The translations under genes and the position numbers were made by a program. A stretch of DNA of 64,000 bases from Halodesulfovibrio sp. GTDB lineage: Bacteria > Desulfobacterota > Desulfovibrionia > Desulfovibrionales > Desulfovibrionaceae. The stretch spans positions 1 through 64,000 of the forward strand of contig NZ_JADMLB010000059.1 of NCBI RefSeq assembly GCF_015482765.1, given 5' to 3'. This document shows positions 1 through 64,000 of this stretch, piece by piece (within the stretch, counting starts at the first letter, position 1; the number at the start of each line of letters is the position of its first letter). The notes under the pieces are model-generated. The model saw nothing but the letters and a program-made list of their open reading frames with translations, was not told where the DNA came from and did not search any database.

Positions 1-846
1 TGGATTCGTATGTCTCCTAAAGGGCGTCATACAAAGTCTAAAGCGCGCATCAGTGCGTATGAATCTCTTGTATCTCACGAATCTGAAGCTCACAGTAAAG
101 ATTTAGAAATTTACATTCCACCGGGACCACGTCTTGGCAAGCAAGTGATTGAAATGAAAGACGTGACAAAGTCTCTCGGTGATAAATTGCTTGTTGAAGA
201 TATGAATTGCATTATCCCTGCGGGCGCAATTGTTGGTATTATCGGACCAAACGGTGCCGGTAAGTCTACGACATTCAAAATGCTTGTAGGTGATGAGCAG
301 CCGGATTCCGGTGAAGTTGTTATTGGTGAAACTGTGCAGTTTGCGCATGTTGATCAGGGACGCGACACTCTTGAAGCGGGTAAAACTGTTTATGAAGTGA
401 TCTCTGGTGGCTATGAGACCGTTAAGCTCGGTACGCAGGATGTAAACGCTCGTGCGTATTGTTCCCGTTTCGGTATTACTGGTGCAGATCAGCAGAAACA
501 TGTTGATGTTCTTTCCGGTGGTGAGCGAAACCGCGTACACTTAGCGCAAATTCTTAAGTCAGGCGCTAACGTAATCCTGCTTGACGAACCTACGAACGAC
601 CTCGACGTAAACACTATGCGTGCTCTTGAAGAAGCTCTTGAGAACTTTGCAGGGTCTGTCCTTGTTATTTCTCACGATCGTTGGTTCCTCGACCGTATCG
701 CAACCCACATCCTTGCTTTTGAGGGTGATTCTCAAGTTGTATTCTTTGATGGCAACTACACTGAATATGAAGCCGACCGTAAAAAACGTCTCGGTAAAGA
801 AGCGGATCAACCACAGCGTATCAAATACCGTAAGCTTACTCGATAG
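1..846 (+). CDS. ettA: Energy-dependent translational throttle protein EttA (ABC-F ATPase), 3' part
   Basis: This is the C-terminal half of an ABC-F ATPase; the reading frame is open to the window edge (W-I-R precede the first Met), so the gene starts upstream. The fragment of about 281 codons carries one full ATP-binding cassette: Walker A GPNGAGKST near residue 80, signature LSGGERNRVHLAQ, and Walker B VILLDEPTNDLD followed by the switch histidine in ISHDRWFLDR. The WIRMSPKGR linker before the second cassette and the C-terminal end are typical of EttA, which binds the ribosomal E site and gates entry into elongation according to ATP level. Other ABC-F paralogues (Uup, YheS) have different linkers. 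It is followed by a strong bidirectional terminator. Confidence 0.93.
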   Translation, partial: WIRMSPKGRHTKSKARISAYESLVSHESEAHSKDLEIYIPPGPRLGKQVIEMKDVTKSLGDKLLVEDMNCIIPAGAIVGIIGPNGAGKSTTFKMLVGDEQPDSGEVVIGETVQFAHVDQGRDTLEAGKTVYEVISGGYETVKLGTQDVNARAYCSRFGITGADQQKHVDVLSGGERNRVHLAQILKSGANVILLDEPTNDLDVNTMRALEEALENFAGSVLVISHDRWFLDRIATHILAFEGDSQVVFFDGNYTEYEADRKKRLGKEADQPQRIKYRKLTR

Positions 847-917
847 TTCTTGCTCCTTAACAGTGGCGTTTGAAAAAACGTTCTTGTTAAAGCAACACTG
901 TAGAGAATTGTAATAAA

Positions 918-953
918 AAAAAGGCAGACTCAATTGAGTCTGCCTTTTTTTTA
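918..953. terminator. Bidirectional intrinsic terminator between ettA and the BON lipoprotein gene
   Basis: A perfect palindrome with arms AGGCAGACTC / GAGTCTGCCT around an AATT centre is flanked by an A-run on the left and a T-run on the right, so it can end transcripts from both convergent genes. Confidence 0.9.
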
Positions 954-1499
954 TTGAACTTGAATGTATGAAGTGACCGAGCGCGCTTCAGGGATTCGCT
1001 TCGCGTGCTGGATAATTTTTTGTTTTTCTCTTGTAGAGCCAACAATGCCCGTCAGAACAATATTGCATTGTACAACATCGATAGAGATATTTGTTGACCA
1101 GACTTCTTTGTCACCAACGAGATTAGTTTTGAGCTTGGTGCTCATAGAAACGTTGTCAGTGGTTCCGCAGAAATCTTTTTTGTTTTTTAACAAGAGATAC
1201 GGAATAACACTTCGTACACCTTTTACGTTGCGTGCTAAAGAAATGGCGATGCTCCGCTCTGTAAGTGAGTCTACTTCGCCTATGAGGTATACTTTTCCGT
1301 TATATGTCTTAACGGAGATGCCCATCGAGCTTACATGATCACTTTTTACAAGTTTATTTAGAACAGATGCTGAGATGACAGTGTCTGAATACTGTTCGCT
1401 AATGTTGCGTTCATCAACTGTGGCATTATATATGGCACAGCCGGATAGGGTGTAGCAAAGTGTAATAATTGCTGTAATACAGAATAGCTTCTTTAGCAT
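951..1499 (-). CDS. BON-domain outer-membrane lipoprotein (DolP/YraP-like)
   Basis: The 182-residue product starts with a short basic and hydrophobic signal sequence ending in the lipobox LSGC (Cys about residue 21), so it should be a lipid-anchored envelope protein. Two consecutive BON domains follow (about 40-105 and 110-180), each with the pattern of a short helix, a strand with G-x-V-x-L-x-G, then a helix and V-x-x-V. This architecture matches DolP (YraP), which binds phospholipid and supports outer-membrane integrity, and more loosely OsmY. Here it is a single-gene unit upstream of rarA on the same strand, with a 27-base gap to rarA. The family assignment is firm; the exact role is inferred. 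Confidence 0.82.
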   Translation of the reverse strand: MLKKLFCITAIITLCYTLSGCAIYNATVDERNISEQYSDTVISASVLNKLVKSDHVSSMGISVKTYNGKVYLIGEVDSLTERSIAISLARNVKGVRSVIPYLLLKNKKDFCGTTDNVSMSTKLKTNLVGDKEVWSTNISIDVVQCNIVLTGIVGSTREKQKIIQHAKRIPEARSVTSYIQVQ

Positions 1500-1526
1500 G
1501 TGTGTCTCTCCTGATGCTATAGGGAA

Positions 1527-2768
1527 TTAACGGAAGCTTTTTCTGGCTCGAGCAAGCCACGCAGTCAGACGTGGTTCAACGCCTTGCTCTCGCTGCTGGT
1601 AAAACCTGCGCCCTGCGAGATCATCTGGAAGGTATTGCTGGGGAACATAACCTTCCGGGTAGTTATGTGGATACAGGTAGCCTTTTCCGTATCCCCATTC
1701 CTTTTGAAGCTTGGTTGATGGATTTCGCAAATGTAAAGGGACAGGCTTTCGCCCATGAGTTTTTATTTCTTGTGCAGCTGCCAGATACGCTGCATAGGTT
1801 GAATTGCTCTTAGGAGCAAGTGCTAAGTAGGTTACAGTTTCGGCTAGAGGGATGAATCCTTCCGGCATTCCGACAAATTCAACAGCCTGCTGACATGATA
1901 CAGCCAGCGGCAATGCATTCGGGTCTGCCAATCCTACATCCTCTGACGCGGAAAGAATCAGCCTGCGGCATACAAAGCGAGGGTCTTCTCCCCCCTCAAG
2001 TAAGCTGGCAAGGTAGTATAGTGCAGCATCAACATCACTGCCGCGAATTGATTTGATCATTGCAGATGCGAGTTCATAATGGCTGTCGCCATTTTTATCA
2101 TGACGCGCGATCACGTCTGGCAATGCTGCTTTAAGTTTGTCGGGTTCGCGTGATTCCGGCGGAAGTTGGGCAATATATTCTACGAGGTTGAGCATGGAAC
2201 GCGCATCACCATGGGCAATCCCTGCAACCATTTCATAGACACTTTCATCTAACTCAACACCGCACGCTTCGGCACCTTTTTGAGCGAGAGTTTGTAATGA
2301 AGTGTTTGGAAGAGGTTTGAGTTTTAGCGTGTGGAGTCTGGACAGAAGTTGTCTTGTAACACTGAAAGACGGGTTTTCAGTTGTGGTTGCAATCAGCGTT
2401 ATTTCGCCTGACTCAAGAATAGGAAGAAAGAAGTCTTGTTGGGCCTTGGAGAAACGGTGTAGTTCGTCGAGCACAAGTACTTCTACGCCTTTCAACGATT
2501 TACGGAGTTGTGTAAGTCCAGCCTCAGGTGCGCTTACTCTAAGCCATTTCAAGCCGGTATGTTTTGCAAGCAATAAAGCCAGCGTTGATTTTCCGCATCC
2601 CGGAGGGCCAAACAAGAGCAAGCTTGGAAGACGGGTCGCTTTGGTCAGAGCTGTGATTCGAGCAGAAAGATGTTCCTGTCCTGAAAATTCTTCAAAAGAA
2701 TTAGGGCGGATTTTGTCAGCAAGAGGCTGTTTTGCCTCCATAGACATTTCTGTACTAACGCTCAGCAT
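1527..2768 (-). CDS. rarA: Replication-associated recombination protein RarA/MgsA (AAA+ ATPase)
   Basis: RarA is a clamp-loader-like AAA+ ATPase acting at stalled replication forks. The protein (413 residues from the chosen start) has Walker A GPPGCGKST, Walker B with the VLDELHR variant, the sensor region TTENPSF, and the C-terminal MgsA/RarA tetramerisation region containing GLADPNAL and the late HLRNPSTKLQKEWGYGKGY block. I chose the ATG at 2768 because AAGGTG lies nine bases upstream. A GTG at 2780 and an ATG at 2741 are alternatives; the last starts directly at the conserved core MEAKQPLADKIRP. It overlaps the end of rsmE by 14 bases and is probably co-transcribed with it. Confidence 0.93.
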   Translation of the reverse strand: MLSVSTEMSMEAKQPLADKIRPNSFEEFSGQEHLSARITALTKATRLPSLLLFGPPGCGKSTLALLLAKHTGLKWLRVSAPEAGLTQLRKSLKGVEVLVLDELHRFSKAQQDFFLPILESGEITLIATTTENPSFSVTRQLLSRLHTLKLKPLPNTSLQTLAQKGAEACGVELDESVYEMVAGIAHGDARSMLNLVEYIAQLPPESREPDKLKAALPDVIARHDKNGDSHYELASAMIKSIRGSDVDAALYYLASLLEGGEDPRFVCRRLILSASEDVGLADPNALPLAVSCQQAVEFVGMPEGFIPLAETVTYLALAPKSNSTYAAYLAAAQEIKTHGRKPVPLHLRNPSTKLQKEWGYGKGYLYPHNYPEGYVPQQYLPDDLAGRRFYQQREQGVEPRLTAWLARARKSFR

Positions 2769-3486
2769 TGTTAACTTCACCTTTCCACCATGCGAGGCCT
2801 AAGCAAAGCAGGGCGGCTGTTTCCCAACGTAAAATTCGTTTTCCTAAACTTACCGGTTTTGCACCATGTTCTTGAAAGTAGCTTGCTTCTGTATCAGAAA
2901 AGCCACCTTCAGGACCGATGATGAAAAGAGTTTTTCCTGAAAGATCAAGTTGTTCAGATGAGAGGATGTCTGATGGAGATTGTCCTTCCCATAGCATGAA
3001 GATATTATCGAATTCAGCTGCTTTTTCCATGACCCCCTTGGCGCCTTCAGGGATAGTTGCCAATTCAGGAATCCACGGGTTGTCACACTGTTTTGCGCCA
3101 GCCTGCATTTGTCCTTCCCAGCCTTCTTTCACTTCTGTTGGAACTTTTGACTGGGAACGGTCTGCTTGCCAGAACCAAAGTCCTGCTGCACCAAACTCAA
3201 CGGCTTTTTCAAAAATCCAGCCTCTGCGAACAGATTTGCCCCAACCTATAGCGACATAGTATTCTGTTTCTGGCTTGGCATGTTGAAACGATTCGGTTTG
3301 CTCGAGAGTGACAGTGGATTTTGTTGTGTCGGTAATAAGGAACGTACCTTCACGACCTTGACCGTCAAGCATGCGAACCTTGTCGCCACTTTTCATTCGT
3401 AAAACTTTGATAGCGTGTTTTGCTTCTTGTCCATCAAGGACGCACTGTTCGTCCCATTTATCTGCTTCAAGAAAAAATGTTTTCAT
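2755..3486 (-). CDS. rsmE: 16S rRNA (uracil1498-N3)-methyltransferase RsmE
   Basis: RsmE is a SPOUT-class methyltransferase that methylates U1498 of 16S rRNA using S-adenosylmethionine. The 243-residue protein has an N-terminal PUA-like domain (HAIKVLRMKSGD...LDGQGREG) and the C-terminal knot with IIGPEGGFSDTEA, then LGKRILRWETAALLCL, which forms the SAM pocket. Its length is that of the family. It sits upstream of rarA in a two-gene minus-strand unit and behind the gcvT terminator. Confidence 0.95.
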   Translation of the reverse strand: MKTFFLEADKWDEQCVLDGQEAKHAIKVLRMKSGDKVRMLDGQGREGTFLITDTTKSTVTLEQTESFQHAKPETEYYVAIGWGKSVRRGWIFEKAVEFGAAGLWFWQADRSQSKVPTEVKEGWEGQMQAGAKQCDNPWIPELATIPEGAKGVMEKAAEFDNIFMLWEGQSPSDILSSEQLDLSGKTLFIIGPEGGFSDTEASYFQEHGAKPVSLGKRILRWETAALLCLGLAWWKGEVNNAER

Positions 3487-3523
3487 GAATTCTTATCTCA
3501 TTGTTGTATGTAGCGCAAAAGGC

Positions 3524-3557
3524 AATAAAAAAAGGGAAGCCTAAGGGCTTCCCTTTC
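3524..3557 (-). terminator. Intrinsic terminator of gcvT
   Basis: A hairpin with arms AAAGGGAAGCC / GGCTTCCCTTT and a TAAG loop ends, on the minus strand, in a run of Ts. It separates gcvT from rsmE. Confidence 0.88.
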
Positions 3558-3579
3558 AATTTATTCGTTTGAATGCTTG

Positions 3580-4668
3580 TTAGTCAACAAGCTTCATGCG
3601 TGCTGTGCCATCTTTATAGAAAGGAAGCTCTGCTTTAGTTGCTTCGAGAGAGGTACGTGCACCTTTAACGAGGAACTTTTCGTTATCAGCCGCTTCAACA
3701 GTTACGTATGCAAGCGCAACAGAGTGTCCCACACTTGGGCAGTAGGAGCCACTTGTGACATGACCGACTTCTGTTCCGTCTTCAAGTGTTACAACGTCGT
3801 CATGGCGTGCAGATCGACGGCCAGGAATGGATAAAGGAATGAGAAGTTCGGTTCCTTCACGGTCTTTTCCTTTACCGATGTAGTCTGCCTCAGAACGAAG
3901 CATCCAACCCATACCGGCAGCAGCTGGGGAATGTTTAGTGTCAAGATCCTGTCCATAGAGTGGAAGGCCAACTTCAAGACGAAGAGTGTCTCGTGCGCCA
4001 AGACCTGCTGGTTCTACTTCTTCTTGAGCCATCAAAGCTTCCCAGAGGGGAAGTGCATTTTCTGAAGGAAGGTAGAATTCGTAGCCGAGTTCACCAGTGT
4101 AGCCAGTACGGCTGATAATTAATGGCTGACCGTTAAAGTCAACAGTACGGAAGTTGAAGTATTTAAGATCGCGTAAAGAGCTATCAAAGATTTTTTCAAG
4201 AACATCAAAAGATTTTGGTCCCTGAAGGTCAATTTTAGCTGTCTGGTTAGACATATCTTCAAGAGTCAGATGTTCAGGAAGGTTCTGTTTAATCCAGTTG
4301 AAATCACTTTCAATACATGCAGCGTTAACGACAAGCATGTATTCATCTTTTTCAAGGCAGTAAACGATAAGGTCGTCACGGATTCCGCCTTCATCATTTA
4401 AAAGAAAACCATAGCCGCATTTGCCCGGTGCAAGCTTTTCTAAATTGTGTGTAACGATTTTAGAAAGCGCTTCACAGGCACCTTCACCAACAAGACCGAA
4501 TTCACCCATGTGGCAAATGTCATAAATAGATGCATTTTCACGGCAGTGAGTGTGTTCAGCAATAATGCCGGTGTACTGGATAGGCATTTCCCATCCCGCA
4601 AAAGGTGCCATTTTGGCACCAGCAGCTTTGTGCCAAGCAGTAAGCGGAGTTTGTAAAAGTTCAGACAC
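3580..4668 (-). CDS. gcvT: Glycine cleavage system aminomethyltransferase GcvT
   Basis: GcvT transfers the methylene group from the aminomethyl-lipoyl H protein to tetrahydrofolate. The 362-residue protein shows the conserved features: [11 protein letters not shown] near the N-terminus, [30 protein letters not shown] and a C-terminal [10 protein letters not shown]...[11 protein letters not shown] block. The start is GTG at 4668 with GGGAGGA upstream. GcvH, GcvP and LipA genes are absent from the window, so the rest of the system must be elsewhere. It follows the 577-residue unknown gene by 52 bases on the same strand and may be transcribed with it. I see no recognisable glycine riboswitch before it. 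Confidence 0.95.
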
Positions 4669-4720
4669 AGCAGGTCCTCCCGATTCTGGTTAAAGTGTTG
4701 TTGTTTTGTGGTTATGTTTA

Positions 4721-6454
4721 TTAAAGGTCAAAGCCTTCAATAGATTTGTTTCGAGATTTGCGGATTGCTTTGATATCGTCAAGCAAAGAGACTAATTTGC
4801 CGTATTCTTTTTTTATGCCAACCCCGTAATGAGAAAGATCATCGTCTCGCTTCATAATATATTTTCGGCATAAGTAACGGTCGTTTAATATAGTTTCAGT
4901 TATGCTGACCATAGATTCAACCAGCTCTTCGAAATATGTGGCAATATCGAAACGCAGTTCTTGAAGTATGCAGACCGCTTGTTGAAGCATTTCTGCATAC
5001 GGGATTTTTTCTCCCTTAATCTTCCGTTTTTTTAATCGTTCAAGAACCATTACTTTTCGAGCTTGCTCGATATAGTTGTAGCGAAGTTGTACGTCTTTAT
5101 ATAAGGCCTTATAGCCATCAAAGACTTCTTCTTTTTCAGGATCATAAAGATACCCATCAAGAACTTTGACAACATTCGCATAAAATTCGTCTGAATAACT
5201 GATGATGCGTCGCTGATGTTTTGAAAGCCAAGAGTAGAGAAATTTCAGGCGCTTTTCTTCAGTGTCAGTGTTTTCTACAAGCTCAATTCGCTTGTATGTG
5301 ATGTGTCCGACAAATTCCCCGCGGACGATATCGTTCAGTCGAAGAATCATGTTTGTAGTGTCTTTAATGATGTTGAGGTCATCAATAGACCGCCCAGTGA
5401 TGGGGTGAATCACTTCCTGTTTGGCAACTGACAAAGCACGTTCCTGTCGAACGTTTTCAGGGTTGAATTTGTGCTGAGTATATGAAACGCGCAAAATAAC
5501 AACATGTCGTTTTCTATCTACAAAAAAGCCACCTTCTTCAAGCCTTCGGATAACTTCAGACTGGTCTTCGTCTACTTGTACCAGCGCTATTTTTTCAACA
5601 GTAGGGTAGCGTTTCTTTTTGCTTGCAGAAGATATAGTTGTGATGACTCGGTCAGTCTGTCCTAAAACTCGAACCATGAATCTTTCGCCGGCCTTATGCA
5701 GACGACGGGAAAAAAGGGCACTTGAGGTTCTGCGTTCTGAACAGATTGTAAAGCCGTACAGCTCCATAAGGTAATGGTAAACAAACAGCCTGTTATGTTC
5801 ATACTTTTTGTGGTTACCTACTTCGAATTTTTTAGCACGAAGACCAAAGCGTTTGATCTCTGGATCAAGATCTGAAGGGAAAGAGCCGTACACTCCGGCA
5901 AGGTGGAAAAAGCCGGACGAGTCCAAGGCCAGTACGTGTGCTCTGTCCATTTCAAGAATGTAGGGAAGAAGCTGCGGATAGTAGTCCAGAACCGACGTGT
6001 CGACTTTTCCGAATTCTTGTTTGAATTTTTCGTGCATTTTTCGAGGAATACGGTTTTGAATCGTTTCTATATTCTGCTCAATAGTGCAGTTTTCTAACGG
6101 GCAAGCATAGCCATCTGCCTTAAATGTGACATCCATTAATGAATGAAGGATATCAAATTGAAAAATTTCAGAGAAATATTGAAGTTCGCGCTCAAAAGCT
6201 ACTAGGGAAAAGCCGGGTAAATCTTTGTATTCGAAAAAGTCGCTTTCGAATGACGGAAGAAGCTCGCCGCGTTCAACAAGCGGGTAGTCGTCATTTTCAA
6301 AGAAAGGACGCAGCAGACACTGCGTAATCTGGACAGCATCAAGAAAGTCTTTCAGCTCAGAAAGTGTTGTGATGCTGATAGGTTCGCTGAATGAAAAAGT
6401 GTCTTTCCATGGTAAGCCGCATTCGCGGAAGGCATTTTTCCAGTGTTTTGGCAT
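4721..6454 (-). CDS. Conserved protein of unknown function, 577 residues
   Basis: I do not recognise this family. The protein has no signal peptide or membrane segment, is rich in charged and aromatic residues, and looks like a soluble cytoplasmic protein. Visible landmarks are CPLENCTIEQ near residue 120, a basic stretch around SSASKKKRYP near 280, HPITGRSIDDLN near 350, and a helical C-terminal third (YIEQARKVMVLERLKKRKIKGE and onwards) that may be coiled. The start is ATG at 6454, behind a 326-base AT-rich intergenic region. Downstream it is followed by gcvT on the same strand. Codon use looks like that of its neighbours, which argues for a long-resident lineage gene rather than recent transfer. 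Confidence 0.75.
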   Translation of the reverse strand: MPKHWKNAFRECGLPWKDTFSFSEPISITTLSELKDFLDAVQITQCLLRPFFENDDYPLVERGELLPSFESDFFEYKDLPGFSLVAFERELQYFSEIFQFDILHSLMDVTFKADGYACPLENCTIEQNIETIQNRIPRKMHEKFKQEFGKVDTSVLDYYPQLLPYILEMDRAHVLALDSSGFFHLAGVYGSFPSDLDPEIKRFGLRAKKFEVGNHKKYEHNRLFVYHYLMELYGFTICSERRTSSALFSRRLHKAGERFMVRVLGQTDRVITTISSASKKKRYPTVEKIALVQVDEDQSEVIRRLEEGGFFVDRKRHVVILRVSYTQHKFNPENVRQERALSVAKQEVIHPITGRSIDDLNIIKDTTNMILRLNDIVRGEFVGHITYKRIELVENTDTEEKRLKFLYSWLSKHQRRIISYSDEFYANVVKVLDGYLYDPEKEEVFDGYKALYKDVQLRYNYIEQARKVMVLERLKKRKIKGEKIPYAEMLQQAVCILQELRFDIATYFEELVESMVSITETILNDRYLCRKYIMKRDDDLSHYGVGIKKEYGKLVSLLDDIKAIRKSRNKSIEGFDL

Positions 6455-6780
6455 TGGCAGTAGGGCTGGCTGTTGTTAAAGAAAGTAAAATATCTATTTG
6501 CGTAATAGTTCTATTTGCTTGCTAATCTTTGCATACTATTTTTTTTTCTAAAAAAACTCTAGCTTTTCATTGAAAAAAACCCGTACTCTCATTGCTTGGC
6601 GTCTTTGGAAAAAAATGATAATAAATTTCTAAGGCTTTATCTTTATCTAGAGCCAAAAGGGCTAGCCGTATAATGGTCGGCTGTCTTGTGTTCTATACGC
6701 AAAAAACGTTATAGAGTGTGCGCTGCAATTTCACATGTTGTGTCTGCACAGATCAAAATATTTTGACTGGGTTATGTCGG
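6455..6780. other. Divergent promoter region between the 577-residue gene and the GAF-mreB unit
   Basis: The region is AT-rich with no convincing gene. It must hold promoters in both directions. A TATAAT box lies at 6669-6674 on the plus strand, but the hexamer 17 bases upstream is not close to TTGACA. A GTG-started in-frame extension of the GAF gene from 6718 would encode a Cys-rich leader and is less likely than the ATG at 6781. Confidence 0.6.
6669..6674 (+). promoter_or_regulatory. Candidate -10 element for the GAF-mreB unit
   Basis: A consensus TATAAT lies about 110 bases before the ATG at 6781. No good -35 element is seen, so another factor may be needed or the match may be chance. Confidence 0.3.
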
Positions 6781-7836
6781 ATGAATACAACCGCTTGTTA
6801 TGAAAGAATTTTAGGCATTATTTGCAGTGTCTTTGATGCGTATTCTGCTGTGCTCATTATGCCGGATCGATCAGGTTCGCATTTTTCTGTTGCCAGCAGT
6901 TTTAGTCTCGGTGATATGGTTAACAAAGACGAAACTTTTTCTGCAGGTACAGGAAAAGGGCTTGTTGGGTGGATTATCAGTAATGAAGCGCCTATGCTCG
7001 TTAACGACTTTGATACCAGACAATACTACCTTGGCTACTACGCACAGAATGAAGAGACCAAGATAAAAGCTTTTATGGGGGTACCGTTAAAAAATGGTGC
7101 CGGAGTGTTGTGTTTAGACAGTAAACGGCAGTATTCCTTTTCAAGCAAAGATCAAAAGATACTTCAGCTATTTGCCGATCTTGTTTACGAGGTACACTCT
7201 CGTTCCTTTGTAGTTGAAGAACAAGTTAACTTATCACAGCAGTACCATTGCTTACAGGTAATCTACTCTTTGAGAAAACACCTGAAGAAATGGGACTCTT
7301 TTTTGTCCAAATTTTTAGTTTTACTTTCTGATACGTCACGTTTTGAATATTGCAGCCTTGCAACTCGGGATGAGGGCGGTCAAAACTACCATATTGAAGG
7401 TGAAAACTACCAACTGTTACAGGGTGAAATGGGTGAAATTCCCTACGGTAGCGGGTTGGTAGGCTGGGTGTTTAAAAATAGTACGCCGTTTTTTGTTGAA
7501 GGCGGTAAGGCTGCAAGCCAAACTTCTCCATTGTATGGGAAGAAAAAGGGTGTGCCTCAGTTTGTCAGTGTAATTTGTATTCCACTGGAGATTGGGGGTA
7601 TGACTCGGGGTGTGTTAACTCTTGCTAGCGAGACTTCCAAGGTTATTCCGGAAGAGCTGAAGACTTTTTGTCAGATGGCTTCTGAACATCTCTCTTTATT
7701 TTTGGAGAATTTGTATTTGCGCAGCAAGCTGTACGAGGCGCATAGACAGGTTGATGACCTGCAGCGCGCGGCAGCTTACGAACATGAAAATGAAGAACTG
7801 TTTTCATTTTCAGCTAAGACCCAAGAGAGCGAATAA
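6781..7836 (+). CDS. GAF-domain protein directly upstream of mreB
   Basis: The 351-residue protein (from ATG 6781) carries two GAF-like domains, roughly residues 10-145 and 165-310. Both have the G-x-G-LVGWI/LVGWVF turn and the closing strand before VPLKNGAGVLCLDS or IPLEIGGMTRGVLTLAS. A short predicted coiled coil follows (EAHRQVDDLQRAA region). There is no signal peptide, no output domain such as a kinase or GGDEF, and no membrane segment. GAF domains bind small ligands or mediate dimerisation; the ligand cannot be read from sequence. Its TAA stop is immediately followed by the mreB ATG, so translation of the two is probably coupled, suggesting a role tied to cell shape or its regulation. 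Confidence 0.8.
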   Translation: MNTTACYERILGIICSVFDAYSAVLIMPDRSGSHFSVASSFSLGDMVNKDETFSAGTGKGLVGWIISNEAPMLVNDFDTRQYYLGYYAQNEETKIKAFMGVPLKNGAGVLCLDSKRQYSFSSKDQKILQLFADLVYEVHSRSFVVEEQVNLSQQYHCLQVIYSLRKHLKKWDSFLSKFLVLLSDTSRFEYCSLATRDEGGQNYHIEGENYQLLQGEMGEIPYGSGLVGWVFKNSTPFFVEGGKAASQTSPLYGKKKGVPQFVSVICIPLEIGGMTRGVLTLASETSKVIPEELKTFCQMASEHLSLFLENLYLRSKLYEAHRQVDDLQRAAAYEHENEELFSFSAKTQESE

Positions 7837-8859
7837 ATGCTAGGAAAACTCTTGAGCATGTTCGGAAAAGATCTTGCTATGGATCTTGGAACTGCTAATA
7901 CGCTTCTATATACCAAAAAAGACGGCATTGTACTTAATGAACCGTCTGTTGTTGCAATCGATGTAGAACGCAACAATGTGCTCGCAGTGGGGCGCGAAGC
8001 AAAGGAATTTCTTGGTCGTACACCTCAGCGTATCCGTGCGATTCGTCCTATGAAGGATGGGGTTATTGCGGATTTTGAGGTGACCAAGCAGATGATTTCG
8101 TACTTTATTAAAAAAGTGATTACCGGCTTTAGCCTTGTTAAACCAAATATTGTTATTTGTGTGCCGACAGGGATTACGCAAGTTGAAAAACGTGCTGTAA
8201 TTGAATCTGCTCAACAGGCCGGTGCCCGTGATGTTAAGCTAGTAGAAGAACCAATGGCTGCGGCTATTGGTGCAGCACGCCCAATTCATCAGCCTGTAGG
8301 AACAATGGTTGTTGATATCGGTGGCGGTACTACAGAAGTCGCGATTATTTCTCTTTCAGCCATTGCATATGCGGAATCTGTGCGTGTGGCTGGAGATGCG
8401 TTAAATAACGCAGTGCAAAGATATTTTCAGGAAGAGTTTCAGCTTCTTGTTGGTGAAAACCAAGCTGAACGAGTAAAAATGACTATCGGCTCTGCTTTTC
8501 CTTTGCCGGAACCTCTGGTAATGACAGTTCCGGGTAAGGACATTGTTTCGGGTACTCCTACATCTGTTGAGGTAACAGATGAAGATATTCGAATTGCTTT
8601 GTCAGAGTCTGTAAAAGCAATTGTTTATGCTGTTCGTAAAGCTTTAGAAAAGACTCCGCCAGAGCTTGCAAGCGATATTGCCGAGCACGGTTTATTGCTG
8701 GCAGGAGGCGGTGCCTTGCTTAAGGGCCTTAATGAACTAATCATGCAGGAAACAGGGCTGCAGGTCATCATTGATGAAGACCCGTTGACCACTGTAGTTC
8801 GAGGGACTGGTAAGACTCTGGAAGATCGAACTAAGTTTTCAGATGTGTACATAAACTAA
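7837..8859 (+). CDS. mreB: Rod shape-determining protein MreB (bacterial actin)
   Basis: MreB is the actin-like ATPase that organises peripheral cell-wall synthesis. The 340-residue protein has the phosphate-1 loop MDLGTANTLLY, the phosphate-2 loop VVDIGGGTTEVAIIS, the EEPMAAAIGA connector and the adenosine motif LLLAGGGALLKGL. Its length matches the family. The start codon directly abuts the GAF gene stop. No mreC, mreD, mrdA or rodA follows; the unit ends at a terminator, so the remaining elongasome genes are elsewhere. Confidence 0.97.
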   Translation: MLGKLLSMFGKDLAMDLGTANTLLYTKKDGIVLNEPSVVAIDVERNNVLAVGREAKEFLGRTPQRIRAIRPMKDGVIADFEVTKQMISYFIKKVITGFSLVKPNIVICVPTGITQVEKRAVIESAQQAGARDVKLVEEPMAAAIGAARPIHQPVGTMVVDIGGGTTEVAIISLSAIAYAESVRVAGDALNNAVQRYFQEEFQLLVGENQAERVKMTIGSAFPLPEPLVMTVPGKDIVSGTPTSVEVTDEDIRIALSESVKAIVYAVRKALEKTPPELASDIAEHGLLLAGGGALLKGLNELIMQETGLQVIIDEDPLTTVVRGTGKTLEDRTKFSDVYIN

Positions 8860-8866
8860 CATTACT

Positions 8867-8892
8867 AAGGCGACCCCTGGGTCGCCTTTTTA
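8867..8892 (+). terminator. Intrinsic terminator of mreB
   Basis: A hairpin with arms AAGGCGACCC / GGGTCGCCTT and a CT loop is followed by Ts. The next gene starts only 14 bases on, so its promoter may lie within mreB, or readthrough occurs. Confidence 0.85.
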
Positions 8893-8906
8893 TCTTGGAA
8901 GATGAG

Positions 8907-9680
8907 ATGGATTTACAAAAGTTATTACCGGAAGTTCGAACTGCTGTAATTGAATCCGGTGCGTTGATTCGTGAAGCGTGGGATAAGCCGCGCAAGGTGC
9001 GGTATAAAGGACGTATTGATCTTGTTACAGAAACTGATGTTACTGTCGAACAGGATGTAAAAGCACGTCTCTCAAAAATTTTGCCTGAGGCTAGTTTTCT
9101 CGCAGAAGAAAGCGCTGCTGAGGCTCCGCTAAATGATCTGACTTGGGTTATTGATCCAATTGACGGCACAACAAACTTTACTCATCAGGTGCCTTTTGTT
9201 TGCACATCTGTCGGGCTTTGGCACAAGGGCAGAGTTGTCCTTGGTGTAATCAATGCTCCTATAATGAATGAATGCTTTTATGCAGCATCAGGGGCAGGTG
9301 CATGGTGTAATGAAAAGCAGATTTTTGTTACTCGAAACAATAAGCTTGAGAATTCACTTGTTGCTACAGGTTTTCCTTATACCATTGCAGAAGATGCTGA
9401 TGAAATTACAGACCGCTTACGTCGTGTCTTAAAGGCATCTCAAGGGGTACGCCGTTTAGGCGCGGCTGCTTTGGATCTTGCATATCTTGCAGCAGGCCGA
9501 TTTGATGTTTTTTATGAGAAAGGTCTAAAGCCTTGGGATGTTGCTGCTGGATGGTTGCTTGTTAACGAAGCAGGCGGTTGGGTTACTGAGTACGATGCTG
9601 CAAGCGATTTCTCATTATATTCACCGAATATTTTGGCGAGTAACACGCTCTTGCATGCGGAAATGACGAAACTTATGTAA
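8907..9680 (+). CDS. Inositol monophosphatase family protein (SuhB-like)
   Basis: This is a Mg2+-dependent sugar-phosphate phosphatase of the inositol monophosphatase superfamily. The 257-residue protein has the metal-binding motifs EES, DPIDGTTNF and the C-terminal WDVAAGWLLVNEAGG. The ATG at 8907 is preferred because GGAAG lies about six bases upstream; a TTG at 8895 is in frame but weaker. Besides inositol phosphates, such enzymes may act on other sugar phosphates or on NADP or fructose 1,6-bisphosphate, and SuhB also contributes to rRNA transcription complexes in E. coli. Substrate cannot be decided here. Confidence 0.9.
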   Translation: MDLQKLLPEVRTAVIESGALIREAWDKPRKVRYKGRIDLVTETDVTVEQDVKARLSKILPEASFLAEESAAEAPLNDLTWVIDPIDGTTNFTHQVPFVCTSVGLWHKGRVVLGVINAPIMNECFYAASGAGAWCNEKQIFVTRNNKLENSLVATGFPYTIAEDADEITDRLRRVLKASQGVRRLGAAALDLAYLAAGRFDVFYEKGLKPWDVAAGWLLVNEAGGWVTEYDAASDFSLYSPNILASNTLLHAEMTKLM

Positions 9681-9698
9681 GCAGCAGGGCGTAACGGG

Positions 9699-10247
9699 CT
9701 AAGGAAAAATATTTTTTGCTTTAATTGCCCATACTAGTACAGGTGTCAGCATGTCTGGGAAGTGCTCGTAAAGTGCTTGCAGCTCTTCTGCGTCCACATA
9801 CAATCCATCCTGTACTTCATCAGGATTCGGCTTAAGAGCCTTGGTTTCGATTGTGGCTGTGTAAATAGAGCACCACAGGGTTGCATCATCAATGTTGACC
9901 TGTTGTGATCTCTGGTAGTGGAGCGTGGTTGATGCAAGGTTTAATTCTTTTAGGAGAACCCGCTCTGCTGCAGCTTCCAATGCTTCATCTGCCCCGACGT
10001 GTGTCGCTGCAGAAATGTCCCACATACCTGGAGCCAGTATCTTATTGTCTGCACGTCGTTGCAGAAAAAATTTCCCTTGTTTATTATAGATAAGAACAAA
10101 AACCGACTTCATGGAAAGTCCTTGCTGGTGTGCCGTTGCTGACGGCATTACTAGGAGTGGTTTTCCATTGCTGTCAACGACTTCAATATGGCTTCCTCTG
10201 GAAGTTGCATTTGCTGCTGAGGTATCGGGATACGTAATGTCTGACAT
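9699..10247 (-). CDS. Nudix hydrolase family protein (YfcD/IPP isomerase-like fold)
   Basis: The 182-residue protein has an N-terminal strand set (VVDSNGKPLLVMPSATAH) and FFLQRRA typical of the YfcD/IPP-isomerase branch of Nudix proteins. The Nudix helix is degenerate against the classic box. The initial Gly is Thr, and the REUxEExGU part reads RVLLKELNL, which keeps only one of the expected glutamates, as in type 1 IPP isomerases. The isomerase catalytic Cys (CGHP-like site) is Ala-Thr-His, so isomerase activity is unlikely. The ATG at 10247 overlaps the start region of the divergent rimI gene and has no clear ribosome site. An ATT at the conserved IEVVD has AGAGGA six bases before it and is a speculative alternative start. 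Confidence 0.8.
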   Translation of the reverse strand: MSDITYPDTSAANATSRGSHIEVVDSNGKPLLVMPSATAHQQGLSMKSVFVLIYNKQGKFFLQRRADNKILAPGMWDISAATHVGADEALEAAAERVLLKELNLASTTLHYQRSQQVNIDDATLWCSIYTATIETKALKPNPDEVQDGLYVDAEELQALYEHFPDMLTPVLVWAIKAKNIFP

Positions 10248-10740
10248 GTTTGCTAAAATAGGCCCGCTTGAGGCTGATGGGTATGTTTTTTTTCGATTAG
10301 AGAAGAAGGACAGCGCCGAAGTTGCAGCTCTTGAGAAAAAATGTTTTTCAACGCCCTGGACAGAAAAAGAGTTCAGTCTGTCGTTTGAGCAAAAGATTTT
10401 TGAAGTTTTCGGTTTAAAAAAAGATGGGGCACTTGTGGCGTATATTGCTATGTATCACACCCCAGATGAGTTGGAAATATTAAACATTGCTACGGACCCT
10501 AATTTCAGAAGAAATGGTGCAGGAAAACGGTTACTTGCTCTAATGCTTTGCATTGGGCAAAAATTAGGTATACAACAGGCATTTCTAGAAGTGCGCAGAA
10601 CCAATATTCCTGCCATCAATCTTTATGAACAGATGTGCTTCTCTCAAATTGGGGTGCGAAAAAAATATTACAAAGACACCGGTGAAGACGCGTTAATTTA
10701 TCAATGTAATTTAGCAGAATTTACTGAGTGTCCGTGTTAA
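10237..10740 (+). CDS. rimI: Ribosomal protein S18-alanine N-acetyltransferase RimI
   Basis: RimI is a GNAT enzyme that acetylates the N-terminus of S18 and sometimes other proteins. The 167-residue product has the CFSTPWTEKEF entry, the acetyl-CoA site NIATDPNFRRNGAGKRLL, the LEVRRTNIPAINLYEQMCF block, and the hallmark RKKYYKDTGEDALIY near the C-terminus. The ATG at 10237 has GGGA six bases upstream; the ATG at 10246 is possible. The longer open frame from 10111 runs over the divergent Nudix gene and is not needed. The gene precedes tpiA by 17 bases and probably shares its transcript. Confidence 0.9.
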   Translation: MSDMFAKIGPLEADGYVFFRLEKKDSAEVAALEKKCFSTPWTEKEFSLSFEQKIFEVFGLKKDGALVAYIAMYHTPDELEILNIATDPNFRRNGAGKRLLALMLCIGQKLGIQQAFLEVRRTNIPAINLYEQMCFSQIGVRKKYYKDTGEDALIYQCNLAEFTECPC

Positions 10741-10757
10741 GTAAGGAGTAATGACCC

Positions 10758-11507
10758 ATGAAAAAGCTTATGGCTGCAAACTGGAAAATGTTTAAGACTG
10801 CTCAGGAAGCCAAAGATACCGCAGCTGGGCTTGTGGAGCTTGTAGGCGACCTTTCTGACGATAGAGAAGTCGTAGTATTCCCTCCATTCACTGCACTGCA
10901 TGCAGCAGGTGAAGTTTTCTCAAAGTATGAAGGCTACTCTTATGGTGGACAGAATGTTTGTGCAGCACTGGAAGGTGCTTTTACCGGTGAAATTTCTCCG
11001 GTAATGCTTAAAGATGCCGGTTGTACATGGGTTCTTACCGGACACTCTGAGCGTCGTTCACTTTTTGGTGAAACAAGCGAGCAGGTTGGCGAAAAAACAA
11101 CTTTTGCACTGAACAATGGCTTAAATGTTTGTTTGTGTATTGGTGAAACTCTTGAAGAACGTGAGGCTGGCAAGCTCGAAGCTGTAATTGCAGAACAGCT
11201 TGAAAAAGGTCTCGCTACAATTCCTGATGTTGATGCAGCACGTCTTGCTGTTGCATACGAACCAGTTTGGGCTATCGGTACTGGTAAAGTTGCTGGACCA
11301 GAAGAAATTGTAGAGGCACATGCAATTGTTCGTGCTAAACTTCTTGATATTTTGAAAGGAAAAGCCGATACTACCCGCGTTCTTTATGGCGGAAGTGTAA
11401 AGCCTGAAAATGCTACTCAGATCATTTCACTTGACAATGTTGATGGTGTCTTGGTAGGAGGCGCTTCCTTAAAGGCTGAAAGCTTCAGCAAAATTGTTAC
11501 TGCTTAG
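10758..11507 (+). CDS. tpiA: Triosephosphate isomerase
   Basis: TpiA interconverts dihydroxyacetone phosphate and glyceraldehyde 3-phosphate in glycolysis and gluconeogenesis. The 249-residue protein has all the active-site parts: AANWKM with the catalytic Lys, GHSERR with the catalytic His, AYEPVWAIGTGK with the catalytic Glu and the mobile loop, and YGGSVKPEN for phosphate binding. AAGGAG precedes the ATG. It is followed by secG in the order tpiA-secG common in many bacteria. Confidence 0.98.
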   Translation: MKKLMAANWKMFKTAQEAKDTAAGLVELVGDLSDDREVVVFPPFTALHAAGEVFSKYEGYSYGGQNVCAALEGAFTGEISPVMLKDAGCTWVLTGHSERRSLFGETSEQVGEKTTFALNNGLNVCLCIGETLEEREAGKLEAVIAEQLEKGLATIPDVDAARLAVAYEPVWAIGTGKVAGPEEIVEAHAIVRAKLLDILKGKADTTRVLYGGSVKPENATQIISLDNVDGVLVGGASLKAESFSKIVTA

Positions 11508-11547
11508 CAACCGTTTCGGATTGATATAGCTCTTAGGAGGACGTTTC

Positions 11548-11850
11548 GTGGAAACCTTGATTCTGACCCTGCACGTTGTGGTCTGTCTTGCACTCATTTT
11601 GCTTGTTCTTTTACAGGCTGGTAAAGAGGGCATGGGTGTTATCTTTGGCGGCGGCAACCAGTCCGCTTTTGGCGGCGCTGGTGCAGGCGGTCTTCTTGTG
11701 AAAGTTACTGCAACCCTTGCAGCTATTTTCTTTATTACTTCTTTGAGCTACAACTACATTGCTAGCGATCGTACTTCTGATGAATCAACCATCATGAATA
11801 TTCAGATCGAGCAGAAAGCTCAGCCTAGTCCTGACCAGACTAAAAAATAA
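11548..11850 (+). CDS. secG: Protein translocase subunit SecG
   Basis: SecG is the small accessory subunit of the SecYEG channel. The 100-residue protein has two membrane segments (about residues 2-22 and 51-70) separated by the glycine-rich LLQAGKEGMGVIFGGG...FGG loop that defines the family. Translation starts at GTG 11548 with TTAGGAGG upstream. It lies between tpiA and tRNA-Leu, as in many bacteria where a leucine tRNA follows secG. Confidence 0.96.
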   Translation: METLILTLHVVVCLALILLVLLQAGKEGMGVIFGGGNQSAFGGAGAGGLLVKVTATLAAIFFITSLSYNYIASDRTSDESTIMNIQIEQKAQPSPDQTKK

Positions 11851-11899
11851 GTCACTATACGCGTAGCGTATCCTCAGCAATGCTTGTCATTGCATTTAA

Positions 11900-11985
11900 G
11901 CCCAGGTGGTGGAATTGGTAGACACGCTATCTTGAGGGGGTAGTGGGCCACGCCCGTGGGAGTTCGAGTCTCCCCCTGGGCACCA
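11900..11985 (+). tRNA. tRNA-Leu (anticodon GAG)
   Basis: A complete class II tRNA with acceptor arms GCCCAGG / CCTGGGC, discriminator A and encoded CCA. The anticodon stem CTATC / GGTAG encloses a seven-base loop with GAG at 11934-11936. It has a long variable arm as expected for leucine and a T-loop GTTCGAGTC. It reads CUC and CUU. Its position behind secG suggests co-transcription. Confidence 0.97.
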
Positions 11986-11994
11986 TGAAAAATT

Positions 11995-12033
11995 AAGGGA
12001 TCACAGAAATATCTTCTGTGATCCCTTTTTTTG
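11995..12033 (+). terminator. Intrinsic terminator after tRNA-Leu
   Basis: A long hairpin with arms AAGGGATCACAGA / TCTGTGATCCCTT is followed by a T-run; it ends the rimI-tpiA-secG-tRNA unit. Confidence 0.92.
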
Positions 12034-12043
12034 TTTTGGGCGT

Positions 12044-12069
12044 AAAAAAAAGCCCGCTTATGCGGGCTC
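12044..12069 (-). terminator. Intrinsic terminator of the phenylacetate-CoA ligase gene
   Basis: The hairpin AGCCCGC / GCGGGCT with a TTAT loop is followed on the minus strand by a run of eight Ts. Confidence 0.9.
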
Positions 12070-12084
12070 TTAACTATTGTATTG

Positions 12085-13389
12085 CTATTCTTCGTTTCGT
12101 AAGTCAAAGACTCGCTTTGCTTTACCTTGAGAACGCTCAATGGAGCGAGGTTCAACAAGACGAACTTTTGTAGAGACACCAAGGAATTCTTTGATTGTTT
12201 TCTGTATGCGCATTTCAATTTTTTGAAGATTTTTGATGGCATCAGAGAACAAGTTTTCATCAATCTCAACTTGTACTTCAACTGTGTCGAGATTTCCTTC
12301 GCGTTTGACAATAATCTGGTAATGAGGTGATGCGCCTTCAGTTTCCAGAATGATAGATTCGATTTGAGATGGGAACACGTTTACACCACGGATAATGAGC
12401 ATGTCGTCGCTACGTCCGGTAATGCGGTTCATGCGCACATGAGTTCTTCCACATTTGCATGGTGTGTAGTTTAAAGAGGTTATGTCACGTGTTCTGTAAC
12501 GAATCAGTGGAATACCTTCTTTAGTAAGGGTTGTAATAACAAGCTCGCCTGTTTCACCTTCAGGAAGTTGTTCGCCTGTTACTGGATCGATAATTTCTGG
12601 AAGGAAGTGGTCTTCAAAGATGTGCATACCGTCTTTGGCGACAGCGCATTCTATTGATACGCCTGGTCCCATAATTTCAGACAGACCGTAAATATTAACA
12701 GCATCAATGCCCATTTTGTCCTGAAGATCGTTTCGCATTTCATCTGTCCACGGTTCAGCGCCGAAGATGCCGACACGTAATGGAAGGTCTCTCATGTCAA
12801 CGCCTGCCTGTTGGGCGGCTTCGTGAAGAACAAGTCCATAGGAAGGTGTGCTACAGATTACTGTTGCTCCAAAGTCTTCCATGAGAGAAACTTGACGTTT
12901 TGTACCGCCTCCAGAAATAGGAATTACAGTTGCCCCGAGACGCTCTGCGCCATAGTGGACACCAAGACCGCCAGTAAAGAGGCCGTAGCCGTATGCATTA
13001 TGAATAAAGTCACTACGGTTGGCTCCGGCAGCCATAAATGAGCGAGCCATAAGTTCAGCCCAGTTGTTTACATCACGCTGTGTGTATCCAACAACAGTGG
13101 CCTTACCTGTTGTACCGCTTGAAGCATGGAGGCGGACAATGTTTTCCTTTGGAACAGCAAAAAGTCCAAACGGGTAGTTGTCACGTAGATCCTGCTTTTC
13201 AGTAAACGGAAGTTTAGACAAGTCGCTGAGGCTTTTAATATCGGCAGGAGTAACTCCTGCCTTAATAAACTGTTCGCGATAGTGAGGAACATTGGCGTAC
13301 ACGCGTTCACAGAGGTTCTGTAAACGACGTAACTGAATTGCTTCTAACTCTTCGCGAGGCAGTGTTTCTTGCTCAACATTAAAAATCAT
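12085..13389 (-). CDS. paaK: Phenylacetate-CoA ligase family protein (PaaK-like)
   Basis: This is an adenylate-forming enzyme of the PaaK family, which activates phenylacetate or related aryl acids to CoA thioesters with ATP. The 434-residue protein has the AMP-binding loop [16 protein letters not shown], the acyl pocket and [12 protein letters not shown] motif, TRDITSL, and the C-terminal [23 protein letters not shown] hinge. ATG 13389 is chosen because AGGAGT lies five bases upstream; an ATG at 13407 would add six residues. In anaerobes, PaaK homologues often work with indolepyruvate ferredoxin oxidoreductase in aromatic amino-acid breakdown, but no such genes are adjacent here. It is transcribed alone. 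Confidence 0.92.
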
Positions 13390-13813
13390 ACATGACTCCT
13401 GATACAATAAGAATAAAATAACTACACGTTTCAGGGGGGATGGAAAGAGGTCACAATCGACAAGTTTTCAGCCCTGAAAGTTCTTTGGACCAGCCAGTCT
13501 GCTGGCTATAGCTATGTGCAAACATAGGAAATGCACCATAAGCGGGAGGCGGGTCAAGTGTGTTTTTCAAAATTGTCATTTTTAATGCAAATTCTTGCCT
13601 TCTTGTTAATTGCTTATAGACCGTAAATAACGTAGGAAGGTGCAGGATTTTTAGACTGGTAAAGTCGGAGACATGTTTCTGCTGATCTTGCCGGAAGAGA
13701 ATGTTCATTTTTTCGTGGTCACTGATACTGCGAAAGAATTAAATTATAAGCATTGCATCAGCTGTGCAGACTGCCTAAAGTTAGTCTGCAATCAGTCAAC
13801 GCAGCCTTAACGA
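13390..13813. other. Intergenic region between paaK and rsfS (divergent promoters, leader hairpin)
   Basis: No convincing gene is present; a small minus-strand open frame at 13451-13708 has no ribosome site or recognisable content. Inverted repeats are visible. The clearest, 13765-13790, has arms TGCAGACT / AGTCTGCA around a ten-base loop in the rsfS leader and lacks a T-run. A TTTCAG-CC-CTGAAA repeat lies near 13467. Confidence 0.5.
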
Positions 13814-14209
13814 GTGGATGAAAAAATGATTGGAAAAATTGAAAAAAAATACAGCACTGTTTCTTCACAGGAAAAAGTAGCTAAAATTATTGAATGGCTT
13901 GAAGATAAAAAAGCTACAGACGTAGTTGTGCTTGATCTTGAAGGCGTTAACTCCTTTACTGACGCAGTAGTTATTGCAACTGCAAAATCTGTTCGTCAGG
14001 CTAAAGCATTAGCTGATGAAGTTTCTATGCGCGCAAAAGGTGAAAACTACGAGCACATGCGTGTAGAAGGTAAAGATAATGCTCAGTGGGTGTTGGTTGA
14101 TTTGAACGACGTAGTTGTGAACATCTTCCTTGAAGATGTGCGTGAATCTTTCAACCTTGAAAGTCTCTGGGCTGACGCAAAAGTTCTGTACAAATCTGAA
14201 GCTGAATAG
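13814..14209 (+). CDS. rsfS: Ribosome silencing factor RsfS
   Basis: RsfS (YbeB/DUF143) binds ribosomal protein L14 and blocks subunit joining when nutrients are low. The 131-residue protein has the family pattern KKATDVVVLDLEG, TDAVVIATAKSVRQAKALADEV, EGKDNAQWVLVDLNDVVVNIF and the closing NLESLW. The given GTG start has a poor ribosome site, and ATG 13826 (four codons on) is about as likely. It precedes gpmI by 12 bases, so the two probably share a transcript. Confidence 0.94.
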   Translation: MDEKMIGKIEKKYSTVSSQEKVAKIIEWLEDKKATDVVVLDLEGVNSFTDAVVIATAKSVRQAKALADEVSMRAKGENYEHMRVEGKDNAQWVLVDLNDVVVNIFLEDVRESFNLESLWADAKVLYKSEAE

Positions 14210-14221
14210 GAAATAGACATC

Positions 14222-15754
14222 ATGACACCAACCCTTTTGCTGATTCTTGATGGCTGGGGCATTGCTCCTGCTAGTGATGGAAACGCAATATCTATTGCAG
14301 ATACTCCTAATCTCGATCGTTTACTTGCTGACAACCCAATGTCTCGCCTTGCTTGCTCAGGGCGTGCTGTGGGGCTCCCTGAAGGTTTTATGGGGAACTC
14401 TGAAGTTGGACACATGAACATCGGTGCTGGGCGTGTTGTGTATCAAGATATGACCCTTATTGATGTCGCGTTGGAAGAAAACAAGTTTCAAAAGAATCTT
14501 GTTCTTAACAATGTGATGACATCTGCAAAGGCAAAAGGTGGAACTGTCCATTTGATGGGGCTGCTTTCCGACGGTGGTGTTCATAGCCATATCAGACATC
14601 TTTTTGCATTGCTCGAGCTTGCAAAAGAGCTTGATGTTGATGTGTGTGTTCATGTTTTCCTTGACGGACGTGATACCTCTCCGACAAGCGGACTTGATTT
14701 TGTTACACAGCTTCAAGATGCAATTAATAAAATCGGCGCAGGCAGGATTGCCTCTATCTCCGGTCGTTATTATGCGATGGATCGCGATAAGCGCTGGGAT
14801 CGGAATCAGCTTGCCTGGGACTGTTTTGTTCATGCTAAGGGTAATGTTGCGTCAGATCCGCTTAAGGCCATTCAAGATTCCTACGATAACGGAATTACTG
14901 ATGAGTTCTTTGTTCCTACAGTGATTGTTCCTGAAGGTGCTAAGCCGAAAGCTATGAAAGATGGTGATTCTGTCTTTATGTTTAACTTCAGAGCTGATCG
15001 TATGCGTCAGATTGCACAGGCGATGTGTACAGACAGTTTTGCTGAATTTAACCGTGGAGAATTTCCTAGGTTATCCGCTTTGGCTTCAATGACATGTTAT
15101 GAAAAGTCTTTTGGCCTTCCAGTTGCGTTTGCAAAAGATGATTGTCCTGACCCTCTCGGCGAGGTTGTAGCAAAGCAGGGGGCTAATCAGTTGCGGATTG
15201 CAGAAACGGAAAAGTATGCTCATGTTACATATTTCTTTAACTGCGGACGTGAAGAGCCTTTTATCAATGAAGATAGAGAGCTTATTAGTTCCCCACGCGA
15301 TGTAGCGACATATGATTTGAAACCGGAAATGAGTGTTGAAGAAGTTACTGAAAAGCTTATTGCTGCTATTGCTTCTAAAAAATATCAATTCATTGTTTGT
15401 AACTTTGCGAACCTTGATATGGTTGGACATACCGGTATTATTGAAGCAGCTGTAAAAGCATGTGAAACTGTTGATGCATGTGTGGGTAGAGTTTTAGATG
15501 CCGTACGTTCTGCAGGTGGTCGAGCTCTTGTCACTGCTGACCATGGCAATGCAGAAGAGCTCCGTAATGCTGATGGTAAGACGCACACCGCGCATACAAC
15601 AAATCCTGTTCCGGTTGTACTGGTAGATGACACTTCTACCGTTACGCTTCGAGAAGAGGGAATTCTTGGTGATATCGCTCCGACAATCCTTGACCTTTGG
15701 AATGTTGAGCAGCCGGAAGCCATGAGTGGTAGCAGTCTTCTTGTTAAGGAGTAG
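14222..15754 (+). CDS. gpmI: 2,3-bisphosphoglycerate-independent phosphoglycerate mutase
   Basis: GpmI is a Mn2+-dependent alkaline-phosphatase superfamily enzyme interconverting 3- and 2-phosphoglycerate through a phosphoserine. The 510-residue protein has LLILDGWG with a metal-binding Asp, GNSEVGHMNIGAGR with the catalytic Ser, FLDGRDTSP, SISGRYYAMDRD, ADHGNAEE and HTAHTTNPVPVVL for the remaining metal ligands. Length is normal. It lies between rsfS and a small Zn-ribbon gene, forming a likely three-gene unit. Confidence 0.97.
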   Translation: MTPTLLLILDGWGIAPASDGNAISIADTPNLDRLLADNPMSRLACSGRAVGLPEGFMGNSEVGHMNIGAGRVVYQDMTLIDVALEENKFQKNLVLNNVMTSAKAKGGTVHLMGLLSDGGVHSHIRHLFALLELAKELDVDVCVHVFLDGRDTSPTSGLDFVTQLQDAINKIGAGRIASISGRYYAMDRDKRWDRNQLAWDCFVHAKGNVASDPLKAIQDSYDNGITDEFFVPTVIVPEGAKPKAMKDGDSVFMFNFRADRMRQIAQAMCTDSFAEFNRGEFPRLSALASMTCYEKSFGLPVAFAKDDCPDPLGEVVAKQGANQLRIAETEKYAHVTYFFNCGREEPFINEDRELISSPRDVATYDLKPEMSVEEVTEKLIAAIASKKYQFIVCNFANLDMVGHTGIIEAAVKACETVDACVGRVLDAVRSAGGRALVTADHGNAEELRNADGKTHTAHTTNPVPVVLVDDTSTVTLREEGILGDIAPTILDLWNVEQPEAMSGSSLLVKE

Positions 15755-15756
15755 GA

Positions 15757-15999
15757 ATGAGTAACTCCAATAAGCCCATTTCTCCTGTTAAGCCTGTCGG
15801 GATGGAAGTTATCTTTTTTTACCCATGCCCTCATTGTGGCCGTAAGGTTCCAATAATTGGGGCAGTTCAGCCTTCCATGGAACGTTGTGATGCATGTCAG
15901 AACTTATTTCCGATTGTTCCGGTTGATAGGCGGACATTGCAGTATTTGAAAGTCTCGCTGGCAGACGGTGGGGCAGCTATCGATCCTGACTTTATGTAG
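15757..15999 (+). CDS. Small zinc-ribbon protein of unknown function
   Basis: The 80-residue protein has two Cys pairs, YPCPHCGRK and RCDACQNL, spaced about 20 residues apart as in a zinc ribbon. There is no other recognisable domain. It starts three bases after gpmI, with AAGGAG inside the gpmI end as its ribosome site, so it is the third gene of the rsfS-gpmI unit. Zinc binding is inferred from the Cys spacing; a role in translation or RNA binding would be guesswork. Confidence 0.72.
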   Translation: MSNSNKPISPVKPVGMEVIFFYPCPHCGRKVPIIGAVQPSMERCDACQNLFPIVPVDRRTLQYLKVSLADGGAAIDPDFM

Positions 16000-16014
16000 T
16001 TATCTTGTATGAAA

Positions 16015-16054
16015 CAAAAAACGGCACCTGAATTTTCAGGTGCCGTTTTTTTTG
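16015..16054. terminator. Bidirectional intrinsic terminator between the Zn-ribbon gene and the convergent hypothetical
   Basis: The hairpin ACGGCACCTGAA / TTCAGGTGCCGT is flanked by an A-run and a T-run. Confidence 0.92.
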
Positions 16055-16063
16055 AGCTCATAG

Positions 16064-16489
16064 TTATTTTTGAGCGCTGTTGTATGCATCAGTAATTCTA
16101 TCTTTGATGTATGCTCGCATCTCGGCGTCATCTTCATCAAGATTAAAGCAGCATGCGTCTTCACCCATCAAACCACCTGGAACCCAATCACCAAGCTCTT
16201 CAGCATCATTGATCATGTCCGCGTAGAAACAAACTGAAAGCCAGCGATCTGCTGGGTCGTCATCAACAACGTCAACAAGCACAAAAAGATCACGTTCAGT
16301 CTGCTTGTTGTGTTTAGCACGCAGAGAGAAGCTGACGCCCGGTCTACCTTTAAAAGAGAGAGACAACCCATCGAAAGACAGAAGCAGGTCTTTGTAGCTT
16401 TCGAAAGCGGCTTTGGTTTTAGCGTCAGATTCAGTCCAGTCTTCAAGAAGAGCATCCAGCTCTTCACGATGAGAATTATCGGTAAACAT
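16064..16489 (-). CDS. Conserved acidic protein of unknown function, 141 residues
   Basis: I do not recognise the family. The product is acidic, with no signal peptide or membrane segment. It opens with a helical stretch (EELDALLEDWTESDAKTKAAF) followed by strand-like segments around LSFKGRPGVSFSLRA and RDLFVLVDVVDDDP, a Cys pair in EDACCFNLDED, and a closing helix. The start has AGGAGAG upstream (reading the minus strand), so expression is likely. It is a single-gene unit. Confidence 0.68.
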   Translation of the reverse strand: MFTDNSHREELDALLEDWTESDAKTKAAFESYKDLLLSFDGLSLSFKGRPGVSFSLRAKHNKQTERDLFVLVDVVDDDPADRWLSVCFYADMINDAEELGDWVPGGLMGEDACCFNLDEDDAEMRAYIKDRITDAYNSAQK

Positions 16490-16994
16490 ACATCTCTCCT
16501 GAATAGAGTGTCGTGAAATTAAATACTAAAGGCACTGAAATTTCTCATGAGAGAGAGCTGGTGTCAATACTGATCAAGTTTTCAACCTGATGGAAAATTA
16601 TGTATCATGTACGCATCTTAGGTATAATCCGATAATGATAAAATGCACAATTTGGTTAAACAGTGTGGTGACTATAACAACTTTCTTATTATAGCCGGAA
16701 ATATTGATATATGTTTAAAAACAGAAAGTTAATGCACGATTTTTCAAAAATGAGAAAAAAGAATGAACAATTCTGTAAGAAATATGTAGACATTTTTGTA
16801 ATCTGAACGTACTTCGAACTTAACGAATGGGAAGTGAACGCCCGATGTAGTCTGCTTTTTTACAAATTTGAGAGTAAGCATCCCGACGATTGGGTTCATA
16901 ATATCGTCTGCTGCTTCAAAGATCGTCAAATTGTACTGTTAAGACTGCTGAAAGGTGCATCACTGTTAGTGTCTAAATTAGTCGAGGTGTTGCT
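16490..16994. other. Long AT-rich intergenic region before the NSS symporter gene
   Basis: About 500 bases with no convincing gene, RNA or known riboswitch on either strand. It must contain divergent promoters for the 141-residue hypothetical and for the symporter. Its length suggests regulatory sites or an unrecognised leader. Confidence 0.45.
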
Positions 16995-18479
16995 ATGGAT
17001 AATCGTGAACAGTGGGGATCCCGTGCGGGATTCATTCTGGCTGCTGTTGGCTCTGCTATTGGTTTGGGTAATATCTGGCGTTTTCCGTACATGGCGTACG
17101 AAAACGGTGGTGGTGCGTTCTTCATTCCTTATGTTTTCGCACTGTTGACCGCAGGTATTCCGTTTATGATCATGGAATTTGGTCTTGGTCATAAATATAA
17201 AGGTTCTGCTCCTAAAGTTCTTGCCGCTGTTAACGCTAAGTATGAATGGCTTGGCTGGGTACAAATTATGATCGCAGCCATTATTGCAGTATATTACGCT
17301 GCAGTTATTGGCTGGACAATTAACTACCTCGGTTTTGCGTTTGATGGCTCATGGGGTGCAGATACAAAAGGATTTTTCTTTGGTGAGTACCTTGGTCTTA
17401 CTTCTTCACCAACTGAACTTGGTGGTATTCGTTGGCCGATCTTTGGTGCTTGCGCATTAACATGGGGTCTCACTTGGCTTGCATGTAACTCAGGTATCCG
17501 TGGTGGTATTGAGCGTGCTTGTAAGATCTTGATTCCACTCTTGTTTGCTTTGGTTCTCGTATTTATCGGTCGCGTTATTACATTACCAGGTGCAACTGTT
17601 GGTCTTGACTTCTTGTTCACTCCAGATTTCTCAAAACTTGCTGACTTTGGTGTTTGGGCTGCTGCGTACGGTCAGATTTTCTTCTCTCTGTCCATTGGCT
17701 TTGGCATCATGATCGCTTACTCAAGTTATCTTCCTAAGAACGCGGATATCTGTAACAACGCTGCAATGACTGTTTTTATTAACTGCGGTTTCTCCATGCT
17801 CGCTGGTATCATGATTTTCTCAGTGCTCGGCAGCATGGCGCATTCTACAGGACAGGCTGTTTCAGACGTTGCAGGTGCAGGTGTAGGACTTGCCTTTATT
17901 ACTATCCCTGCTGCAATTAACACCATGCCGGCTCCGTTGTTCTTCGGTACTGTTTTCTTCCTGTGTCTTACAATGGCAGGTGTGAGTTCTCATATCTCAA
18001 TTGTAGAGGCAGTTACATCAGCTCTTATTGATAAGCTTGGTGCATCCCGTCATAAAACAGTAACTTACATCTGTATTATCGGTTTTTCACTTACTGCGGT
18101 ATTTACCACAGGAGCTGGTCTGCTGATTCTGGATATCGTTGACCACTTTATTAACAACATTTGTCTGTTGTTTGCAGCTCTCGTAGAAATCGTACTTATG
18201 AGCTGGTTTATTGGTCTCGATGGTGTTCGTGATGACGTTAATAAGAATTCTGACTTCTCTGTTGGTAAGCTCTGGGCGTTCAGTCTCCGCATTATTACAG
18301 TTCTTGTTCTTGGCTACTCTTTCCTTTCAAGCCTCTACAACAAAGTAACTGTTCCATACGGTGGCTACCCAATGACTGATCTTGTTATGTTTGGTTGGTC
18401 TATTTTACCACTGGCAATTCTGGTTGCTATATTCCTCCAGAAAAAACAGTCTCACAAACAGTTCAGACACTACTCTTAA
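16995..18479 (+). CDS. Sodium-dependent transporter of the NSS (SNF) family
   Basis: The 494-residue integral membrane protein belongs to the neurotransmitter:sodium symporter family, which takes up amino acids or related compounds with Na+. The signature segment of helix 1, AAVGSAIGLGNIWRFPYMAYENGGGAF, contains the unwound sodium and substrate site. About twelve hydrophobic segments follow. The substrate cannot be told from sequence. A 33-residue membrane protein gene follows 23 bases downstream and resembles the small subunit of MetPS-type methionine/alanine importers, which makes an amino-acid substrate likely. Confidence 0.94.
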   Translation: MDNREQWGSRAGFILAAVGSAIGLGNIWRFPYMAYENGGGAFFIPYVFALLTAGIPFMIMEFGLGHKYKGSAPKVLAAVNAKYEWLGWVQIMIAAIIAVYYAAVIGWTINYLGFAFDGSWGADTKGFFFGEYLGLTSSPTELGGIRWPIFGACALTWGLTWLACNSGIRGGIERACKILIPLLFALVLVFIGRVITLPGATVGLDFLFTPDFSKLADFGVWAAAYGQIFFSLSIGFGIMIAYSSYLPKNADICNNAAMTVFINCGFSMLAGIMIFSVLGSMAHSTGQAVSDVAGAGVGLAFITIPAAINTMPAPLFFGTVFFLCLTMAGVSSHISIVEAVTSALIDKLGASRHKTVTYICIIGFSLTAVFTTGAGLLILDIVDHFINNICLLFAALVEIVLMSWFIGLDGVRDDVNKNSDFSVGKLWAFSLRIITVLVLGYSFLSSLYNKVTVPYGGYPMTDLVMFGWSILPLAILVAIFLQKKQSHKQFRHYS

Positions 18480-18502
18480 TAGAAATTTAAGGAGAAAATA
18501 TA

Positions 18503-18604
18503 ATGACTACTTCAGCAATTATCATGATGGCACTCGGGCTCGGCGTAACTTGGGGTGGAGCAGCTTGTTGCATCTCACTCGCTATCCGTAAACGCGAAAT
18601 TTAG
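18503..18604 (+). CDS. Small subunit of NSS transporter (MetS-like), 33 residues
   Basis: This very short gene encodes a single membrane helix (about residues 4-27, with MMALGLGVTWGGAACCISLAI) and a basic tail RKREI that would remain in the cytoplasm. AAGGAG lies eight bases before the ATG and a terminator follows directly, so it is a well-formed gene. The MetPS system of Corynebacterium pairs an NSS symporter with such a small protein that is required for transport; the same arrangement is known in many NSS operons. The role here is inferred from position, size and composition. Confidence 0.82.
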   Translation: MTTSAIIMMALGLGVTWGGAACCISLAIRKREI

Positions 18605-18617
18605 TATAGATAAAAGT

Positions 18618-18649
18618 AAAAGACGCTGCTCTTGCAGCGTCTTTTTTTT
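18618..18649 (+). terminator. Intrinsic terminator of the NSS transporter operon
   Basis: A hairpin AAAGACGCTGC / GCAGCGTCTTT with a TCTT loop is followed by a long T-run. Confidence 0.92.
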
Positions 18650-18702
18650 GTCCAAAAAAGACTGATAGCTGTTGCAAAAGCAAAATCGTTTTGAATAACA
18701 AT

Positions 18703-18731
18703 CAAAAAAAAGCCTCGCATATGCGAGGCTT
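18703..18731 (-). terminator. Intrinsic terminator of rho
   Basis: The palindrome AGCCTCGCAT / ATGCGAGGCT is followed on the minus strand by a T-run. Confidence 0.88.
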
Positions 18732-18758
18732 TTGTCATTGTTGCTATTACTACGATTC

Positions 18759-20183
18759 TTACTTGTTCATAGAAAGGAAGAATTCGTTGTTGCTTTTGGT
18801 CTTGCGCATCTTGTCGAGCAAGAAATCCATGCTGTCGATAGTAGACATAGGAGCAAGGATCTTACGAAGAATCCAGATTTTGTTAAGCATCTCTGTTCCA
18901 AGAAGTAGATCTTCTTTGCGTGTTCCGGTTCGGTTGATATCGATAGCAGGGAATACGCGTTTTTCAGCGAGATGACGATCGAGGTAGATATCGAGGTTAC
19001 CGGTACCTTTAAACTCTTCGAAAATGACTTCATCCATTCGTGAGCCGGTATCGATGAGGGCAGTTGCGATAATCGTAAGGCTGCCACCTTCTTCGAGGTT
19101 ACGTGCTGCACCAAAGAATCGTTTAGGACGCTGAAGAGCATTAGCATCAAGACCACCGGACAGAACGCGTCCGGAAGATGGGGTAACTGCGTTGTAAGCG
19201 CGTCCAAGACGTGTAATTGAGTCTAAGAGGATAACAACGTCTTTACCGCGCTCTACGAGGCGTTTTGCTTTTTCTTGAACCATCTCTGCAACCTGAACGT
19301 GGCGCTGAGGAGGTTCGTCGAATGTAGAGCTGATAACCTCGGCATTTTTAACGGTACGCTCCATATCTGTTACTTCTTCAGGGCGTTCATCAATGAGTAG
19401 GATGATTAGACAGACATCCGGATTGTTAGCATTGATTGAATTTGCAAGAGACTGAAGAAGAATAGTTTTACCAGTTCTTGGAGGAGCAACAATCAGACCA
19501 CGCTGGCCACAGCCAATAGGTGCCATAAGGTCGATGACTCTGCCGGAAAGGTTTTCCTTTCCATTTTCCATTACAAGCTGGCGTTCTGGATAGATAGGAG
19601 TGAGGTTATCGAAGAGGACAAGATTGCGGGATTTTTCTGGTGGTTCAAAGCCGATTTCGTTGACTCTGAGGAGGGCAAAGTATCGTTCACCTTCTTTTGG
19701 TGGACGAATTTGACCTGAAACTACATCACCTTTTCGCAAACCAAAGCGTCTGATCTGGGATGGAGAGACATAGATGTCATCTGGTCCCGGCATATAGCTG
19801 TACATTGGTGAGCGGAGGAAGCCGAAACCATCAGGAAGGATTTCTAGAACACCTTCGCCAAAAATGGCTCCATTTTGCGCTGCACATTTTTGCAGTAAAG
19901 CAAAAATAAGTTCCTGCTTACGCATGTTGCTAGGGTTTTCAATCTCATACTCTTTTGCAAGTTCCATCAGCTCTGCAGCCGGCTTGCGTTTTAGTTCAGA
20001 GAGATTGAGACCCTCGCTAGGATCTGCATTTGGATCGGGGGTAAATTGAGGCGCTGGAGCTCTTCGTGTTTTTTCTCCACGAGGAGCAGCAGGTGTTCTG
20101 CGTTTACGAGCTGTAGAACGAGTTGTAGAGGTTCTACGAGGTCTTTCCTGCTTCGCTTCTTCGACGTCTTTTCTAGTTGCCAT
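18759..20183 (-). CDS. rho: Transcription termination factor Rho
   Basis: Rho is the hexameric RNA-dependent ATPase that ends transcripts. The 474-residue protein has the N-terminal Rho domain ([21 protein letters not shown]), the RNA-binding OB fold ([22 protein letters not shown]), Walker A APPRTGKT, Walker [14 protein letters not shown], the Q-loop and R-loop regions, and the [24 protein letters not shown] block. It differs from the E. coli form by a basic, Pro/Thr/Arg-rich extension of about 50 residues at the N-terminus, probably disordered and nucleic-acid binding. A 218-base leader separates it from carD. Confidence 0.97.
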
Positions 20184-20401
20184 ATAGACTCAAAGGAATG
20201 GTTTAATTTGAATAAGAAAATGTACGTATGTACATAGAGTAGCTATGGGACATAGCTGATGACATAGTTAGGGAAGTTTTGTGCGTCCCCCGATGGAAGG
20301 ACAAAGACGTTGAGCAGTGTCAAAAAGGGGGGACAGAAGAAAACGTGTAATGTATATAGAAGAAAATAGCGTATCAGGAAAAAAATGACAAGAAAGTGTG
20401 A

Positions 20402-20911
20402 CTATTTTTTTTCCTGTGCAGCAATTACATCTGCAAACATTTCTTCAATTTGTTCTTGAATAGCTTCTTGAGTGCTATCAGTTGCGTGGGCAATTTCAAG
20501 AGTAATGAGACCCATTGCCTGCTCTAACAGACGACGTTCACCAAAAGAAAGTTCTTTATCTTTTCCAATAAGAAGGAGCTCTTTTAAGACGTATGCAACA
20601 TCTTCAAGGGCACCACTTTTTAATTTATCAGAATATTCACGGTAACGACGGTTCCAGTTTTGGCCTGTGTAGCCTGTAAAGCCGGAACGATCATCAAGAG
20701 ATGTGAGAAGTTCAAGACCTTCTTCTTTTGTGCACAACGGACGCAATACATTACTTGCGGTTGTAACAGGAACCATAAGGGTCACATTGTTGCTCAGTAT
20801 CCGGATGAAGTAGAATTCAGCCTCGGTACCGCCAACAGTCTGAGTCTCGATTCTTTCTACTTTGCCTACACCCTGAGCTGGGTATACTACTAATTGATCC
20901 TGAGCGAACAC
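20402..20911 (-). CDS. CarD/CdnL family transcriptional regulator
   Basis: CarD/CdnL proteins bind the RNA polymerase beta subunit and stabilise open complexes, often at rRNA promoters. The 169-residue protein has the N-terminal RNAP-interacting Tudor-like domain (VVYPAQGVGKVERIE, then YFIRILSNNVTLMVPV) and a helical DNA-binding C-terminal domain with NWNRRYREYSDKLKSG and LSFGERRLLEQA. The GTG at 20911 is chosen because AAGGAG lies seven bases upstream; the open frame extends further to 20959 without a site. It is the second regulator next to rho in this minus-strand series. Confidence 0.9.
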   Translation of the reverse strand: MFAQDQLVVYPAQGVGKVERIETQTVGGTEAEFYFIRILSNNVTLMVPVTTASNVLRPLCTKEEGLELLTSLDDRSGFTGYTGQNWNRRYREYSDKLKSGALEDVAYVLKELLLIGKDKELSFGERRLLEQAMGLITLEIAHATDSTQEAIQEQIEEMFADVIAAQEKK

Positions 20912-21007
20912 AGCGAGTCTCCTTGCAATATCTGCGTTACATCGTGAAACGCGAACCACACTCTAACGCAAAGCGCTCTAAGAGTCTATGGTTATCTAAT
21001 CGAAGAA

Positions 21008-21613
21008 TTAGGGAAGCTTAAAGGCGTTAGTTGTCTTAACTGCTTCGTCAAAACCTGATGAAACAAACGCTTCAATTCCTTTTCGGGCACCTTCAAGAAC
21101 CATTTCGACATCTACGGCTTCAGCCTTTGTGAAACGGTTAAGAACGTAGTTTGATACGGAACCATGTTCCGGTTTGCCTATACCTAAACGCATGCGATTA
21201 AAATTACGGCTGCCAAGGTGCTGTTCAATGGAGCGTAGACCATTATGTCCAGCATGGCCGCCACCAATTTTAAATTTCATTCGTCCAAGAGGCAAATCTA
21301 ATTCGTCATGCAGCACTAAAACCTGTTCAGGTTCAATATCAAAATATTTGCACGCATGACCAACAGCTTCACCCGAAAGGTTCATATAGGTCATTGGCTT
21401 AATGAGAAGCCAAAAGTCGCGGGATGTCCCTATGTTGCATTTCCATGCATCATATTTTTTCTTTCCGATGGAAAGAGTGGAGCAGGCATCTGGTGAAAAG
21501 CGCTGTGCATCTTCCAACAGGTGATCCACAACCATAAAGCCCAGATTATGCCGAGTATTATCGTACTCTTTCCCCGGGTTCCCCAATCCGACGATTACTC
21601 CGGAAATATTCAT
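21008..21613 (-). CDS. pth: Peptidyl-tRNA hydrolase
   Basis: Pth releases peptides from prematurely dissociated peptidyl-tRNA. The 201-residue protein has VGLGNPGKEYDNTRHNLGFM with the catalytic His and Asn, KPMTYMNLSGEAV, the VLHDELDLPLG segment with the catalytic Asp, and GGGHAGHNGLRSI. ATG 21613 is supported by TAGGAC just upstream; the longer frame from 21730 overlaps rplY and is rejected. It follows rplY, the usual rplY-pth order. Confidence 0.97.
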   Translation of the reverse strand: MNISGVIVGLGNPGKEYDNTRHNLGFMVVDHLLEDAQRFSPDACSTLSIGKKKYDAWKCNIGTSRDFWLLIKPMTYMNLSGEAVGHACKYFDIEPEQVLVLHDELDLPLGRMKFKIGGGHAGHNGLRSIEQHLGSRNFNRMRLGIGKPEHGSVSNYVLNRFTKAEAVDVEMVLEGARKGIEAFVSSGFDEAVKTTNAFKLP

Positions 21614-21646
21614 AGCTGTCCTATTAAGTGAATCCGATAAAAAGGA

Positions 21647-21674
21647 AATGGCCTCACACCGAAGCATGAGGCCA
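21647..21674 (-). terminator. Hairpin between rplY and pth (possible attenuator)
   Basis: Arms GGCCTCA / TGAGGCC enclose a ten-base loop in the 82-base gap. On the minus strand the following sequence is ATTTCC then Ts, not a clean T-run, so partial termination or RNA stabilisation is possible. Confidence 0.4.
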
Positions 21675-21695
21675 ACGAGTTCACTAAGAATTCGC

Positions 21696-22280
21696 TTAAT
21701 CTTCAGCAGCTTCTGCTTTTGCAGAACCACGACCTGGTACTACTGCGAGTACTTTAAAGTCGTCGTCGTAGTAAGCAGTAACGTTTGCTGGAAGCTCAAG
21801 TTCGCTAACTTTTACAAAGGTGTGAACGTCAAATTCAGTAACGTCAACAACTACTTCGTTAGGAATATCAGCTGGTTTAGCAGAAACGGTGATTACCTGA
21901 CGGTATTCTTCAAGACGACCGCCGAGTTTTACACCTTTAGATTCGCCGGTAACGCGAACAGGGATTTTGATGCGGATTTCTTTTTCTGCATCAATACCGT
22001 AAAAATCTACATGCTGGAGACGGTTTTTGAACGGGTGACGCTCAAGTTTCCAGATGAGACAATCTTTAACTTCGCCGTCGATATCGAGAGCGATCACGTT
22101 GGTAAGGCCAGCTTTTTCGTAAAGTTTTACGAGTGGCATTTCGTCCATCTGTACAGGGATGTTTTCGCCTGTAGTGCTGTAGAAGATGCCAGGAACTTTA
22201 CCAGCTACACGAAGCTGACGGTTAGCGCCTTTACCAAGACCTTCACGCTTAGAAACGGAAAAAGTGATTTTTTCAGACAT
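21696..22280 (-). CDS. rplY: 50S ribosomal protein L25/general stress protein Ctc
   Basis: L25 binds 5S rRNA. The 194-residue protein is the long (Ctc/TL5) form: an N-terminal L25 domain (SVSKREGLGKGANRQLRVAGKVPGIFYS, then HPFKNRLQHVDFYGID) and a C-terminal beta domain ending in an acidic tail. AAGGAG lies nine bases before the ATG. It lies between prs and pth as in many Proteobacteria. Confidence 0.95.
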   Translation of the reverse strand: MSEKITFSVSKREGLGKGANRQLRVAGKVPGIFYSTTGENIPVQMDEMPLVKLYEKAGLTNVIALDIDGEVKDCLIWKLERHPFKNRLQHVDFYGIDAEKEIRIKIPVRVTGESKGVKLGGRLEEYRQVITVSAKPADIPNEVVVDVTEFDVHTFVKVSELELPANVTAYYDDDFKVLAVVPGRGSAKAEAAED

Positions 22281-22337
22281 TAAATGACTCCTTTAAGGTT
22301 CCACCACGAGGTTTTTCACTCGCTGCAGACGCGAACT

Positions 22338-23285
22338 CTATACAAAGAGAACGCTAACGGAGGATTCCGTGTGGATATTATGGATTGCTTTAGCAAGAAG
22401 GCCTGCAATAGAGAGTACTTCAAGCTTTTCGCAATGGTTGAGTTTGTCGCCGAGTTCAATAGTATCGGTAACAAAAACTTTTGTGAAAGCTGAGTTACAA
22501 AGACGTTCAATGGCAGGGCCGGAAAGAACCGGGTGAGTAGTACAAGCCATAACTTCTTTGGCACCGTTGTTCATAAGAACGTCAGCAGCTGCACACATGG
22601 TGCCTGCTGTATCGATCATATCGTCGACAACGATGGCGATTTTATCTTTTACATCACCGATAACGTGCATTGCCTGAGCCTGGTTTGGCTTATCACGACG
22701 TTTATCGATGATTGCGAGGCCGGCGTTAAGTCGCTTTGCATAAGCACGAGCACGTTCAACACCACCAGCGTCAGGAGAAACCAATACGATTTCACCTTTT
22801 TCGCTCTGGATGCCACGGAGACGATCAAGCATAACAGGAGCAGCGTAGAGGTTGTCTACTGGAGCATCAAAGAAGCCCTGAATCTGCCCTGCGTGGAGAT
22901 CTACAGTTACAAGACGGTCCATGCCTGCAGTAGTCAGGAAGTCCGCAACAACTTTTGCACTGATAGGAGCACGAGGAGCAACCTTACGGTCCTGACGTGC
23001 ATAGCCGTAGTAAGGAACAACTGCAGTCACGCGGCCAACACTAGCACGCTTGAGGGCGTCGAGCATAAGGCAAAGCTGCATGAGATTATCGTTAACAGGA
23101 GCAGAAGTAGAGAGAACAACAAATACGTCGTCGCCTCGTACGTTTGCACCGATCTCGATGCGGCATTCGCCATCGCTGAAAGTTTCACAAAGAGTTGGTG
23201 TAAGCTCGCAGCCTAAGTGACTACAGATAGCTTCAGCCAACGCAGGATTGGAAGAGCCGGTGAGGATTTTTAGATCGCCGTTCAT
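22338..23285 (-). CDS. prs: Ribose-phosphate pyrophosphokinase (PRPP synthetase)
   Basis: Prs makes phosphoribosyl pyrophosphate from ribose 5-phosphate and ATP. The 315-residue protein has the [21 protein letters not shown] segment, [10 protein letters not shown], the divalent-metal loop [31 protein letters not shown], and the PRPP motif [12 protein letters not shown]. Length is standard. tRNA-Gln lies 38 bases upstream and ispE beyond it, so all may share a transcript. Confidence 0.97.
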
Positions 23286-23322
23286 GGTACCATACTGGGG
23301 TTATAGTTAGTTATCTGTAAAA

Positions 23323-23398
23323 TGGCTGGGACGGCAGGACTCGAACCCGCGGATGTCGGGACCAAAACCCGATGCCTTACCAACTTGGCTACGTCCCA
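23323..23398 (-). tRNA. tRNA-Gln (anticodon TTG)
   Basis: Read on the minus strand, the acceptor arms TGGGACG / CGTCCCA close a 76-base tRNA with discriminator G and encoded CCA. The anticodon loop TTTTGGT gives TTG, and the T-arm contains GGTTCGAGTCC. It reads CAA and, by wobble, CAG. It lies between ispE and prs on the same strand. Confidence 0.96.
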
Positions 23399-23404
23399 GT
23401 ATTT

Positions 23405-24283
23405 TTACAGATGGTGGAGATATGTGGCAACGCCTTCAGCCTCTAAGGCGGTTGCAGCACGAGCAGCCTGTTCCATCTCTCGATACAAAGCAAAGATACT
23501 TGAACCGCTTCCACTCATGACAGCACCTTCAGCGCCGAATTCCATGAGTTTGTCTTTGTACGCCCGCAGCTTCGGAAAGGCCGAGTATACCACCACTTCA
23601 AAACTATTAAAGAGCCACAAGGCACGAGAGGAGTGCTTTCTATCTTTTGATGGGGTAGTTGTCAAGATTTCTTTCTTATTATTGCTACCGTTTCTTTGCA
23701 GCATTGCGTTATCCCACGCCGCAAATGCCCACGGAGTAGAAATACTGATGTCAGGGCAAATAAGAACAAGCGAATACCCTGCAAGCGATACATCAGACGG
23801 GGTTAAAATTTCTCCGATGCCAGTTGCGTGGGCTGGAGTGTTATTTAAGAAAAAAGGTACATCTGCGCCAATGGATGCAGCTAACGTATTGAGATCTTCA
23901 GGAGAGAGTGCGCTGGTTGGGCAGTATTTATTAAGATAGTTTAAAATAACTGCGGCATCAGAACTTCCGCCTCCAAGACCGGCACCGTTCGGAATACCTT
24001 TTTCAACGATAATATCGAGGTCAGGAAACCAGCCTGTGACTTCACCGAATTTTATCCAGCTTTTATGAATAATGTTTTTTTCTTGGGGGATGGAGAGAGC
24101 GGGACAGTCAATTGTCAGGCCGTTTCCTGTGTGAGCTCTAGTTATTGTAATAATGTCGAACGGTTTTGAAAGTGGAAAGAAGAGGGTATCAAGTTCATGA
24201 TACCCATTTTCTTTAACACCAGTAATTTCAAGGTGCAGATTGATTTTGCACCCAGCGCGAAGCGTTATGGATTCTGGCTGCAT
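23405..24283 (-). CDS. ispE: 4-diphosphocytidyl-2-C-methyl-D-erythritol kinase
   Basis: IspE is the GHMP kinase of the methylerythritol phosphate isoprenoid pathway. The 292-residue protein has AGCKINLHLEITG with the substrate-binding Lys, NGYHELDTLF, the ATP loop KGIPNGAGLGGGSSDAAVIL, GADVPFF, and the C-terminal VMSGSGSSIFAL. It begins 12 bases after the hslV stop, so the genes are likely co-transcribed. The ispE-prs neighbourhood is typical of Proteobacteria. Confidence 0.95.
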   Translation of the reverse strand: MQPESITLRAGCKINLHLEITGVKENGYHELDTLFFPLSKPFDIITITRAHTGNGLTIDCPALSIPQEKNIIHKSWIKFGEVTGWFPDLDIIVEKGIPNGAGLGGGSSDAAVILNYLNKYCPTSALSPEDLNTLAASIGADVPFFLNNTPAHATGIGEILTPSDVSLAGYSLVLICPDISISTPWAFAAWDNAMLQRNGSNNKKEILTTTPSKDRKHSSRALWLFNSFEVVVYSAFPKLRAYKDKLMEFGAEGAVMSGSGSSIFALYREMEQAARAATALEAEGVATYLHHL

Positions 24284-24294
24284 ACGGATGACTG

Positions 24295-24834
24295 CTAGGC
24301 TTTAATTGTTTCAACTGTGAGGTTTTCGTTTGTGAATACACAGATTTCAGAGGCAATTGCCATGGCGTTGCGGCAAATGTTTTCAGCATCTAATTCGGTA
24401 TGGCGCTGGAGGCCGCGGGCAGCAGAAAGAGCGTAAGCGCCGCCGCTACCGATTGCTGCTATATTGTCGTCCGGTTCAATAACATCGCCATTACCGCTGA
24501 TAATAAATACATATTTGGCATCCGCTACAATCAACATTGCTTCAAGTTTGCGAAGGTATTTATCAGAACGCCAGTCTTTCGCCATTTCAACAGAAGCGCG
24601 TAGCAGGTTGCCGCCGAATTCTTCAAGTTTTGCTTCACAGCGTTCAAATAAGGTAAAAGCATCTGCGGTTGCACCAGCAAAGCCGGCAATAACTTTTTCA
24701 CGATAAATACGGCGTACTTTACGTGCTTGATGTTTCATAACAATAGACTGTCCCAATGTGACCTGACCGTCGCCAGCCATTGCAACACCGTTTTCATCTT
24801 TTACTGCAAGAATAGTTGTTCCACGAAGTTCCAT
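24295..24834 (-). CDS. hslV: ATP-dependent protease subunit HslV
   Basis: HslV is the proteasome-like peptidase core of the HslUV protease. The 179-residue protein begins MELRG followed by TTILAV; the first Thr is the expected catalytic nucleophile after removal of the short leader. GDGQVTLGQ, the basic [11 protein letters not shown] segment and [13 protein letters not shown] match the family. AAGGA precedes the start. The ATPase partner gene hslU is not adjacent, unlike in E. coli. Confidence 0.95.
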
Positions 24835-24918
24835 AACTAATCCTTATTTATGCTTATCGAATACGAATCGAGATTATTCAGAGAATAGGATGAGCTGTCT
24901 TGTTGAAAGACAGTAAAA

Positions 24919-26382
24919 TTACTTCCAGTATTCAGCGCGTTCGTCACGTTCTTTTTTTATGAGTTCAAGCGCGGTTGTTTGTTTTTGATCATTAGCAAGT
25001 GCTTGGGCTTTTTTGATATGATATGCTGTTTTTTTAGCATCGTTTCGGTATAGCGCACTGTATGCAAGATGCAAGTGCCCATTGAATTGATCGCCACTTT
25101 GACCAAGCATTTTGCCATAGAAAAAATGAACTTCTGAATCTTCAGGAAGTTTTTTCAAAATTTTTTGATAGTACGTAGCCGCAGAAGTTGTGTCACCTTT
25201 GTCATTCAGCAGTCGTGCATAGTAGAAAAGGGTCATTAAATCGTCTGGATTGCGAACAGCGGCTTTTTGGAGCAGAAAAATGGCTTTGTTTGTGTCGCCT
25301 TTAGTGTAATGAAATTTACCTGCTTCCCTGAGAATTAAGTAATCTTTCGGTGCGGCCTTAAGAGCGCGATCAAAATATCCAGCTGCATCATTTATTTTGT
25401 TAATTCGTGCTGAGGCAATGCCCAATCCCATGAGAACCATTGGTGTTTGCTCTTGTTTAGCAAAATAAGAAAGTGCGATGGTTGGGTCAGTGAATTGTGA
25501 ACGGACAAGAGCCTGTACTCGTTTGAAACGAACATCATTTTCTGGGCGTTCTTGTAGCTCTTTAGGCAATGATGCGACACGGTCAGCAAGGTAGTCCTGT
25601 CTTTCTTCTACTGCGGGGTGAGTAGAGAGATAGCTTGGCATATTAGAACCAGATTCCCACTTGCGGCGACGGATTTTCTCAAAGCTGTTAGCTAATCCTT
25701 TAGGATTATATCCGGCTTCAGTAAGATAGATAAGTCCCATGTGGTCAGCTTCACGTTCATCTTCTCTACTATAATTCAAAAGAGCTGCTTGTCCGGCAGC
25801 CATTGAGCCAGTCATAAGCCCACTGGCAACATCGGAACCATTGCCAGTTGTGGCACCGAGGACAGCTCCAGCGAGCATGCCAACGAGACTCATAATTTGA
25901 ACTTTTTGTGATTTTTCAATGCGACGGGCAATGTGACGTTGCGTAATGTGTGCAAGTTCGTGAGCGAGCACGCCAGCAAGCTCAGATTCATGTTCCATTT
26001 CCAACAACATAGCAGTGTGTACGAATACATAACCACCAGGTACCGCAAATGCATTTAGCGTGTCGTTAACAATTACATTAACTTCAAAAGGAAATGGTTG
26101 TGGTGGAATATGTTCTTGAAGGCGGTCAAGAACGCCTGAGACAAAGGAGACAATCTCAGGATCTTCGATAATGGGCATTCTGGATTTTACAAGAATGCTG
26201 AATTTTTTTCCGAGTTCAAGTTCATCTTTCACACCAAACTTTCCGAACGTGTCAAGAATATTGGACTTCGCAAGATTAGTCGGTGGTAGTAAGACTATAA
26301 GCACTGCAACAAGAGCGCACAAAAAGCTCTTCCAAAAAGGAGGTCGTATGATTGTGTGATAATGCTGCAGTGCTTTTTTCAT
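24919..26382 (-). CDS. M48-family metalloprotease with TPR domain (BepA-like)
   Basis: BepA-type proteins are periplasmic zinc proteases and chaperones that support outer-membrane protein assembly. The 487-residue product has an N-terminal signal sequence (hydrophobic core SFLCALVAVLIVLLPP), the zinc motif LAHELAHITQRH with the downstream ligand Glu in SREDEREADHMG, and about five TPR repeats in the C-terminal half (KAAPKDYLILREAGKFHYTK onwards). The ATG at 26382 lies two bases after the cysS stop; a longer frame from 26400 would overlap cysS. Family is firm; the outer-membrane role is inferred from homologues and from the neighbouring LolB-like gene. Confidence 0.9.
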   Translation of the reverse strand: MKKALQHYHTIIRPPFWKSFLCALVAVLIVLLPPTNLAKSNILDTFGKFGVKDELELGKKFSILVKSRMPIIEDPEIVSFVSGVLDRLQEHIPPQPFPFEVNVIVNDTLNAFAVPGGYVFVHTAMLLEMEHESELAGVLAHELAHITQRHIARRIEKSQKVQIMSLVGMLAGAVLGATTGNGSDVASGLMTGSMAAGQAALLNYSREDEREADHMGLIYLTEAGYNPKGLANSFEKIRRRKWESGSNMPSYLSTHPAVEERQDYLADRVASLPKELQERPENDVRFKRVQALVRSQFTDPTIALSYFAKQEQTPMVLMGLGIASARINKINDAAGYFDRALKAAPKDYLILREAGKFHYTKGDTNKAIFLLQKAAVRNPDDLMTLFYYARLLNDKGDTTSAATYYQKILKKLPEDSEVHFFYGKMLGQSGDQFNGHLHLAYSALYRNDAKKTAYHIKKAQALANDQKQTTALELIKKERDERAEYWK

Positions 26383-26384
26383 AG

Positions 26385-27842
26385 TTAGATTACATCCCAT
26401 ACTGGGCCAGCAGGTGTATCACGTACATCTACGCCTAGTTCGGTAAGTTTTTCACGGATTGTATCAGCGGCTTCGAAGTCTTTGTTTTTACGGGCTTCAA
26501 GACGCTGGACCATGAGGTCTTCAATAGCCTCAATGGAAATGTTTTTACGAACAGCACGTTTAATTTTGAGTTCCTGAAGGAAACCTTCAGCATTAAGGCC
26601 GAAGAGACCGAGGATGGAACTCCATTTTGTAAAGTCTGCAATAAAGCGTTCAAAGAGAATTTTGCCGCCCTCAGACTTACGCATGCTCTTATCTTCAATA
26701 ATACGATTCATTAAGCGAACAATAGAGAAGATATGTCCTGTTGCACCGGCTGTGTTCATGTCGTCAGCCATTGCAGAATCAAAAGCTGCACTCTGTTCGT
26801 CGTATTCGTTAACAACGTCCTCAGGAAGTGCGGCTTTGCTCCACTTAGACTTGGTAAGTTCGTTTGAAACAGCAAGTTTGGTTTCGTAGATTCGCTTAAT
26901 GCTCTTTTCAGCTTCGTCCATAGCGATAAAGCTAAAGTCGATAGGGCTGCGGTAGTGTTTTGTCAGCAAGAAGAAACGAAGCACTTCTGGAAGGTATGAT
27001 TCCAGAATATCGCGAATGGTTTTGAAGTTACCAAGTGATTTTGACATCTTCTCAGAGTCAATTTGAACGAAGCCATTGTGAACCCAGAAGCGAGCCATGT
27101 CCTGACCTGTAGAGGCTTCACTTTGTGCAATCTCATTTTCATGGTGCGGGAAGATGAGATCCAGTCCACCACCGTGAATATCGAGAGGCAATGGCATATG
27201 GCGATGGCTCATAGCAGAACATTCAATATGCCAACCTGGACGACCTGCTCCCCAAGGGCTTTCCCAAGACGGTTCACCAGGTTTTGCACCTTTCCAAAGG
27301 GCAAAATCGAGTGGGTCTTCTTTTTCATCACCCGGAGCGATACGGGCACCGGAACGCATGTCGTCAACGTCTCGACCTGAAAGCTTGCCATAATCTTCAA
27401 ATTCACGAACGCGGAAGTATACGTCGCCGGATTTTGTAGAGTATGCTTTACCTTTTTCAATAAGGTCTTCACACATTGCGATCATGTCGTCGATGTGTTC
27501 TGTACATTTGGGTTCAATATCTGCACGCAGAACATTAAGTAAATCCATATCTTCATAGAATGTCTGGATGTACTTTTCAGCGATTTCTTTGCTGCTCAAG
27601 CCTTCTTCGTTAGCACGTTTGATGATTTTGTCATCAACGTCGGTGAAGTTTCGTGCAAACAAAACGTCAAGGCCAGTGCTACGAAGGTAACGGACGAGAA
27701 CATCAAAAACCACGGCAGATCGAGCGTGACCAATGTGGCAAAGGTCGTATGCGGTAATACCACAAACGTACATATTAACTTTGCCTTCAGTAAGAGGAGT
27801 GAATGTCTCTTTTTTGTGTGTCAGAGTATTGTAGAGCTGCAT
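26385..27842 (-). CDS. cysS: Cysteinyl-tRNA synthetase
   Basis: CysS charges tRNA-Cys. The 485-residue class I synthetase has the zinc Cys in [22 protein letters not shown] with the HIGH motif, [23 protein letters not shown], and the KMSKS loop. The ATG at 27842 starts the usual MQLYNT sequence; the longer open frame to 27935 enters rpiB and is rejected. AAGGA lies 12 bases before the ATG. It lies between rpiB and the BepA-like gene. Confidence 0.97.
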
Positions 27843-27858
27843 GGTCGTAAAATTCCTT

Positions 27859-28293
27859 CTACGCTTTGTCGAACTGGTCAATACGGCGCTGATGACGGCC
27901 GCCTTCAAATTCGGTTTCGAGGAAAAGTTCAGCAAGATTTACTGCAACGCCCGGGCCAGTAACACGTTCGCCAAGACAAAGAACGTTAGCATTGTTGTGC
28001 TGACGCGTAAGGCGGGCATGGAATTCGTTTGTTGCAAGTGCTGCACGAATTCCCGGTACGCGGTTGGCAGCCATAGACATACCAATACCGGTGCCGCAAA
28101 CAAGAATACCAAGCGCGTTTTCTTCCAGAACCTTTGCACACACTTTTTCTGCGTACATTGGGTAGTCTGTGCTTTCAGTGGAGTAACACCCTAAGTCTTC
28201 TACATCGTATCCTTTTTTAATAAGGTCTTCTACGATAACAGTCTTAAGAGCAAAGCCACCATGATCCGCGCCGATAAATACTTTTTTAGACAT
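27859..28293 (-). CDS. rpiB: Ribose-5-phosphate isomerase B
   Basis: RpiB interconverts ribose 5-phosphate and ribulose 5-phosphate. The 144-residue protein has IGADHGGFALK, the active-site region GILVCGTGIGMSMAANRVPGIRAAL with the catalytic Cys, and NVLCLGERVTGPG. Together with prs downstream it feeds PRPP synthesis. It is separated from cysS by 16 bases. Confidence 0.95.
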   Translation of the reverse strand: MSKKVFIGADHGGFALKTVIVEDLIKKGYDVEDLGCYSTESTDYPMYAEKVCAKVLEENALGILVCGTGIGMSMAANRVPGIRAALATNEFHARLTRQHNNANVLCLGERVTGPGVAVNLAELFLETEFEGGRHQRRIDQFDKA

Positions 28294-28330
28294 TGATTAC
28301 CTCTATGTTACTAGCGATCTTTTCGCCGAG

Positions 28331-28639
28331 TTATGCTTTGTGCTTATGCGCCTCTTTAAGACGCGTGATTTCTTCTTTTAAAAAGCTGATCTGCTTAGCT
28401 GCACTGGTCATCTCAAAAGACGGTACGGCAGGTTTCTCTTCATTTTCATCAAGGTGATAGGAAGTCACCTTGCCGAGTGCTGCATACTCTTGCTCTAAAC
28501 GCTTTTCAAGCTGCTTTATCTCAAAAGAGTGAAGAATGTCAGAAAACATGCGTGTTATGTTTTGTTTCCATACGGAAATTCCAAAGCAGAGGTTTTCTAA
28601 GACAGATTTTTCTTTTTCAGGTGCGGAAGAGTCAGACAT
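28331..28639 (-). CDS. Small coiled-coil protein of unknown function
   Basis: The 102-residue protein has two helical segments likely to form coiled coils, FEIKQLEKRLEQEYAALGKV and KQISFLKEEITRLKEA, joined by an acidic Pro-containing linker. There is no signal peptide or membrane segment. GAGGAAACC precedes the ATG, giving a good ribosome site. It lies between the LolB-like gene and rpiB on the same strand. Function unknown. Confidence 0.7.
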   Translation of the reverse strand: MSDSSAPEKEKSVLENLCFGISVWKQNITRMFSDILHSFEIKQLEKRLEQEYAALGKVTSYHLDENEEKPAVPSFEMTSAAKQISFLKEEITRLKEAHKHKA

Positions 28640-28731
28640 GGTTTCCTCGTGTGGTTTGCAATGCTTTTTACCATGTAATGGCTGATGTCTCTATAATTTG
28701 ATGAAACTTGCAGCATCAACATTCAATAAAA

Positions 28732-29559
28732 TTATCCCAATGGGGTTGGCATTGGTTTCATAGGTTCGAGTTTTGTGTCAGGAGGCAGTTTAAGCTCAAG
28801 TGCCTCTGGCTCAAAAGGACTAAGCGGAATGTCACGCTTTTTTATTAAAAAAAGCGCACTGCGCTCGGTTCCGGCGAGTACCCTTATTTTGCTGGGAAGA
28901 CTATTATCATATTTCTCAAAGGAAATAGACATGGATTTGTCTTTTTGCTCCCATGCAATAGGAAGTCCTTGTTTATTTAAGACTAAAATACCGTCCGTCA
29001 ACTTTTGCAGACTGTTTTTGTCCATACTTTTGTTTGAAAATGTATACGCAATATTAGCATTACCTTCAACGTAGGCAGTTTCGTAGGTTTCAGGAAATAA
29101 TTCAGAATAGTCACCGCGTAATAGTGCGATGATATCTTGAACAGAGACTGGAACAGGTAAACCTAGACGAACAAGTAGTTCATCACCGGAGTCAGAATAG
29201 ACTGCGCGTTTGTTGTCCGGTTCATAAATTACGGATCGGGTGTTGCTAATACGTAAACTTGCTACAACGGAGCCAAAAGGGCCGAGGATGTCAATTCGTA
29301 CTGGATTAGTCCCGTTTCCCCATATTTTTAATGAGGCCCTGTTGCTGTTGTCGGGGGTTTTAAATCGGAAAGATGAGTTGATGGTAAATGGTGAAGATTT
29401 TTTTATCTTACGGCTGTTAGCCAAGTATTTTGCCCAAACTTGTTCAGCTTCTGTCTGCGGTGCCTGTTGGTCTATACGAATTTGCGGTGCATGTTGTGCG
29501 CAAGCATTTAGAAAGAAAACAGTTATAACTACAGAAACGAGACGAAGCAGATTTTTCAT
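28732..29559 (-). CDS. LolB-like outer-membrane lipoprotein
   Basis: The 275-residue protein starts with a lipoprotein signal ending in LNAC (Cys about residue 20). The body is predicted to be mostly beta strands: FTINSSFRFKTPDNSNRASLKIWG, ILGPFGSVVASLRIS, then a region about ALLRGDY and YTFSNK. This resembles LolB, which receives lipoproteins from LolA at the outer membrane. In gammaproteobacteria lolB lies next to ispE and prs, and both genes are in this same series, which supports the reading. Sequence similarity itself is weak. The ATG directly abuts the stop of the TPR lipoprotein gene. Confidence 0.6.
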   Translation of the reverse strand: MKNLLRLVSVVITVFFLNACAQHAPQIRIDQQAPQTEAEQVWAKYLANSRKIKKSSPFTINSSFRFKTPDNSNRASLKIWGNGTNPVRIDILGPFGSVVASLRISNTRSVIYEPDNKRAVYSDSGDELLVRLGLPVPVSVQDIIALLRGDYSELFPETYETAYVEGNANIAYTFSNKSMDKNSLQKLTDGILVLNKQGLPIAWEQKDKSMSISFEKYDNSLPSKIRVLAGTERSALFLIKKRDIPLSPFEPEALELKLPPDTKLEPMKPMPTPLG

Positions 29560-31239
29560 TTATAAATCCTTAAGCTTTTGCTTGATGCGCGCTGGATTGC
29601 TATGCCCGTTCAGGGCACGCTGGTAACCCTTTCGAGCTTCCGTTTTATTACCTCTTTGTTTGGCAATGTCGGCGTAATGTTCCCAAATTGTTGGGTCATT
29701 AGTTCCCAGAGTTACGGCTTGGGTGATATATGTCCATGCGTTTTTGTAGTCTTGGCGTAAATAATAAACCCACGCTAACGAATCAAGGATATAAGGTTGG
29801 CCCGGAGCAAGAGTTGCTGCTGTTTTTACTAAAACTAAAGCTCTATCAAGGTCTTGTCCCATTTCTGCAAGAGTGTATCCGACAAAATTAAGTGCCTTGA
29901 AGTATTCCGGATCGTTGCTGATAATTTCTTCCATAATTTCAAGCGCCTGTTTTTGGTCACCTATTGAGTGGAAGATGGATCCTTTAGTAAACATAAGCTC
30001 TTGATCTTTAGGCCATACTTTGAGTGCAGAATTGATAGTTTTCAAAGCGTCTTGTGGGCGCTTGGCAGCCATGAGCAATTCAGTTTCTAATTCAAGGATG
30101 AAGCGGCTTCTCGGGTCACGTTCTCTGGCAGCTTGAACAAGATTGATAGCCTCACTGGTTTTGCCAAGTTCATACATAAGACGACTGCGAAACTCTAAGC
30201 TTTTTGTCCAAGTGGGGTTGTCTTGAGGGATGTTGTTGAGCAGGGCAAGAGCTTTGTTTAAATCTTTCTCGTATTCAAAAGCAATGAGTGCAAGGTGGAA
30301 AAATACCTCGACAGGTTTTTTGGCCTCAGCAAAAGGTTCAAGCATGTTTTTTGCTTCTTTGTAGAAGCCTTCACTGATAAAAATAGTCGCAGCTTCAAGA
30401 GTAAATTCATCTGAAGCAGGACCAATTTCGACCAATTCAAGTGCCTTGGCAGGGTGATTGAGTTTAAGATTTAAGTTGATAAGTCGTAGCCAGCTGATTT
30501 CATTTGAAGTATCAGCAGTGATAAGTTGTTCGTAGGCTTGCTCTGCCAGAACGTAATCCTGTTTAAGTTCGTATAGTCTTGCTAAGTCAGACCATGCTTC
30601 AAGCATGCTGCTGTTAGCTTCGGTTGCAGCAATAAGCTCTTTTTCGGCATCGTCATATTTTTTTAGCTGAGTGAGAGCCTTAGCAAGGTAAAGGCGTGTA
30701 ATAGGAGAGCGTGCGTGTTCTGGACTTTCACGGAAAGCATCGACTGCTTCAGGGAATTTCCCGCTGTCAAAATATAGTAGTCCTATTGCACGGTATGCAT
30801 CGTCCGACTGAGGGTGTGTTTCAAGATAGTCTTTAACAACGCTAACGGCGTCTTCTAACTTGCTTTCTAATCTATAGGATTCAGCCTTAAGGAGCACAAG
30901 CTGGAAGTTGTCGGGAAATGCTTTTGTTCCTTGAGCTGCAACTTTTCTACCGGTTTTGGTCTTATTGTTTCGAAGATAAAAGTTGGTCGCTTCTATGTAA
31001 ATTGCAGGAGGCGGCGACAGAGTGAGAAGTTTAGACAGTGCTTCGTCAGCACTTGAATAATTGTTATTTCTCGTTGCTTCTTCAAAGAGCAAATAGTGGT
31101 AAGTTGTTGCAGCTTCTGTGTTGAGGACGTCTGAAGGTGCTGTTTGTGGTTCAGGCATGGTTGAAGCACATCCGGAGACGAGCAAAAGCGCGCAGCAGGA
31201 TATGATAACAGAACGAAAGCGTTTGTTATTTGTACGCAT
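29560..31239 (-). CDS. TPR-repeat outer-membrane lipoprotein
   Basis: The 559-residue protein has a lipoprotein signal with lipobox VSGC (Cys about residue 24) and then tetratricopeptide repeats over almost its whole length, such as DDAYRAIGLLYFDSGKFPEAVDAF and LEAWSDLARLYELKQDYVLAEQAYEQL. It should be a periplasm-facing scaffold anchored to a membrane by lipid. Its stop is adjacent to the start of the LolB-like gene, so both are likely translated from one message. A specific role cannot be read from the repeats. Confidence 0.85.
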   Translation of the reverse strand: MRTNNKRFRSVIISCCALLLVSGCASTMPEPQTAPSDVLNTEAATTYHYLLFEEATRNNNYSSADEALSKLLTLSPPPAIYIEATNFYLRNNKTKTGRKVAAQGTKAFPDNFQLVLLKAESYRLESKLEDAVSVVKDYLETHPQSDDAYRAIGLLYFDSGKFPEAVDAFRESPEHARSPITRLYLAKALTQLKKYDDAEKELIAATEANSSMLEAWSDLARLYELKQDYVLAEQAYEQLITADTSNEISWLRLINLNLKLNHPAKALELVEIGPASDEFTLEAATIFISEGFYKEAKNMLEPFAEAKKPVEVFFHLALIAFEYEKDLNKALALLNNIPQDNPTWTKSLEFRSRLMYELGKTSEAINLVQAARERDPRSRFILELETELLMAAKRPQDALKTINSALKVWPKDQELMFTKGSIFHSIGDQKQALEIMEEIISNDPEYFKALNFVGYTLAEMGQDLDRALVLVKTAATLAPGQPYILDSLAWVYYLRQDYKNAWTYITQAVTLGTNDPTIWEHYADIAKQRGNKTEARKGYQRALNGHSNPARIKQKLKDL

Positions 31240-31287
31240 AGTAAGAGTCCATATTAGGGATAGAAGTTTGGGGTGGTTGGAAGACCC

Positions 31288-32343
31288 CTAGCGCTGAATC
31301 CAATCTTTAGAAAAGTCTTTAATTTCTTTAAATAAGTGGTCTCGAATTTTTTGAAGCAGTCGAGCTTCAATTTGTCTGACCCTTTCACGAGTAATATCAA
31401 ACTGCTCACCGATTTCCCTCAAAGTGACAGGGTCATCAGATAAAAGTCTCTTATGTAGAATCTCAAGCTCTTTTTCGTTAAACGTATGCTCGATTTCATT
31501 AATCTTTTGGGTGAGCATTTCTGCCATCTGATGGTCAGAAAGAACATCTTCAATGCCGGGGCCTAGGGCTGGCAAAAAGTCCATTCTGGTTGCACCACCA
31601 GCATCATCCCCAACAGGAATGTTGAGTGACATGTCAGACGCATCTAATCGTTGCTCCATTTCAACAACTTGCTCTTCAGAAACATTAAGTTTTTTTGAAA
31701 GGGTAGCGGCGTCAGGGTCAAAGCCTTGAGAGATAAGGCGTTGACGTTCTTTGTTGAGGTTATAGAAAAGCTTTCGTTGCGCTTGTGTGGTACCAACTTT
31801 TACAAGCCTCCAGTTATCCATGATGAACTTGAGGATATATGCTTTAATCCAGAACGATGCGTAGTAGGAAAACTTGATGCCTTTGTCAGGATCAAATTTG
31901 TTTACAGCACGCATAAGTCCGACGTTACCCTCTTGGATAAGGTCAAGAACGTTTTGCATCCAGCGGCGTTGAAAATCCATTGCAATTTTAACAACAAGAC
32001 GAAGATGAGATGATACGAGACGAAAAGCAGCATCTGAGTCGTTACTTTCTTGTACCCGTTTGGCAAGTTCAAATTCTTCATCCGGCTTGAGCATGGGGAA
32101 TTTACTGATTTCCCGTAAGTACATACTGAGGGAGTCGGTAGAGCGGGCGCGGGCAGGAGAGCTTTTGTCAACGAATACCGGAAGAGTATCAGGCGTTTCG
32201 TTTTCGTCTTCATCAGTAATATCGATAACAGGATCAATATCTAAGTTTTCCTCTTCGTCAGAATCTTCAATATCAAGAAGTTCAACTTCAGTAGCATTGG
32301 TCTCTTCTAGGGAATTCTTAGTGATAGTTTTAGATTTGGTCAT
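31288..32343 (-). CDS. rpoH: RNA polymerase sigma factor RpoH (sigma-32)
   Basis: This is the heat-shock type sigma-70 family factor. The 351-residue protein has region 1.2-2.1 (SLSMYLREISKFPMLKPDEE), region 2.3-2.4 (FDPDKGIKFSYYASFWIKAYILKFIMDNW), the RpoH-box-like QRKLFYNLNK, region 3 and region 4.2 (TLREIGEQFDITRERVRQIEARLLQKIR). It is about 65 residues longer than E. coli RpoH, owing to an acidic N-terminal stretch rich in Asp and Glu. It heads or precedes the TPR-LolB-like series by 48 bases. Confidence 0.9.
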   Translation of the reverse strand: MTKSKTITKNSLEETNATEVELLDIEDSDEEENLDIDPVIDITDEDENETPDTLPVFVDKSSPARARSTDSLSMYLREISKFPMLKPDEEFELAKRVQESNDSDAAFRLVSSHLRLVVKIAMDFQRRWMQNVLDLIQEGNVGLMRAVNKFDPDKGIKFSYYASFWIKAYILKFIMDNWRLVKVGTTQAQRKLFYNLNKERQRLISQGFDPDAATLSKKLNVSEEQVVEMEQRLDASDMSLNIPVGDDAGGATRMDFLPALGPGIEDVLSDHQMAEMLTQKINEIEHTFNEKELEILHKRLLSDDPVTLREIGEQFDITRERVRQIEARLLQKIRDHLFKEIKDFSKDWIQR

Positions 32344-32567
32344 AATCCTGTTTTTGTATAATACCTTTATAGCTTGGCATAAATTCCACTATGGCAGCAG
32401 TCTCTATGTCTGGTTAACCGTGTGAATACGTGCTATTTACCAATACCAAACTATATAGTTTTTGTTTGTTCTTTTCAATGTTTTTCAGTAGACCATTACT
32501 TTCTTCAATTGATGATCTAACGCCTGCGTGGCGTGTTTATACCTTTTGGTTATGTTAGGAGTTGTTT

Positions 32568-34982
32568 GTGGCTGATTTTCGTAATGCCCTGTCTTCAGGT
32601 GAGTTCATATTTTTCGATGGTGCAATGGGAACAATGCTGCAAGCACGCGGGCTGACTGCCGGTGTGAGTCCGGAAGTCTGGTGTATGTCTAATCCTGATG
32701 TGCTTCAGGGAGTACACTGTGATTATGCCCGTGCCGGTGCTACTGTTCTTACCACCAACACTTTCGGGGGCACATCCTTTAAGTTGCCTGAAGGCATGGA
32801 TGTTGTTGGCTTCAACCGTGAAATGGCTGCTGCCGCTAAGCGTGCTGCTGTTGAATCCGGAAGAAGTGTTTATGTTGCGGGTAGTGTGGGGCCAACCGGA
32901 CATTTCTTGCGCCCGTTGGGTGACGTTGAATTTTCTGAGCTTGTTGATGCATACAAAGAGCAGATTAAAGGTCTAGTAGAGGGCGGGATTGATCTGGTTA
33001 TTTGTGAAACGCATTTTGACGTAGCTGAACTGCGTGCTGCTGTTGTTGCAGTGCGTGAAGTTTGTGATTTACCGGTCGGCGCGTCCATGACGTTTGAAAA
33101 CGGTATGTCATTAACGGGTTCATCTCCAGAAGTTTTTGTTGAAACAATGCTTAATATGGGCGTTGACTTCGTTGCTACAAACTGTAGTGCAGGGCCAGAA
33201 CAGATGGTTTCAGTTGTGCAGGAAATGCTCGAATATTCAACAGTTCCTGTCTTGGTAATGCCTAACGCAGGATTGCCTGAGCTGGATGAAGACGGCAACA
33301 CAGTTTTCCGTCTGGATCCTCAGTCTTTTGCAACGCAAACGCGAGTTTTTGCTGAAATGGGAGCACGGTGTCTTGGTGGGTGCTGCGGAACTTCTCCTGA
33401 ACATATCGCGGAGTTAGTTGCTGCGGTTGATGAGTTGGAAGCAAAACCTATTTTGCGAGAAAAAGATTGTCTTTGTCTTACTTCTCGCTCGCAAGCTGTT
33501 CGTTTTGGTAAAGAGTATCCATCCCGTATTATCGGTGAGCGTATCAACCCGACTGGCAAAAAACAGCTTATTGCAGAACTTCAAAATGGCCAGCTGACAT
33601 CAGCATTGCTTTTTGCGCAGGAACAGCTTGATTGCGGTTCACCTGTGTTAGATGTGAATGTCGGCGCACCAATGGTTGATGAAACAGTGATTCTTCCAGA
33701 ATTGTTGGGAAAACTTGTTTCTCAATTCCCTGTGCCTCTTTCAATTGACTCTTCCAATATGGATGCAGTGGAAGCAGCGCTTAAAGTTTATCCAGCGTCT
33801 GCTCTTGTGAACTCCATTAGTGGGGAAGAAGGGCGATTGGATAGATTGGGGCCGCTTTGTAAAAAATACGGAGCACCATTTATCATGCTTCCGTTGACAG
33901 GAAGTAAGCTTCCAGTCAGCGCGAAAGATCGCATTGCAATCATTGATGATATGCTGAAGAAAGTGGATGCGCTTGGTATTCCACGTCGTTTGATTATCGT
34001 TGATGTACTTGCTTTAGCAGTATCATCAAAACCTGAAGCTGCTCTCGCTTGCCTTGATGTTGTTGAGTACTGCACGCAGCTTGGACTTCCTACTACCATC
34101 GGGTTGTCAAATATTTCATTTGGGCTGCCAGCTCGTCCGTTACTTAACGGTACCTTCCTTGCCATGGCGGTTGCTAAGGGGCTGAGTTCTTGTATTGCTC
34201 ATCCGGGTAATCCCCAGATTTGTGAAACTCTTGCTGCTGCAGAAGTACTTCTTGGGCGTGATGAAAATGCTGCTCGCTTTATTGCCGGATTTACTGACTG
34301 GAAAGCTGGTTCCGGCACTGTTGTTGCTGGTGGTTCAGTTTCCAGCAGCGCAGCGACAACTGTTTTTGAAGCAGTCGTGAAGGGTGATAAAGATGCTGTC
34401 ATCGGGTTGATCAAAGCTGAATTAGAGAAAGAGGTTGAGCCGTTTGAAGTTGTAAACGGCATGCTCATCCCCGCAATCACAGAAGTTGGTGTGAAGTATG
34501 AGCGTAAAGAGTACTTCCTTCCTCAGTTATTGCGTTCAGCAGAGACAATGCAGCATGGTTTTTCATTATTACGTCCGTTGCTTGAAGAGGATGCAGCAGC
34601 TGTAGTTCGTCCTAAAGTAATAATGGCAACTGTTGAAGGCGATATTCATGATATTGGAAAAAATATCGTGTGCTTAATGCTCGGAAACCATGGTTTTGAT
34701 GTTATTGACCTTGGTAAAGATGTAAAAGCTGAAACTATTGTTGATGCAGCATCTGAGCATGGTGCTAAAATTATTGGTCTTTCTGCTTTGATGACAACGA
34801 CAATGGTGCGTATGGAAGATACAGTTGCATTATTAAAAGAGCGTGGCATGGAAGATGTTAAGGTGATGGTGGGTGGTGCTGTTGTTACTGCCGCTTTTGC
34901 TGAGACAATTGGTGCACATGGTTACTCTGAAGATGCTGTTTCTGCTGTACGTGTTGCCCAATCATTTTTAGAGGAGAAATAG
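32568..34982 (+). CDS. metH: Methionine synthase, B12-dependent, without reactivation domain
   Basis: MetH transfers a methyl group from methyltetrahydrofolate to homocysteine through cobalamin. The 804-residue protein has the homocysteine domain with zinc ligands (TNTFGGTSF, GGCCGTSPEHI), the pterin domain (GERINPTGKKQL, DVNVGAPMVDE), the four-helix cap (EVGVKYERKEYFLPQLLRSAETM) and the B12 domain with EGDIHDIGKNIV and the GLSALMTTTM segment. The C-terminal SAM-dependent reactivation domain of the 1200-residue E. coli form is missing, as in several anaerobes. GTG 32568 is preferred, with AGGAG six bases upstream; TTG 32562 lies on the ribosome site. No B12 or SAM riboswitch is evident in the 220-base leader. 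Confidence 0.94.
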   Translation: MADFRNALSSGEFIFFDGAMGTMLQARGLTAGVSPEVWCMSNPDVLQGVHCDYARAGATVLTTNTFGGTSFKLPEGMDVVGFNREMAAAAKRAAVESGRSVYVAGSVGPTGHFLRPLGDVEFSELVDAYKEQIKGLVEGGIDLVICETHFDVAELRAAVVAVREVCDLPVGASMTFENGMSLTGSSPEVFVETMLNMGVDFVATNCSAGPEQMVSVVQEMLEYSTVPVLVMPNAGLPELDEDGNTVFRLDPQSFATQTRVFAEMGARCLGGCCGTSPEHIAELVAAVDELEAKPILREKDCLCLTSRSQAVRFGKEYPSRIIGERINPTGKKQLIAELQNGQLTSALLFAQEQLDCGSPVLDVNVGAPMVDETVILPELLGKLVSQFPVPLSIDSSNMDAVEAALKVYPASALVNSISGEEGRLDRLGPLCKKYGAPFIMLPLTGSKLPVSAKDRIAIIDDMLKKVDALGIPRRLIIVDVLALAVSSKPEAALACLDVVEYCTQLGLPTTIGLSNISFGLPARPLLNGTFLAMAVAKGLSSCIAHPGNPQICETLAAAEVLLGRDENAARFIAGFTDWKAGSGTVVAGGSVSSSAATTVFEAVVKGDKDAVIGLIKAELEKEVEPFEVVNGMLIPAITEVGVKYERKEYFLPQLLRSAETMQHGFSLLRPLLEEDAAAVVRPKVIMATVEGDIHDIGKNIVCLMLGNHGFDVIDLGKDVKAETIVDAASEHGAKIIGLSALMTTTMVRMEDTVALLKERGMEDVKVMVGGAVVTAAFAETIGAHGYSEDAVSAVRVAQSFLEEK

Positions 34983-34987
34983 TCAGC

Positions 34988-35473
34988 ATGAAATCTATTA
35001 AATCCGTAATTCGAATAGCATTATTTTGCTTAATGGTTTTCGCTGTTTCAGGAGTTCAACCTGTTGCTGCTGAGCCACTTGAAAAAGTTGATACACAAAA
35101 AGTTATTAAACTGATTAATAGTGGTAAGGGGAAGATTACAGTTGTGAACTTTTGGGCATCATGGTGTCCCCCATGCCGTGAAGAAATGCCGGATTTAAAA
35201 AATACACGTGCTGCTTTTTCCGATGATGAATTATTGTTGGTAGGCATTTCAGTGGATGAAAACGCCTCTTTGGCAGAGAAAGCTGTAGAAGAGTTTGGAT
35301 TAAATTATCCGGTTTTTCTCGCTGAACCTGATGTTTACGAAGCTTTTGGTATCCAGTCTATTCCACGGTTACTTGTATACGATACCAATAGTAAGCTTAT
35401 CATAGACCACGTTGGTCCTGTGACCTTCGAGGATTTGAAGAAGCTTATTGAAGAAGTTTTAAAGGAAAAATAG
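34988..35473 (+). CDS. TlpA/ResA-like thiol-disulfide oxidoreductase, exported
   Basis: The 161-residue protein has a signal sequence (residues 1-28, ending near VAAEP) and a thioredoxin fold with the active site FWASWCPPCREEMPDL. IPRLLVYD supplies the cis-Pro of the fold. Periplasmic proteins of this type reduce or isomerise disulfides, for example during cytochrome c maturation, which is extensive in sulfate reducers. It begins five bases after metH. The role is inferred from the family. Confidence 0.87.
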   Translation: MKSIKSVIRIALFCLMVFAVSGVQPVAAEPLEKVDTQKVIKLINSGKGKITVVNFWASWCPPCREEMPDLKNTRAAFSDDELLLVGISVDENASLAEKAVEEFGLNYPVFLAEPDVYEAFGIQSIPRLLVYDTNSKLIIDHVGPVTFEDLKKLIEEVLKEK

Positions 35474-35478
35474 AAATA

Positions 35479-35970
35479 ATGTCTGAACCGTTTATTCGCA
35501 AAGCACAGATGCGGGATGTGAAAGTAATTCATAATCTGCTTATGACGTGCTCTACTCAAGGTCTCCTTCTTCCACGTTCTTTGACACAGTTATACAATTG
35601 CTTGCGAGAATTTAACGTTCTGGATCCCGGTGACGGGGGAGAGATCATAGGTTGCTGTGCTCTTTCTATTGTATGGGAAGGGTTAGCGGAAATTCGTTCT
35701 TTAGCCGTTGATGAAAGGGCTCGCTTAGGTGGGTACGGTCGAAAACTTGTTGAAGAATGTATTGAGGAATCTCGCACATTAGGTATTTACAAAATCTTCA
35801 CTCTCACATATCAAGATGCCTTTTTTCAGAAGCAAGGCTTCGTAGAAGTGTCGAAGGAAGTGCTGCCTCAAAAGATTTGGGCAGACTGTGTTAATTGTCC
35901 AAAATTCCCAGAGTGTGACGAAATCGCCATGCTCTTAGAGATACAACCAGATGATTCTGGAGAGAGTTAA
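35479..35970 (+). CDS. Short ArgA-like amino-acid N-acetyltransferase (GNAT)
   Basis: The 163-residue GNAT protein has IRKAQMRDVKVIHNLL, the acetyl-CoA loop RSLAVDERARLGGYGRKLVEECI, YQDAFFQKQGF and the C-terminal PQKIWADCVNCPKFPECDEIAM. The last segment, with its three cysteines, is the hallmark of short stand-alone N-acetylglutamate synthases (actinobacterial ArgA type) that lack the kinase-like domain. It likely starts arginine synthesis. Its TAA overlaps the ATG of hpt by one base. Confidence 0.82.
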   Translation: MSEPFIRKAQMRDVKVIHNLLMTCSTQGLLLPRSLTQLYNCLREFNVLDPGDGGEIIGCCALSIVWEGLAEIRSLAVDERARLGGYGRKLVEECIEESRTLGIYKIFTLTYQDAFFQKQGFVEVSKEVLPQKIWADCVNCPKFPECDEIAMLLEIQPDDSGES

Positions 35971-36500
35971 TGGAAATCAAGGAACTTACAGTAGTTTATA
36001 GCGAAGAACAGATTCAGGAACGTGTTAAAGAGCTTGCTGCGCAGATTAACAAAGATTTTGAAGGCAAAGATCTTGTCGTTGTTTGTGTGCTTAAAGGTGC
36101 TTTCATGTTTTTCTCTGATTTATTAAAGCATCTGACCGTTAAACCCGAAATAGATTTTGTGCGCTGTGCAAGCTACGGTAACAGCACTAGCAGCTCTAAA
36201 ACAGTTTCTTTCACTAAAGATCTTGAGATTTCCATTAAAGGAAAACATGTTCTCATCGTGGAAGACATTGTTGACACTGGTCATACCATCTCCTTCCTCA
36301 TGTCTCAGCTTAAAGCACGTGGTGCAGAGTCTCTTAAACTCGCTTCTGTTGTTGAAAAAGTTGAGCGTCGCGAAATTGACGTGGTTGTTGATTACCCTGG
36401 TTTTACTCTGGAAAAAGGGTTTATTGTCGGGTATGGAATGGACTACGCTGAAAAATATCGTGAGTTGGGAGCTATTTACGAAGCAACTGTAATCGAATAA
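35970..36500 (+). CDS. hpt: Hypoxanthine phosphoribosyltransferase
   Basis: Hpt salvages hypoxanthine and guanine with PRPP. The 176-residue protein has VVCVLKGAFMFFSDLL, the PRPP motif VLIVEDIVDTGHTISFL, and the purine-binding KGFIVGYGMDYAEKYREL. It overlaps the preceding acetyltransferase gene by one base, so translation is coupled. Confidence 0.96.
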   Translation: MEIKELTVVYSEEQIQERVKELAAQINKDFEGKDLVVVCVLKGAFMFFSDLLKHLTVKPEIDFVRCASYGNSTSSSKTVSFTKDLEISIKGKHVLIVEDIVDTGHTISFLMSQLKARGAESLKLASVVEKVERREIDVVVDYPGFTLEKGFIVGYGMDYAEKYRELGAIYEATVIE

Positions 36501-36530
36501 CGGTTTTTGAAAACGTAATTGGGAAGCGTT

Positions 36531-37346
36531 ATGCACATTACCTGTCCAAATTGTTCTACAAAGTTTAGTCTTCCAGATGAAATGTTCAAAGATGGAGCTC
36601 AAGCCCGTTGCACTGTATGTGACGAGGTATTTCCTCTTATTCAACCTCAAGAGCACAACGTAGAAGTAGAACCTCAAGAAGAAATAGCCTTTTCTGACTT
36701 GCAAGAGCAGGAAGAGACCGTTGCTCCTGAAGGCAATGTTGATGCTCTGATTGGTGATGAAGGGACATTTGGGCTTGGCGAACCGAAGAAAGCAAAGAAA
36801 AAGTCTGGTAAAGGATGTCTTATCTTTTTTATCATTCTTCTTTTGCTGGGTGGTGCCTGTGCGGGAGCGTGGCTTTTAGCTCCGGATCTTATCAGGCAGT
36901 TTATGCCGATGGATAAAAACTTGCAGAGTGTTTCTGCAACAGCAGCAAATGACGTTTCTCGAATTTCGCTTAAAAACATTAGCCAGTATTACATTACTAA
37001 TGAGAAAATCGGCCAGATTTTTGTTATCGAAGGTGATGCTGAGAACCGCTTTGGGGTACCTAAAGAGTTAATTAAGGTTGAAGCAACATTGTATGATGCC
37101 AATAATGTGGCAATTGCCAGCCAGCAGCAGTTGGGTGGCTCTGGAGTTTCTCTTTTCCAGCTTCAAGTTTTAGCTAAAGAAGAGCTCGCTGACGCATTGA
37201 ACAATAAGGTTGAAATTTTAACAAACAACACGAACGTGATGCCGACAAAATCTGTTCACTTTATGGTTGTCTTTTATGATCCTCCAAAAGGTGTTGCTGA
37301 GTTTGGTGTTAAGGTTGTTGAAGCTAAAAATCCTCCAGTTCAGTAG
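36531..37346 (+). CDS. Zinc-ribbon membrane protein with DUF3426 domain
   Basis: The 271-residue protein starts with an MJ0042-type zinc ribbon (ITCPNCSTKFSLPDE, then RCTVCDEVFPL), followed by an acidic linker, a basic patch KKAKKKSGKG, one membrane segment (CLIFFIILLLLGGACAGAWLL, about residues 103-123) and a C-terminal beta-rich DUF3426 domain that would lie in the periplasm. ATG 36531 follows GGGAAG; the in-frame TTG at 36519 is less likely. The family is widespread but its function is unknown. Confidence 0.83.
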   Translation: MHITCPNCSTKFSLPDEMFKDGAQARCTVCDEVFPLIQPQEHNVEVEPQEEIAFSDLQEQEETVAPEGNVDALIGDEGTFGLGEPKKAKKKSGKGCLIFFIILLLLGGACAGAWLLAPDLIRQFMPMDKNLQSVSATAANDVSRISLKNISQYYITNEKIGQIFVIEGDAENRFGVPKELIKVEATLYDANNVAIASQQQLGGSGVSLFQLQVLAKEELADALNNKVEILTNNTNVMPTKSVHFMVVFYDPPKGVAEFGVKVVEAKNPPVQ

Positions 37347-37352
37347 TTTACA

Positions 37353-38702
37353 GTGAAAACTCGCGAAATATATATTTGTTCCTCCTGCGGCGCGTCTTCT
37401 GCGCAGTGGCGTGGGCAATGTCCGAAATGTAAGGAGTGGAATACACTTGAGGCTCGCACTGTTTCTAAAGAGCAGGCCAAAAGGCGTGGTTCCACTCCTT
37501 TAGTCTCTTCTGGTTCTGAAATTATTCCTCTGAAGGATGTGAAAGAAGAAAATCACACTCCGTTCGGAACCGGAATGAGAGAATTAGATAGAATTTTAGG
37601 CTCAGGGCTTGTGCCTGGAGCTGCTTTGCTCATCGGCGGTGAACCGGGAATAGGCAAATCAACTTTGTTGTTGCAAGTTGCCGGCGGTGTAGCTGAGGCA
37701 GGCAAACAGGTTTTGTATGTTTCCGGTGAGGAGTCTCTTGGACAGCTTCGTTCCAGAGCGTCACGTCTAGGAGCTTTAGACGAAAATTTAATCGCAATTT
37801 CGACTTCCAAGCTTGATGATGTGTTGCCAGTATTAGAGTCTTCAAATCCTCCTGATTTGTTGATCGTGGACTCTGTCCAGACTGTTTCTTCTATCCGCGT
37901 AGAGGGACTTCCGGGAAGCGTGACGCAGGTTCGTGCTGTCTCAATTGAGTTAATCGAAACATGCAAACGTGTCGGGACATCTCTTTTACTTGTCGGTCAT
38001 GTAACAAAAGATGGACAGCTTGCTGGTCCTAAACTGCTTGAACACATGGTTGATACGGTTATCTCTATTGAAGGTGATCGCCGGCAAATGTACCGTATGA
38101 TGAGGGTTATCAAAAACCGTTTTGGTCCCAATCAGGAACTGATTGTTTTTGAAATGGTACAGGACGGCATGCAGATCGTTGATGACCCTTCGACATATTT
38201 CTTAGGTGCTCGTGATCCTCAGCTGTCAGGAACAGCTGTTGTTATGGCTGTTGATGGACAACGTCCGTTTGCTGTAGAAGTTCAGGCGTTGGTGAGCCGT
38301 AGTTATCTTTCTATTCCACGTCGTACTGGACTTGGTTTTGATGTTAACAGGTTACATTTGTTGTTAGCTGTTTTGGAAAAGCGTCTGCGTTTAAATTTTG
38401 CTGAAGTCGATATTTATGCAAAAGTCGGTGGCGGAATGAAGCTGCAAGATCCGGGGATGGATCTTGCCTTGATTGCTGCTGTTCTTTCATCCTTTTATGA
38501 TCTTCCTCTTCCTCCAAAATCTGTTCTTTGGGGAGAGGTGGACTTGAATGGGCAAGTACGGCCAGTTGCTTCGCATGATATTAGATATCGTCAGGCTACG
38601 CGCCTTGGATATCGTCCTGTGTTATGTCCGGAAACGGAACCGGAAACAGGGCTACGAACAATAGTTCAGTTACAGGAAGCTCTTTTTAGTAAGAACGGGT
38701 AA
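37353..38702 (+). CDS. radA: DNA repair protein RadA
   Basis: RadA is a RecA-related, Lon-linked ATPase that promotes branch migration. The 449-residue protein has the N-terminal zinc finger (CSSCG and CPKCKEW), Walker A GGEPGIGKST, Walker B DLLIVDSVQ, the family-specific KNRFG motif, and a C-terminal Lon-protease-like domain (YAKVGGGMKLQDPGMDLALIAAVLSS) lacking catalytic function. The start is GTG at 37353. A strong terminator follows. Confidence 0.96.
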   Translation: MKTREIYICSSCGASSAQWRGQCPKCKEWNTLEARTVSKEQAKRRGSTPLVSSGSEIIPLKDVKEENHTPFGTGMRELDRILGSGLVPGAALLIGGEPGIGKSTLLLQVAGGVAEAGKQVLYVSGEESLGQLRSRASRLGALDENLIAISTSKLDDVLPVLESSNPPDLLIVDSVQTVSSIRVEGLPGSVTQVRAVSIELIETCKRVGTSLLLVGHVTKDGQLAGPKLLEHMVDTVISIEGDRRQMYRMMRVIKNRFGPNQELIVFEMVQDGMQIVDDPSTYFLGARDPQLSGTAVVMAVDGQRPFAVEVQALVSRSYLSIPRRTGLGFDVNRLHLLLAVLEKRLRLNFAEVDIYAKVGGGMKLQDPGMDLALIAAVLSSFYDLPLPPKSVLWGEVDLNGQVRPVASHDIRYRQATRLGYRPVLCPETEPETGLRTIVQLQEALFSKNG

Positions 38703-38742
38703 TAGTACTATTGCATTCTGAATGCGTTGAAGGGTAGCAATG

Positions 38743-38779
38743 CACCAAAACCTCTTATTGAGTTTTGGTGTTTTTTTTG
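38743..38779 (+). terminator. Intrinsic terminator of radA
   Basis: Arms CACCAAAAC / GTTTTGGTG around a ten-base loop are followed by eight Ts. Confidence 0.9.
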
Positions 38780-38859
38780 CCGTTTTTTTCATGATTTCTC
38801 ATAGGTGTTCTTTGTAAAAGGGTGTATTTTTATCCCTCTGTAAATAAAGGCAAAATGTA

Positions 38860-40728
38860 ATGTTAGATGACATGTATACACAACGTGACGGTGTCGAGCG
38901 TCATGAAAATCATACAGCTATGACTTCTTCTCTAGTGCAAGTCGGAGCTGGTGATGATTTATGCGTAGTCTTTTATGTACGCCTGACGTTGCAGTCTGAT
39001 CTGGCAACAGAAACTCCTGCTTCCTTTTTTGCTGCACACAAAGAAGAAGGCTCTATTTTTTATCTTCCAGAGTTAACAGCGTTGCCTGCTTTGGATGAAT
39101 ATACTGTTGGTAGTCGTTATCTACAATATCATATTTTATTGATGAAACCGCAGGAACAAGGACAAGCAATCGTTTGTCCGAAGTTTGATGCGTTAGGTAC
39201 CTCTGAATCTGTTCAACTTGGTGTTACTACAGAGTTTCATACTAAAAGTGTAACTGGGGTTTTTTCTCAGTATTTTTTGTCATCTGCTGGACGTGGACAT
39301 GCTGATCTTTCAGAGGTTGCATCAGAATTGTCTGATGTTTTGCAGCCTGTATTGTTACCTGAATTTGAAAAAGAGACCTCTGTGGACGGTGGTTCAGAAG
39401 GTTACTCCTCTGAGTTTGCCTATCCTAATGATGTAACTAATAAATATAATGACGATGTTCCCGTTTCTTTTTTTGATGAAACTGCCAATGAAAGCAGGGA
39501 TGAGACTTCCCTTACCACAACAGCAAAAGAATTTTTTGAGGACATTGAGGCCGTCGAAGGTAAGGGCAATGCCATAAGTGCAGAAAGCGAGTCAGAAGTT
39601 ATTGCTGACACTTCTGTAGAGGAAGCTATAACCTCTTCATGCTCTGCATTACCTGATATAGAATTAATTAAAAGTGCATGCAGTACAAACCAGTTTGCTT
39701 TAAGGGCAGGGATTCCAACTTTACAGCGTAGTAAAGAACATGAGGCTAAACTTAACCGTTTAATATCCCGTGTAAGTGAATTGTCAGGGATTCAGTCACG
39801 ATTATATGATCATGCGTTGAATCATGAAGATGATTTGTTGCGGAGTATTGCAGACGAAGTCGATCGTCTTTATTGCGTGTTAAAGGACTCAGCACTTGAA
39901 TTGCGCATGGTTTCTTTGGAACCTTTATTGTTGGCAATGAAAGAATGGCTGGAAGAAGCAGCGGGTGAAGTCGGCCGGTCAGTTCAGTTTTCTTTAGAAG
40001 GGACAGACGTTCAAGTCGACGCAGTTGTTGCCGAAAGAATGATTGAGGCTTTAACAGCATATCTGTCTATAGTCCTTTCAACTTGTTTTGAATATAGCCA
40101 TTCTATAGCAATATCCTTATCGGTTGAGTACTCTGGAACTGACGTTTTATTACTTCTGATTCATCCTGAAGCAAAAAACGAAAAAGATAATGTGATTTCT
40201 ACTGCGCCAGCACTTGTGAAACTTCAGTCAGAATTTTTTGATATGCATGGAGCTATGTCAGTTGAGACAAGTGAAAGCAAAGAGAAGTTGATACGAATTA
40301 GTTTCCCAGTAACACAGGCAATGGTTGAAGGCTTGTTGGTTCAATGTGGAGATGAGGAATATCTGGTTCCGATAAATCAGGTCTCAGAATGTATTGAATG
40401 TAGCACTAAAATGGGCGTTGAAGCTAAAGAGAACAAGGTCATCATTGGTGGTGAAGCAATTCCGTATGTTCGCTTGCGAGAATACGTTGGACTGGAGGGG
40501 CAAGGTGGCCATGAGCAATGTGTGGTTATTCAGTCTTTATCTGGTACGTTTGGGTTGATTGTTGATGGTATTGCCGGTGATATGCAAGCAGCTGTAAAAA
40601 CAGTAGGGCTTCTTTATCAACATATCGAAATGATTTCGGGAGTTTCTATTAAGCCCAACGGAGCTCCTTGTTTGGTTTTGAACTTGCAGCATCTACAAAC
40701 TGTTGCGGATTGTTTGATAATTAAGTAA
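38860..40728 (+). CDS. CheA-like protein without Hpt domain and with degenerate kinase domain
   Basis: The 622-residue protein follows the order of a chemotaxis kinase but lacks the catalytic parts. Residues about 30-110 resemble the region that follows the Hpt domain in many CheA proteins (LPALDEY...YLQYHI). A long acidic linker follows (150-285). Residues 295-345 look like the P3 dimerisation helices (KLNRLISRVSELSGIQSRL), then LRMVSLEPLL at about 348 matches the P3-P4 junction. The P4 region (350-485) has no N-box HLIRNAIDH, and the DxGxG and GxGxG loops are absent. The C-terminal P5/CheW-like domain (from VEGLLVQCGDEEYLVPI, about 488) is well kept. No phospho-accepting His motif is seen. 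It may act as a receptor-coupling scaffold. No other che genes are nearby. Confidence 0.72.
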   Translation: MLDDMYTQRDGVERHENHTAMTSSLVQVGAGDDLCVVFYVRLTLQSDLATETPASFFAAHKEEGSIFYLPELTALPALDEYTVGSRYLQYHILLMKPQEQGQAIVCPKFDALGTSESVQLGVTTEFHTKSVTGVFSQYFLSSAGRGHADLSEVASELSDVLQPVLLPEFEKETSVDGGSEGYSSEFAYPNDVTNKYNDDVPVSFFDETANESRDETSLTTTAKEFFEDIEAVEGKGNAISAESESEVIADTSVEEAITSSCSALPDIELIKSACSTNQFALRAGIPTLQRSKEHEAKLNRLISRVSELSGIQSRLYDHALNHEDDLLRSIADEVDRLYCVLKDSALELRMVSLEPLLLAMKEWLEEAAGEVGRSVQFSLEGTDVQVDAVVAERMIEALTAYLSIVLSTCFEYSHSIAISLSVEYSGTDVLLLLIHPEAKNEKDNVISTAPALVKLQSEFFDMHGAMSVETSESKEKLIRISFPVTQAMVEGLLVQCGDEEYLVPINQVSECIECSTKMGVEAKENKVIIGGEAIPYVRLREYVGLEGQGGHEQCVVIQSLSGTFGLIVDGIAGDMQAAVKTVGLLYQHIEMISGVSIKPNGAPCLVLNLQHLQTVADCLIIK

Positions 40729-41066
40729 AAGTGTAAATATTGAGTAGGCAACCAAACATGATGTAAGTTGTTTGTTCATACTAAATAAAAATGAAAACAA
40801 GCAGTAATCTGCTTGTTTTTTATATGTCGAGTCTTTTATTTGGCGGATAGAGTCTTGTGTAGTCCTTTTTGTTCATCTTGTAGTACAATGGGACAGTGAC
40901 TTTTCCGCGGTTGGTTTGGTAAGATTTTATTGGGTGTAATTCCTAATAAGGATGGACAGTGTGTATACTGTAGTGTACAAGGCCTCCACAGTTTGAGAGA
41001 AGAAATTCTTTTAAAGCACACTTATAAATAATTTATAATAAAAATAACTATTAAGAAGGGCGTAAT
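40729..41066. other. Intergenic region between the CheA-like gene and the sulfite reductase gene
   Basis: It holds the terminator of the CheA-like gene near 40800 and then about 240 bases upstream of the sulfite reductase, which must contain its promoter. No gene or known RNA is evident; AT-rich sequence and AAGAAGGGCG precede the sulfite reductase ATG. Confidence 0.5.
40795..40822 (+). terminator. Intrinsic terminator of the CheA-like gene
   Basis: The stem CAAGCAG / CTGCTTG with a TAAT loop is followed by a T-run. Confidence 0.85.
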
Positions 41067-41717
41067 ATGACTACTCCAGATGGTGCAATTTTACAGCGTG
41101 ATAAAGAAACCTATGCTATTGTTCCTCGTACTCCGGCTGGTATGTTGACTCCAGATGTTCTCGAAACTATCGCGTACGTCTGTCGTAAGTATGAAGTACC
41201 TATTATTAAAATTACTTCTGGTCAGCGTATGGCCCTTGTAGGAATGAAAAAGGAGCAGGTTGAACCTATCTGGGAAGAGCTCAAGTGGAAAGTTGGCCGT
41301 GCGACAGAGCTTTGTGTTCACTACGTTCAGGCGTGTCCAGGTACTGCAGTCTGTAAGCTCGGCGTACAGGATTCTCTCGGCTTTGGTCTTGAAATTGAAG
41401 AATCTATGTACGGCAAGCCATTCCCTGCTAAAGTTAAGTTTGGTATTTCCGGTTGCCCAATGTGCTGTGGCGAAAGCCGTGTTCGTGACATCGGTCTCGT
41501 AGGAACCAAAAAAGGTTGGGAAGTAATTGTAGGCGGTAACTCCGGCCCTCGTCCTCGTATTGGTGATACTCTTGCTAAGGATTTAACCCAGGACGAAGCA
41601 CAGGCTCTTATTGAGAAGTTCCTTGATTACTACCGTGAAAACTCAGGAAAACGTGTGCGTATTTCTAAGTTCGTAGAAAAGGAAGGAATTGAGGCAATTA
41701 AAGAAGCTATTATGTAG
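41067..41717 (+). CDS. Assimilatory-type small sulfite reductase (siroheme, 4Fe-4S)
   Basis: The 216-residue protein resembles the low-molecular-weight, low-spin sulfite reductase described from Desulfovibrio. It has a single copy of the nitrite/sulfite reductase fold, with the siroheme/[4Fe-4S] ligands in CPGTAVCKLGVQDS and GCPMCCGESRVRD. Upstream, TSGQRMALVGM matches the substrate-side half-domain. It is about a third to half the length of dissimilatory DsrA or DsrB, and lacks their ferredoxin insert. It is transcribed alone from its own long upstream region. Activity would be six-electron reduction of sulfite; its true cellular role in sulfate reducers remains debated. Confidence 0.9.
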   Translation: MTTPDGAILQRDKETYAIVPRTPAGMLTPDVLETIAYVCRKYEVPIIKITSGQRMALVGMKKEQVEPIWEELKWKVGRATELCVHYVQACPGTAVCKLGVQDSLGFGLEIEESMYGKPFPAKVKFGISGCPMCCGESRVRDIGLVGTKKGWEVIVGGNSGPRPRIGDTLAKDLTQDEAQALIEKFLDYYRENSGKRVRISKFVEKEGIEAIKEAIM

Positions 41718-41730
41718 TTTCAATTGTTAA

Positions 41731-41784
41731 TAAAAAAAAGCTCAAAGATATGCATTTCTTGCAGGTCTTTGAGCTTTTTTTTTA
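41731..41784. terminator. Bidirectional intrinsic terminator between sulfite reductase and DUF190 genes
   Basis: Arms AAAAGCTCAAAGA / TCTTTGAGCTTTT enclose a loop of about 17 bases and are flanked by A- and T-runs. Confidence 0.88.
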
Positions 41785-41787
41785 TAC

Positions 41788-42120
41788 TTATTTTGCTGAG
41801 GATACGACTGTTACATCTTCCTGTAGTATGAGCGCCTCAGCGGCGAATTGTTCTAATTTTGGAATAAAGTTTTGAATGTTCTCTTTTGTGTCGATTATTT
41901 GTATAAGAAGGGGGAGGTCTTCAGAGATACGTAATATACCCATAGAGTGTATCTTTTTGTCTCTACCGTAACTGTAGAGTCCTCTAAAAACTGAGACACC
42001 TGCCAAATCGGCATTTTTTGCTTGTTCCATGATGACCTCGTAGAGGCTTTGTCCTGCAAACTGATCTTTTTCACTAATGTAGATACTTAATCTTTGTACG
42101 GTGCCTTGTAAGTGATGCAT
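41788..42120 (-). CDS. DUF190 family protein (PII-like fold) associated with CrcB
   Basis: The 110-residue protein belongs to the DUF190 family, which has a ferredoxin-like fold similar to PII signal proteins. Visible features are LSIYISEKDQFAGQSLYEVIMEQA, VSVFRGLYSYGRDKKIH and the ILRISEDLPLLIQIID strand. DUF190 genes occur very often beside fluoride channel genes, as here: it follows crcB by nine bases on the same strand. A regulatory or sensing role for the channel is an inference. Confidence 0.87.
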   Translation of the reverse strand: MHHLQGTVQRLSIYISEKDQFAGQSLYEVIMEQAKNADLAGVSVFRGLYSYGRDKKIHSMGILRISEDLPLLIQIIDTKENIQNFIPKLEQFAAEALILQEDVTVVSSAK

Positions 42121-42129
42121 TCTTTTCTC

Positions 42130-42504
42130 CTATAGCATTCTACCTAATGAGAGTCCGAGCTTTAGTAGGATAATTCCGGTAATTATTTGACCGACCACAT
42201 TTAAAAGAAAGTATGGCCATTGTGTAGAGTCTAAAAGGGCTGCAGATTCAAAAATGAATGTGGAAAACGTAGTAAAAGCTCCCATAAAACCGGTGAGGAT
42301 GATTGCTCTAAAGTCCGGTGACAGCGAAAGTCTGTCTTGTGCGTATGCCCATATTAGACCGAACAAGAAGCAGCCGATAACGTTGACAAGGTATGTGCCA
42401 ATAGGAAAGCTAATGTTTATTGCCCGCTGAAAAACTCCTGAGAGTAGGTAGCGGCTTAAACTGCCGAATCCTCCAGCACAAAACAAAAGAATAATCTTAG
42501 TCAT
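42130..42504 (-). CDS. crcB: Fluoride ion channel CrcB/Fluc
   Basis: Fluc channels export fluoride passively as antiparallel dimers. The 124-residue protein has four membrane segments and the family motifs [31 protein letters not shown] and [12 protein letters not shown], which includes the Phe box and the sodium-site region. The 46 bases before its start, shared with a divergent gene, are too short for, and do not match, a fluoride riboswitch. Confidence 0.95.
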
Positions 42505-42550
42505 GCTGTGTCCTTGGTTATAGTAATAAAAAATTTTTGGAAGTTATTTT

Positions 42551-43150
42551 ATGGCGTTCGAAATAGAATTAAAATTTGTACATGTCGACCTTTCTGTGGT
42601 GCGCGAGAAACTATCAGCACTCGGTGGTTTGTGTAAAGGCAGACATCTGGAGCGTAATGTTGTTTTTGATTCTCCACAGCGTGAAATGAAAGAAGAAGGT
42701 AAGTTGCTGCGTCTACGTACCAAGCAATGGAAAGACTCTCATGAGACTGTTCTTACATTGAAACTTCCTCCAAAAGGTGACATTCCAGAAGACGTCAAAA
42801 TATACGATGAACGGGAAACATTAGTCGAGAGCTTTGACGGAACCTATGCTATTCTGGAAGGACTGGGATATGACGGTGCGTTCCGTTATGATAAAATGCG
42901 TGAAGAGTGGATGCTCGATAATGTTGTTATTTGCCTTGATGAACTGTCTTTTGACACTGTTATTGAGTTGGAAGGCGAGCGCGATGATATTTTATCGCTG
43001 GCAGAAAAATTAGTTTTGCCCAAAGAAAGTGCATCAACAGCAACATATCATGAGCTTCATAAGGCTTATCGGGAAAGGCTTGGGCTTGCGCCGCAGGACA
43101 GTTTTTATTTTTCAGAAGAAGAGTGTCAGAGTTTGCTGAAAACACTATAA
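42551..43150 (+). CDS. CYTH-domain protein (class IV adenylate cyclase-like)
   Basis: The 199-residue protein is a CYTH domain: it has the N-terminal signature FEIELKF (ExExK), then LLRLRTKQW, VLTLKLPP, RYDKMREEWM, VVICLDEL and a closing VIELEGE. CYTH proteins bind triphosphates in a tunnel with two metals; class IV cyclases (CyaB) make cAMP, and others act as triphosphatases. Which reaction this one does cannot be told. The gene is divergent from crcB. Confidence 0.87.
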   Translation: MAFEIELKFVHVDLSVVREKLSALGGLCKGRHLERNVVFDSPQREMKEEGKLLRLRTKQWKDSHETVLTLKLPPKGDIPEDVKIYDERETLVESFDGTYAILEGLGYDGAFRYDKMREEWMLDNVVICLDELSFDTVIELEGERDDILSLAEKLVLPKESASTATYHELHKAYRERLGLAPQDSFYFSEEECQSLLKTL

Positions 43151-43236
43151 AAAGTATGTAGAGGACTTTTTTTCCTCTTCTACTGGTTGTAATTCCCGTA
43201 TCTGGCATTAACAATACTATATGCAATGGATTCATT

Positions 43237-43548
43237 ATGGCTGAACATCATAGACCGGATTTTGATTCTGACATTCTACTAGAAGAAGACTTGAAGGAGC
43301 CTCGAAAATTTCGAGTGCTCATGCACAATGATGACTATACCACAATGGATTTCGTCATTTTGATTCTTGTTGAGGTGTTTAGAAAAACAACCCAACAAGC
43401 CACACAGATTATGCTGAGTATCCATGAGAAAGGCGCTGGAGAGTGTGGTATTTACACCGCAGAAGTTGCAGAAACGAAGATTGCAATTGTACGCGCTCGT
43501 GCCAAGGAAGCTGGCTATCCTCTAAAATGCACAATGGAAGAGGTGTAA
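43237..43548 (+). CDS. clpS: ATP-dependent Clp protease adaptor ClpS
   Basis: ClpS delivers N-degron substrates to ClpAP. The 103-residue protein has the core FRVLMHNDDYTTMDFVILIL, with the Asn-Asp that recognises the N-terminal residue, and HEKGAGECGIYTAEVAETK. It is followed by clpA after one base, and then aat, so the recognition, degradation and tagging steps of the leucine N-degron pathway are encoded together. Confidence 0.97.
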   Translation: MAEHHRPDFDSDILLEEDLKEPRKFRVLMHNDDYTTMDFVILILVEVFRKTTQQATQIMLSIHEKGAGECGIYTAEVAETKIAIVRARAKEAGYPLKCTMEEV

Positions 43549-43549
43549 T

Positions 43550-45832
43550 ATGCTGAGTATGCATTTAGAACAGGCAATCGCTAATGCGGTTCATGAAGTT
43601 CAGGAACGCAATCATGAGTTTTTAACCCTGGAACATCTTCTTTATGGGATAGCACAGGAAGATCAGGGATATTTTATTCTTGAACAGGCCGGCGCTGATG
43701 TGCCGTCGCTGTTAAACCGTGTTGAAGTCTTTTTTTCATCTCACCTAGAGCCGTTGCCTGAAGATGTTCCGACTGAAATTATCCGTACGATCAGTGTGCA
43801 GCGGGTGTTACAGCGTGCTGCAATGCAGATGCAAGCTTCAGGTCGTGAAGTTGTTGAGATAGGTGATGTTCTTGCGGCTATTTTTGAAGAAGAAGATTCT
43901 TATGCTCTTTACTTCTTGCGTCATATGGAGGTTACCCGTCTAGACATTCTGGAAGTTGTTTCTCATGAAATGGACGGAAGCGAATGGGCAATGATGGGCG
44001 AAGAAGGCAGCAATGAATCCCGCACAGATTCTCTGACTGAATTTTGTGTTGATTTGACAGAAAAGGCTAAGCAGGGAGAGATTGATCCGTTAATCGGCAG
44101 GAAAGCTGAATTGGAACGTACTATCCAAGTATTAGCTCGTCGTCGGAAAAATAACCCGTTATTTGTTGGGGAGCCCGGAGTGGGTAAAACAGCATTAGCA
44201 GAAGGGCTTGCTGTTCGTATTATCGACGGCAATGTTCCGGAAAGCTTCTATGACGCACAGATCTATGCTCTTGATATGGGTTCACTGCTGGCGGGGACAA
44301 AGTATCGCGGTGACTTTGAATCACGTTTGAAAGGCGTTATTCAGGATCTTAAAAAGATTGAAGGTGCAATCCTTTTCATTGATGAAATCCATACGATAGT
44401 TGGTGCCGGTGCAACGACCGGTGGCTCTATGGATGCGTCAAATATTTTAAAACCGGTTCTAGCAAGTGGTGGTATTAAATGCATAGGTTCAACAACCTAT
44501 GAAGAATACAAAAACCATTTCGAGAAAGATCGAGCTCTTTCCAGACGTTTCCAAAAAATTGATGTTCCAGAGCCGACCACTGATGAGTGTATGGCTATTT
44601 TAAAAGGTTTGAAACCTTATTATGAAGAACATCACGGTGTTCGATACAGTCAGCCTGCAATTAAAGCTGCTGTGGAACTTTCTGCCCGCTATATTACGGA
44701 GCGCTTTTTACCTGATAAAGCTATTGATGTAATTGATGAGGCAGGTGCTGCGTATCGATTGCATGGAACACATAGAAAGAGCAACACTATTACTGCGAAC
44801 GATATTGAGCGTGTTGTTGCTAAAATTGCTCGCATACCGGAACAGCGTGTCTCTACCGGTGATAGGCAGAAGTTGTCTGGTCTTGTTGATGACTTGAAGG
44901 CTCAAGTTTACGGACAGGATAAAGCTGTTGAGATCGTCGGTAAGGCAATTTTACGTAGCCGTGCCGGATTAGGTCGTGATGACCGTCCGACGGGTTCTTT
45001 CTTGTTTTATGGACCGACTGGTGTTGGTAAAACAGAATTGGCTCGTCAGCTTTCAGAACAGTTAGGGGTTCAATTTTTACGATACGATATGAGTGAATAC
45101 ATGGAGAAACATGCTGTATCCCGCCTTATCGGAGCGCCTCCGGGATACGTTGGATTTGATCAGGGTGGTCAATTGACGGATGCGGTGCGCAAGCATCCTC
45201 ATGCCGTTGTTTTACTCGATGAAATTGAAAAAGCGCACCCTGACATCTTCAATATCTTATTGCAGGTAATGGATTATGCAACGCTAACGGATAATTCCGG
45301 CAGAAAAGCTGATTTCCGTAACATTATTCTGATCATGACATCGAATGCCGGTGCCCGTGAAATGGCAGCTAAGTCTATTGGATTTGGCGCTCAAGCTGAG
45401 GTTGATGTTGCTCAGCGTGGATTAAAAGCTGTCGAACGTACCTTCAGTCCTGAGTTTAGAAACAGACTTGATGCAATGGTTCCGTTCCATGGTTTAGGAG
45501 AACCTATCATGGAACGCATTGTAGATAAGTTTGTGACTGAACTTGAAGAGATGCTGAAGTCAAAACGTGTGCAGATAGAATTAACTGATGCTGCACGTAA
45601 GCGTCTGGCTGTTAAAGGATATGATAATGCTTTTGGTGCTCGTCCAATGCGTCGTGTCATCAGAACAGGTCTTGAGGATGCGATTGCACATGAGGTTCTG
45701 TTCGGTGATCTTCAGAAAGGCGGCATTGCAACCGTTGATGTGAAGGATGTAAAAGCACCGCAAAATGCTGATGACTTAGGCTTGAGTATGACATTCTTGC
45801 CATTGAGTTCTAAAAAGAAAAAAGCAGAGTAG
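43550..45832 (+). CDS. clpA: ATP-dependent Clp protease ATP-binding subunit ClpA
   Basis: ClpA is the two-ring AAA+ unfoldase of ClpAP. The 760-residue protein has the N-terminal repeat domain that binds ClpS (residues 1-145), first AAA module with Walker A GEPGVGKT and Walker B ILFIDEIHT, second module with GPTGVGKT and VVLLDEIEK, and the C-terminal D2 region with GARPMRRVI. ClpA rather than ClpC or ClpB is indicated by the lack of a long middle domain and by the adjacent clpS. Confidence 0.97.
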   Translation: MLSMHLEQAIANAVHEVQERNHEFLTLEHLLYGIAQEDQGYFILEQAGADVPSLLNRVEVFFSSHLEPLPEDVPTEIIRTISVQRVLQRAAMQMQASGREVVEIGDVLAAIFEEEDSYALYFLRHMEVTRLDILEVVSHEMDGSEWAMMGEEGSNESRTDSLTEFCVDLTEKAKQGEIDPLIGRKAELERTIQVLARRRKNNPLFVGEPGVGKTALAEGLAVRIIDGNVPESFYDAQIYALDMGSLLAGTKYRGDFESRLKGVIQDLKKIEGAILFIDEIHTIVGAGATTGGSMDASNILKPVLASGGIKCIGSTTYEEYKNHFEKDRALSRRFQKIDVPEPTTDECMAILKGLKPYYEEHHGVRYSQPAIKAAVELSARYITERFLPDKAIDVIDEAGAAYRLHGTHRKSNTITANDIERVVAKIARIPEQRVSTGDRQKLSGLVDDLKAQVYGQDKAVEIVGKAILRSRAGLGRDDRPTGSFLFYGPTGVGKTELARQLSEQLGVQFLRYDMSEYMEKHAVSRLIGAPPGYVGFDQGGQLTDAVRKHPHAVVLLDEIEKAHPDIFNILLQVMDYATLTDNSGRKADFRNIILIMTSNAGAREMAAKSIGFGAQAEVDVAQRGLKAVERTFSPEFRNRLDAMVPFHGLGEPIMERIVDKFVTELEEMLKSKRVQIELTDAARKRLAVKGYDNAFGARPMRRVIRTGLEDAIAHEVLFGDLQKGGIATVDVKDVKAPQNADDLGLSMTFLPLSSKKKKAE

Positions 45833-45840
45833 ATTCATCA

Positions 45841-45887
45841 ACAGTGCTGCTGTTTGCTCAACCGTAGACAGTAGCGCTGTTTTTTAT
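45841..45887 (+). terminator. Intrinsic terminator of clpA
   Basis: A 13-bp stem with two G-U pairs (ACAGTGCTGCTGT / ACAGTAGCGCTGT) is followed by a T-run. aat starts 40 bases later and may depend on readthrough or its own promoter. Confidence 0.8.
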
Positions 45888-45925
45888 CTACCGACCAACG
45901 TAAGGCATTTTTTATAAAAGTAGCT

Positions 45926-46630
45926 ATGACGGTATATTTACTTTCAGACGATGATGTAGCCTTTCCGGATCCAGCGTTAGCGGATCGTGAGGGACTACTT
46001 GCTGTCGGCGGCGATTTGCGTGTTGAGCGCCTTGTTAATGGTTATGCAAACGGAATTTTCCCGTGGTACGATGATGATTCGCCGATTTTATGGTGGTCTC
46101 CTGATCCTCGTTTTGTTTTATTTCCTCAAGACTTACATATTCCAAGAAGTCTGCGCAGAGTGATTAACTCTCAAAAATTTACTGTAAAAGTTGATACAGC
46201 TTTTGAAGAGGTTATTCGTAATTGCGCCAGTTCTCAACGACCAGACGAAGATGGTACGTGGATAGTAGAGGATATGGTCAAAGCGTATTGTGATCTTAAC
46301 GAGGCTGGTCTGGCGCATTCAATAGAAACATGGCGCGGGGATGTGTTAGTCGGCGGTCTTTATGGTGTTTCATTAGGTAAAGTCTTTTACGGCGAGTCAA
46401 TGTTCTTTAAGGAGTCAGATGCTTCTAAGGTTGCTTTGGTTTGGCTTGCTCGGTTATTGGTTGCGGCGGGCTTTGAGATGATTGACTGTCAGCAGGTAAC
46501 AGACAACTTAGAGCGTTTTGGAGCTGTCGCGATCTCAAGAGATGACTTTTTAACACGCCTGCATACAGCGCTTGACGCGCCTACTATTCAGGGGCAATGG
46601 ACTTTTCCCGAAGATTTTTTCCCATTATGA
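45926..46630 (+). CDS. aat: Leucyl/phenylalanyl-tRNA-protein transferase
   Basis: Aat adds Leu or Phe to proteins with N-terminal Arg or Lys, creating N-degrons read by ClpS. The 234-residue protein has FPDPALADREGLLAVGGDL, GIFPWYDDDSPILWWSPDPR, and GGLYGVSLGKVFYGESMFF with the active-site region. It follows clpS-clpA on the same strand, a common arrangement. Confidence 0.96.
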   Translation: MTVYLLSDDDVAFPDPALADREGLLAVGGDLRVERLVNGYANGIFPWYDDDSPILWWSPDPRFVLFPQDLHIPRSLRRVINSQKFTVKVDTAFEEVIRNCASSQRPDEDGTWIVEDMVKAYCDLNEAGLAHSIETWRGDVLVGGLYGVSLGKVFYGESMFFKESDASKVALVWLARLLVAAGFEMIDCQQVTDNLERFGAVAISRDDFLTRLHTALDAPTIQGQWTFPEDFFPL

Positions 46631-46633
46631 TAC

Positions 46634-46668
46634 AAAATCCCTGCTCAATTGAGCAGGGATTTTTATTA
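46634..46668. terminator. Bidirectional intrinsic terminator after aat
   Basis: The perfect palindrome AAAATCCCTGCTCAA / TTGAGCAGGGATTTT ends aat and can also serve the convergent hypothetical gene. Confidence 0.88.
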
Positions 46669-46683
46669 GTAGCATCTGTTGTT

Positions 46684-47175
46684 TTAAATAATATTCGGCT
46701 CATGCTGGTCAAGGTCGTAAAAGCCTCTAAATGCAAAAGGGAGCGGGTAGTCTGTTACTTTGTCGAACCTGATAAACCCCATGCTTTTGCCCTCTGGGAT
46801 CGTTGCTAATGGCATCGTACCTTGAGGAACCGGAAAAGTCAGAGGCATAACTTGTAGTTCCCCAAGGCGTGAATGGTATCGCTTCTCAAGGTAAGCTACA
46901 ATCGCATCTGTTTCATCTTGAGTGAAACTTTCCAGAATCATCTGTTTAGTATCATCCAAACTTCCAGTTAGATGGGGTTCCAGCTTATATTTTTCGCAGT
47001 CAGTATCAATACACATGAGCACGTTGGGGTCTTGCAGTTCGTCTTCAGGGATGTCAGAACGAAAGAGGTGTACCTGTACGTTTTTTCGGCCTTTGAAGCT
47101 GCGTATGGTTACGGAGATGGTATATATTCTGTCTGTAGGCTCGGTACCAAGGGCGGGTGCAAATTTTTTCTGCAT
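46684..47175 (-). CDS. Conserved protein of unknown function, 163 residues
   Basis: I do not recognise the family. It is a soluble protein with alternating strand-like segments (IYTISVTIRSFKGRKNVQVHLF, LGELQVMPLTFPVPQG) and an acidic middle part that ends in VAYLEKRYHS. There is no signal peptide. ATG 47175 is chosen because GGAGGGAATCT precedes it; the longer frame to 47244 has no site. It stands alone, convergent with aat and divergent from uvrB. Confidence 0.68.
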   Translation of the reverse strand: MQKKFAPALGTEPTDRIYTISVTIRSFKGRKNVQVHLFRSDIPEDELQDPNVLMCIDTDCEKYKLEPHLTGSLDDTKQMILESFTQDETDAIVAYLEKRYHSRLGELQVMPLTFPVPQGTMPLATIPEGKSMGFIRFDKVTDYPLPFAFRGFYDLDQHEPNII

Positions 47176-47354
47176 AGATTCCCTCCACGGAAAGTAAAAT
47201 TCTCTATAGTTATTAATGGTATGTGATTGTAGTGTTTGCTGCAACAGGGTGATTTATTTTTTTAGTAAGACGTTTTACCTAGTGTTACAGATAGAACTGT
47301 TTAAGAATATGTTAACGTTTCAATGCGTTATACTTTGAAATTAATGAGGACGTA

Positions 47355-49373
47355 ATGCAGGATACGCTGTTTAAATTAGAAACATCATTCACTCCGCAAG
47401 GAGATCAGCCCCAGGCTATTGAAGAATTGACGACCAACCTCGAGCAAGGGGTACAAGATCAAATTCTGCTTGGTGTTACAGGTTCGGGTAAAACTTTTTC
47501 TGTAGCTCAAACTATAGCTCGCGCTCAGCGTCCAGCCTTGATACTGGCGCCAAACAAAACTCTGGCAGCCCAGTTGTATAATGAGTTTAAAGAACTTTTT
47601 CCCCATAACGCGGTGGAATATTTTGTTAGCTATTACGACTATTACCAGCCTGAAGCGTATGTTCCTTCCTCAGATACATACATAGAAAAAGACTCTTCTA
47701 TCAACGACAATATTGACAAGCTGCGTCATGCCGCAACACACGCATTGTTAACTCGTCGGGATGTAATCATTATTGCTTCAGTATCGTGTATTTATGGCCT
47801 TGGTTCTCCAGAGTACTATGCCAAATTAGTGATCCCTGTTGAAGTAGGGCAAGCCATATCTATGGATGATATAATAACCCGTCTTGTTGAGGTTCAGTAC
47901 GAGCGGAATGACTATGATTTTCACCGTGGAACATTTCGAGTTCGCGGAGATGTATTAGAGGTTATTCCTGCTTATCATCATGAAAAAGCGTTACGTATTG
48001 AATTTTTTGGTGATGATATAGATGCGATGCACGAGATTGATCCGATTACAGGTAATATTATTGGCAGCGTTGGTAAGACCGTAATCTATCCTGCAAGTCA
48101 CTATGTTTCAGATAAAGACAACCTGAAGCGAGCTGTTTCTGATATCCGTGATGAGTTGCAAGTACGTCTTGCTGAATACAATGCGGGGAATAAGCTTGTT
48201 GAAGCACAGCGGTTAGAACAGCGGACAATGCTTGATCTCGAAATGATTGAGGAGATGGGCTACTGTACAGGCATTGAAAACTACTCCCGTCATTTGGATT
48301 GCCGTAAAGAGGGTGATCCTCCTGCTTGTTTGCTTGACTATTTCCCCAAAGACTTTCTTTTGTTCATAGATGAAAGCCACATTACTGTGTCTCAAGTTGG
48401 CGCTATGTACAAAGGTGACCGCTCTCGTAAGAGTACTCTGGTGGACTTTGGTTTTCGTCTTCCTTCCGCATTGGATAACCGCCCTCTTGAGTTTAATGAA
48501 TTCCTAGAGCGTATAGGGCAGACTGTGTATGTTTCTGCTACGCCCGGTAAGTGGGAGTTGGAACGTACTCAAGGGCTTGTCGTCGAGCAGATTATTCGCC
48601 CAACGGGTTTGGTTGACCCTGAACTTGAAGTTCGACCTACAAAAGGCCAGATGGATGATTTGCTTGGGGAGTGTAAGCAGCGCATAGAGCGTAATGAGCG
48701 AGTACTTATAACAACTCTTACAAAGCGTATGGCTGAAGACCTTACTGAGTACTTTAAAAATATGGGTGTGAGTACAAAGTATCTACACTCAGATATCGAT
48801 GCTCTTGAGCGTATGGCCATTATTCAGGCATTACGTAGAAAGGAATGTGACGTTCTTGTAGGTATTAACTTGTTGCGAGAAGGGCTTGATATTCCGGAAG
48901 TTTCTTTGGTAGCAATATTAGATGCAGATAAAGAAGGTTTTTTGCGTTCTGTAGGTTCGTTGATTCAGACGTTTGGTCGTGCAGCTCGAAATGTCAGTGG
49001 TAAAGTAATTATGTATGCTGATACCATTACAAAGAGTATGAAGGCTGCCATGGGAGAAACTGAACGAAGACGAGAGAAGCAGATTGCATTTAATGAAGAA
49101 CATGGAATTGTTCCGCAGACAATTGTTAAGCGTATAGAAACACCTTTCGATACTATTTCTACAACTGCTCAAGATACAGAAAAAGGCAAGAAAGGTAAGA
49201 AGGGGCTTGGTATAGCGCCTGAGATTGAAAATGATCCTAAAAAGCTTGCGAAAATGATTTCTAAACTTGAACGTGAAATGCGTGAAGCTGCTAAAGAACT
49301 TGAGTTTGAAAAAGCAGCTGAGCTGCGCGATCAAATTCATATTCTTAGGGAACGTCTGCTCGAAACCGGTTAA
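47355..49373 (+). CDS. uvrB: UvrABC excinuclease subunit B
   Basis: UvrB is the damage-verifying helicase of nucleotide excision repair. The 672-residue protein has Walker A GVTGSGKT, the beta-hairpin region [12 protein letters not shown], the FIDESHIT motif, helicase motifs V and VI ([22 protein letters not shown]) and a C-terminal UVR domain ([23 protein letters not shown]). GAGGACGTA precedes the ATG, and a TATACT box lies at 47329-47334. It is followed by the potassium channel gene after 13 bases. Confidence 0.98.
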
Positions 49374-49386
49374 TCTGAGGAACCGC

Positions 49387-50433
49387 ATGAAGTTACTTTC
49401 TAGGTCTTTTCTTGTTCGACTTGTTCGCCTGCGAAACCAGCTTGGAGTCTTTTGGCCGTTAATGGTCAGTCAGGTTTCCATTTTAGGCGTAGTTGCTCTT
49501 GCTGTGTATGGGTACATGGAGCTGGAAGGCTGGTCCATGTCTGATGCTATCTATATGGTTGTTATTACTCTTTCGACCGTAGGCTTTGGTGAAGTTCAGC
49601 CGTTATCAACAGAGGGACGTATCTTAACGTCTTTCTTGATCTTAGCCGGGGTTGGTAACTTTGCATTTATTCTGGGTGCCTTTTCTCAATTATTGGTTGA
49701 AGGAAAGTTTTTTCACATTATAGGGAGCCGCAGGGTGCTTAAGACAATTGGTAAATTAAAAAATCACTGTGTTGTATGCGGGTATGGTCGCATTGGTTCT
49801 GTTGTCGTGAAAGAAATTGTTGCGGAAGGGCAAGATGTTGTTGTTATCGAGAATGACCCGGAGGCAATAGCCCTTATTCAAGAAGAGGGGATATTGTATA
49901 TAGAAGGGGATGCGACATCTGATGATGTACTTCTTCAGGCGGGGACAGCAAATGCCAAGAGCCTTATCACTGCTCTTTCTGAAGATGCTGCAAATGTTTA
50001 TGTAGTTCTGAGTGCACGTGAAATGAATGCAGACCTTCATATTGTAGCAAGGGCAAGTTCGCACCAGCGCGTGAGTAAGTTAAAGCAGGCGGGAGCAGAC
50101 TCTGTTATTTTACCAAACCACATTGGCGGGCTGCGATTAGCACAATCTGTATTGCGCCCTACAGTTACCAGCTTTATGGAGTTGGCTAATAGACGCAGCA
50201 CGATGGATATTCAGATGGAAGAACTTACCATCCATGAAGGTTCATCACTTGTAGGGAAAGATTTAATTGAATCCGGTCTCCGTCCTAAATTTAACCTCAT
50301 TGTTATTGCGATCAAAAAAGATGGGGAAGATATGATATTTAATCCGGATGGCAGGACGGTGCTGGAAGCTGGAAACACAATTGTTGCTGTAGGTGCTCAA
50401 GAAAAGCTCGAAGAATTTGCGCGACTTTTATAA
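49387..50433 (+). CDS. Potassium channel with RCK/TrkA-N domain
   Basis: The 348-residue protein has two membrane helices around a pore loop with the selectivity filter STVGFGE, a cytosolic RCK (TrkA-N) domain with the dinucleotide motif CGYGRIGSVV, and a TrkA-C domain at the end (EGSSLVGKDLIESGLR...). It is organised like MthK- or Kch-type ligand-gated K+ channels. ATG 49387 is supported by GAGGA upstream; the open frame starting earlier lies inside uvrB and is rejected. Confidence 0.92.
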   Translation: MKLLSRSFLVRLVRLRNQLGVFWPLMVSQVSILGVVALAVYGYMELEGWSMSDAIYMVVITLSTVGFGEVQPLSTEGRILTSFLILAGVGNFAFILGAFSQLLVEGKFFHIIGSRRVLKTIGKLKNHCVVCGYGRIGSVVVKEIVAEGQDVVVIENDPEAIALIQEEGILYIEGDATSDDVLLQAGTANAKSLITALSEDAANVYVVLSAREMNADLHIVARASSHQRVSKLKQAGADSVILPNHIGGLRLAQSVLRPTVTSFMELANRRSTMDIQMEELTIHEGSSLVGKDLIESGLRPKFNLIVIAIKKDGEDMIFNPDGRTVLEAGNTIVAVGAQEKLEEFARLL

Positions 50434-50478
50434 CATCTTTATATGTAAGAGTATTTATTTAGAATATGCTATTTTTTG

Positions 50479-50504
50479 CCTCTGTTTATATATATAAACA
50501 GAGG
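50479..50504. repeat. 26-bp perfect palindrome downstream of the K+ channel gene
   Basis: Arms of 13 bases (CCTCTGTTTATAT / ATATAAACAGAGG) meet without a spacer. TTTTT follows 8 bases later, so it may be a weak terminator, or a protein-binding site. Confidence 0.6.
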
Positions 50505-50573
50505 TGGCTGCCTTTTTGTTAACATATTGTTATTTATGGAGGCATGCTTCTCTGTACGTTAGAGATATTTAAG

Positions 50574-50618
50574 AGTGTGGAATAGTGTGGTATATGACCA
50601 TATTCCACACTTTTTTTA
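50574..50618 (+). terminator. Strong intrinsic terminator upstream of ligA
   Basis: Arms AGTGTGGAATA / TATTCCACACT enclose a 16-base loop and are followed by seven Ts. Confidence 0.87.
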
Positions 50619-50751
50619 TAGATTCAGTAATGGTTGCTGAAAGACAATGCACTGGACAAGAGGGGGTAAGGAAAGTATCCAGCGTGTCTAAAATGTATTA
50701 GCGTATAAGCGATCAGTGCCGACTAGGCATGTAGAGTACGTAAGGGGCTAA

Positions 50752-53112
<2,361 letters not shown>

Positions 53113-53205
53113 TGTCTGCTGAGGGACTTCTGCATTCAATATATTTTGAATGAATGGGACTATTGTCTTAAAGAAGAATAACCGTCGTACATTCGGAGGA
53201 ATGAC

Positions 53206-53985
53206 ATGAGTGTATCTATAGTTGTAATGGGTGCTAATGGTCGTATGGGTGCAACAATTGCGCGTATGGCGCAAGAGAGCGATAAGTACGAGCTTGCTGC
53301 CGTTGTAGAACGTAAGGGACACGAGGGACGACTTGATTATTGGGGCTGTGAAGTTTCAAATGATCTTGATGAGGTGCTTGGAAAGGTTGGTGATGCTGTC
53401 GTTATTGATTTCACCATACCGGCTGCCAGTCTTGAAAATGCAAAGATTGCAGCAAAGCACAATACTCCGATTGTAATGGGAACTACTGGTTTTACGAACG
53501 AAGAGCGTGCTCAGCTTGAAGGATTGGCTAAAACATCTCCTATGTTTTGGGCTCCGAACACAAGCGTAGGCGTGTATGCTCTTACTCAAATTTTGCCTGA
53601 ATTGATCAAGATTCTTGGAGAAGATTACGACCTCGAGATGGTTGAACTTCACCATAACAAAAAGAAAGACTCTCCAAGCGGTACAGCAATGCGTCTTGCT
53701 GAGTGCCTTGCAGAAGCTAAAAAGTGGGATCTTGATAAGGTCGCTAATTATCACCGTGAAGGAATGATTGGCGAGCGTCCTAAAGAAGAGATAGGTATTC
53801 AGACTATTCGCGGCGGTGACGTTGTGGGAGTTCATACAGTGTATGCAATGGGACCGGGAGAACGCATCGAAGTTACTCATCATGCACACTCTCGAGAAAC
53901 CTTTGCGGCTGGTGCTCTTCGTGCAGCATTGTGGCTGGCGGGACGTGAGGCAGGAAAACTTTATTCTATGTCGGATATTATCTAA
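53206..53985 (+). CDS. dapB: 4-hydroxy-tetrahydrodipicolinate reductase
   Basis: DapB catalyses the second step toward diaminopimelate and lysine with NAD(P)H. The 259-residue protein has MGANGRMGATI, GTTGF, and the C-terminal ELHHNKKKDSPSGTAM, which includes the catalytic His and Lys. AGGAATG lies before the ATG. It overlaps nadE by one base (TAATG), so translation is coupled. Confidence 0.97.
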   Translation: MSVSIVVMGANGRMGATIARMAQESDKYELAAVVERKGHEGRLDYWGCEVSNDLDEVLGKVGDAVVIDFTIPAASLENAKIAAKHNTPIVMGTTGFTNEERAQLEGLAKTSPMFWAPNTSVGVYALTQILPELIKILGEDYDLEMVELHHNKKKDSPSGTAMRLAECLAEAKKWDLDKVANYHREGMIGERPKEEIGIQTIRGGDVVGVHTVYAMGPGERIEVTHHAHSRETFAAGALRAALWLAGREAGKLYSMSDII

Positions 53986-55637
53986 TGAAAGTAGCGCTTC
54001 TTCAGCTGAACCCTGTTGTGGGTGATGTTTCTGGCAATATATCTAGAATTGCCGAAGCAGTAAAAAAAGCTGCGAAAGATGGAGCACAGTTTTGTGTGAC
54101 TCCCGAATTGTCTGTGTGTGGATATCCTCCACGTGATTTATTATTGCGTCAGGATTTTATTGATGGGTGTCAGGATTCTCTTAACACTCTTGCGGTGGAG
54201 TTGAAGGATATGCCTCCAACGTTGGTCGGTGTACCTATTCATAACCCTGATAGTGTCGGTAAGCCTGTTTTTAACGCGGCAGCACTGATTGCTGACGGGA
54301 AGTATTCTATTGTTGCCCATAAAACTCTTCTTCCAACATACGATGTTTTTGATGAAAACAGATATTTTGAACAAGGAAAACTGCGTGGGCTGGTGACCGT
54401 AAATGGTCTGAAGGTCGGCATTACTATTTGTGAAGATATTTGGAACGATAAATCGTACTGGAAGAACCGCAGACAGTATACGCAAGACCCTCTTGGTGCT
54501 CTTGTTGAAGAAGGCGCAGAAATGATAATTAACCTTTCTGCTTCTCCATTCACATTAGGAAAACAGTTTGTTCGTGAACAGATGTTATCATCAATGGTTC
54601 AGCATTATGAACTTCCTTTTGTGTACGTTAACCAGGTTGGCGGCAATGATGACCTTATTTTTGCAGGAAAAAGTCTTGCCTATGCAGCAGATGGAACGCT
54701 TGTAGGAAAAGGTAAATCTTTTGAAGAAGATATAGTTGTTGTTGATCTGGAAACAAAGTCCGGTCGTGTGGAATTGGAAAATGCCAGCGACGAAGCACAG
54801 GCATGGCATGCTTTAGTTCTTGGGACTAGAGACTATGTGCGTAAGTGTGGTTTTAAAAAGGTTGTACTGGGACTTTCCGGTGGAGTAGACTCTGCTTTAA
54901 CTGCGGCAGTTGCGGCGGAAGCTCTCGGTGCAGAAAATGTCATCGGCGTGCTTATGCCGTCTCCGTATTCAAGTCAGGGAAGTATCGATGACTCTTTGGA
55001 TCTAGCCAACCGGTTAGGCATTCAGACTGAAACCATTGAAATTGAACCAATGCTTAAAGCGTTTCTTGGTTCTCTTACCCCTGTTTTTGATGGTGCAGAT
55101 ACTGATGTGACCGAAGAGAACCTTCAAGCTCGCATTCGTGGCAACCTGCTTATGGCTATATCTAATAAATTTGGTGCGTTGTTGTTAACAACTGGTAATA
55201 AATCAGAATTAGCAGTTGGTTACTGCACCATCTATGGAGATATGGCTGGAGGGCTTGCTGTTATTGCTGATGTTCCAAAGACGCTTGTTTGGAAAGTTTG
55301 TCGGTGGGCAAATGAGAACTGCGGGAATAAAATTCCTGTAGAGATTATTGAAAAAGCACCGTCAGCTGAGCTTCGTCCTGATCAGAAAGATTCAGATTCT
55401 CTTCCTGAATATGAAGAGCTTGATACTATTCTCCGTAAGTACATTGACGAGCGCTTAAGCAAAGAAGCTATCATTTCTCAAGGGCATGCGCGTGAAGATG
55501 TTGAGCGTGTTGTGTGGCTTGTTAAAATTTCTGAGTTTAAACGCAGACAGGCTGCTCCGGGGCTACGTATTACAGACAGAGCTTTCGGAACAGGCTGGAG
55601 AATGCCAGTTGCCAGCAGGGTGAATTTACCGCAATAA
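53985..55637 (+). CDS. nadE: Glutamine-dependent NAD+ synthetase
   Basis: NadE amidates nicotinate adenine dinucleotide. The 550-residue protein is the two-domain form: an N-terminal nitrilase-type glutaminase with TPELSVCGYPPRDLL (Glu), AHKTLLPTY (Lys) and GITICEDIW (Cys), and a C-terminal synthetase with the PP-loop LGLSGGVDSALTAAV and the TTGNKSELAVGYCTIYGD segment. It is translationally coupled to dapB. Confidence 0.97.
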   Translation: MKVALLQLNPVVGDVSGNISRIAEAVKKAAKDGAQFCVTPELSVCGYPPRDLLLRQDFIDGCQDSLNTLAVELKDMPPTLVGVPIHNPDSVGKPVFNAAALIADGKYSIVAHKTLLPTYDVFDENRYFEQGKLRGLVTVNGLKVGITICEDIWNDKSYWKNRRQYTQDPLGALVEEGAEMIINLSASPFTLGKQFVREQMLSSMVQHYELPFVYVNQVGGNDDLIFAGKSLAYAADGTLVGKGKSFEEDIVVVDLETKSGRVELENASDEAQAWHALVLGTRDYVRKCGFKKVVLGLSGGVDSALTAAVAAEALGAENVIGVLMPSPYSSQGSIDDSLDLANRLGIQTETIEIEPMLKAFLGSLTPVFDGADTDVTEENLQARIRGNLLMAISNKFGALLLTTGNKSELAVGYCTIYGDMAGGLAVIADVPKTLVWKVCRWANENCGNKIPVEIIEKAPSAELRPDQKDSDSLPEYEELDTILRKYIDERLSKEAIISQGHAREDVERVVWLVKISEFKRRQAAPGLRITDRAFGTGWRMPVASRVNLPQ

Positions 55638-55649
55638 TTGATTGAAACA

Positions 55650-55688
55650 GTAAAAAGCGTGGGCCAAACGGCTCACGCTTTTTATTTT
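55650..55688. terminator. Bidirectional intrinsic terminator between nadE and the molybdopterin oxidoreductase gene
   Basis: The stem AAAAGCGTGGGCC / GGCTCACGCTTTT with an AAAC loop is flanked by A- and T-rich runs. Confidence 0.87.
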
Positions 55689-55690
55689 TA

Positions 55691-57610
55691 TCAGACTGAT
55701 TCGATACGTACGCGCTGGCTGTAGTATGCAGCATTATCACCGACGTCCGTTATATGCTCTTCAATTATTGCATTAGGGCTTCGGTTATACATCATCCACC
55801 CGCCACGTCGGATAATAACTGCTTCTGGATGTACCGTAGAGTCAGCACACGCTTGTATTGGCAGTTTACCTATTGGAGATACGAGAAGCGCAGAGCTTTC
55901 AGGTTCGATACCGTTTTGTTCCAGTGTAGTAGGGTGGAGGTAAGCTTTTAGTTGTTCCTGCTGTTGTTCTTCCGGAATTTGTGAATGCTCATAATCCTTA
56001 TTAATTAATGAGAGCAGCGTTAATGGGAAGCTGGCATCGCGCTGTGGTTCTGGATGAAGATAAGGTTCAGGCAATTGGTATTTACCATCAGGATGACCAA
56101 ATATGAAATCACTGAAAGCGATTTGCTTACGATCTGTCGGTAGAAATCCCTTTTTTCTGATCATCTCTAAGGGCTTTTCTGTCAGATTCGTTATGGCCGG
56201 TGTATTCAGTGCCTGTTGTAAAATCGCATTGCGGTCAGGAAATGGTATATTCAAGCGTTCAGCAAGCTCACGAATTATGTCGTAGTCAGCTTTTGCTTCC
56301 CCTGTAGGCTCTACGACCTTTGCGCTGTGTTGAATGTAATTGTGGAAGTATGACCCTAAGATATCTTCCTTTTCATAGATAAGTGCGCAAGGAAGAATAA
56401 TGTCAGCCCGTTTGGCGGTATCGTTCATAAAAGCATCTACAACCACAACCATATCAATAGAGGTAAAAGCTTCTGCCATTTTCACAGCATTGGGTGTTTG
56501 GTTGATTGCATTTGTACCATCACACCATAAGAACTCAATATCTCCGGCTTTCAAAATTTCATCAGCAAGTTTGGGAAGTAGCAGTTTGCGAGGAGGAGTT
56601 TCTCTAGAACGCCATGTTGAATTAAAGTTTCTACCTGTGCTGAATCCTGCGTAACTACCGGCTCCTTTTTTACCTACGTTTCCAGAGAGCATGGATAACG
56701 CGTTTATGAATCGTACATTCTCTCCTCCAAAAACATAGCGTTGGAGTCCCCATCCAATAATAGTTGATACAGCTTGGCTTTCGTCGCTGTAGACGGAGAA
56801 AAGCAGTTCAAACTCTTTTAGAGAAACACCACATAGTTTCAGAAGCTCATTACACTTAAGCGTATTGAGATAGCTCAGAAATGGTGTGCTGTTTGAAATG
56901 TGACGCGTTATGGCATCAGAAAATCCCGTTTCTGAGAGGCGGGCGAGAACTGCAGCAGCAAGAAAACGGTCTGTTCCCGGGCGCAGTTGAATGTGCTTGT
57001 CACTGAGGTGGATGCGCTGTCCTTCTTCTGGAGAAGCAGGTGAGATACTGATTATTTTGCATCCTGCTGCGCGTGCTTCATTGAAAAGCTTGGCTGTGTG
57101 GACAGAAGAACGAAATACATCTCGCCCCCAGTTAACAATGTAGTCAGCATTAAGGAGTTCAGCGGGGTCGTTTTGGTCTAATTCTCCAAAATCAAGAATA
57201 CTTGCTTCAATGATAGCATTGTCGCAGAGCGCCCCACGTGTGGCAGATGCACCAAGTTTTCCGAAAAGGTAGCGGCTTGTATCAGCAATGACTCCTCGAA
57301 AGCCGTACCCTCTGATATGGAGCATGCGTTCGGGAGTATTTTGTAGCGATGAAATTTTATTGGCGATCGCATCTAAGGCTTTTTCCCACGAAACAGGGGT
57401 AAAGTTATCCCCTTTACGCATTAGGGGTGTTGTTATGCGTTTTGGGTCAGCAATACGGGTTAGAGCATGTTTTGCTTTTTTACAGGTGAATCCTTGAGTA
57501 ATGGGGTGCTCGGGATTGCCTTTGATGGACAGTGAACCATCATCATGAACTGAGACAATTGTTGAACAACAGTCAGGACAGTCCAACGTGCATGCTGAAA
57601 TGTGTTTCAC
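55691..57610 (-). CDS. Molybdopterin oxidoreductase (DMSO reductase superfamily), solitary subunit
   Basis: The 639-residue protein belongs to the bis-molybdopterin guanine dinucleotide superfamily. It opens with a [4Fe-4S] motif (CTLDCPDCC, then FTCKKAKH) and a Lys-containing electron path, followed by RGYGFRGVIADTSR, TRGALCDNAIIEA (Cys near residue 130 at or near the usual metal-ligand position), NWGRDVFRSS, a GWGLQRYVFGGE block and a C-terminal cofactor domain (FPLTLLS, HPEAVIIRRGGW). There is no Tat signal, so it should be cytoplasmic. Electron-transfer and membrane subunits are missing nearby. Substrate is unknown. Confidence 0.88.
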   Translation of the reverse strand: MKHISACTLDCPDCCSTIVSVHDDGSLSIKGNPEHPITQGFTCKKAKHALTRIADPKRITTPLMRKGDNFTPVSWEKALDAIANKISSLQNTPERMLHIRGYGFRGVIADTSRYLFGKLGASATRGALCDNAIIEASILDFGELDQNDPAELLNADYIVNWGRDVFRSSVHTAKLFNEARAAGCKIISISPASPEEGQRIHLSDKHIQLRPGTDRFLAAAVLARLSETGFSDAITRHISNSTPFLSYLNTLKCNELLKLCGVSLKEFELLFSVYSDESQAVSTIIGWGLQRYVFGGENVRFINALSMLSGNVGKKGAGSYAGFSTGRNFNSTWRSRETPPRKLLLPKLADEILKAGDIEFLWCDGTNAINQTPNAVKMAEAFTSIDMVVVVDAFMNDTAKRADIILPCALIYEKEDILGSYFHNYIQHSAKVVEPTGEAKADYDIIRELAERLNIPFPDRNAILQQALNTPAITNLTEKPLEMIRKKGFLPTDRKQIAFSDFIFGHPDGKYQLPEPYLHPEPQRDASFPLTLLSLINKDYEHSQIPEEQQQEQLKAYLHPTTLEQNGIEPESSALLVSPIGKLPIQACADSTVHPEAVIIRRGGWMMYNRSPNAIIEEHITDVGDNAAYYSQRVRIESV

Positions 57611-57776
57611 GTTTTTTCTCCTAAAACGGCATTAGCATTGATACTTGAGTTACCCTTCAGCGTGTTCGCTGTATAGCCTTATAGGTAGGGCAACAGTATA
57701 CGGTGACAGCACATGTGGCCTTGTAATGTTATCAGATAATTTTTTACATACTGTGCTGTTGTTTTTACAGCCATTA

Positions 57777-57807
57777 AAAAAGAAAAAGCCGGTTAGTCCG
57801 GCTTTTT
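57777..57807 (-). terminator. Intrinsic terminator of the double-ACT gene
   Basis: The stem AAAAAGCCGG / CCGGCTTTTT with a TTAGT loop is followed on the minus strand by Ts. Confidence 0.88.
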
Positions 57808-57818
57808 TGTTGGTAAAT

Positions 57819-58250
57819 TTATTGAGCGTGTAGTTTTGTCCCCGGAATGATGGGGATATTGTTTTCTGATAGAATTTCTACAGCCTGATCTGTTTTATCA
57901 AAGCGGAAGATCAAGGTTGCGTTTGTGCTGCCCGGCATAACAAATGCGTACATATACTCAACGTTAATGCCATTATTACCGAGAGTGTCGAGGATATGGT
58001 TTAACCCACCCGGTTTGTCTTCTACTTCAACAGCTACAACATTTGTTTTTCCAACAGTAAAGCCTTTATCTTTAAGTACGGATTTTGCGTTTTCACTATT
58101 GTCTACGATAAGGCGCAAGATTCCAAAGTCTGTTGTGTCAGCTAGCGAGAGAGCTCGAATATTAATGCCATTCGTTGCAAGAGTGTTTGTAACTTCTGCA
58201 AGGCGACCGGCCTTGTTTTCCAGAAAAACGGAAATTTGTTCTACTTTCAT
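57819..58250 (-). CDS. Double ACT-domain protein
   Basis: The 143-residue protein consists of two tandem ACT domains (about 4-68 and 70-140), each with the pattern strand-GRL-helix-strand: [24 protein letters not shown] and [27 protein letters not shown] domains bind amino acids or similar ligands. Stand-alone tandem ACT proteins are often found with CoA ligases or 2-oxoacid oxidoreductases in anaerobes, but here the nearest PaaK gene is far away. ATG 58250 follows AAGGGG; TTG 58256 is less likely. Confidence 0.9.
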
Positions 58251-58340
58251 GAGCAATGCCCCTTATGGTCTTCAGATACATAGAGATAGATTTTTATTTC
58301 TACCATTTGAAATTGCGACGGGCAATATTTAATACAACAT

Positions 58341-58355
58341 TGTCAAAAATTGACA
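58341..58355. promoter_or_regulatory. Inverted repeat TGTCA-N5-TGACA upstream of the FAD oxidoreductase gene
   Basis: A 15-bp inverted repeat lies between the divergent ACT and FAD oxidoreductase genes. Its symmetry is like that of dimeric regulator sites, but no consensus is claimed. Confidence 0.4.
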
Positions 58356-58430
58356 TTGAAAATTTGTGATGTGCAGAATTCATCGATTTAAAAAAGTACG
58401 GATTGTGCCGATTTTCACACAATTTCATGC

Positions 58431-58458
58431 TTGCAAGCTGGTAGATGTGATGTATATT
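58431..58458 (+). promoter_or_regulatory. Candidate sigma-70 promoter of the FAD oxidoreductase-ferredoxin operon
   Basis: TTGCAA at 58431-58436 and TATATT at 58453-58458, with a 16-base spacer, lie some 75 bases before the start codon. A start near 58465 would put the 27-bp palindrome in the transcript leader. Confidence 0.45.
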
Positions 58459-58475
58459 ACAGATTCTGACAAATA

Positions 58476-58502
58476 GATTGATTATTCAATGAATAATCAA
58501 TC
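58476..58502. promoter_or_regulatory. 27-bp perfect palindrome before the FAD oxidoreductase gene (operator candidate)
   Basis: Arms of 12 bases (GATTGATTATTC / GAATAATCAATC) around AAT lie 30 bases before the GTG start. The palindrome is AT-rich and has no T-run, so an operator for a dimeric repressor is more likely than a terminator. Confidence 0.6.
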
Positions 58503-58531
58503 AGAGAATATATACATTTAAGAAGGGGTGT

Positions 58532-59608
58532 GTGGTGTCGTTATCTGTACATTCTGGTGTAATGAATTTTGGTTTTTTACAGACCGACAGTGCACCTGCA
58601 ATAGAAAGAAGTGTGGGAATTATTGGTGCTGGCCCATCAGGGTTGGCTGCAGCGGGGCTATTGGCAAGTCAGGGGTATGAGGTTCATGTTTACGATAAGC
58701 TTCCCAAGCCAGGGGGGCTTATGGTTTTCGGTATTCCAAGTCATCGAATTCCTGTGGACAGGATTAACAGAGGTGTTCGTGATCTGGAAAGACGCCTAGG
58801 TGTCACCTTCAGAACAAATACGAAAATATGCTGTAGTGCTCCAATGCATGAAGAAGAGGGCGATCATTTTGCGGCAGACATTCTGAGCTTGTCTGATTTA
58901 ACTGATAACCATGATGCTGTCGTTGTCTGTTCTGGTTCATGGAAATCAAGAAGATTAACTATAGAGGGGAGCTCTCTGGACGGAGTGTATTCCAGCCTTC
59001 AATTCCTTTTTCCAATCCGTGCAATAAAATATGCTCACAGTAACGTTTCTATGCCGGATGTAAGTGGGAAAAAGGTTGTGGTTATTGGAGCTGGGCACTC
59101 TGCTGTTGATGTTGTTGATTCGGCTCGAACTCTTGGAGCTGAAAGTATCAGTCTGGTGTATCGAAGAACAGCTGCAGAGGCTCCTTGCGGTAAATTTGAA
59201 ATAGATCGCATTCAGGAAATGGGTGTTTCATGGCTTGAGAAACGTTCTCCTGAAGTTATTCAGGGCGTTAACCGTGTAGAAAAGCTTATTGTCCGAAATT
59301 CTCTTACTGACGAGCTTGAAGAGATGGAGGCTGACGTCGTTGTTAGTGCCATTGGTGAAATTCCAACTCCACCTTTTCAAAAAGAACTTGGTTTAGAAAA
59401 CGTGCGCAAAGGCGATGTCCGATGGCTTAATATGACCGCAATGGACAATGTTTTTGTAGCGGGAGACGTTCTGACCGGTCCGAGCAAAATTGGTAAAGCT
59501 GTATATAGTGGGTTAAGAGCAGTACGGTCATTAACTAATTGGCTGGATTTGAAAGCTCAGTCTCGTGAAAATGAATACAATTTTGAAGCGGATAAAATTT
59601 CGCGGTAG
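58532..59608 (+). CDS. FAD-dependent NAD(P) oxidoreductase (GltD-like)
   Basis: The 358-residue flavoprotein has the FAD motif VGIIGAGPSGLAAAGLL near residue 30, the family-specific PKPGGLMVFGIPSHRIP, a second nucleotide motif VVVIGAGHSAVDVVD for NAD(P)H, and the closing DNVFVAGDVLTGPSKIGKAVYSG. It resembles the small subunit of glutamate synthase and NADH oxidoreductases that work with ferredoxin, but lacks the Cys-rich N-terminal cluster domain, which the next gene supplies separately. GTG 58532 and 58535 both follow AAGGGG; the ATG at 58562 is possible. Confidence 0.85.
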   Translation: MVSLSVHSGVMNFGFLQTDSAPAIERSVGIIGAGPSGLAAAGLLASQGYEVHVYDKLPKPGGLMVFGIPSHRIPVDRINRGVRDLERRLGVTFRTNTKICCSAPMHEEEGDHFAADILSLSDLTDNHDAVVVCSGSWKSRRLTIEGSSLDGVYSSLQFLFPIRAIKYAHSNVSMPDVSGKKVVVIGAGHSAVDVVDSARTLGAESISLVYRRTAAEAPCGKFEIDRIQEMGVSWLEKRSPEVIQGVNRVEKLIVRNSLTDELEEMEADVVVSAIGEIPTPPFQKELGLENVRKGDVRWLNMTAMDNVFVAGDVLTGPSKIGKAVYSGLRAVRSLTNWLDLKAQSRENEYNFEADKISR

Positions 59609-59621
59609 CAACAAGGAGTAA

Positions 59622-60134
59622 GTGACCAAAATGGAAGAACAGAAGACACTTTTTGTTGATTACTCTAAATGTATCGGGTGTGAGACCTGTGAGGCTGTTT
59701 GCCGATTTTTGTATGATACTCCGCGTATCGCAATGTCCCGTACTATCGATGGAGAAATTGTCCCTTTGTACTGTCAGCATTGTGAGAAGGCTGCGTGTCA
59801 AAAAGTTTGTAAACGCGGTGCAATTTCACGCGATGGAGACGGTGCAGTTTTACATAATGCTATGAAATGTCGTGGGTGTGAAACAAAAGACTGTTTGATT
59901 GCATGCCCTTACGCAGCGTTTTTTGCCACATGTAAAGGTGTAGCAGTTGCAAAGTGTGACTTATGTAAAAAACGTCGTGCTGAGGGAATGCAGCCTGCAT
60001 GTGTAGAGATGTGTCCGTGTGATGCTATTAAGTACGTCGATCGTAACAGTGTTGAAAGGCTTAAGACCGAGGCTTCGGAAGAAGCTTTTAAGCGTGTAAT
60101 GGCACACATCCGTCCTAAGAAATTTGTCGATTAG
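59622..60134 (+). CDS. Polyferredoxin-type 4Fe-4S protein (CooF/HycB-like)
   Basis: The 170-residue protein has four Cys clusters in the order of CooF, HycB and DmsB: CIGCETCEAVC, CQHCEKAACQKVC, CRGCETKDCLIACP, and CDLCKKRRAEGMQPACVEMC. It should carry four [4Fe-4S] clusters and move electrons. It lies 13 bases after the FAD oxidoreductase, so the two probably form an NAD(P)H-linked electron-transfer module. The large catalytic partner (such as CO dehydrogenase, hydrogenase or formate dehydrogenase) is not adjacent. GTG 59622 and ATG 59631 are both possible starts. Confidence 0.88.
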   Translation: MTKMEEQKTLFVDYSKCIGCETCEAVCRFLYDTPRIAMSRTIDGEIVPLYCQHCEKAACQKVCKRGAISRDGDGAVLHNAMKCRGCETKDCLIACPYAAFFATCKGVAVAKCDLCKKRRAEGMQPACVEMCPCDAIKYVDRNSVERLKTEASEEAFKRVMAHIRPKKFVD

Positions 60135-60200
60135 TTAGACGACAAGGCTAGTAGGGCGGTCTATTCTAAAAATAGAATGTTGTAAGACGGTGTGAAATGA

Positions 60201-60229
60201 AAAGGTGGAGCTTAGCTCCACCTTTTTTT
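60201..60229. terminator. Bidirectional intrinsic terminator between the ferredoxin gene and bcp
   Basis: The stem AAAGGTGGAG / CTCCACCTTT with a CTTAG loop is followed by Ts on the plus strand and overlaps the bcp stop codon. Confidence 0.85.
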
Positions 60230-60701
60230 ATGCGTTATTACGTAAGTATTCCAGAATGGTTTCGGCATGCTCAGCAGTTTTAAATTTATTGAAAACCTGC
60301 TCGATGACGCCATCTTTCCCGACAAGAAAGCTTATGCGGTGTATTCCGTCATACGTTTTTCCCATAAATTTTTTTTCTCCCCAAACTCCAAATTTTTCAG
60401 CAATTTCGTGGTTTTCGTCAGAAAGAATTGAAAATGCTAAGAGTTGTTTTTGAGAAAATTTTTCTAATTTTTTGATGGGGTCGGGGCTTATCCCTAAAAT
60501 AGCAATTCCCATAGAGTTGAAAGCGTCAAGGTTGTCACGCAACCCTACTGCTTGCTTTGTTCACCCCGGGGTAGATGCTTTAGGGTAGAAATAGACAAGA
60601 ACTTTTTCTTTATTCTTGAAGTCCGCTAAACATACTTCTTCACCTGCTTGATCCATGAGGCAGAAGTCTGGAGCGATGTCGCCTTGCTGTAAAGGATTCA
60701 T
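60228..60701 (-). CDS. bcp: Selenocysteine-containing Bcp-type peroxiredoxin (UGA read as Sec47)
   Basis: Bcp peroxiredoxins reduce hydrogen peroxide and organic peroxides through a peroxidatic thiol. The gene encodes 157 residues if the single in-frame UGA at 60561-60563 is read as selenocysteine. Before it runs MNPLQQGDIAPDFCL and KVLVYFYPKASTPG; after it come TKQAVGLRDN, GISPDPIKKLEKF, EKFGVWGEKKFMGKTYDG and IHRISFLVGKDG. These match E. coli Bcp (156 residues) end to end, and the UGA replaces exactly the catalytic Cys of PGCT. The resolving Cys, normally five residues later, is Val52. A SECIS-like hairpin follows the UGA. AAGGAGTTGCC precedes the ATG at 60701. A simple stop or error is unlikely, because both flanks are intact. 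Selenoprotein assignment is inference from sequence. Confidence 0.88.
60528..60546 (-). promoter_or_regulatory. bSECIS-like hairpin in the bcp message
   Basis: On the minus strand, arms AGGGTTG / CAACCTT form seven base pairs (one G-U) around the five-base loop CGTGA. The loop starts 21 bases after the UGA, within the 16-37 base range, and its second base is G, as required by the bacterial SECIS model. It would recruit SelB with Sec-tRNA. Confidence 0.78.
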
Positions 60702-60868
60702 GGCAACTCCTTATCAAAAAGATACATGTTTCTGGATGGTTCACTATACTAATGTCTATAGCTTATTAATCCATCGCTGTGTGGTATTATGGAATACTAA
60801 GCTATTTGCTTTTATATTTGTAAAACTTGTTTGAGTAAATTTTCATTGAGTAAAAAACAGGTGTCAGC

Positions 60869-62128
60869 ATGAGTGATTGGCAAGTGAAGAAAGTTGTAAT
60901 TTTGATGCGTCATGGAGTTCGTGCCCCTAATCAAACTATGGAACAGCTCTCTGCATGGTCAAAAAGAACATGGCCTGTCTGGTCTGTTTCTCCAGGGAAC
61001 TTAACCGAAAGAGGGCGGGAACTTTTGCTGACATTGTGGCGTAGGCTTGCTCAAGAAGAACCATACAGGAATATTCTTTTTGATGGAAAAGGGCGTGTAA
61101 AAGAAGACGATATCTATGTACATGCCGATGTTGACGAACGCACGCAGTCAAGTGCTGCTGCATTACTGGATGCGATTTCACCTCAAAAAAAACTTGGATA
61201 TTACGTCTTAGAGGGGAAAGAAAGAGATCCACTATATCACCCCATTCAGGGAGATGTGTGTCATGCTTCCCGTGAAAAGGATGAGGCCGAAATTGTAGAG
61301 CTTGTTGAAACAACGTTTTCTGTTCTTGCCGAAAAATACTCCGAACAACTTTACTTTGTAAATAATTTGCTTGGACCAATACCCGACGACACTTGTAGAA
61401 CATATGGTGTAGATTCTAGCTGCCAGTTACTAGATTTAACCCCACGGGTTAACTTCTCAAATAGTGGCAGAACCGTAAGTCTACGTGGCGCACTGGGAAT
61501 CAAGGCGACACTTATTCAAAATTGGCTTCTGGAATATGCAGAATGGCCGGATAGACTTCCCGGATGGGGGCGGATTACCCCTGAAATTCTTTCAGGATTG
61601 CTGATTGCTCGTGCAGATATTTTTAACTGTATAAATCGGGAAAACAGATACGCACGAGATAGAGGGAGTGCCATTTTATTGGAAATGATGCAGGCTCTTA
61701 TGGGTACGGGTGAAAGGGCAGGCAATTCAGCTAAATTCATTGTTTATGTTGGGCATGATACAAATATTGCACACATCAGTCAGACTCTAGGATTGAACTG
61801 GGATTTGAAAGGATTCGCCTTCAATGACATTCCTCCAGCTGGTTTGTTACAGTTTACATTATGGGAAAGAGCGTCAGGAGGGCAAAAAGTGACTGCTGAT
61901 TTCATTTCCCAACCTATGTCCGTCCTCCGAAGCAGGGAGCCAGATCGCGTCAGCCCATACGTATCCATTATTCCTTTAGAGTTTTCTACAAATCAAAACG
62001 CTCAAAGAGCTTTCGCTGTTTCGTTGGAAACATTTGAGCGGAGCGTTTTGCAATGCATTAATTCGGAATGTCTTCCTGTTCGTGATGGAGCGAGAGCCTT
62101 GGTGAAGCGTACAAGCTTTACAAGTTAA
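60869..62128 (+). CDS. Histidine acid phosphatase family protein without signal peptide
   Basis: The 419-residue protein is a branch-2 histidine phosphatase like AppA phytase and glucose-1-phosphatase of E. coli. The catalytic motif is VVILMRHGVRAPNQT (His15), and the proton-donor motif VYVGHDTNIAHISQTLGLNW appears near residue 293. VHADVDERTQSSA and GNLTERGREL also match. Most relatives are exported, but this protein begins MSDWQVKKVVILMRHG with no signal sequence, and an in-frame TAA lies just upstream, so it appears cytoplasmic. Substrate is unknown. Confidence 0.85.
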   Translation: MSDWQVKKVVILMRHGVRAPNQTMEQLSAWSKRTWPVWSVSPGNLTERGRELLLTLWRRLAQEEPYRNILFDGKGRVKEDDIYVHADVDERTQSSAAALLDAISPQKKLGYYVLEGKERDPLYHPIQGDVCHASREKDEAEIVELVETTFSVLAEKYSEQLYFVNNLLGPIPDDTCRTYGVDSSCQLLDLTPRVNFSNSGRTVSLRGALGIKATLIQNWLLEYAEWPDRLPGWGRITPEILSGLLIARADIFNCINRENRYARDRGSAILLEMMQALMGTGERAGNSAKFIVYVGHDTNIAHISQTLGLNWDLKGFAFNDIPPAGLLQFTLWERASGGQKVTADFISQPMSVLRSREPDRVSPYVSIIPLEFSTNQNAQRAFAVSLETFERSVLQCINSECLPVRDGARALVKRTSFTS

Positions 62129-62177
62129 CATAATCACAATGCGCTTTTTTTGCCCTTTTTAATTAAGTTAGTAAAAA

Positions 62178-62196
62178 AAATAACGGAACGTTATTT
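62178..62196. repeat. Inverted repeat downstream of the phosphatase gene
   Basis: Arms AAATAACG / CGTTATTT around GAA; weak terminator or binding site. No clear T-run. Confidence 0.35.
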
Positions 62197-62268
62197 CAAT
62201 AAATGGAGCAACGTAAGAAATCGTACATCATAAAGGTGGGCGTACATCAGAGGCGAGTAGAGGTAACA

Positions 62269-62303
62269 AAAAAGCCCGTATGAAACTTCATACGGGCTTT
62301 TGC
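62269..62303 (-). terminator. Intrinsic terminator of the M23 peptidase gene
   Basis: The stem AAAGCCCGTATGA / TCATACGGGCTTT with an AACT loop is followed on the minus strand by Ts. Confidence 0.9.
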
Positions 62304-62322
62304 TATATTGGATAGAGTCGGT

Positions 62323-63639
62323 TTATTTAAAATTAAGTCTATCTGTAATGTTGTATTGGATCCAGCGAGGGTCAAACCACTCTACTGGTGTTACTGGAAT
62401 GCCTGATACGATGACGCCAAAGTGCAGATGATCACCGCCGGACATGCCGGTGGAACCGGAAATGCCGATAACATCTCCTTGGTTAACGACAGAACCGACG
62501 GATGTACGTATTTCTGTCATATGTGCATACAACGTTTGTAAACCTAACCCATGATCTACAATCACAACATTTCCGTAAATACCGAGGTTACCCGTGTATA
62601 CTACAGTGCCTTTATTCGCGGCTGGAATCGGCGATTGCTTACGGGACGCGAGATCAAGTCCTAAATGTGTTTGCTGGTCAATAACTTCGCCATTATACAT
62701 GTAACTTCTTCGGTCTCCGAAGCCTGCTCGTGTAGCGGAGTTAGGGAAACGCAAAAACTTGCTTTTCCATAAGATTGACGAAGAGGTTTGACGTCCTATT
62801 TTGATAAGTGCAGCTCGGTTTTCTTTACGAATTTGCTTGTTTACAACAAGAAAACGTTCCAGATTTGTTTTTGCGTTAGGAGTGTCTTTTGCAAAAGCAG
62901 GCATCTTAGTGTTCAAAAAACGATCGCTTAGACGAATTTTGTCGTGCCTGAATTTGCGGGAAAGAGGGTTAATTGAAAAAGGCTGATTGTACACGTTGCC
63001 AGCAATATCCATTGCGTATGCAGTCGGGTTGTACTCTTTTTTATCTATGTCATGTGGGAAGGCAAACAAGCAAATGTAGGTCCCATCAGCTTGTTTGTAA
63101 CCTGGGAAGAACAAGTCATTTACCTTGACGCCGGATGTATCTACAGGCTCGGATACTGTATAAGCAATTACGCCGGTCCCGCCTTGCCATATGTTTGGAG
63201 GCAGAGACTTAATAGCAATACTTGGTGGAGTATTGTCCATCCGCATGCTTATTACTTTCCGTGTAGTGTTTCCTTTTCCGAATGCGGCAAGGGATGTGTC
63301 AGTAGCAGTCACAATCATCTCAAACGCGCCATCGGATACGTCTGCGTTTGCAAGGGGAACATTCAGAGTGATAGACTTTTTACCTAACTCAAAATCTGTT
63401 GAGTATAATGGTATGGTTTTAGAGTTTTTACGAACTGCGATGGAAAGGTTTTTTAATTCTGAAGTAACATCATGCAACGATATAGTGACCGTGCTGTTTT
63501 TATTTACTCGAGCATTTTCTTTATCAACAGCAACAATCGGACCTTGCTGGTCTTTAAACAAAAGCCAGCCAGCAATTGCACCGCCGCAGATGAGAGATAA
63601 GAATACAATGAAGAAAAAGGTTTTTTTAAGGCTCGCCAT
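62323..63639 (-). CDS. Membrane-anchored M23 family peptidase
   Basis: The 438-residue protein has one N-terminal membrane anchor or signal (residues 6-25, FFFIVFLSLICGGAIAGWLLF), a beta-rich stalk with Ig-like repeats (residues 30-240), and a C-terminal LytM/M23 domain. The zinc ligands are seen in THLGLDL and GDHLHFGV, with TLYAHMTE between. Enzymes of this kind cut peptidoglycan cross-links, or act as amidase activators when ligands are lost; here they appear complete. ATG 63639 is chosen because AAGGGA lies six to seven bases upstream; 63657 has no site. Confidence 0.9.
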   Translation of the reverse strand: MASLKKTFFFIVFLSLICGGAIAGWLLFKDQQGPIVAVDKENARVNKNSTVTISLHDVTSELKNLSIAVRKNSKTIPLYSTDFELGKKSITLNVPLANADVSDGAFEMIVTATDTSLAAFGKGNTTRKVISMRMDNTPPSIAIKSLPPNIWQGGTGVIAYTVSEPVDTSGVKVNDLFFPGYKQADGTYICLFAFPHDIDKKEYNPTAYAMDIAGNVYNQPFSINPLSRKFRHDKIRLSDRFLNTKMPAFAKDTPNAKTNLERFLVVNKQIRKENRAALIKIGRQTSSSILWKSKFLRFPNSATRAGFGDRRSYMYNGEVIDQQTHLGLDLASRKQSPIPAANKGTVVYTGNLGIYGNVVIVDHGLGLQTLYAHMTEIRTSVGSVVNQGDVIGISGSTGMSGGDHLHFGVIVSGIPVTPVEWFDPRWIQYNITDRLNFK

Positions 63640-64000
63640 GGGCAGTCCCTTGTACAACGTTAATGTGATGGAACGGGGTAATAATTAATATTACCTAGGA
63701 CAGGAGTTTATATTGGTGCAGTTGCAGCTTTATAGGTAAAAAAGCGTGCGCCGACACGATGGTTATAGATAACCATAACCCAAAAAATCGATTATTTCAT
63801 GATATTTGTGAATATGTCGGAGAATGCGGATTGATGATAGTTCCAGCATCCTGATAGAGCTATATGCACAGCAGCCGGACAGAGTCTACCTAGATACATG
63901 GAATCTAACAAGTCAAAGTATCAGCTGCTATGCATATTATAGTCTTGGCGTTACGTGTCTAAAGCATCCATTAGATCTATTGTAAGGCGTAAAAAGTCTG
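63640..64000. other. Upstream region of the M23 gene to the window end
   Basis: No gene with recognisable content is seen on either strand; the next gene probably begins outside the window. The region holds the M23 promoter and an 18-bp inverted repeat at 63759-63776. Confidence 0.45.
63759..63776. promoter_or_regulatory. 18-bp inverted repeat upstream of the M23 peptidase gene
   Basis: Arms ATGGTTAT / ATAACCAT around AG, 120 bases before the M23 start; possible operator. Confidence 0.4.

Follow-up and report, generated by a model that had tools for sequence, protein, structure and literature searches.

Does the UGA that interrupts an otherwise intact peroxiredoxin gene in a Halodesulfovibrio genome encode selenocysteine (Sec), as an earlier note on this DNA proposed, or does it simply end translation? 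We examined the gene within the window, the whole 64,000-nucleotide stretch of DNA that was analysed. The best overall explanation, to which we assign a probability of roughly 95%, is a Sec-containing Bcp/PrxQ peroxiredoxin in which Sec would be inserted at codon 47. The features on which the argument draws are as follows.

60228–60701, minus strand: Bcp/PrxQ-type peroxiredoxin gene, predicted selenoprotein, 157 aa with Sec47 (frame, profiles, orthologs, predicted fold)
60561–60563, minus strand: UGA codon, predicted to be read as selenocysteine (residue 47, peroxidatic position; TGA in 5/5 orthologs, Cys in 29 aligned homologs)
60529–60545, minus strand: apical hairpin of a predicted bacterial SECIS, with six pairs and a CGUGA loop at a spacing of 21 nt from the UGA (pair counts, covariation, recoding control)
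60707–60712, minus strand: Shine-Dalgarno-like AAGGAG ahead of the ATG, identical in 5/5 orthologs
60200–60224, minus strand: terminator-like inverted repeat and T run directly 3′ of the TAA (read from the sequence)

The frame runs on the minus strand from the ATG at 60701 to the TAA at 60228 with a TGA at 60563–60561 (codon 47) as its sole in-frame stop, exactly as the earlier note had described it. Ordinary ORF calling was said to recover only a fragment starting at TTG 60542, and the ORF lister indeed returns just that piece (60542 to 60228, 104 aa). Against NF006960, the Bcp equivalog model (cut-off 140), the 157-aa read-through product reaches 246.1 bits, and the match covers residues 1–156. 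Its Pfam match is AhpC-TSA, and the PrxU model NF040737 gives 33.3 bits, under the cut-off of 270. The residue aligned with codon 47 is Cys in every one of 29 gammaproteobacterial homologs (the 29 of 80 fetched that were aligned), which places the UGA at the peroxidatic position as the note had it; all 80 fetched homologs have the peroxidatic Cys at position 47. A fold prediction with Cys modelled in place of Sec47 has a mean pLDDT of 95.4, and Bcp/PrxQ structures are among the best PDB matches both by sequence and by fold. Inverted repeats with a T run also follow four of the five orthologs within the 120 bases examined, the exception being L015.

The source genome (3.71 Mb, 81 contigs, completeness 99.97) encodes DsrA (642 bits), which marks the organism by gene content as a sulfate- or sulfite-reducing bacterium. 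A weaker match to the DsrA model (47 bits, below the cut-off) lies in a 220-aa frame of the window at 41121–41516, perhaps a small sulfite-reductase-like protein. The earlier note had named the absence of selA, selB, selC or selD as grounds for rejecting its proposal; all four are present. The tRNA-Sec scores 84.6 bits (cut-off 47) and is called tRNA-SeC by ARAGORN, and SelB (389 bits), SelA (622) and SelD (341) each exceed their cut-offs. A second tRNA-Sec match above the cut-off (47.6 bits) was discarded, being a tRNA-Ser by ARAGORN. The SelD gene (L012, 1501–2427; G000:C45:96765–97691) itself has one in-frame TGA, and its product is probably a Sec-containing SelD, a known form that appears in a table of PMC1794560.

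Bcp orthologs occur in five of ten genomes of the genus, the window’s included, and the four others share 74–81% protein identity with the window’s Bcp. All five have TGA at codon 47 without any further in-frame stop; Cys-to-UGA matches in relatives, which the note had proposed to seek, are thus represented by TGA at the same codon in four other genomes. Three members of the genus (G143, G151 and G152) carry a Cys-Bcp at 40–41% identity and no Sec-Bcp, and two (G076 and G150) show weaker matches only (E 1e-7 and 7e-6). Among the ten genomes the Sec-Bcp (five) and the approximately 40%-identical Cys-Bcp (three) are never found together, and two genomes have neither. SelA is found in 10/10 genomes of the genus, which rules against the idea that the members without the Sec-Bcp lack the Sec trait. 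The order NadE, molybdopterin oxidoreductase, ACT protein, Bcp and M23 peptidase is conserved around all five orthologs, with GltD-like and Fe-S proteins near Bcp in four of the five loci (not L158) and an acid phosphatase likewise in four (not L159; all tblastn, 1e-10). The phosphatase gene of the window (60869–62128), AppA-like and of the histidine acid type, is divergent from the Sec-Bcp gene and has 55–56% identity in three congeners. The same five genomes also carry one TGA in a second, AhpC/TSA-like protein (L129, L130, L131, L132 and L135), which reads GGWUPYC at L135 and GGWCPYC in a congener’s L137.

The fragment returned by the ORF lister is what a dead Bcp gene with an inherited premature stop would also give. 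This possibility is highly improbable: the frame is intact, with no second stop, in all five orthologs, which share one gene neighbourhood, and the sequence after the TGA is under purifying selection, with dN/dS of 0.035–0.11 in the nine ortholog pairs, out of ten, that allowed its computation. Upstream of the TGA, saturation makes dS unusable in nine of ten pairs, and dN is a low 0.07–0.25. Fourfold sites are 30–47% identical between orthologs, which together with the saturated dS indicates that the TGA has been kept while neutral sites were largely rewritten, the synonymous sites being near saturation and the protein constrained. Codon use is also conserved next to the TGA in two stretches chosen post hoc: 4/5 invariant-residue sites are codon-identical in codons 52–57, versus 16/90 elsewhere (Fisher p 0.0065), and 5/9 in codons 48–61, versus 15/86 elsewhere (p 0.018).

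An in-frame TTG lies 18 bases past the TGA codon, where translation might restart to give a C-terminal protein without Sec; the UGA might equally encode another residue through Trp suppression or a code change. Against both stand the Cys aligned at position 47 in the 29 homologs, the Sec machinery of the genome, the AAGGAG ahead of ATG 60701 in all five orthologs, and the constraint on the first 46 codons as well (the same low dN over saturated dS), and we give these readings scarcely any credence, no more than we give a dead gene. A sequencing or assembly error that turned TGC or TGT into TGA has a negligible probability given the same codon in four other genomes at 74–81% protein identity, and five separate genomes with TGA here and no other stop make chance very unlikely too.

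In a scan of 395 genomes across the phylum, the pattern FYP(K/R)xxTxGU turned up at 16 places in 14 genomes. L150 among these is a chance match in a frame without Bcp, and the remaining 15 Sec-Bcp places in 13 genomes, the window’s included and L141 readable in part, leave the Sec-Bcp thinly spread over the phylum. In the order to which a Shewanella genome belongs, 394 genomes yield two places with this pattern. L162 is again a chance match in a frame without Bcp; L163 (genome G556, 1393–1854, plus strand) encodes a complete Bcp whose peroxidatic codon is TGA, and we treat it as a candidate gammaproteobacterial Sec-Bcp.

Counted from the U of the UGA, bases 19–24 of the predicted hairpin pair with bases 30–35 around a CG(U/G)GA loop. 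All six pairs form in 5/5 orthologs, which share ancestry and so do not give independent counts, and in none of the 80 gammaproteobacterial or 27 same-order Cys homologs; the best gammaproteobacterial Cys homolog reaches five pairs at this offset (one of 80). Elsewhere in the phylum, L148 alone among 14 further Sec-Bcp places forms six pairs at this offset, and the SECIS of the other 13, if any, is therefore placed otherwise. The pair count of the 80 and 27 homologs and the test of the SECIS model took in, by the motif used in the script, nine of these 14 places.

The published bacterial SECIS model calls for a stem of 4–16 bp, a loop of 3–9 nt with G in its first two positions, a spacing of 16–37 nt and an energy of −7.5 kcal/mol or lower (PMC13188914). 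The window’s gene fits this model with 8 pairs, loop CGUGA, spacing 21 and energy −12.0. Three of the four points hold for all five orthologs, and the energy limit is reached by four of five in 48 nt and by five of five in 57 nt; the ortholog L124, at −6.5 in 48 nt, reaches it only in the longer stretch. The model in 48 nt also fits 9/9 of the other Sec-Bcps tried, together with 25/80 and 16/27 of the Cys homologs (41/107), and such a loose model by itself proves little; we rejected it as proof for this reason. In a control with codon weights taken from the five genes, 1, 9, 0, 6 and 17 of 300 random synonymous recodings of the five orthologs reach the observed energy, and 17, 33, 25, 24 and 20 of 300 form all six pairs, so that the encoded residues themselves lean towards the stem. 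Folding of the whole stretch gives modest z-scores (−0.4 to −3.9 for the five orthologs, −0.39 for 61 nt), a competing structure is slightly better than the hairpin in a single fold of L017, and Rfam recognises no SECIS family in either the window or the gene alone.

The stem is invariant within the five orthologs, so covariation rests on the addition of L163 (5/6 pairs) and L148, which were picked partly for the hairpin and whose figures hence favour it. In this set 97.6% of 42 cells pair (0/500 shuffles as high), three of the six pairs are changed on both sides (1/500) and six further pair types appear (12/500), and slid versions of the hairpin are at most 54.8% paired. With the Sec machinery, the TGA in 5/5 orthologs and this hairpin after the codon, the selenocysteine reading advanced in the earlier note gains support, and the sequence comparisons strongly support the view that the UGA of codon 47 encodes Sec.

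P40, T44, position 47 and R122 are invariant in the structure alignment (29 of the 80 gammaproteobacterial homologs). We take P40, T44, U47 and R122 to be the Bcp catalytic set of Pro, Thr, peroxidatic Cys/Sec and Arg. The PxxxTxxU part of this set is given in PMC13188914. Position 52, five residues after the peroxidatic one and the usual site of the resolving Cys, is Val or Gln in 5/5 orthologs, and neither L163 nor any of the 14 other Sec places has Cys there. It also lacks Cys in 21/80 gammaproteobacterial and 25/27 same-order Cys homologs; the resolving Cys is therefore not family-defining, and we claim no link between Sec and its loss. Exactly two other cysteines occur in the five orthologs, Cys14 and Cys24, both invariant and placed by the predicted model in neighbouring strands (14–17 and 22–24). 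A motif count finds them together in 4/80 gammaproteobacterial and 1/27 same-order homologs.

From these residues and the gene content of the genome, we infer the following route for Sec insertion, peroxidase activity and recycling. SelD would supply selenophosphate with which SelA makes Sec-tRNA-Sec, and SelB, docked on the hairpin that lies immediately downstream of the UGA and loaded with this tRNA, would place Sec at codon 47. Within the pocket formed by P40-x-x-x-T44-x-x-U47 and R122, the selenol would then reduce hydrogen peroxide or alkyl hydroperoxides and become a selenenic acid. As Val or Gln stands in place of the usual resolving Cys52, this acid would most likely return to the selenol by direct reduction, with thioredoxin or some other small thiol as the reductant; that Cys14 or Cys24 resolves it instead is a guess.

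In the genome collection, the 80 best of 571 relatives all bear gammaproteobacterial names, and a search of viral contigs for Bcp relatives found none. The first tree (86 rows, catalytic column masked) took in 42 of these 80 gammaproteobacterial proteins (one in three, together with those that lack the resolving Cys), all 27 same-order Cys-Bcps and 12 of the 14 other Sec rows. For the trees, L141, which is partly read as N, gave way to L153 (another genome, same search), and L154 (a near copy of L140), L149 (a copy of L014) and L036 (partial) were also left out. The five orthologs form one clade (100/97) that groups with, inside or beside, the 42 gammaproteobacterial Cys-Bcps (100/99, these rows having been chosen as nearest to the window’s protein) and apart from the 12 Sec-Bcps. 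AU tests, with groups named after the tree was seen, reject both a grouping of the five with the other Sec-Bcps nearest to them (three rows, p 2.05e-7) and a grouping with the genus’s own Cys-Bcps (p 2.15e-48). A placement of the Sec-Bcp with gammaproteobacterial Bcps, to which the 100/99 grouping points, is less expected.

L163 adjoins dapA (370 bits, cut-off 206) and an AI-2E-transporter-like gene that falls below every cut-off and is presumably PerM-like. Of the 80 gammaproteobacterial loci, 70 have a relative of the first neighbour and 47 a relative of the second within the stretch fetched around bcp, and L163 thus looks like the native bcp of G556. Among 40 genomes searched around G556, the TGA is found in G556 only, and the nearest Cys relative of L163 there has 65% identity. 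L163 shares with the window’s Sec-Bcp the TGA codon, the 21-nt spacing, the CGUGA loop and 5/6 pairs, and its stem carries a compensatory change relative to the window’s. It differs in its position beside dapA and in being closer to some gammaproteobacterial Cys-Bcps (up to 65%); its identity to the five orthologs is 51–55%. In the second tree (62/80 gammaproteobacterial, 7/27 same-order Cys and 3/14 Sec rows), which came with warnings of long branches and unsettled bootstraps, a common clade of L163 and the five orthologs is neither recovered nor rejected (AU p 0.33).

These placements suggest that the Bcp gene came into the lineage from the gammaproteobacterial branch. Arrival as a Cys gene that was later converted to Sec seems more likely than arrival of a gene that already encoded Sec, and the idea that the change must fall inside the genus is weakened by L163. 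L163 and the five orthologs may descend from a single Sec gene that passed between the groups, or Cys may have been converted to Sec twice; the identities incline us to the latter. It is a good deal less probable, in our estimate, that a ready-made Sec gene crossed between the gammaproteobacteria and the genus together with a SECIS hairpin embedded in its coding region, replaced the native Cys-Bcp and cycles through Cys14 and Cys24 in place of the usual resolving Cys.

The first Sec peroxiredoxin enzyme was reportedly that of Eubacterium acidaminophilum (Soehling, 2001). A table of PMC9312934 assigns the Sec peroxiredoxin to COG1225 (Bcp) with a TxxU motif, PMC1088965 gives 43 such sequences, and Sec-Bcp with TxxU is thus already described as a class. 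Five Cys-to-Sec events are counted for Prx in PMC1794560, and PMC5109826 names a Sec peroxiredoxin in another family of sulfate reducers, in Desulfococcus multivorans. A weak search of the literature on selenoproteins in Halodesulfovibrio and Desulfovibrionales found no description of the window’s Sec-Bcp. As far as these limited searches go, the gammaproteobacterial placement, the pattern of replacement across the genus and the presence of two further, invariant cysteines are new. This gene is a clear example of one that ordinary ORF calling truncates to a fragment, and with it the Sec-Bcps gain a branch that groups in the tree with gammaproteobacterial Cys-Bcps. Since the Sec form can be compared with Cys relatives that are fairly close, and a covarying hairpin is available as well, the locus lends itself as a natural test case for the conversion of a Cys peroxiredoxin into a selenoenzyme; the same comparison bears on what recycles the Sec enzyme and on whether a SECIS is able to move along with its gene.

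With the published Sec-Bcp class, the predicted protein shares the Bcp/PrxQ family, the PxxxTxxU motif, Sec at the peroxidatic position and a hairpin after the UGA. It differs from other Sec-Bcps in that the closest relatives found for it are gammaproteobacterial Cys-Bcps, in a tree that compared 12 Sec-Bcps of the phylum and not those named in the papers. The gammaproteobacterial Bcp (NF006960, thioredoxin-dependent thiol peroxidase) resembles it in length, in catalytic residues and in sequence (57–64% identity), but carries Cys at position 47 (80/80 fetched) and, in 59/80, the resolving Cys52 that is absent from the window’s Bcp.
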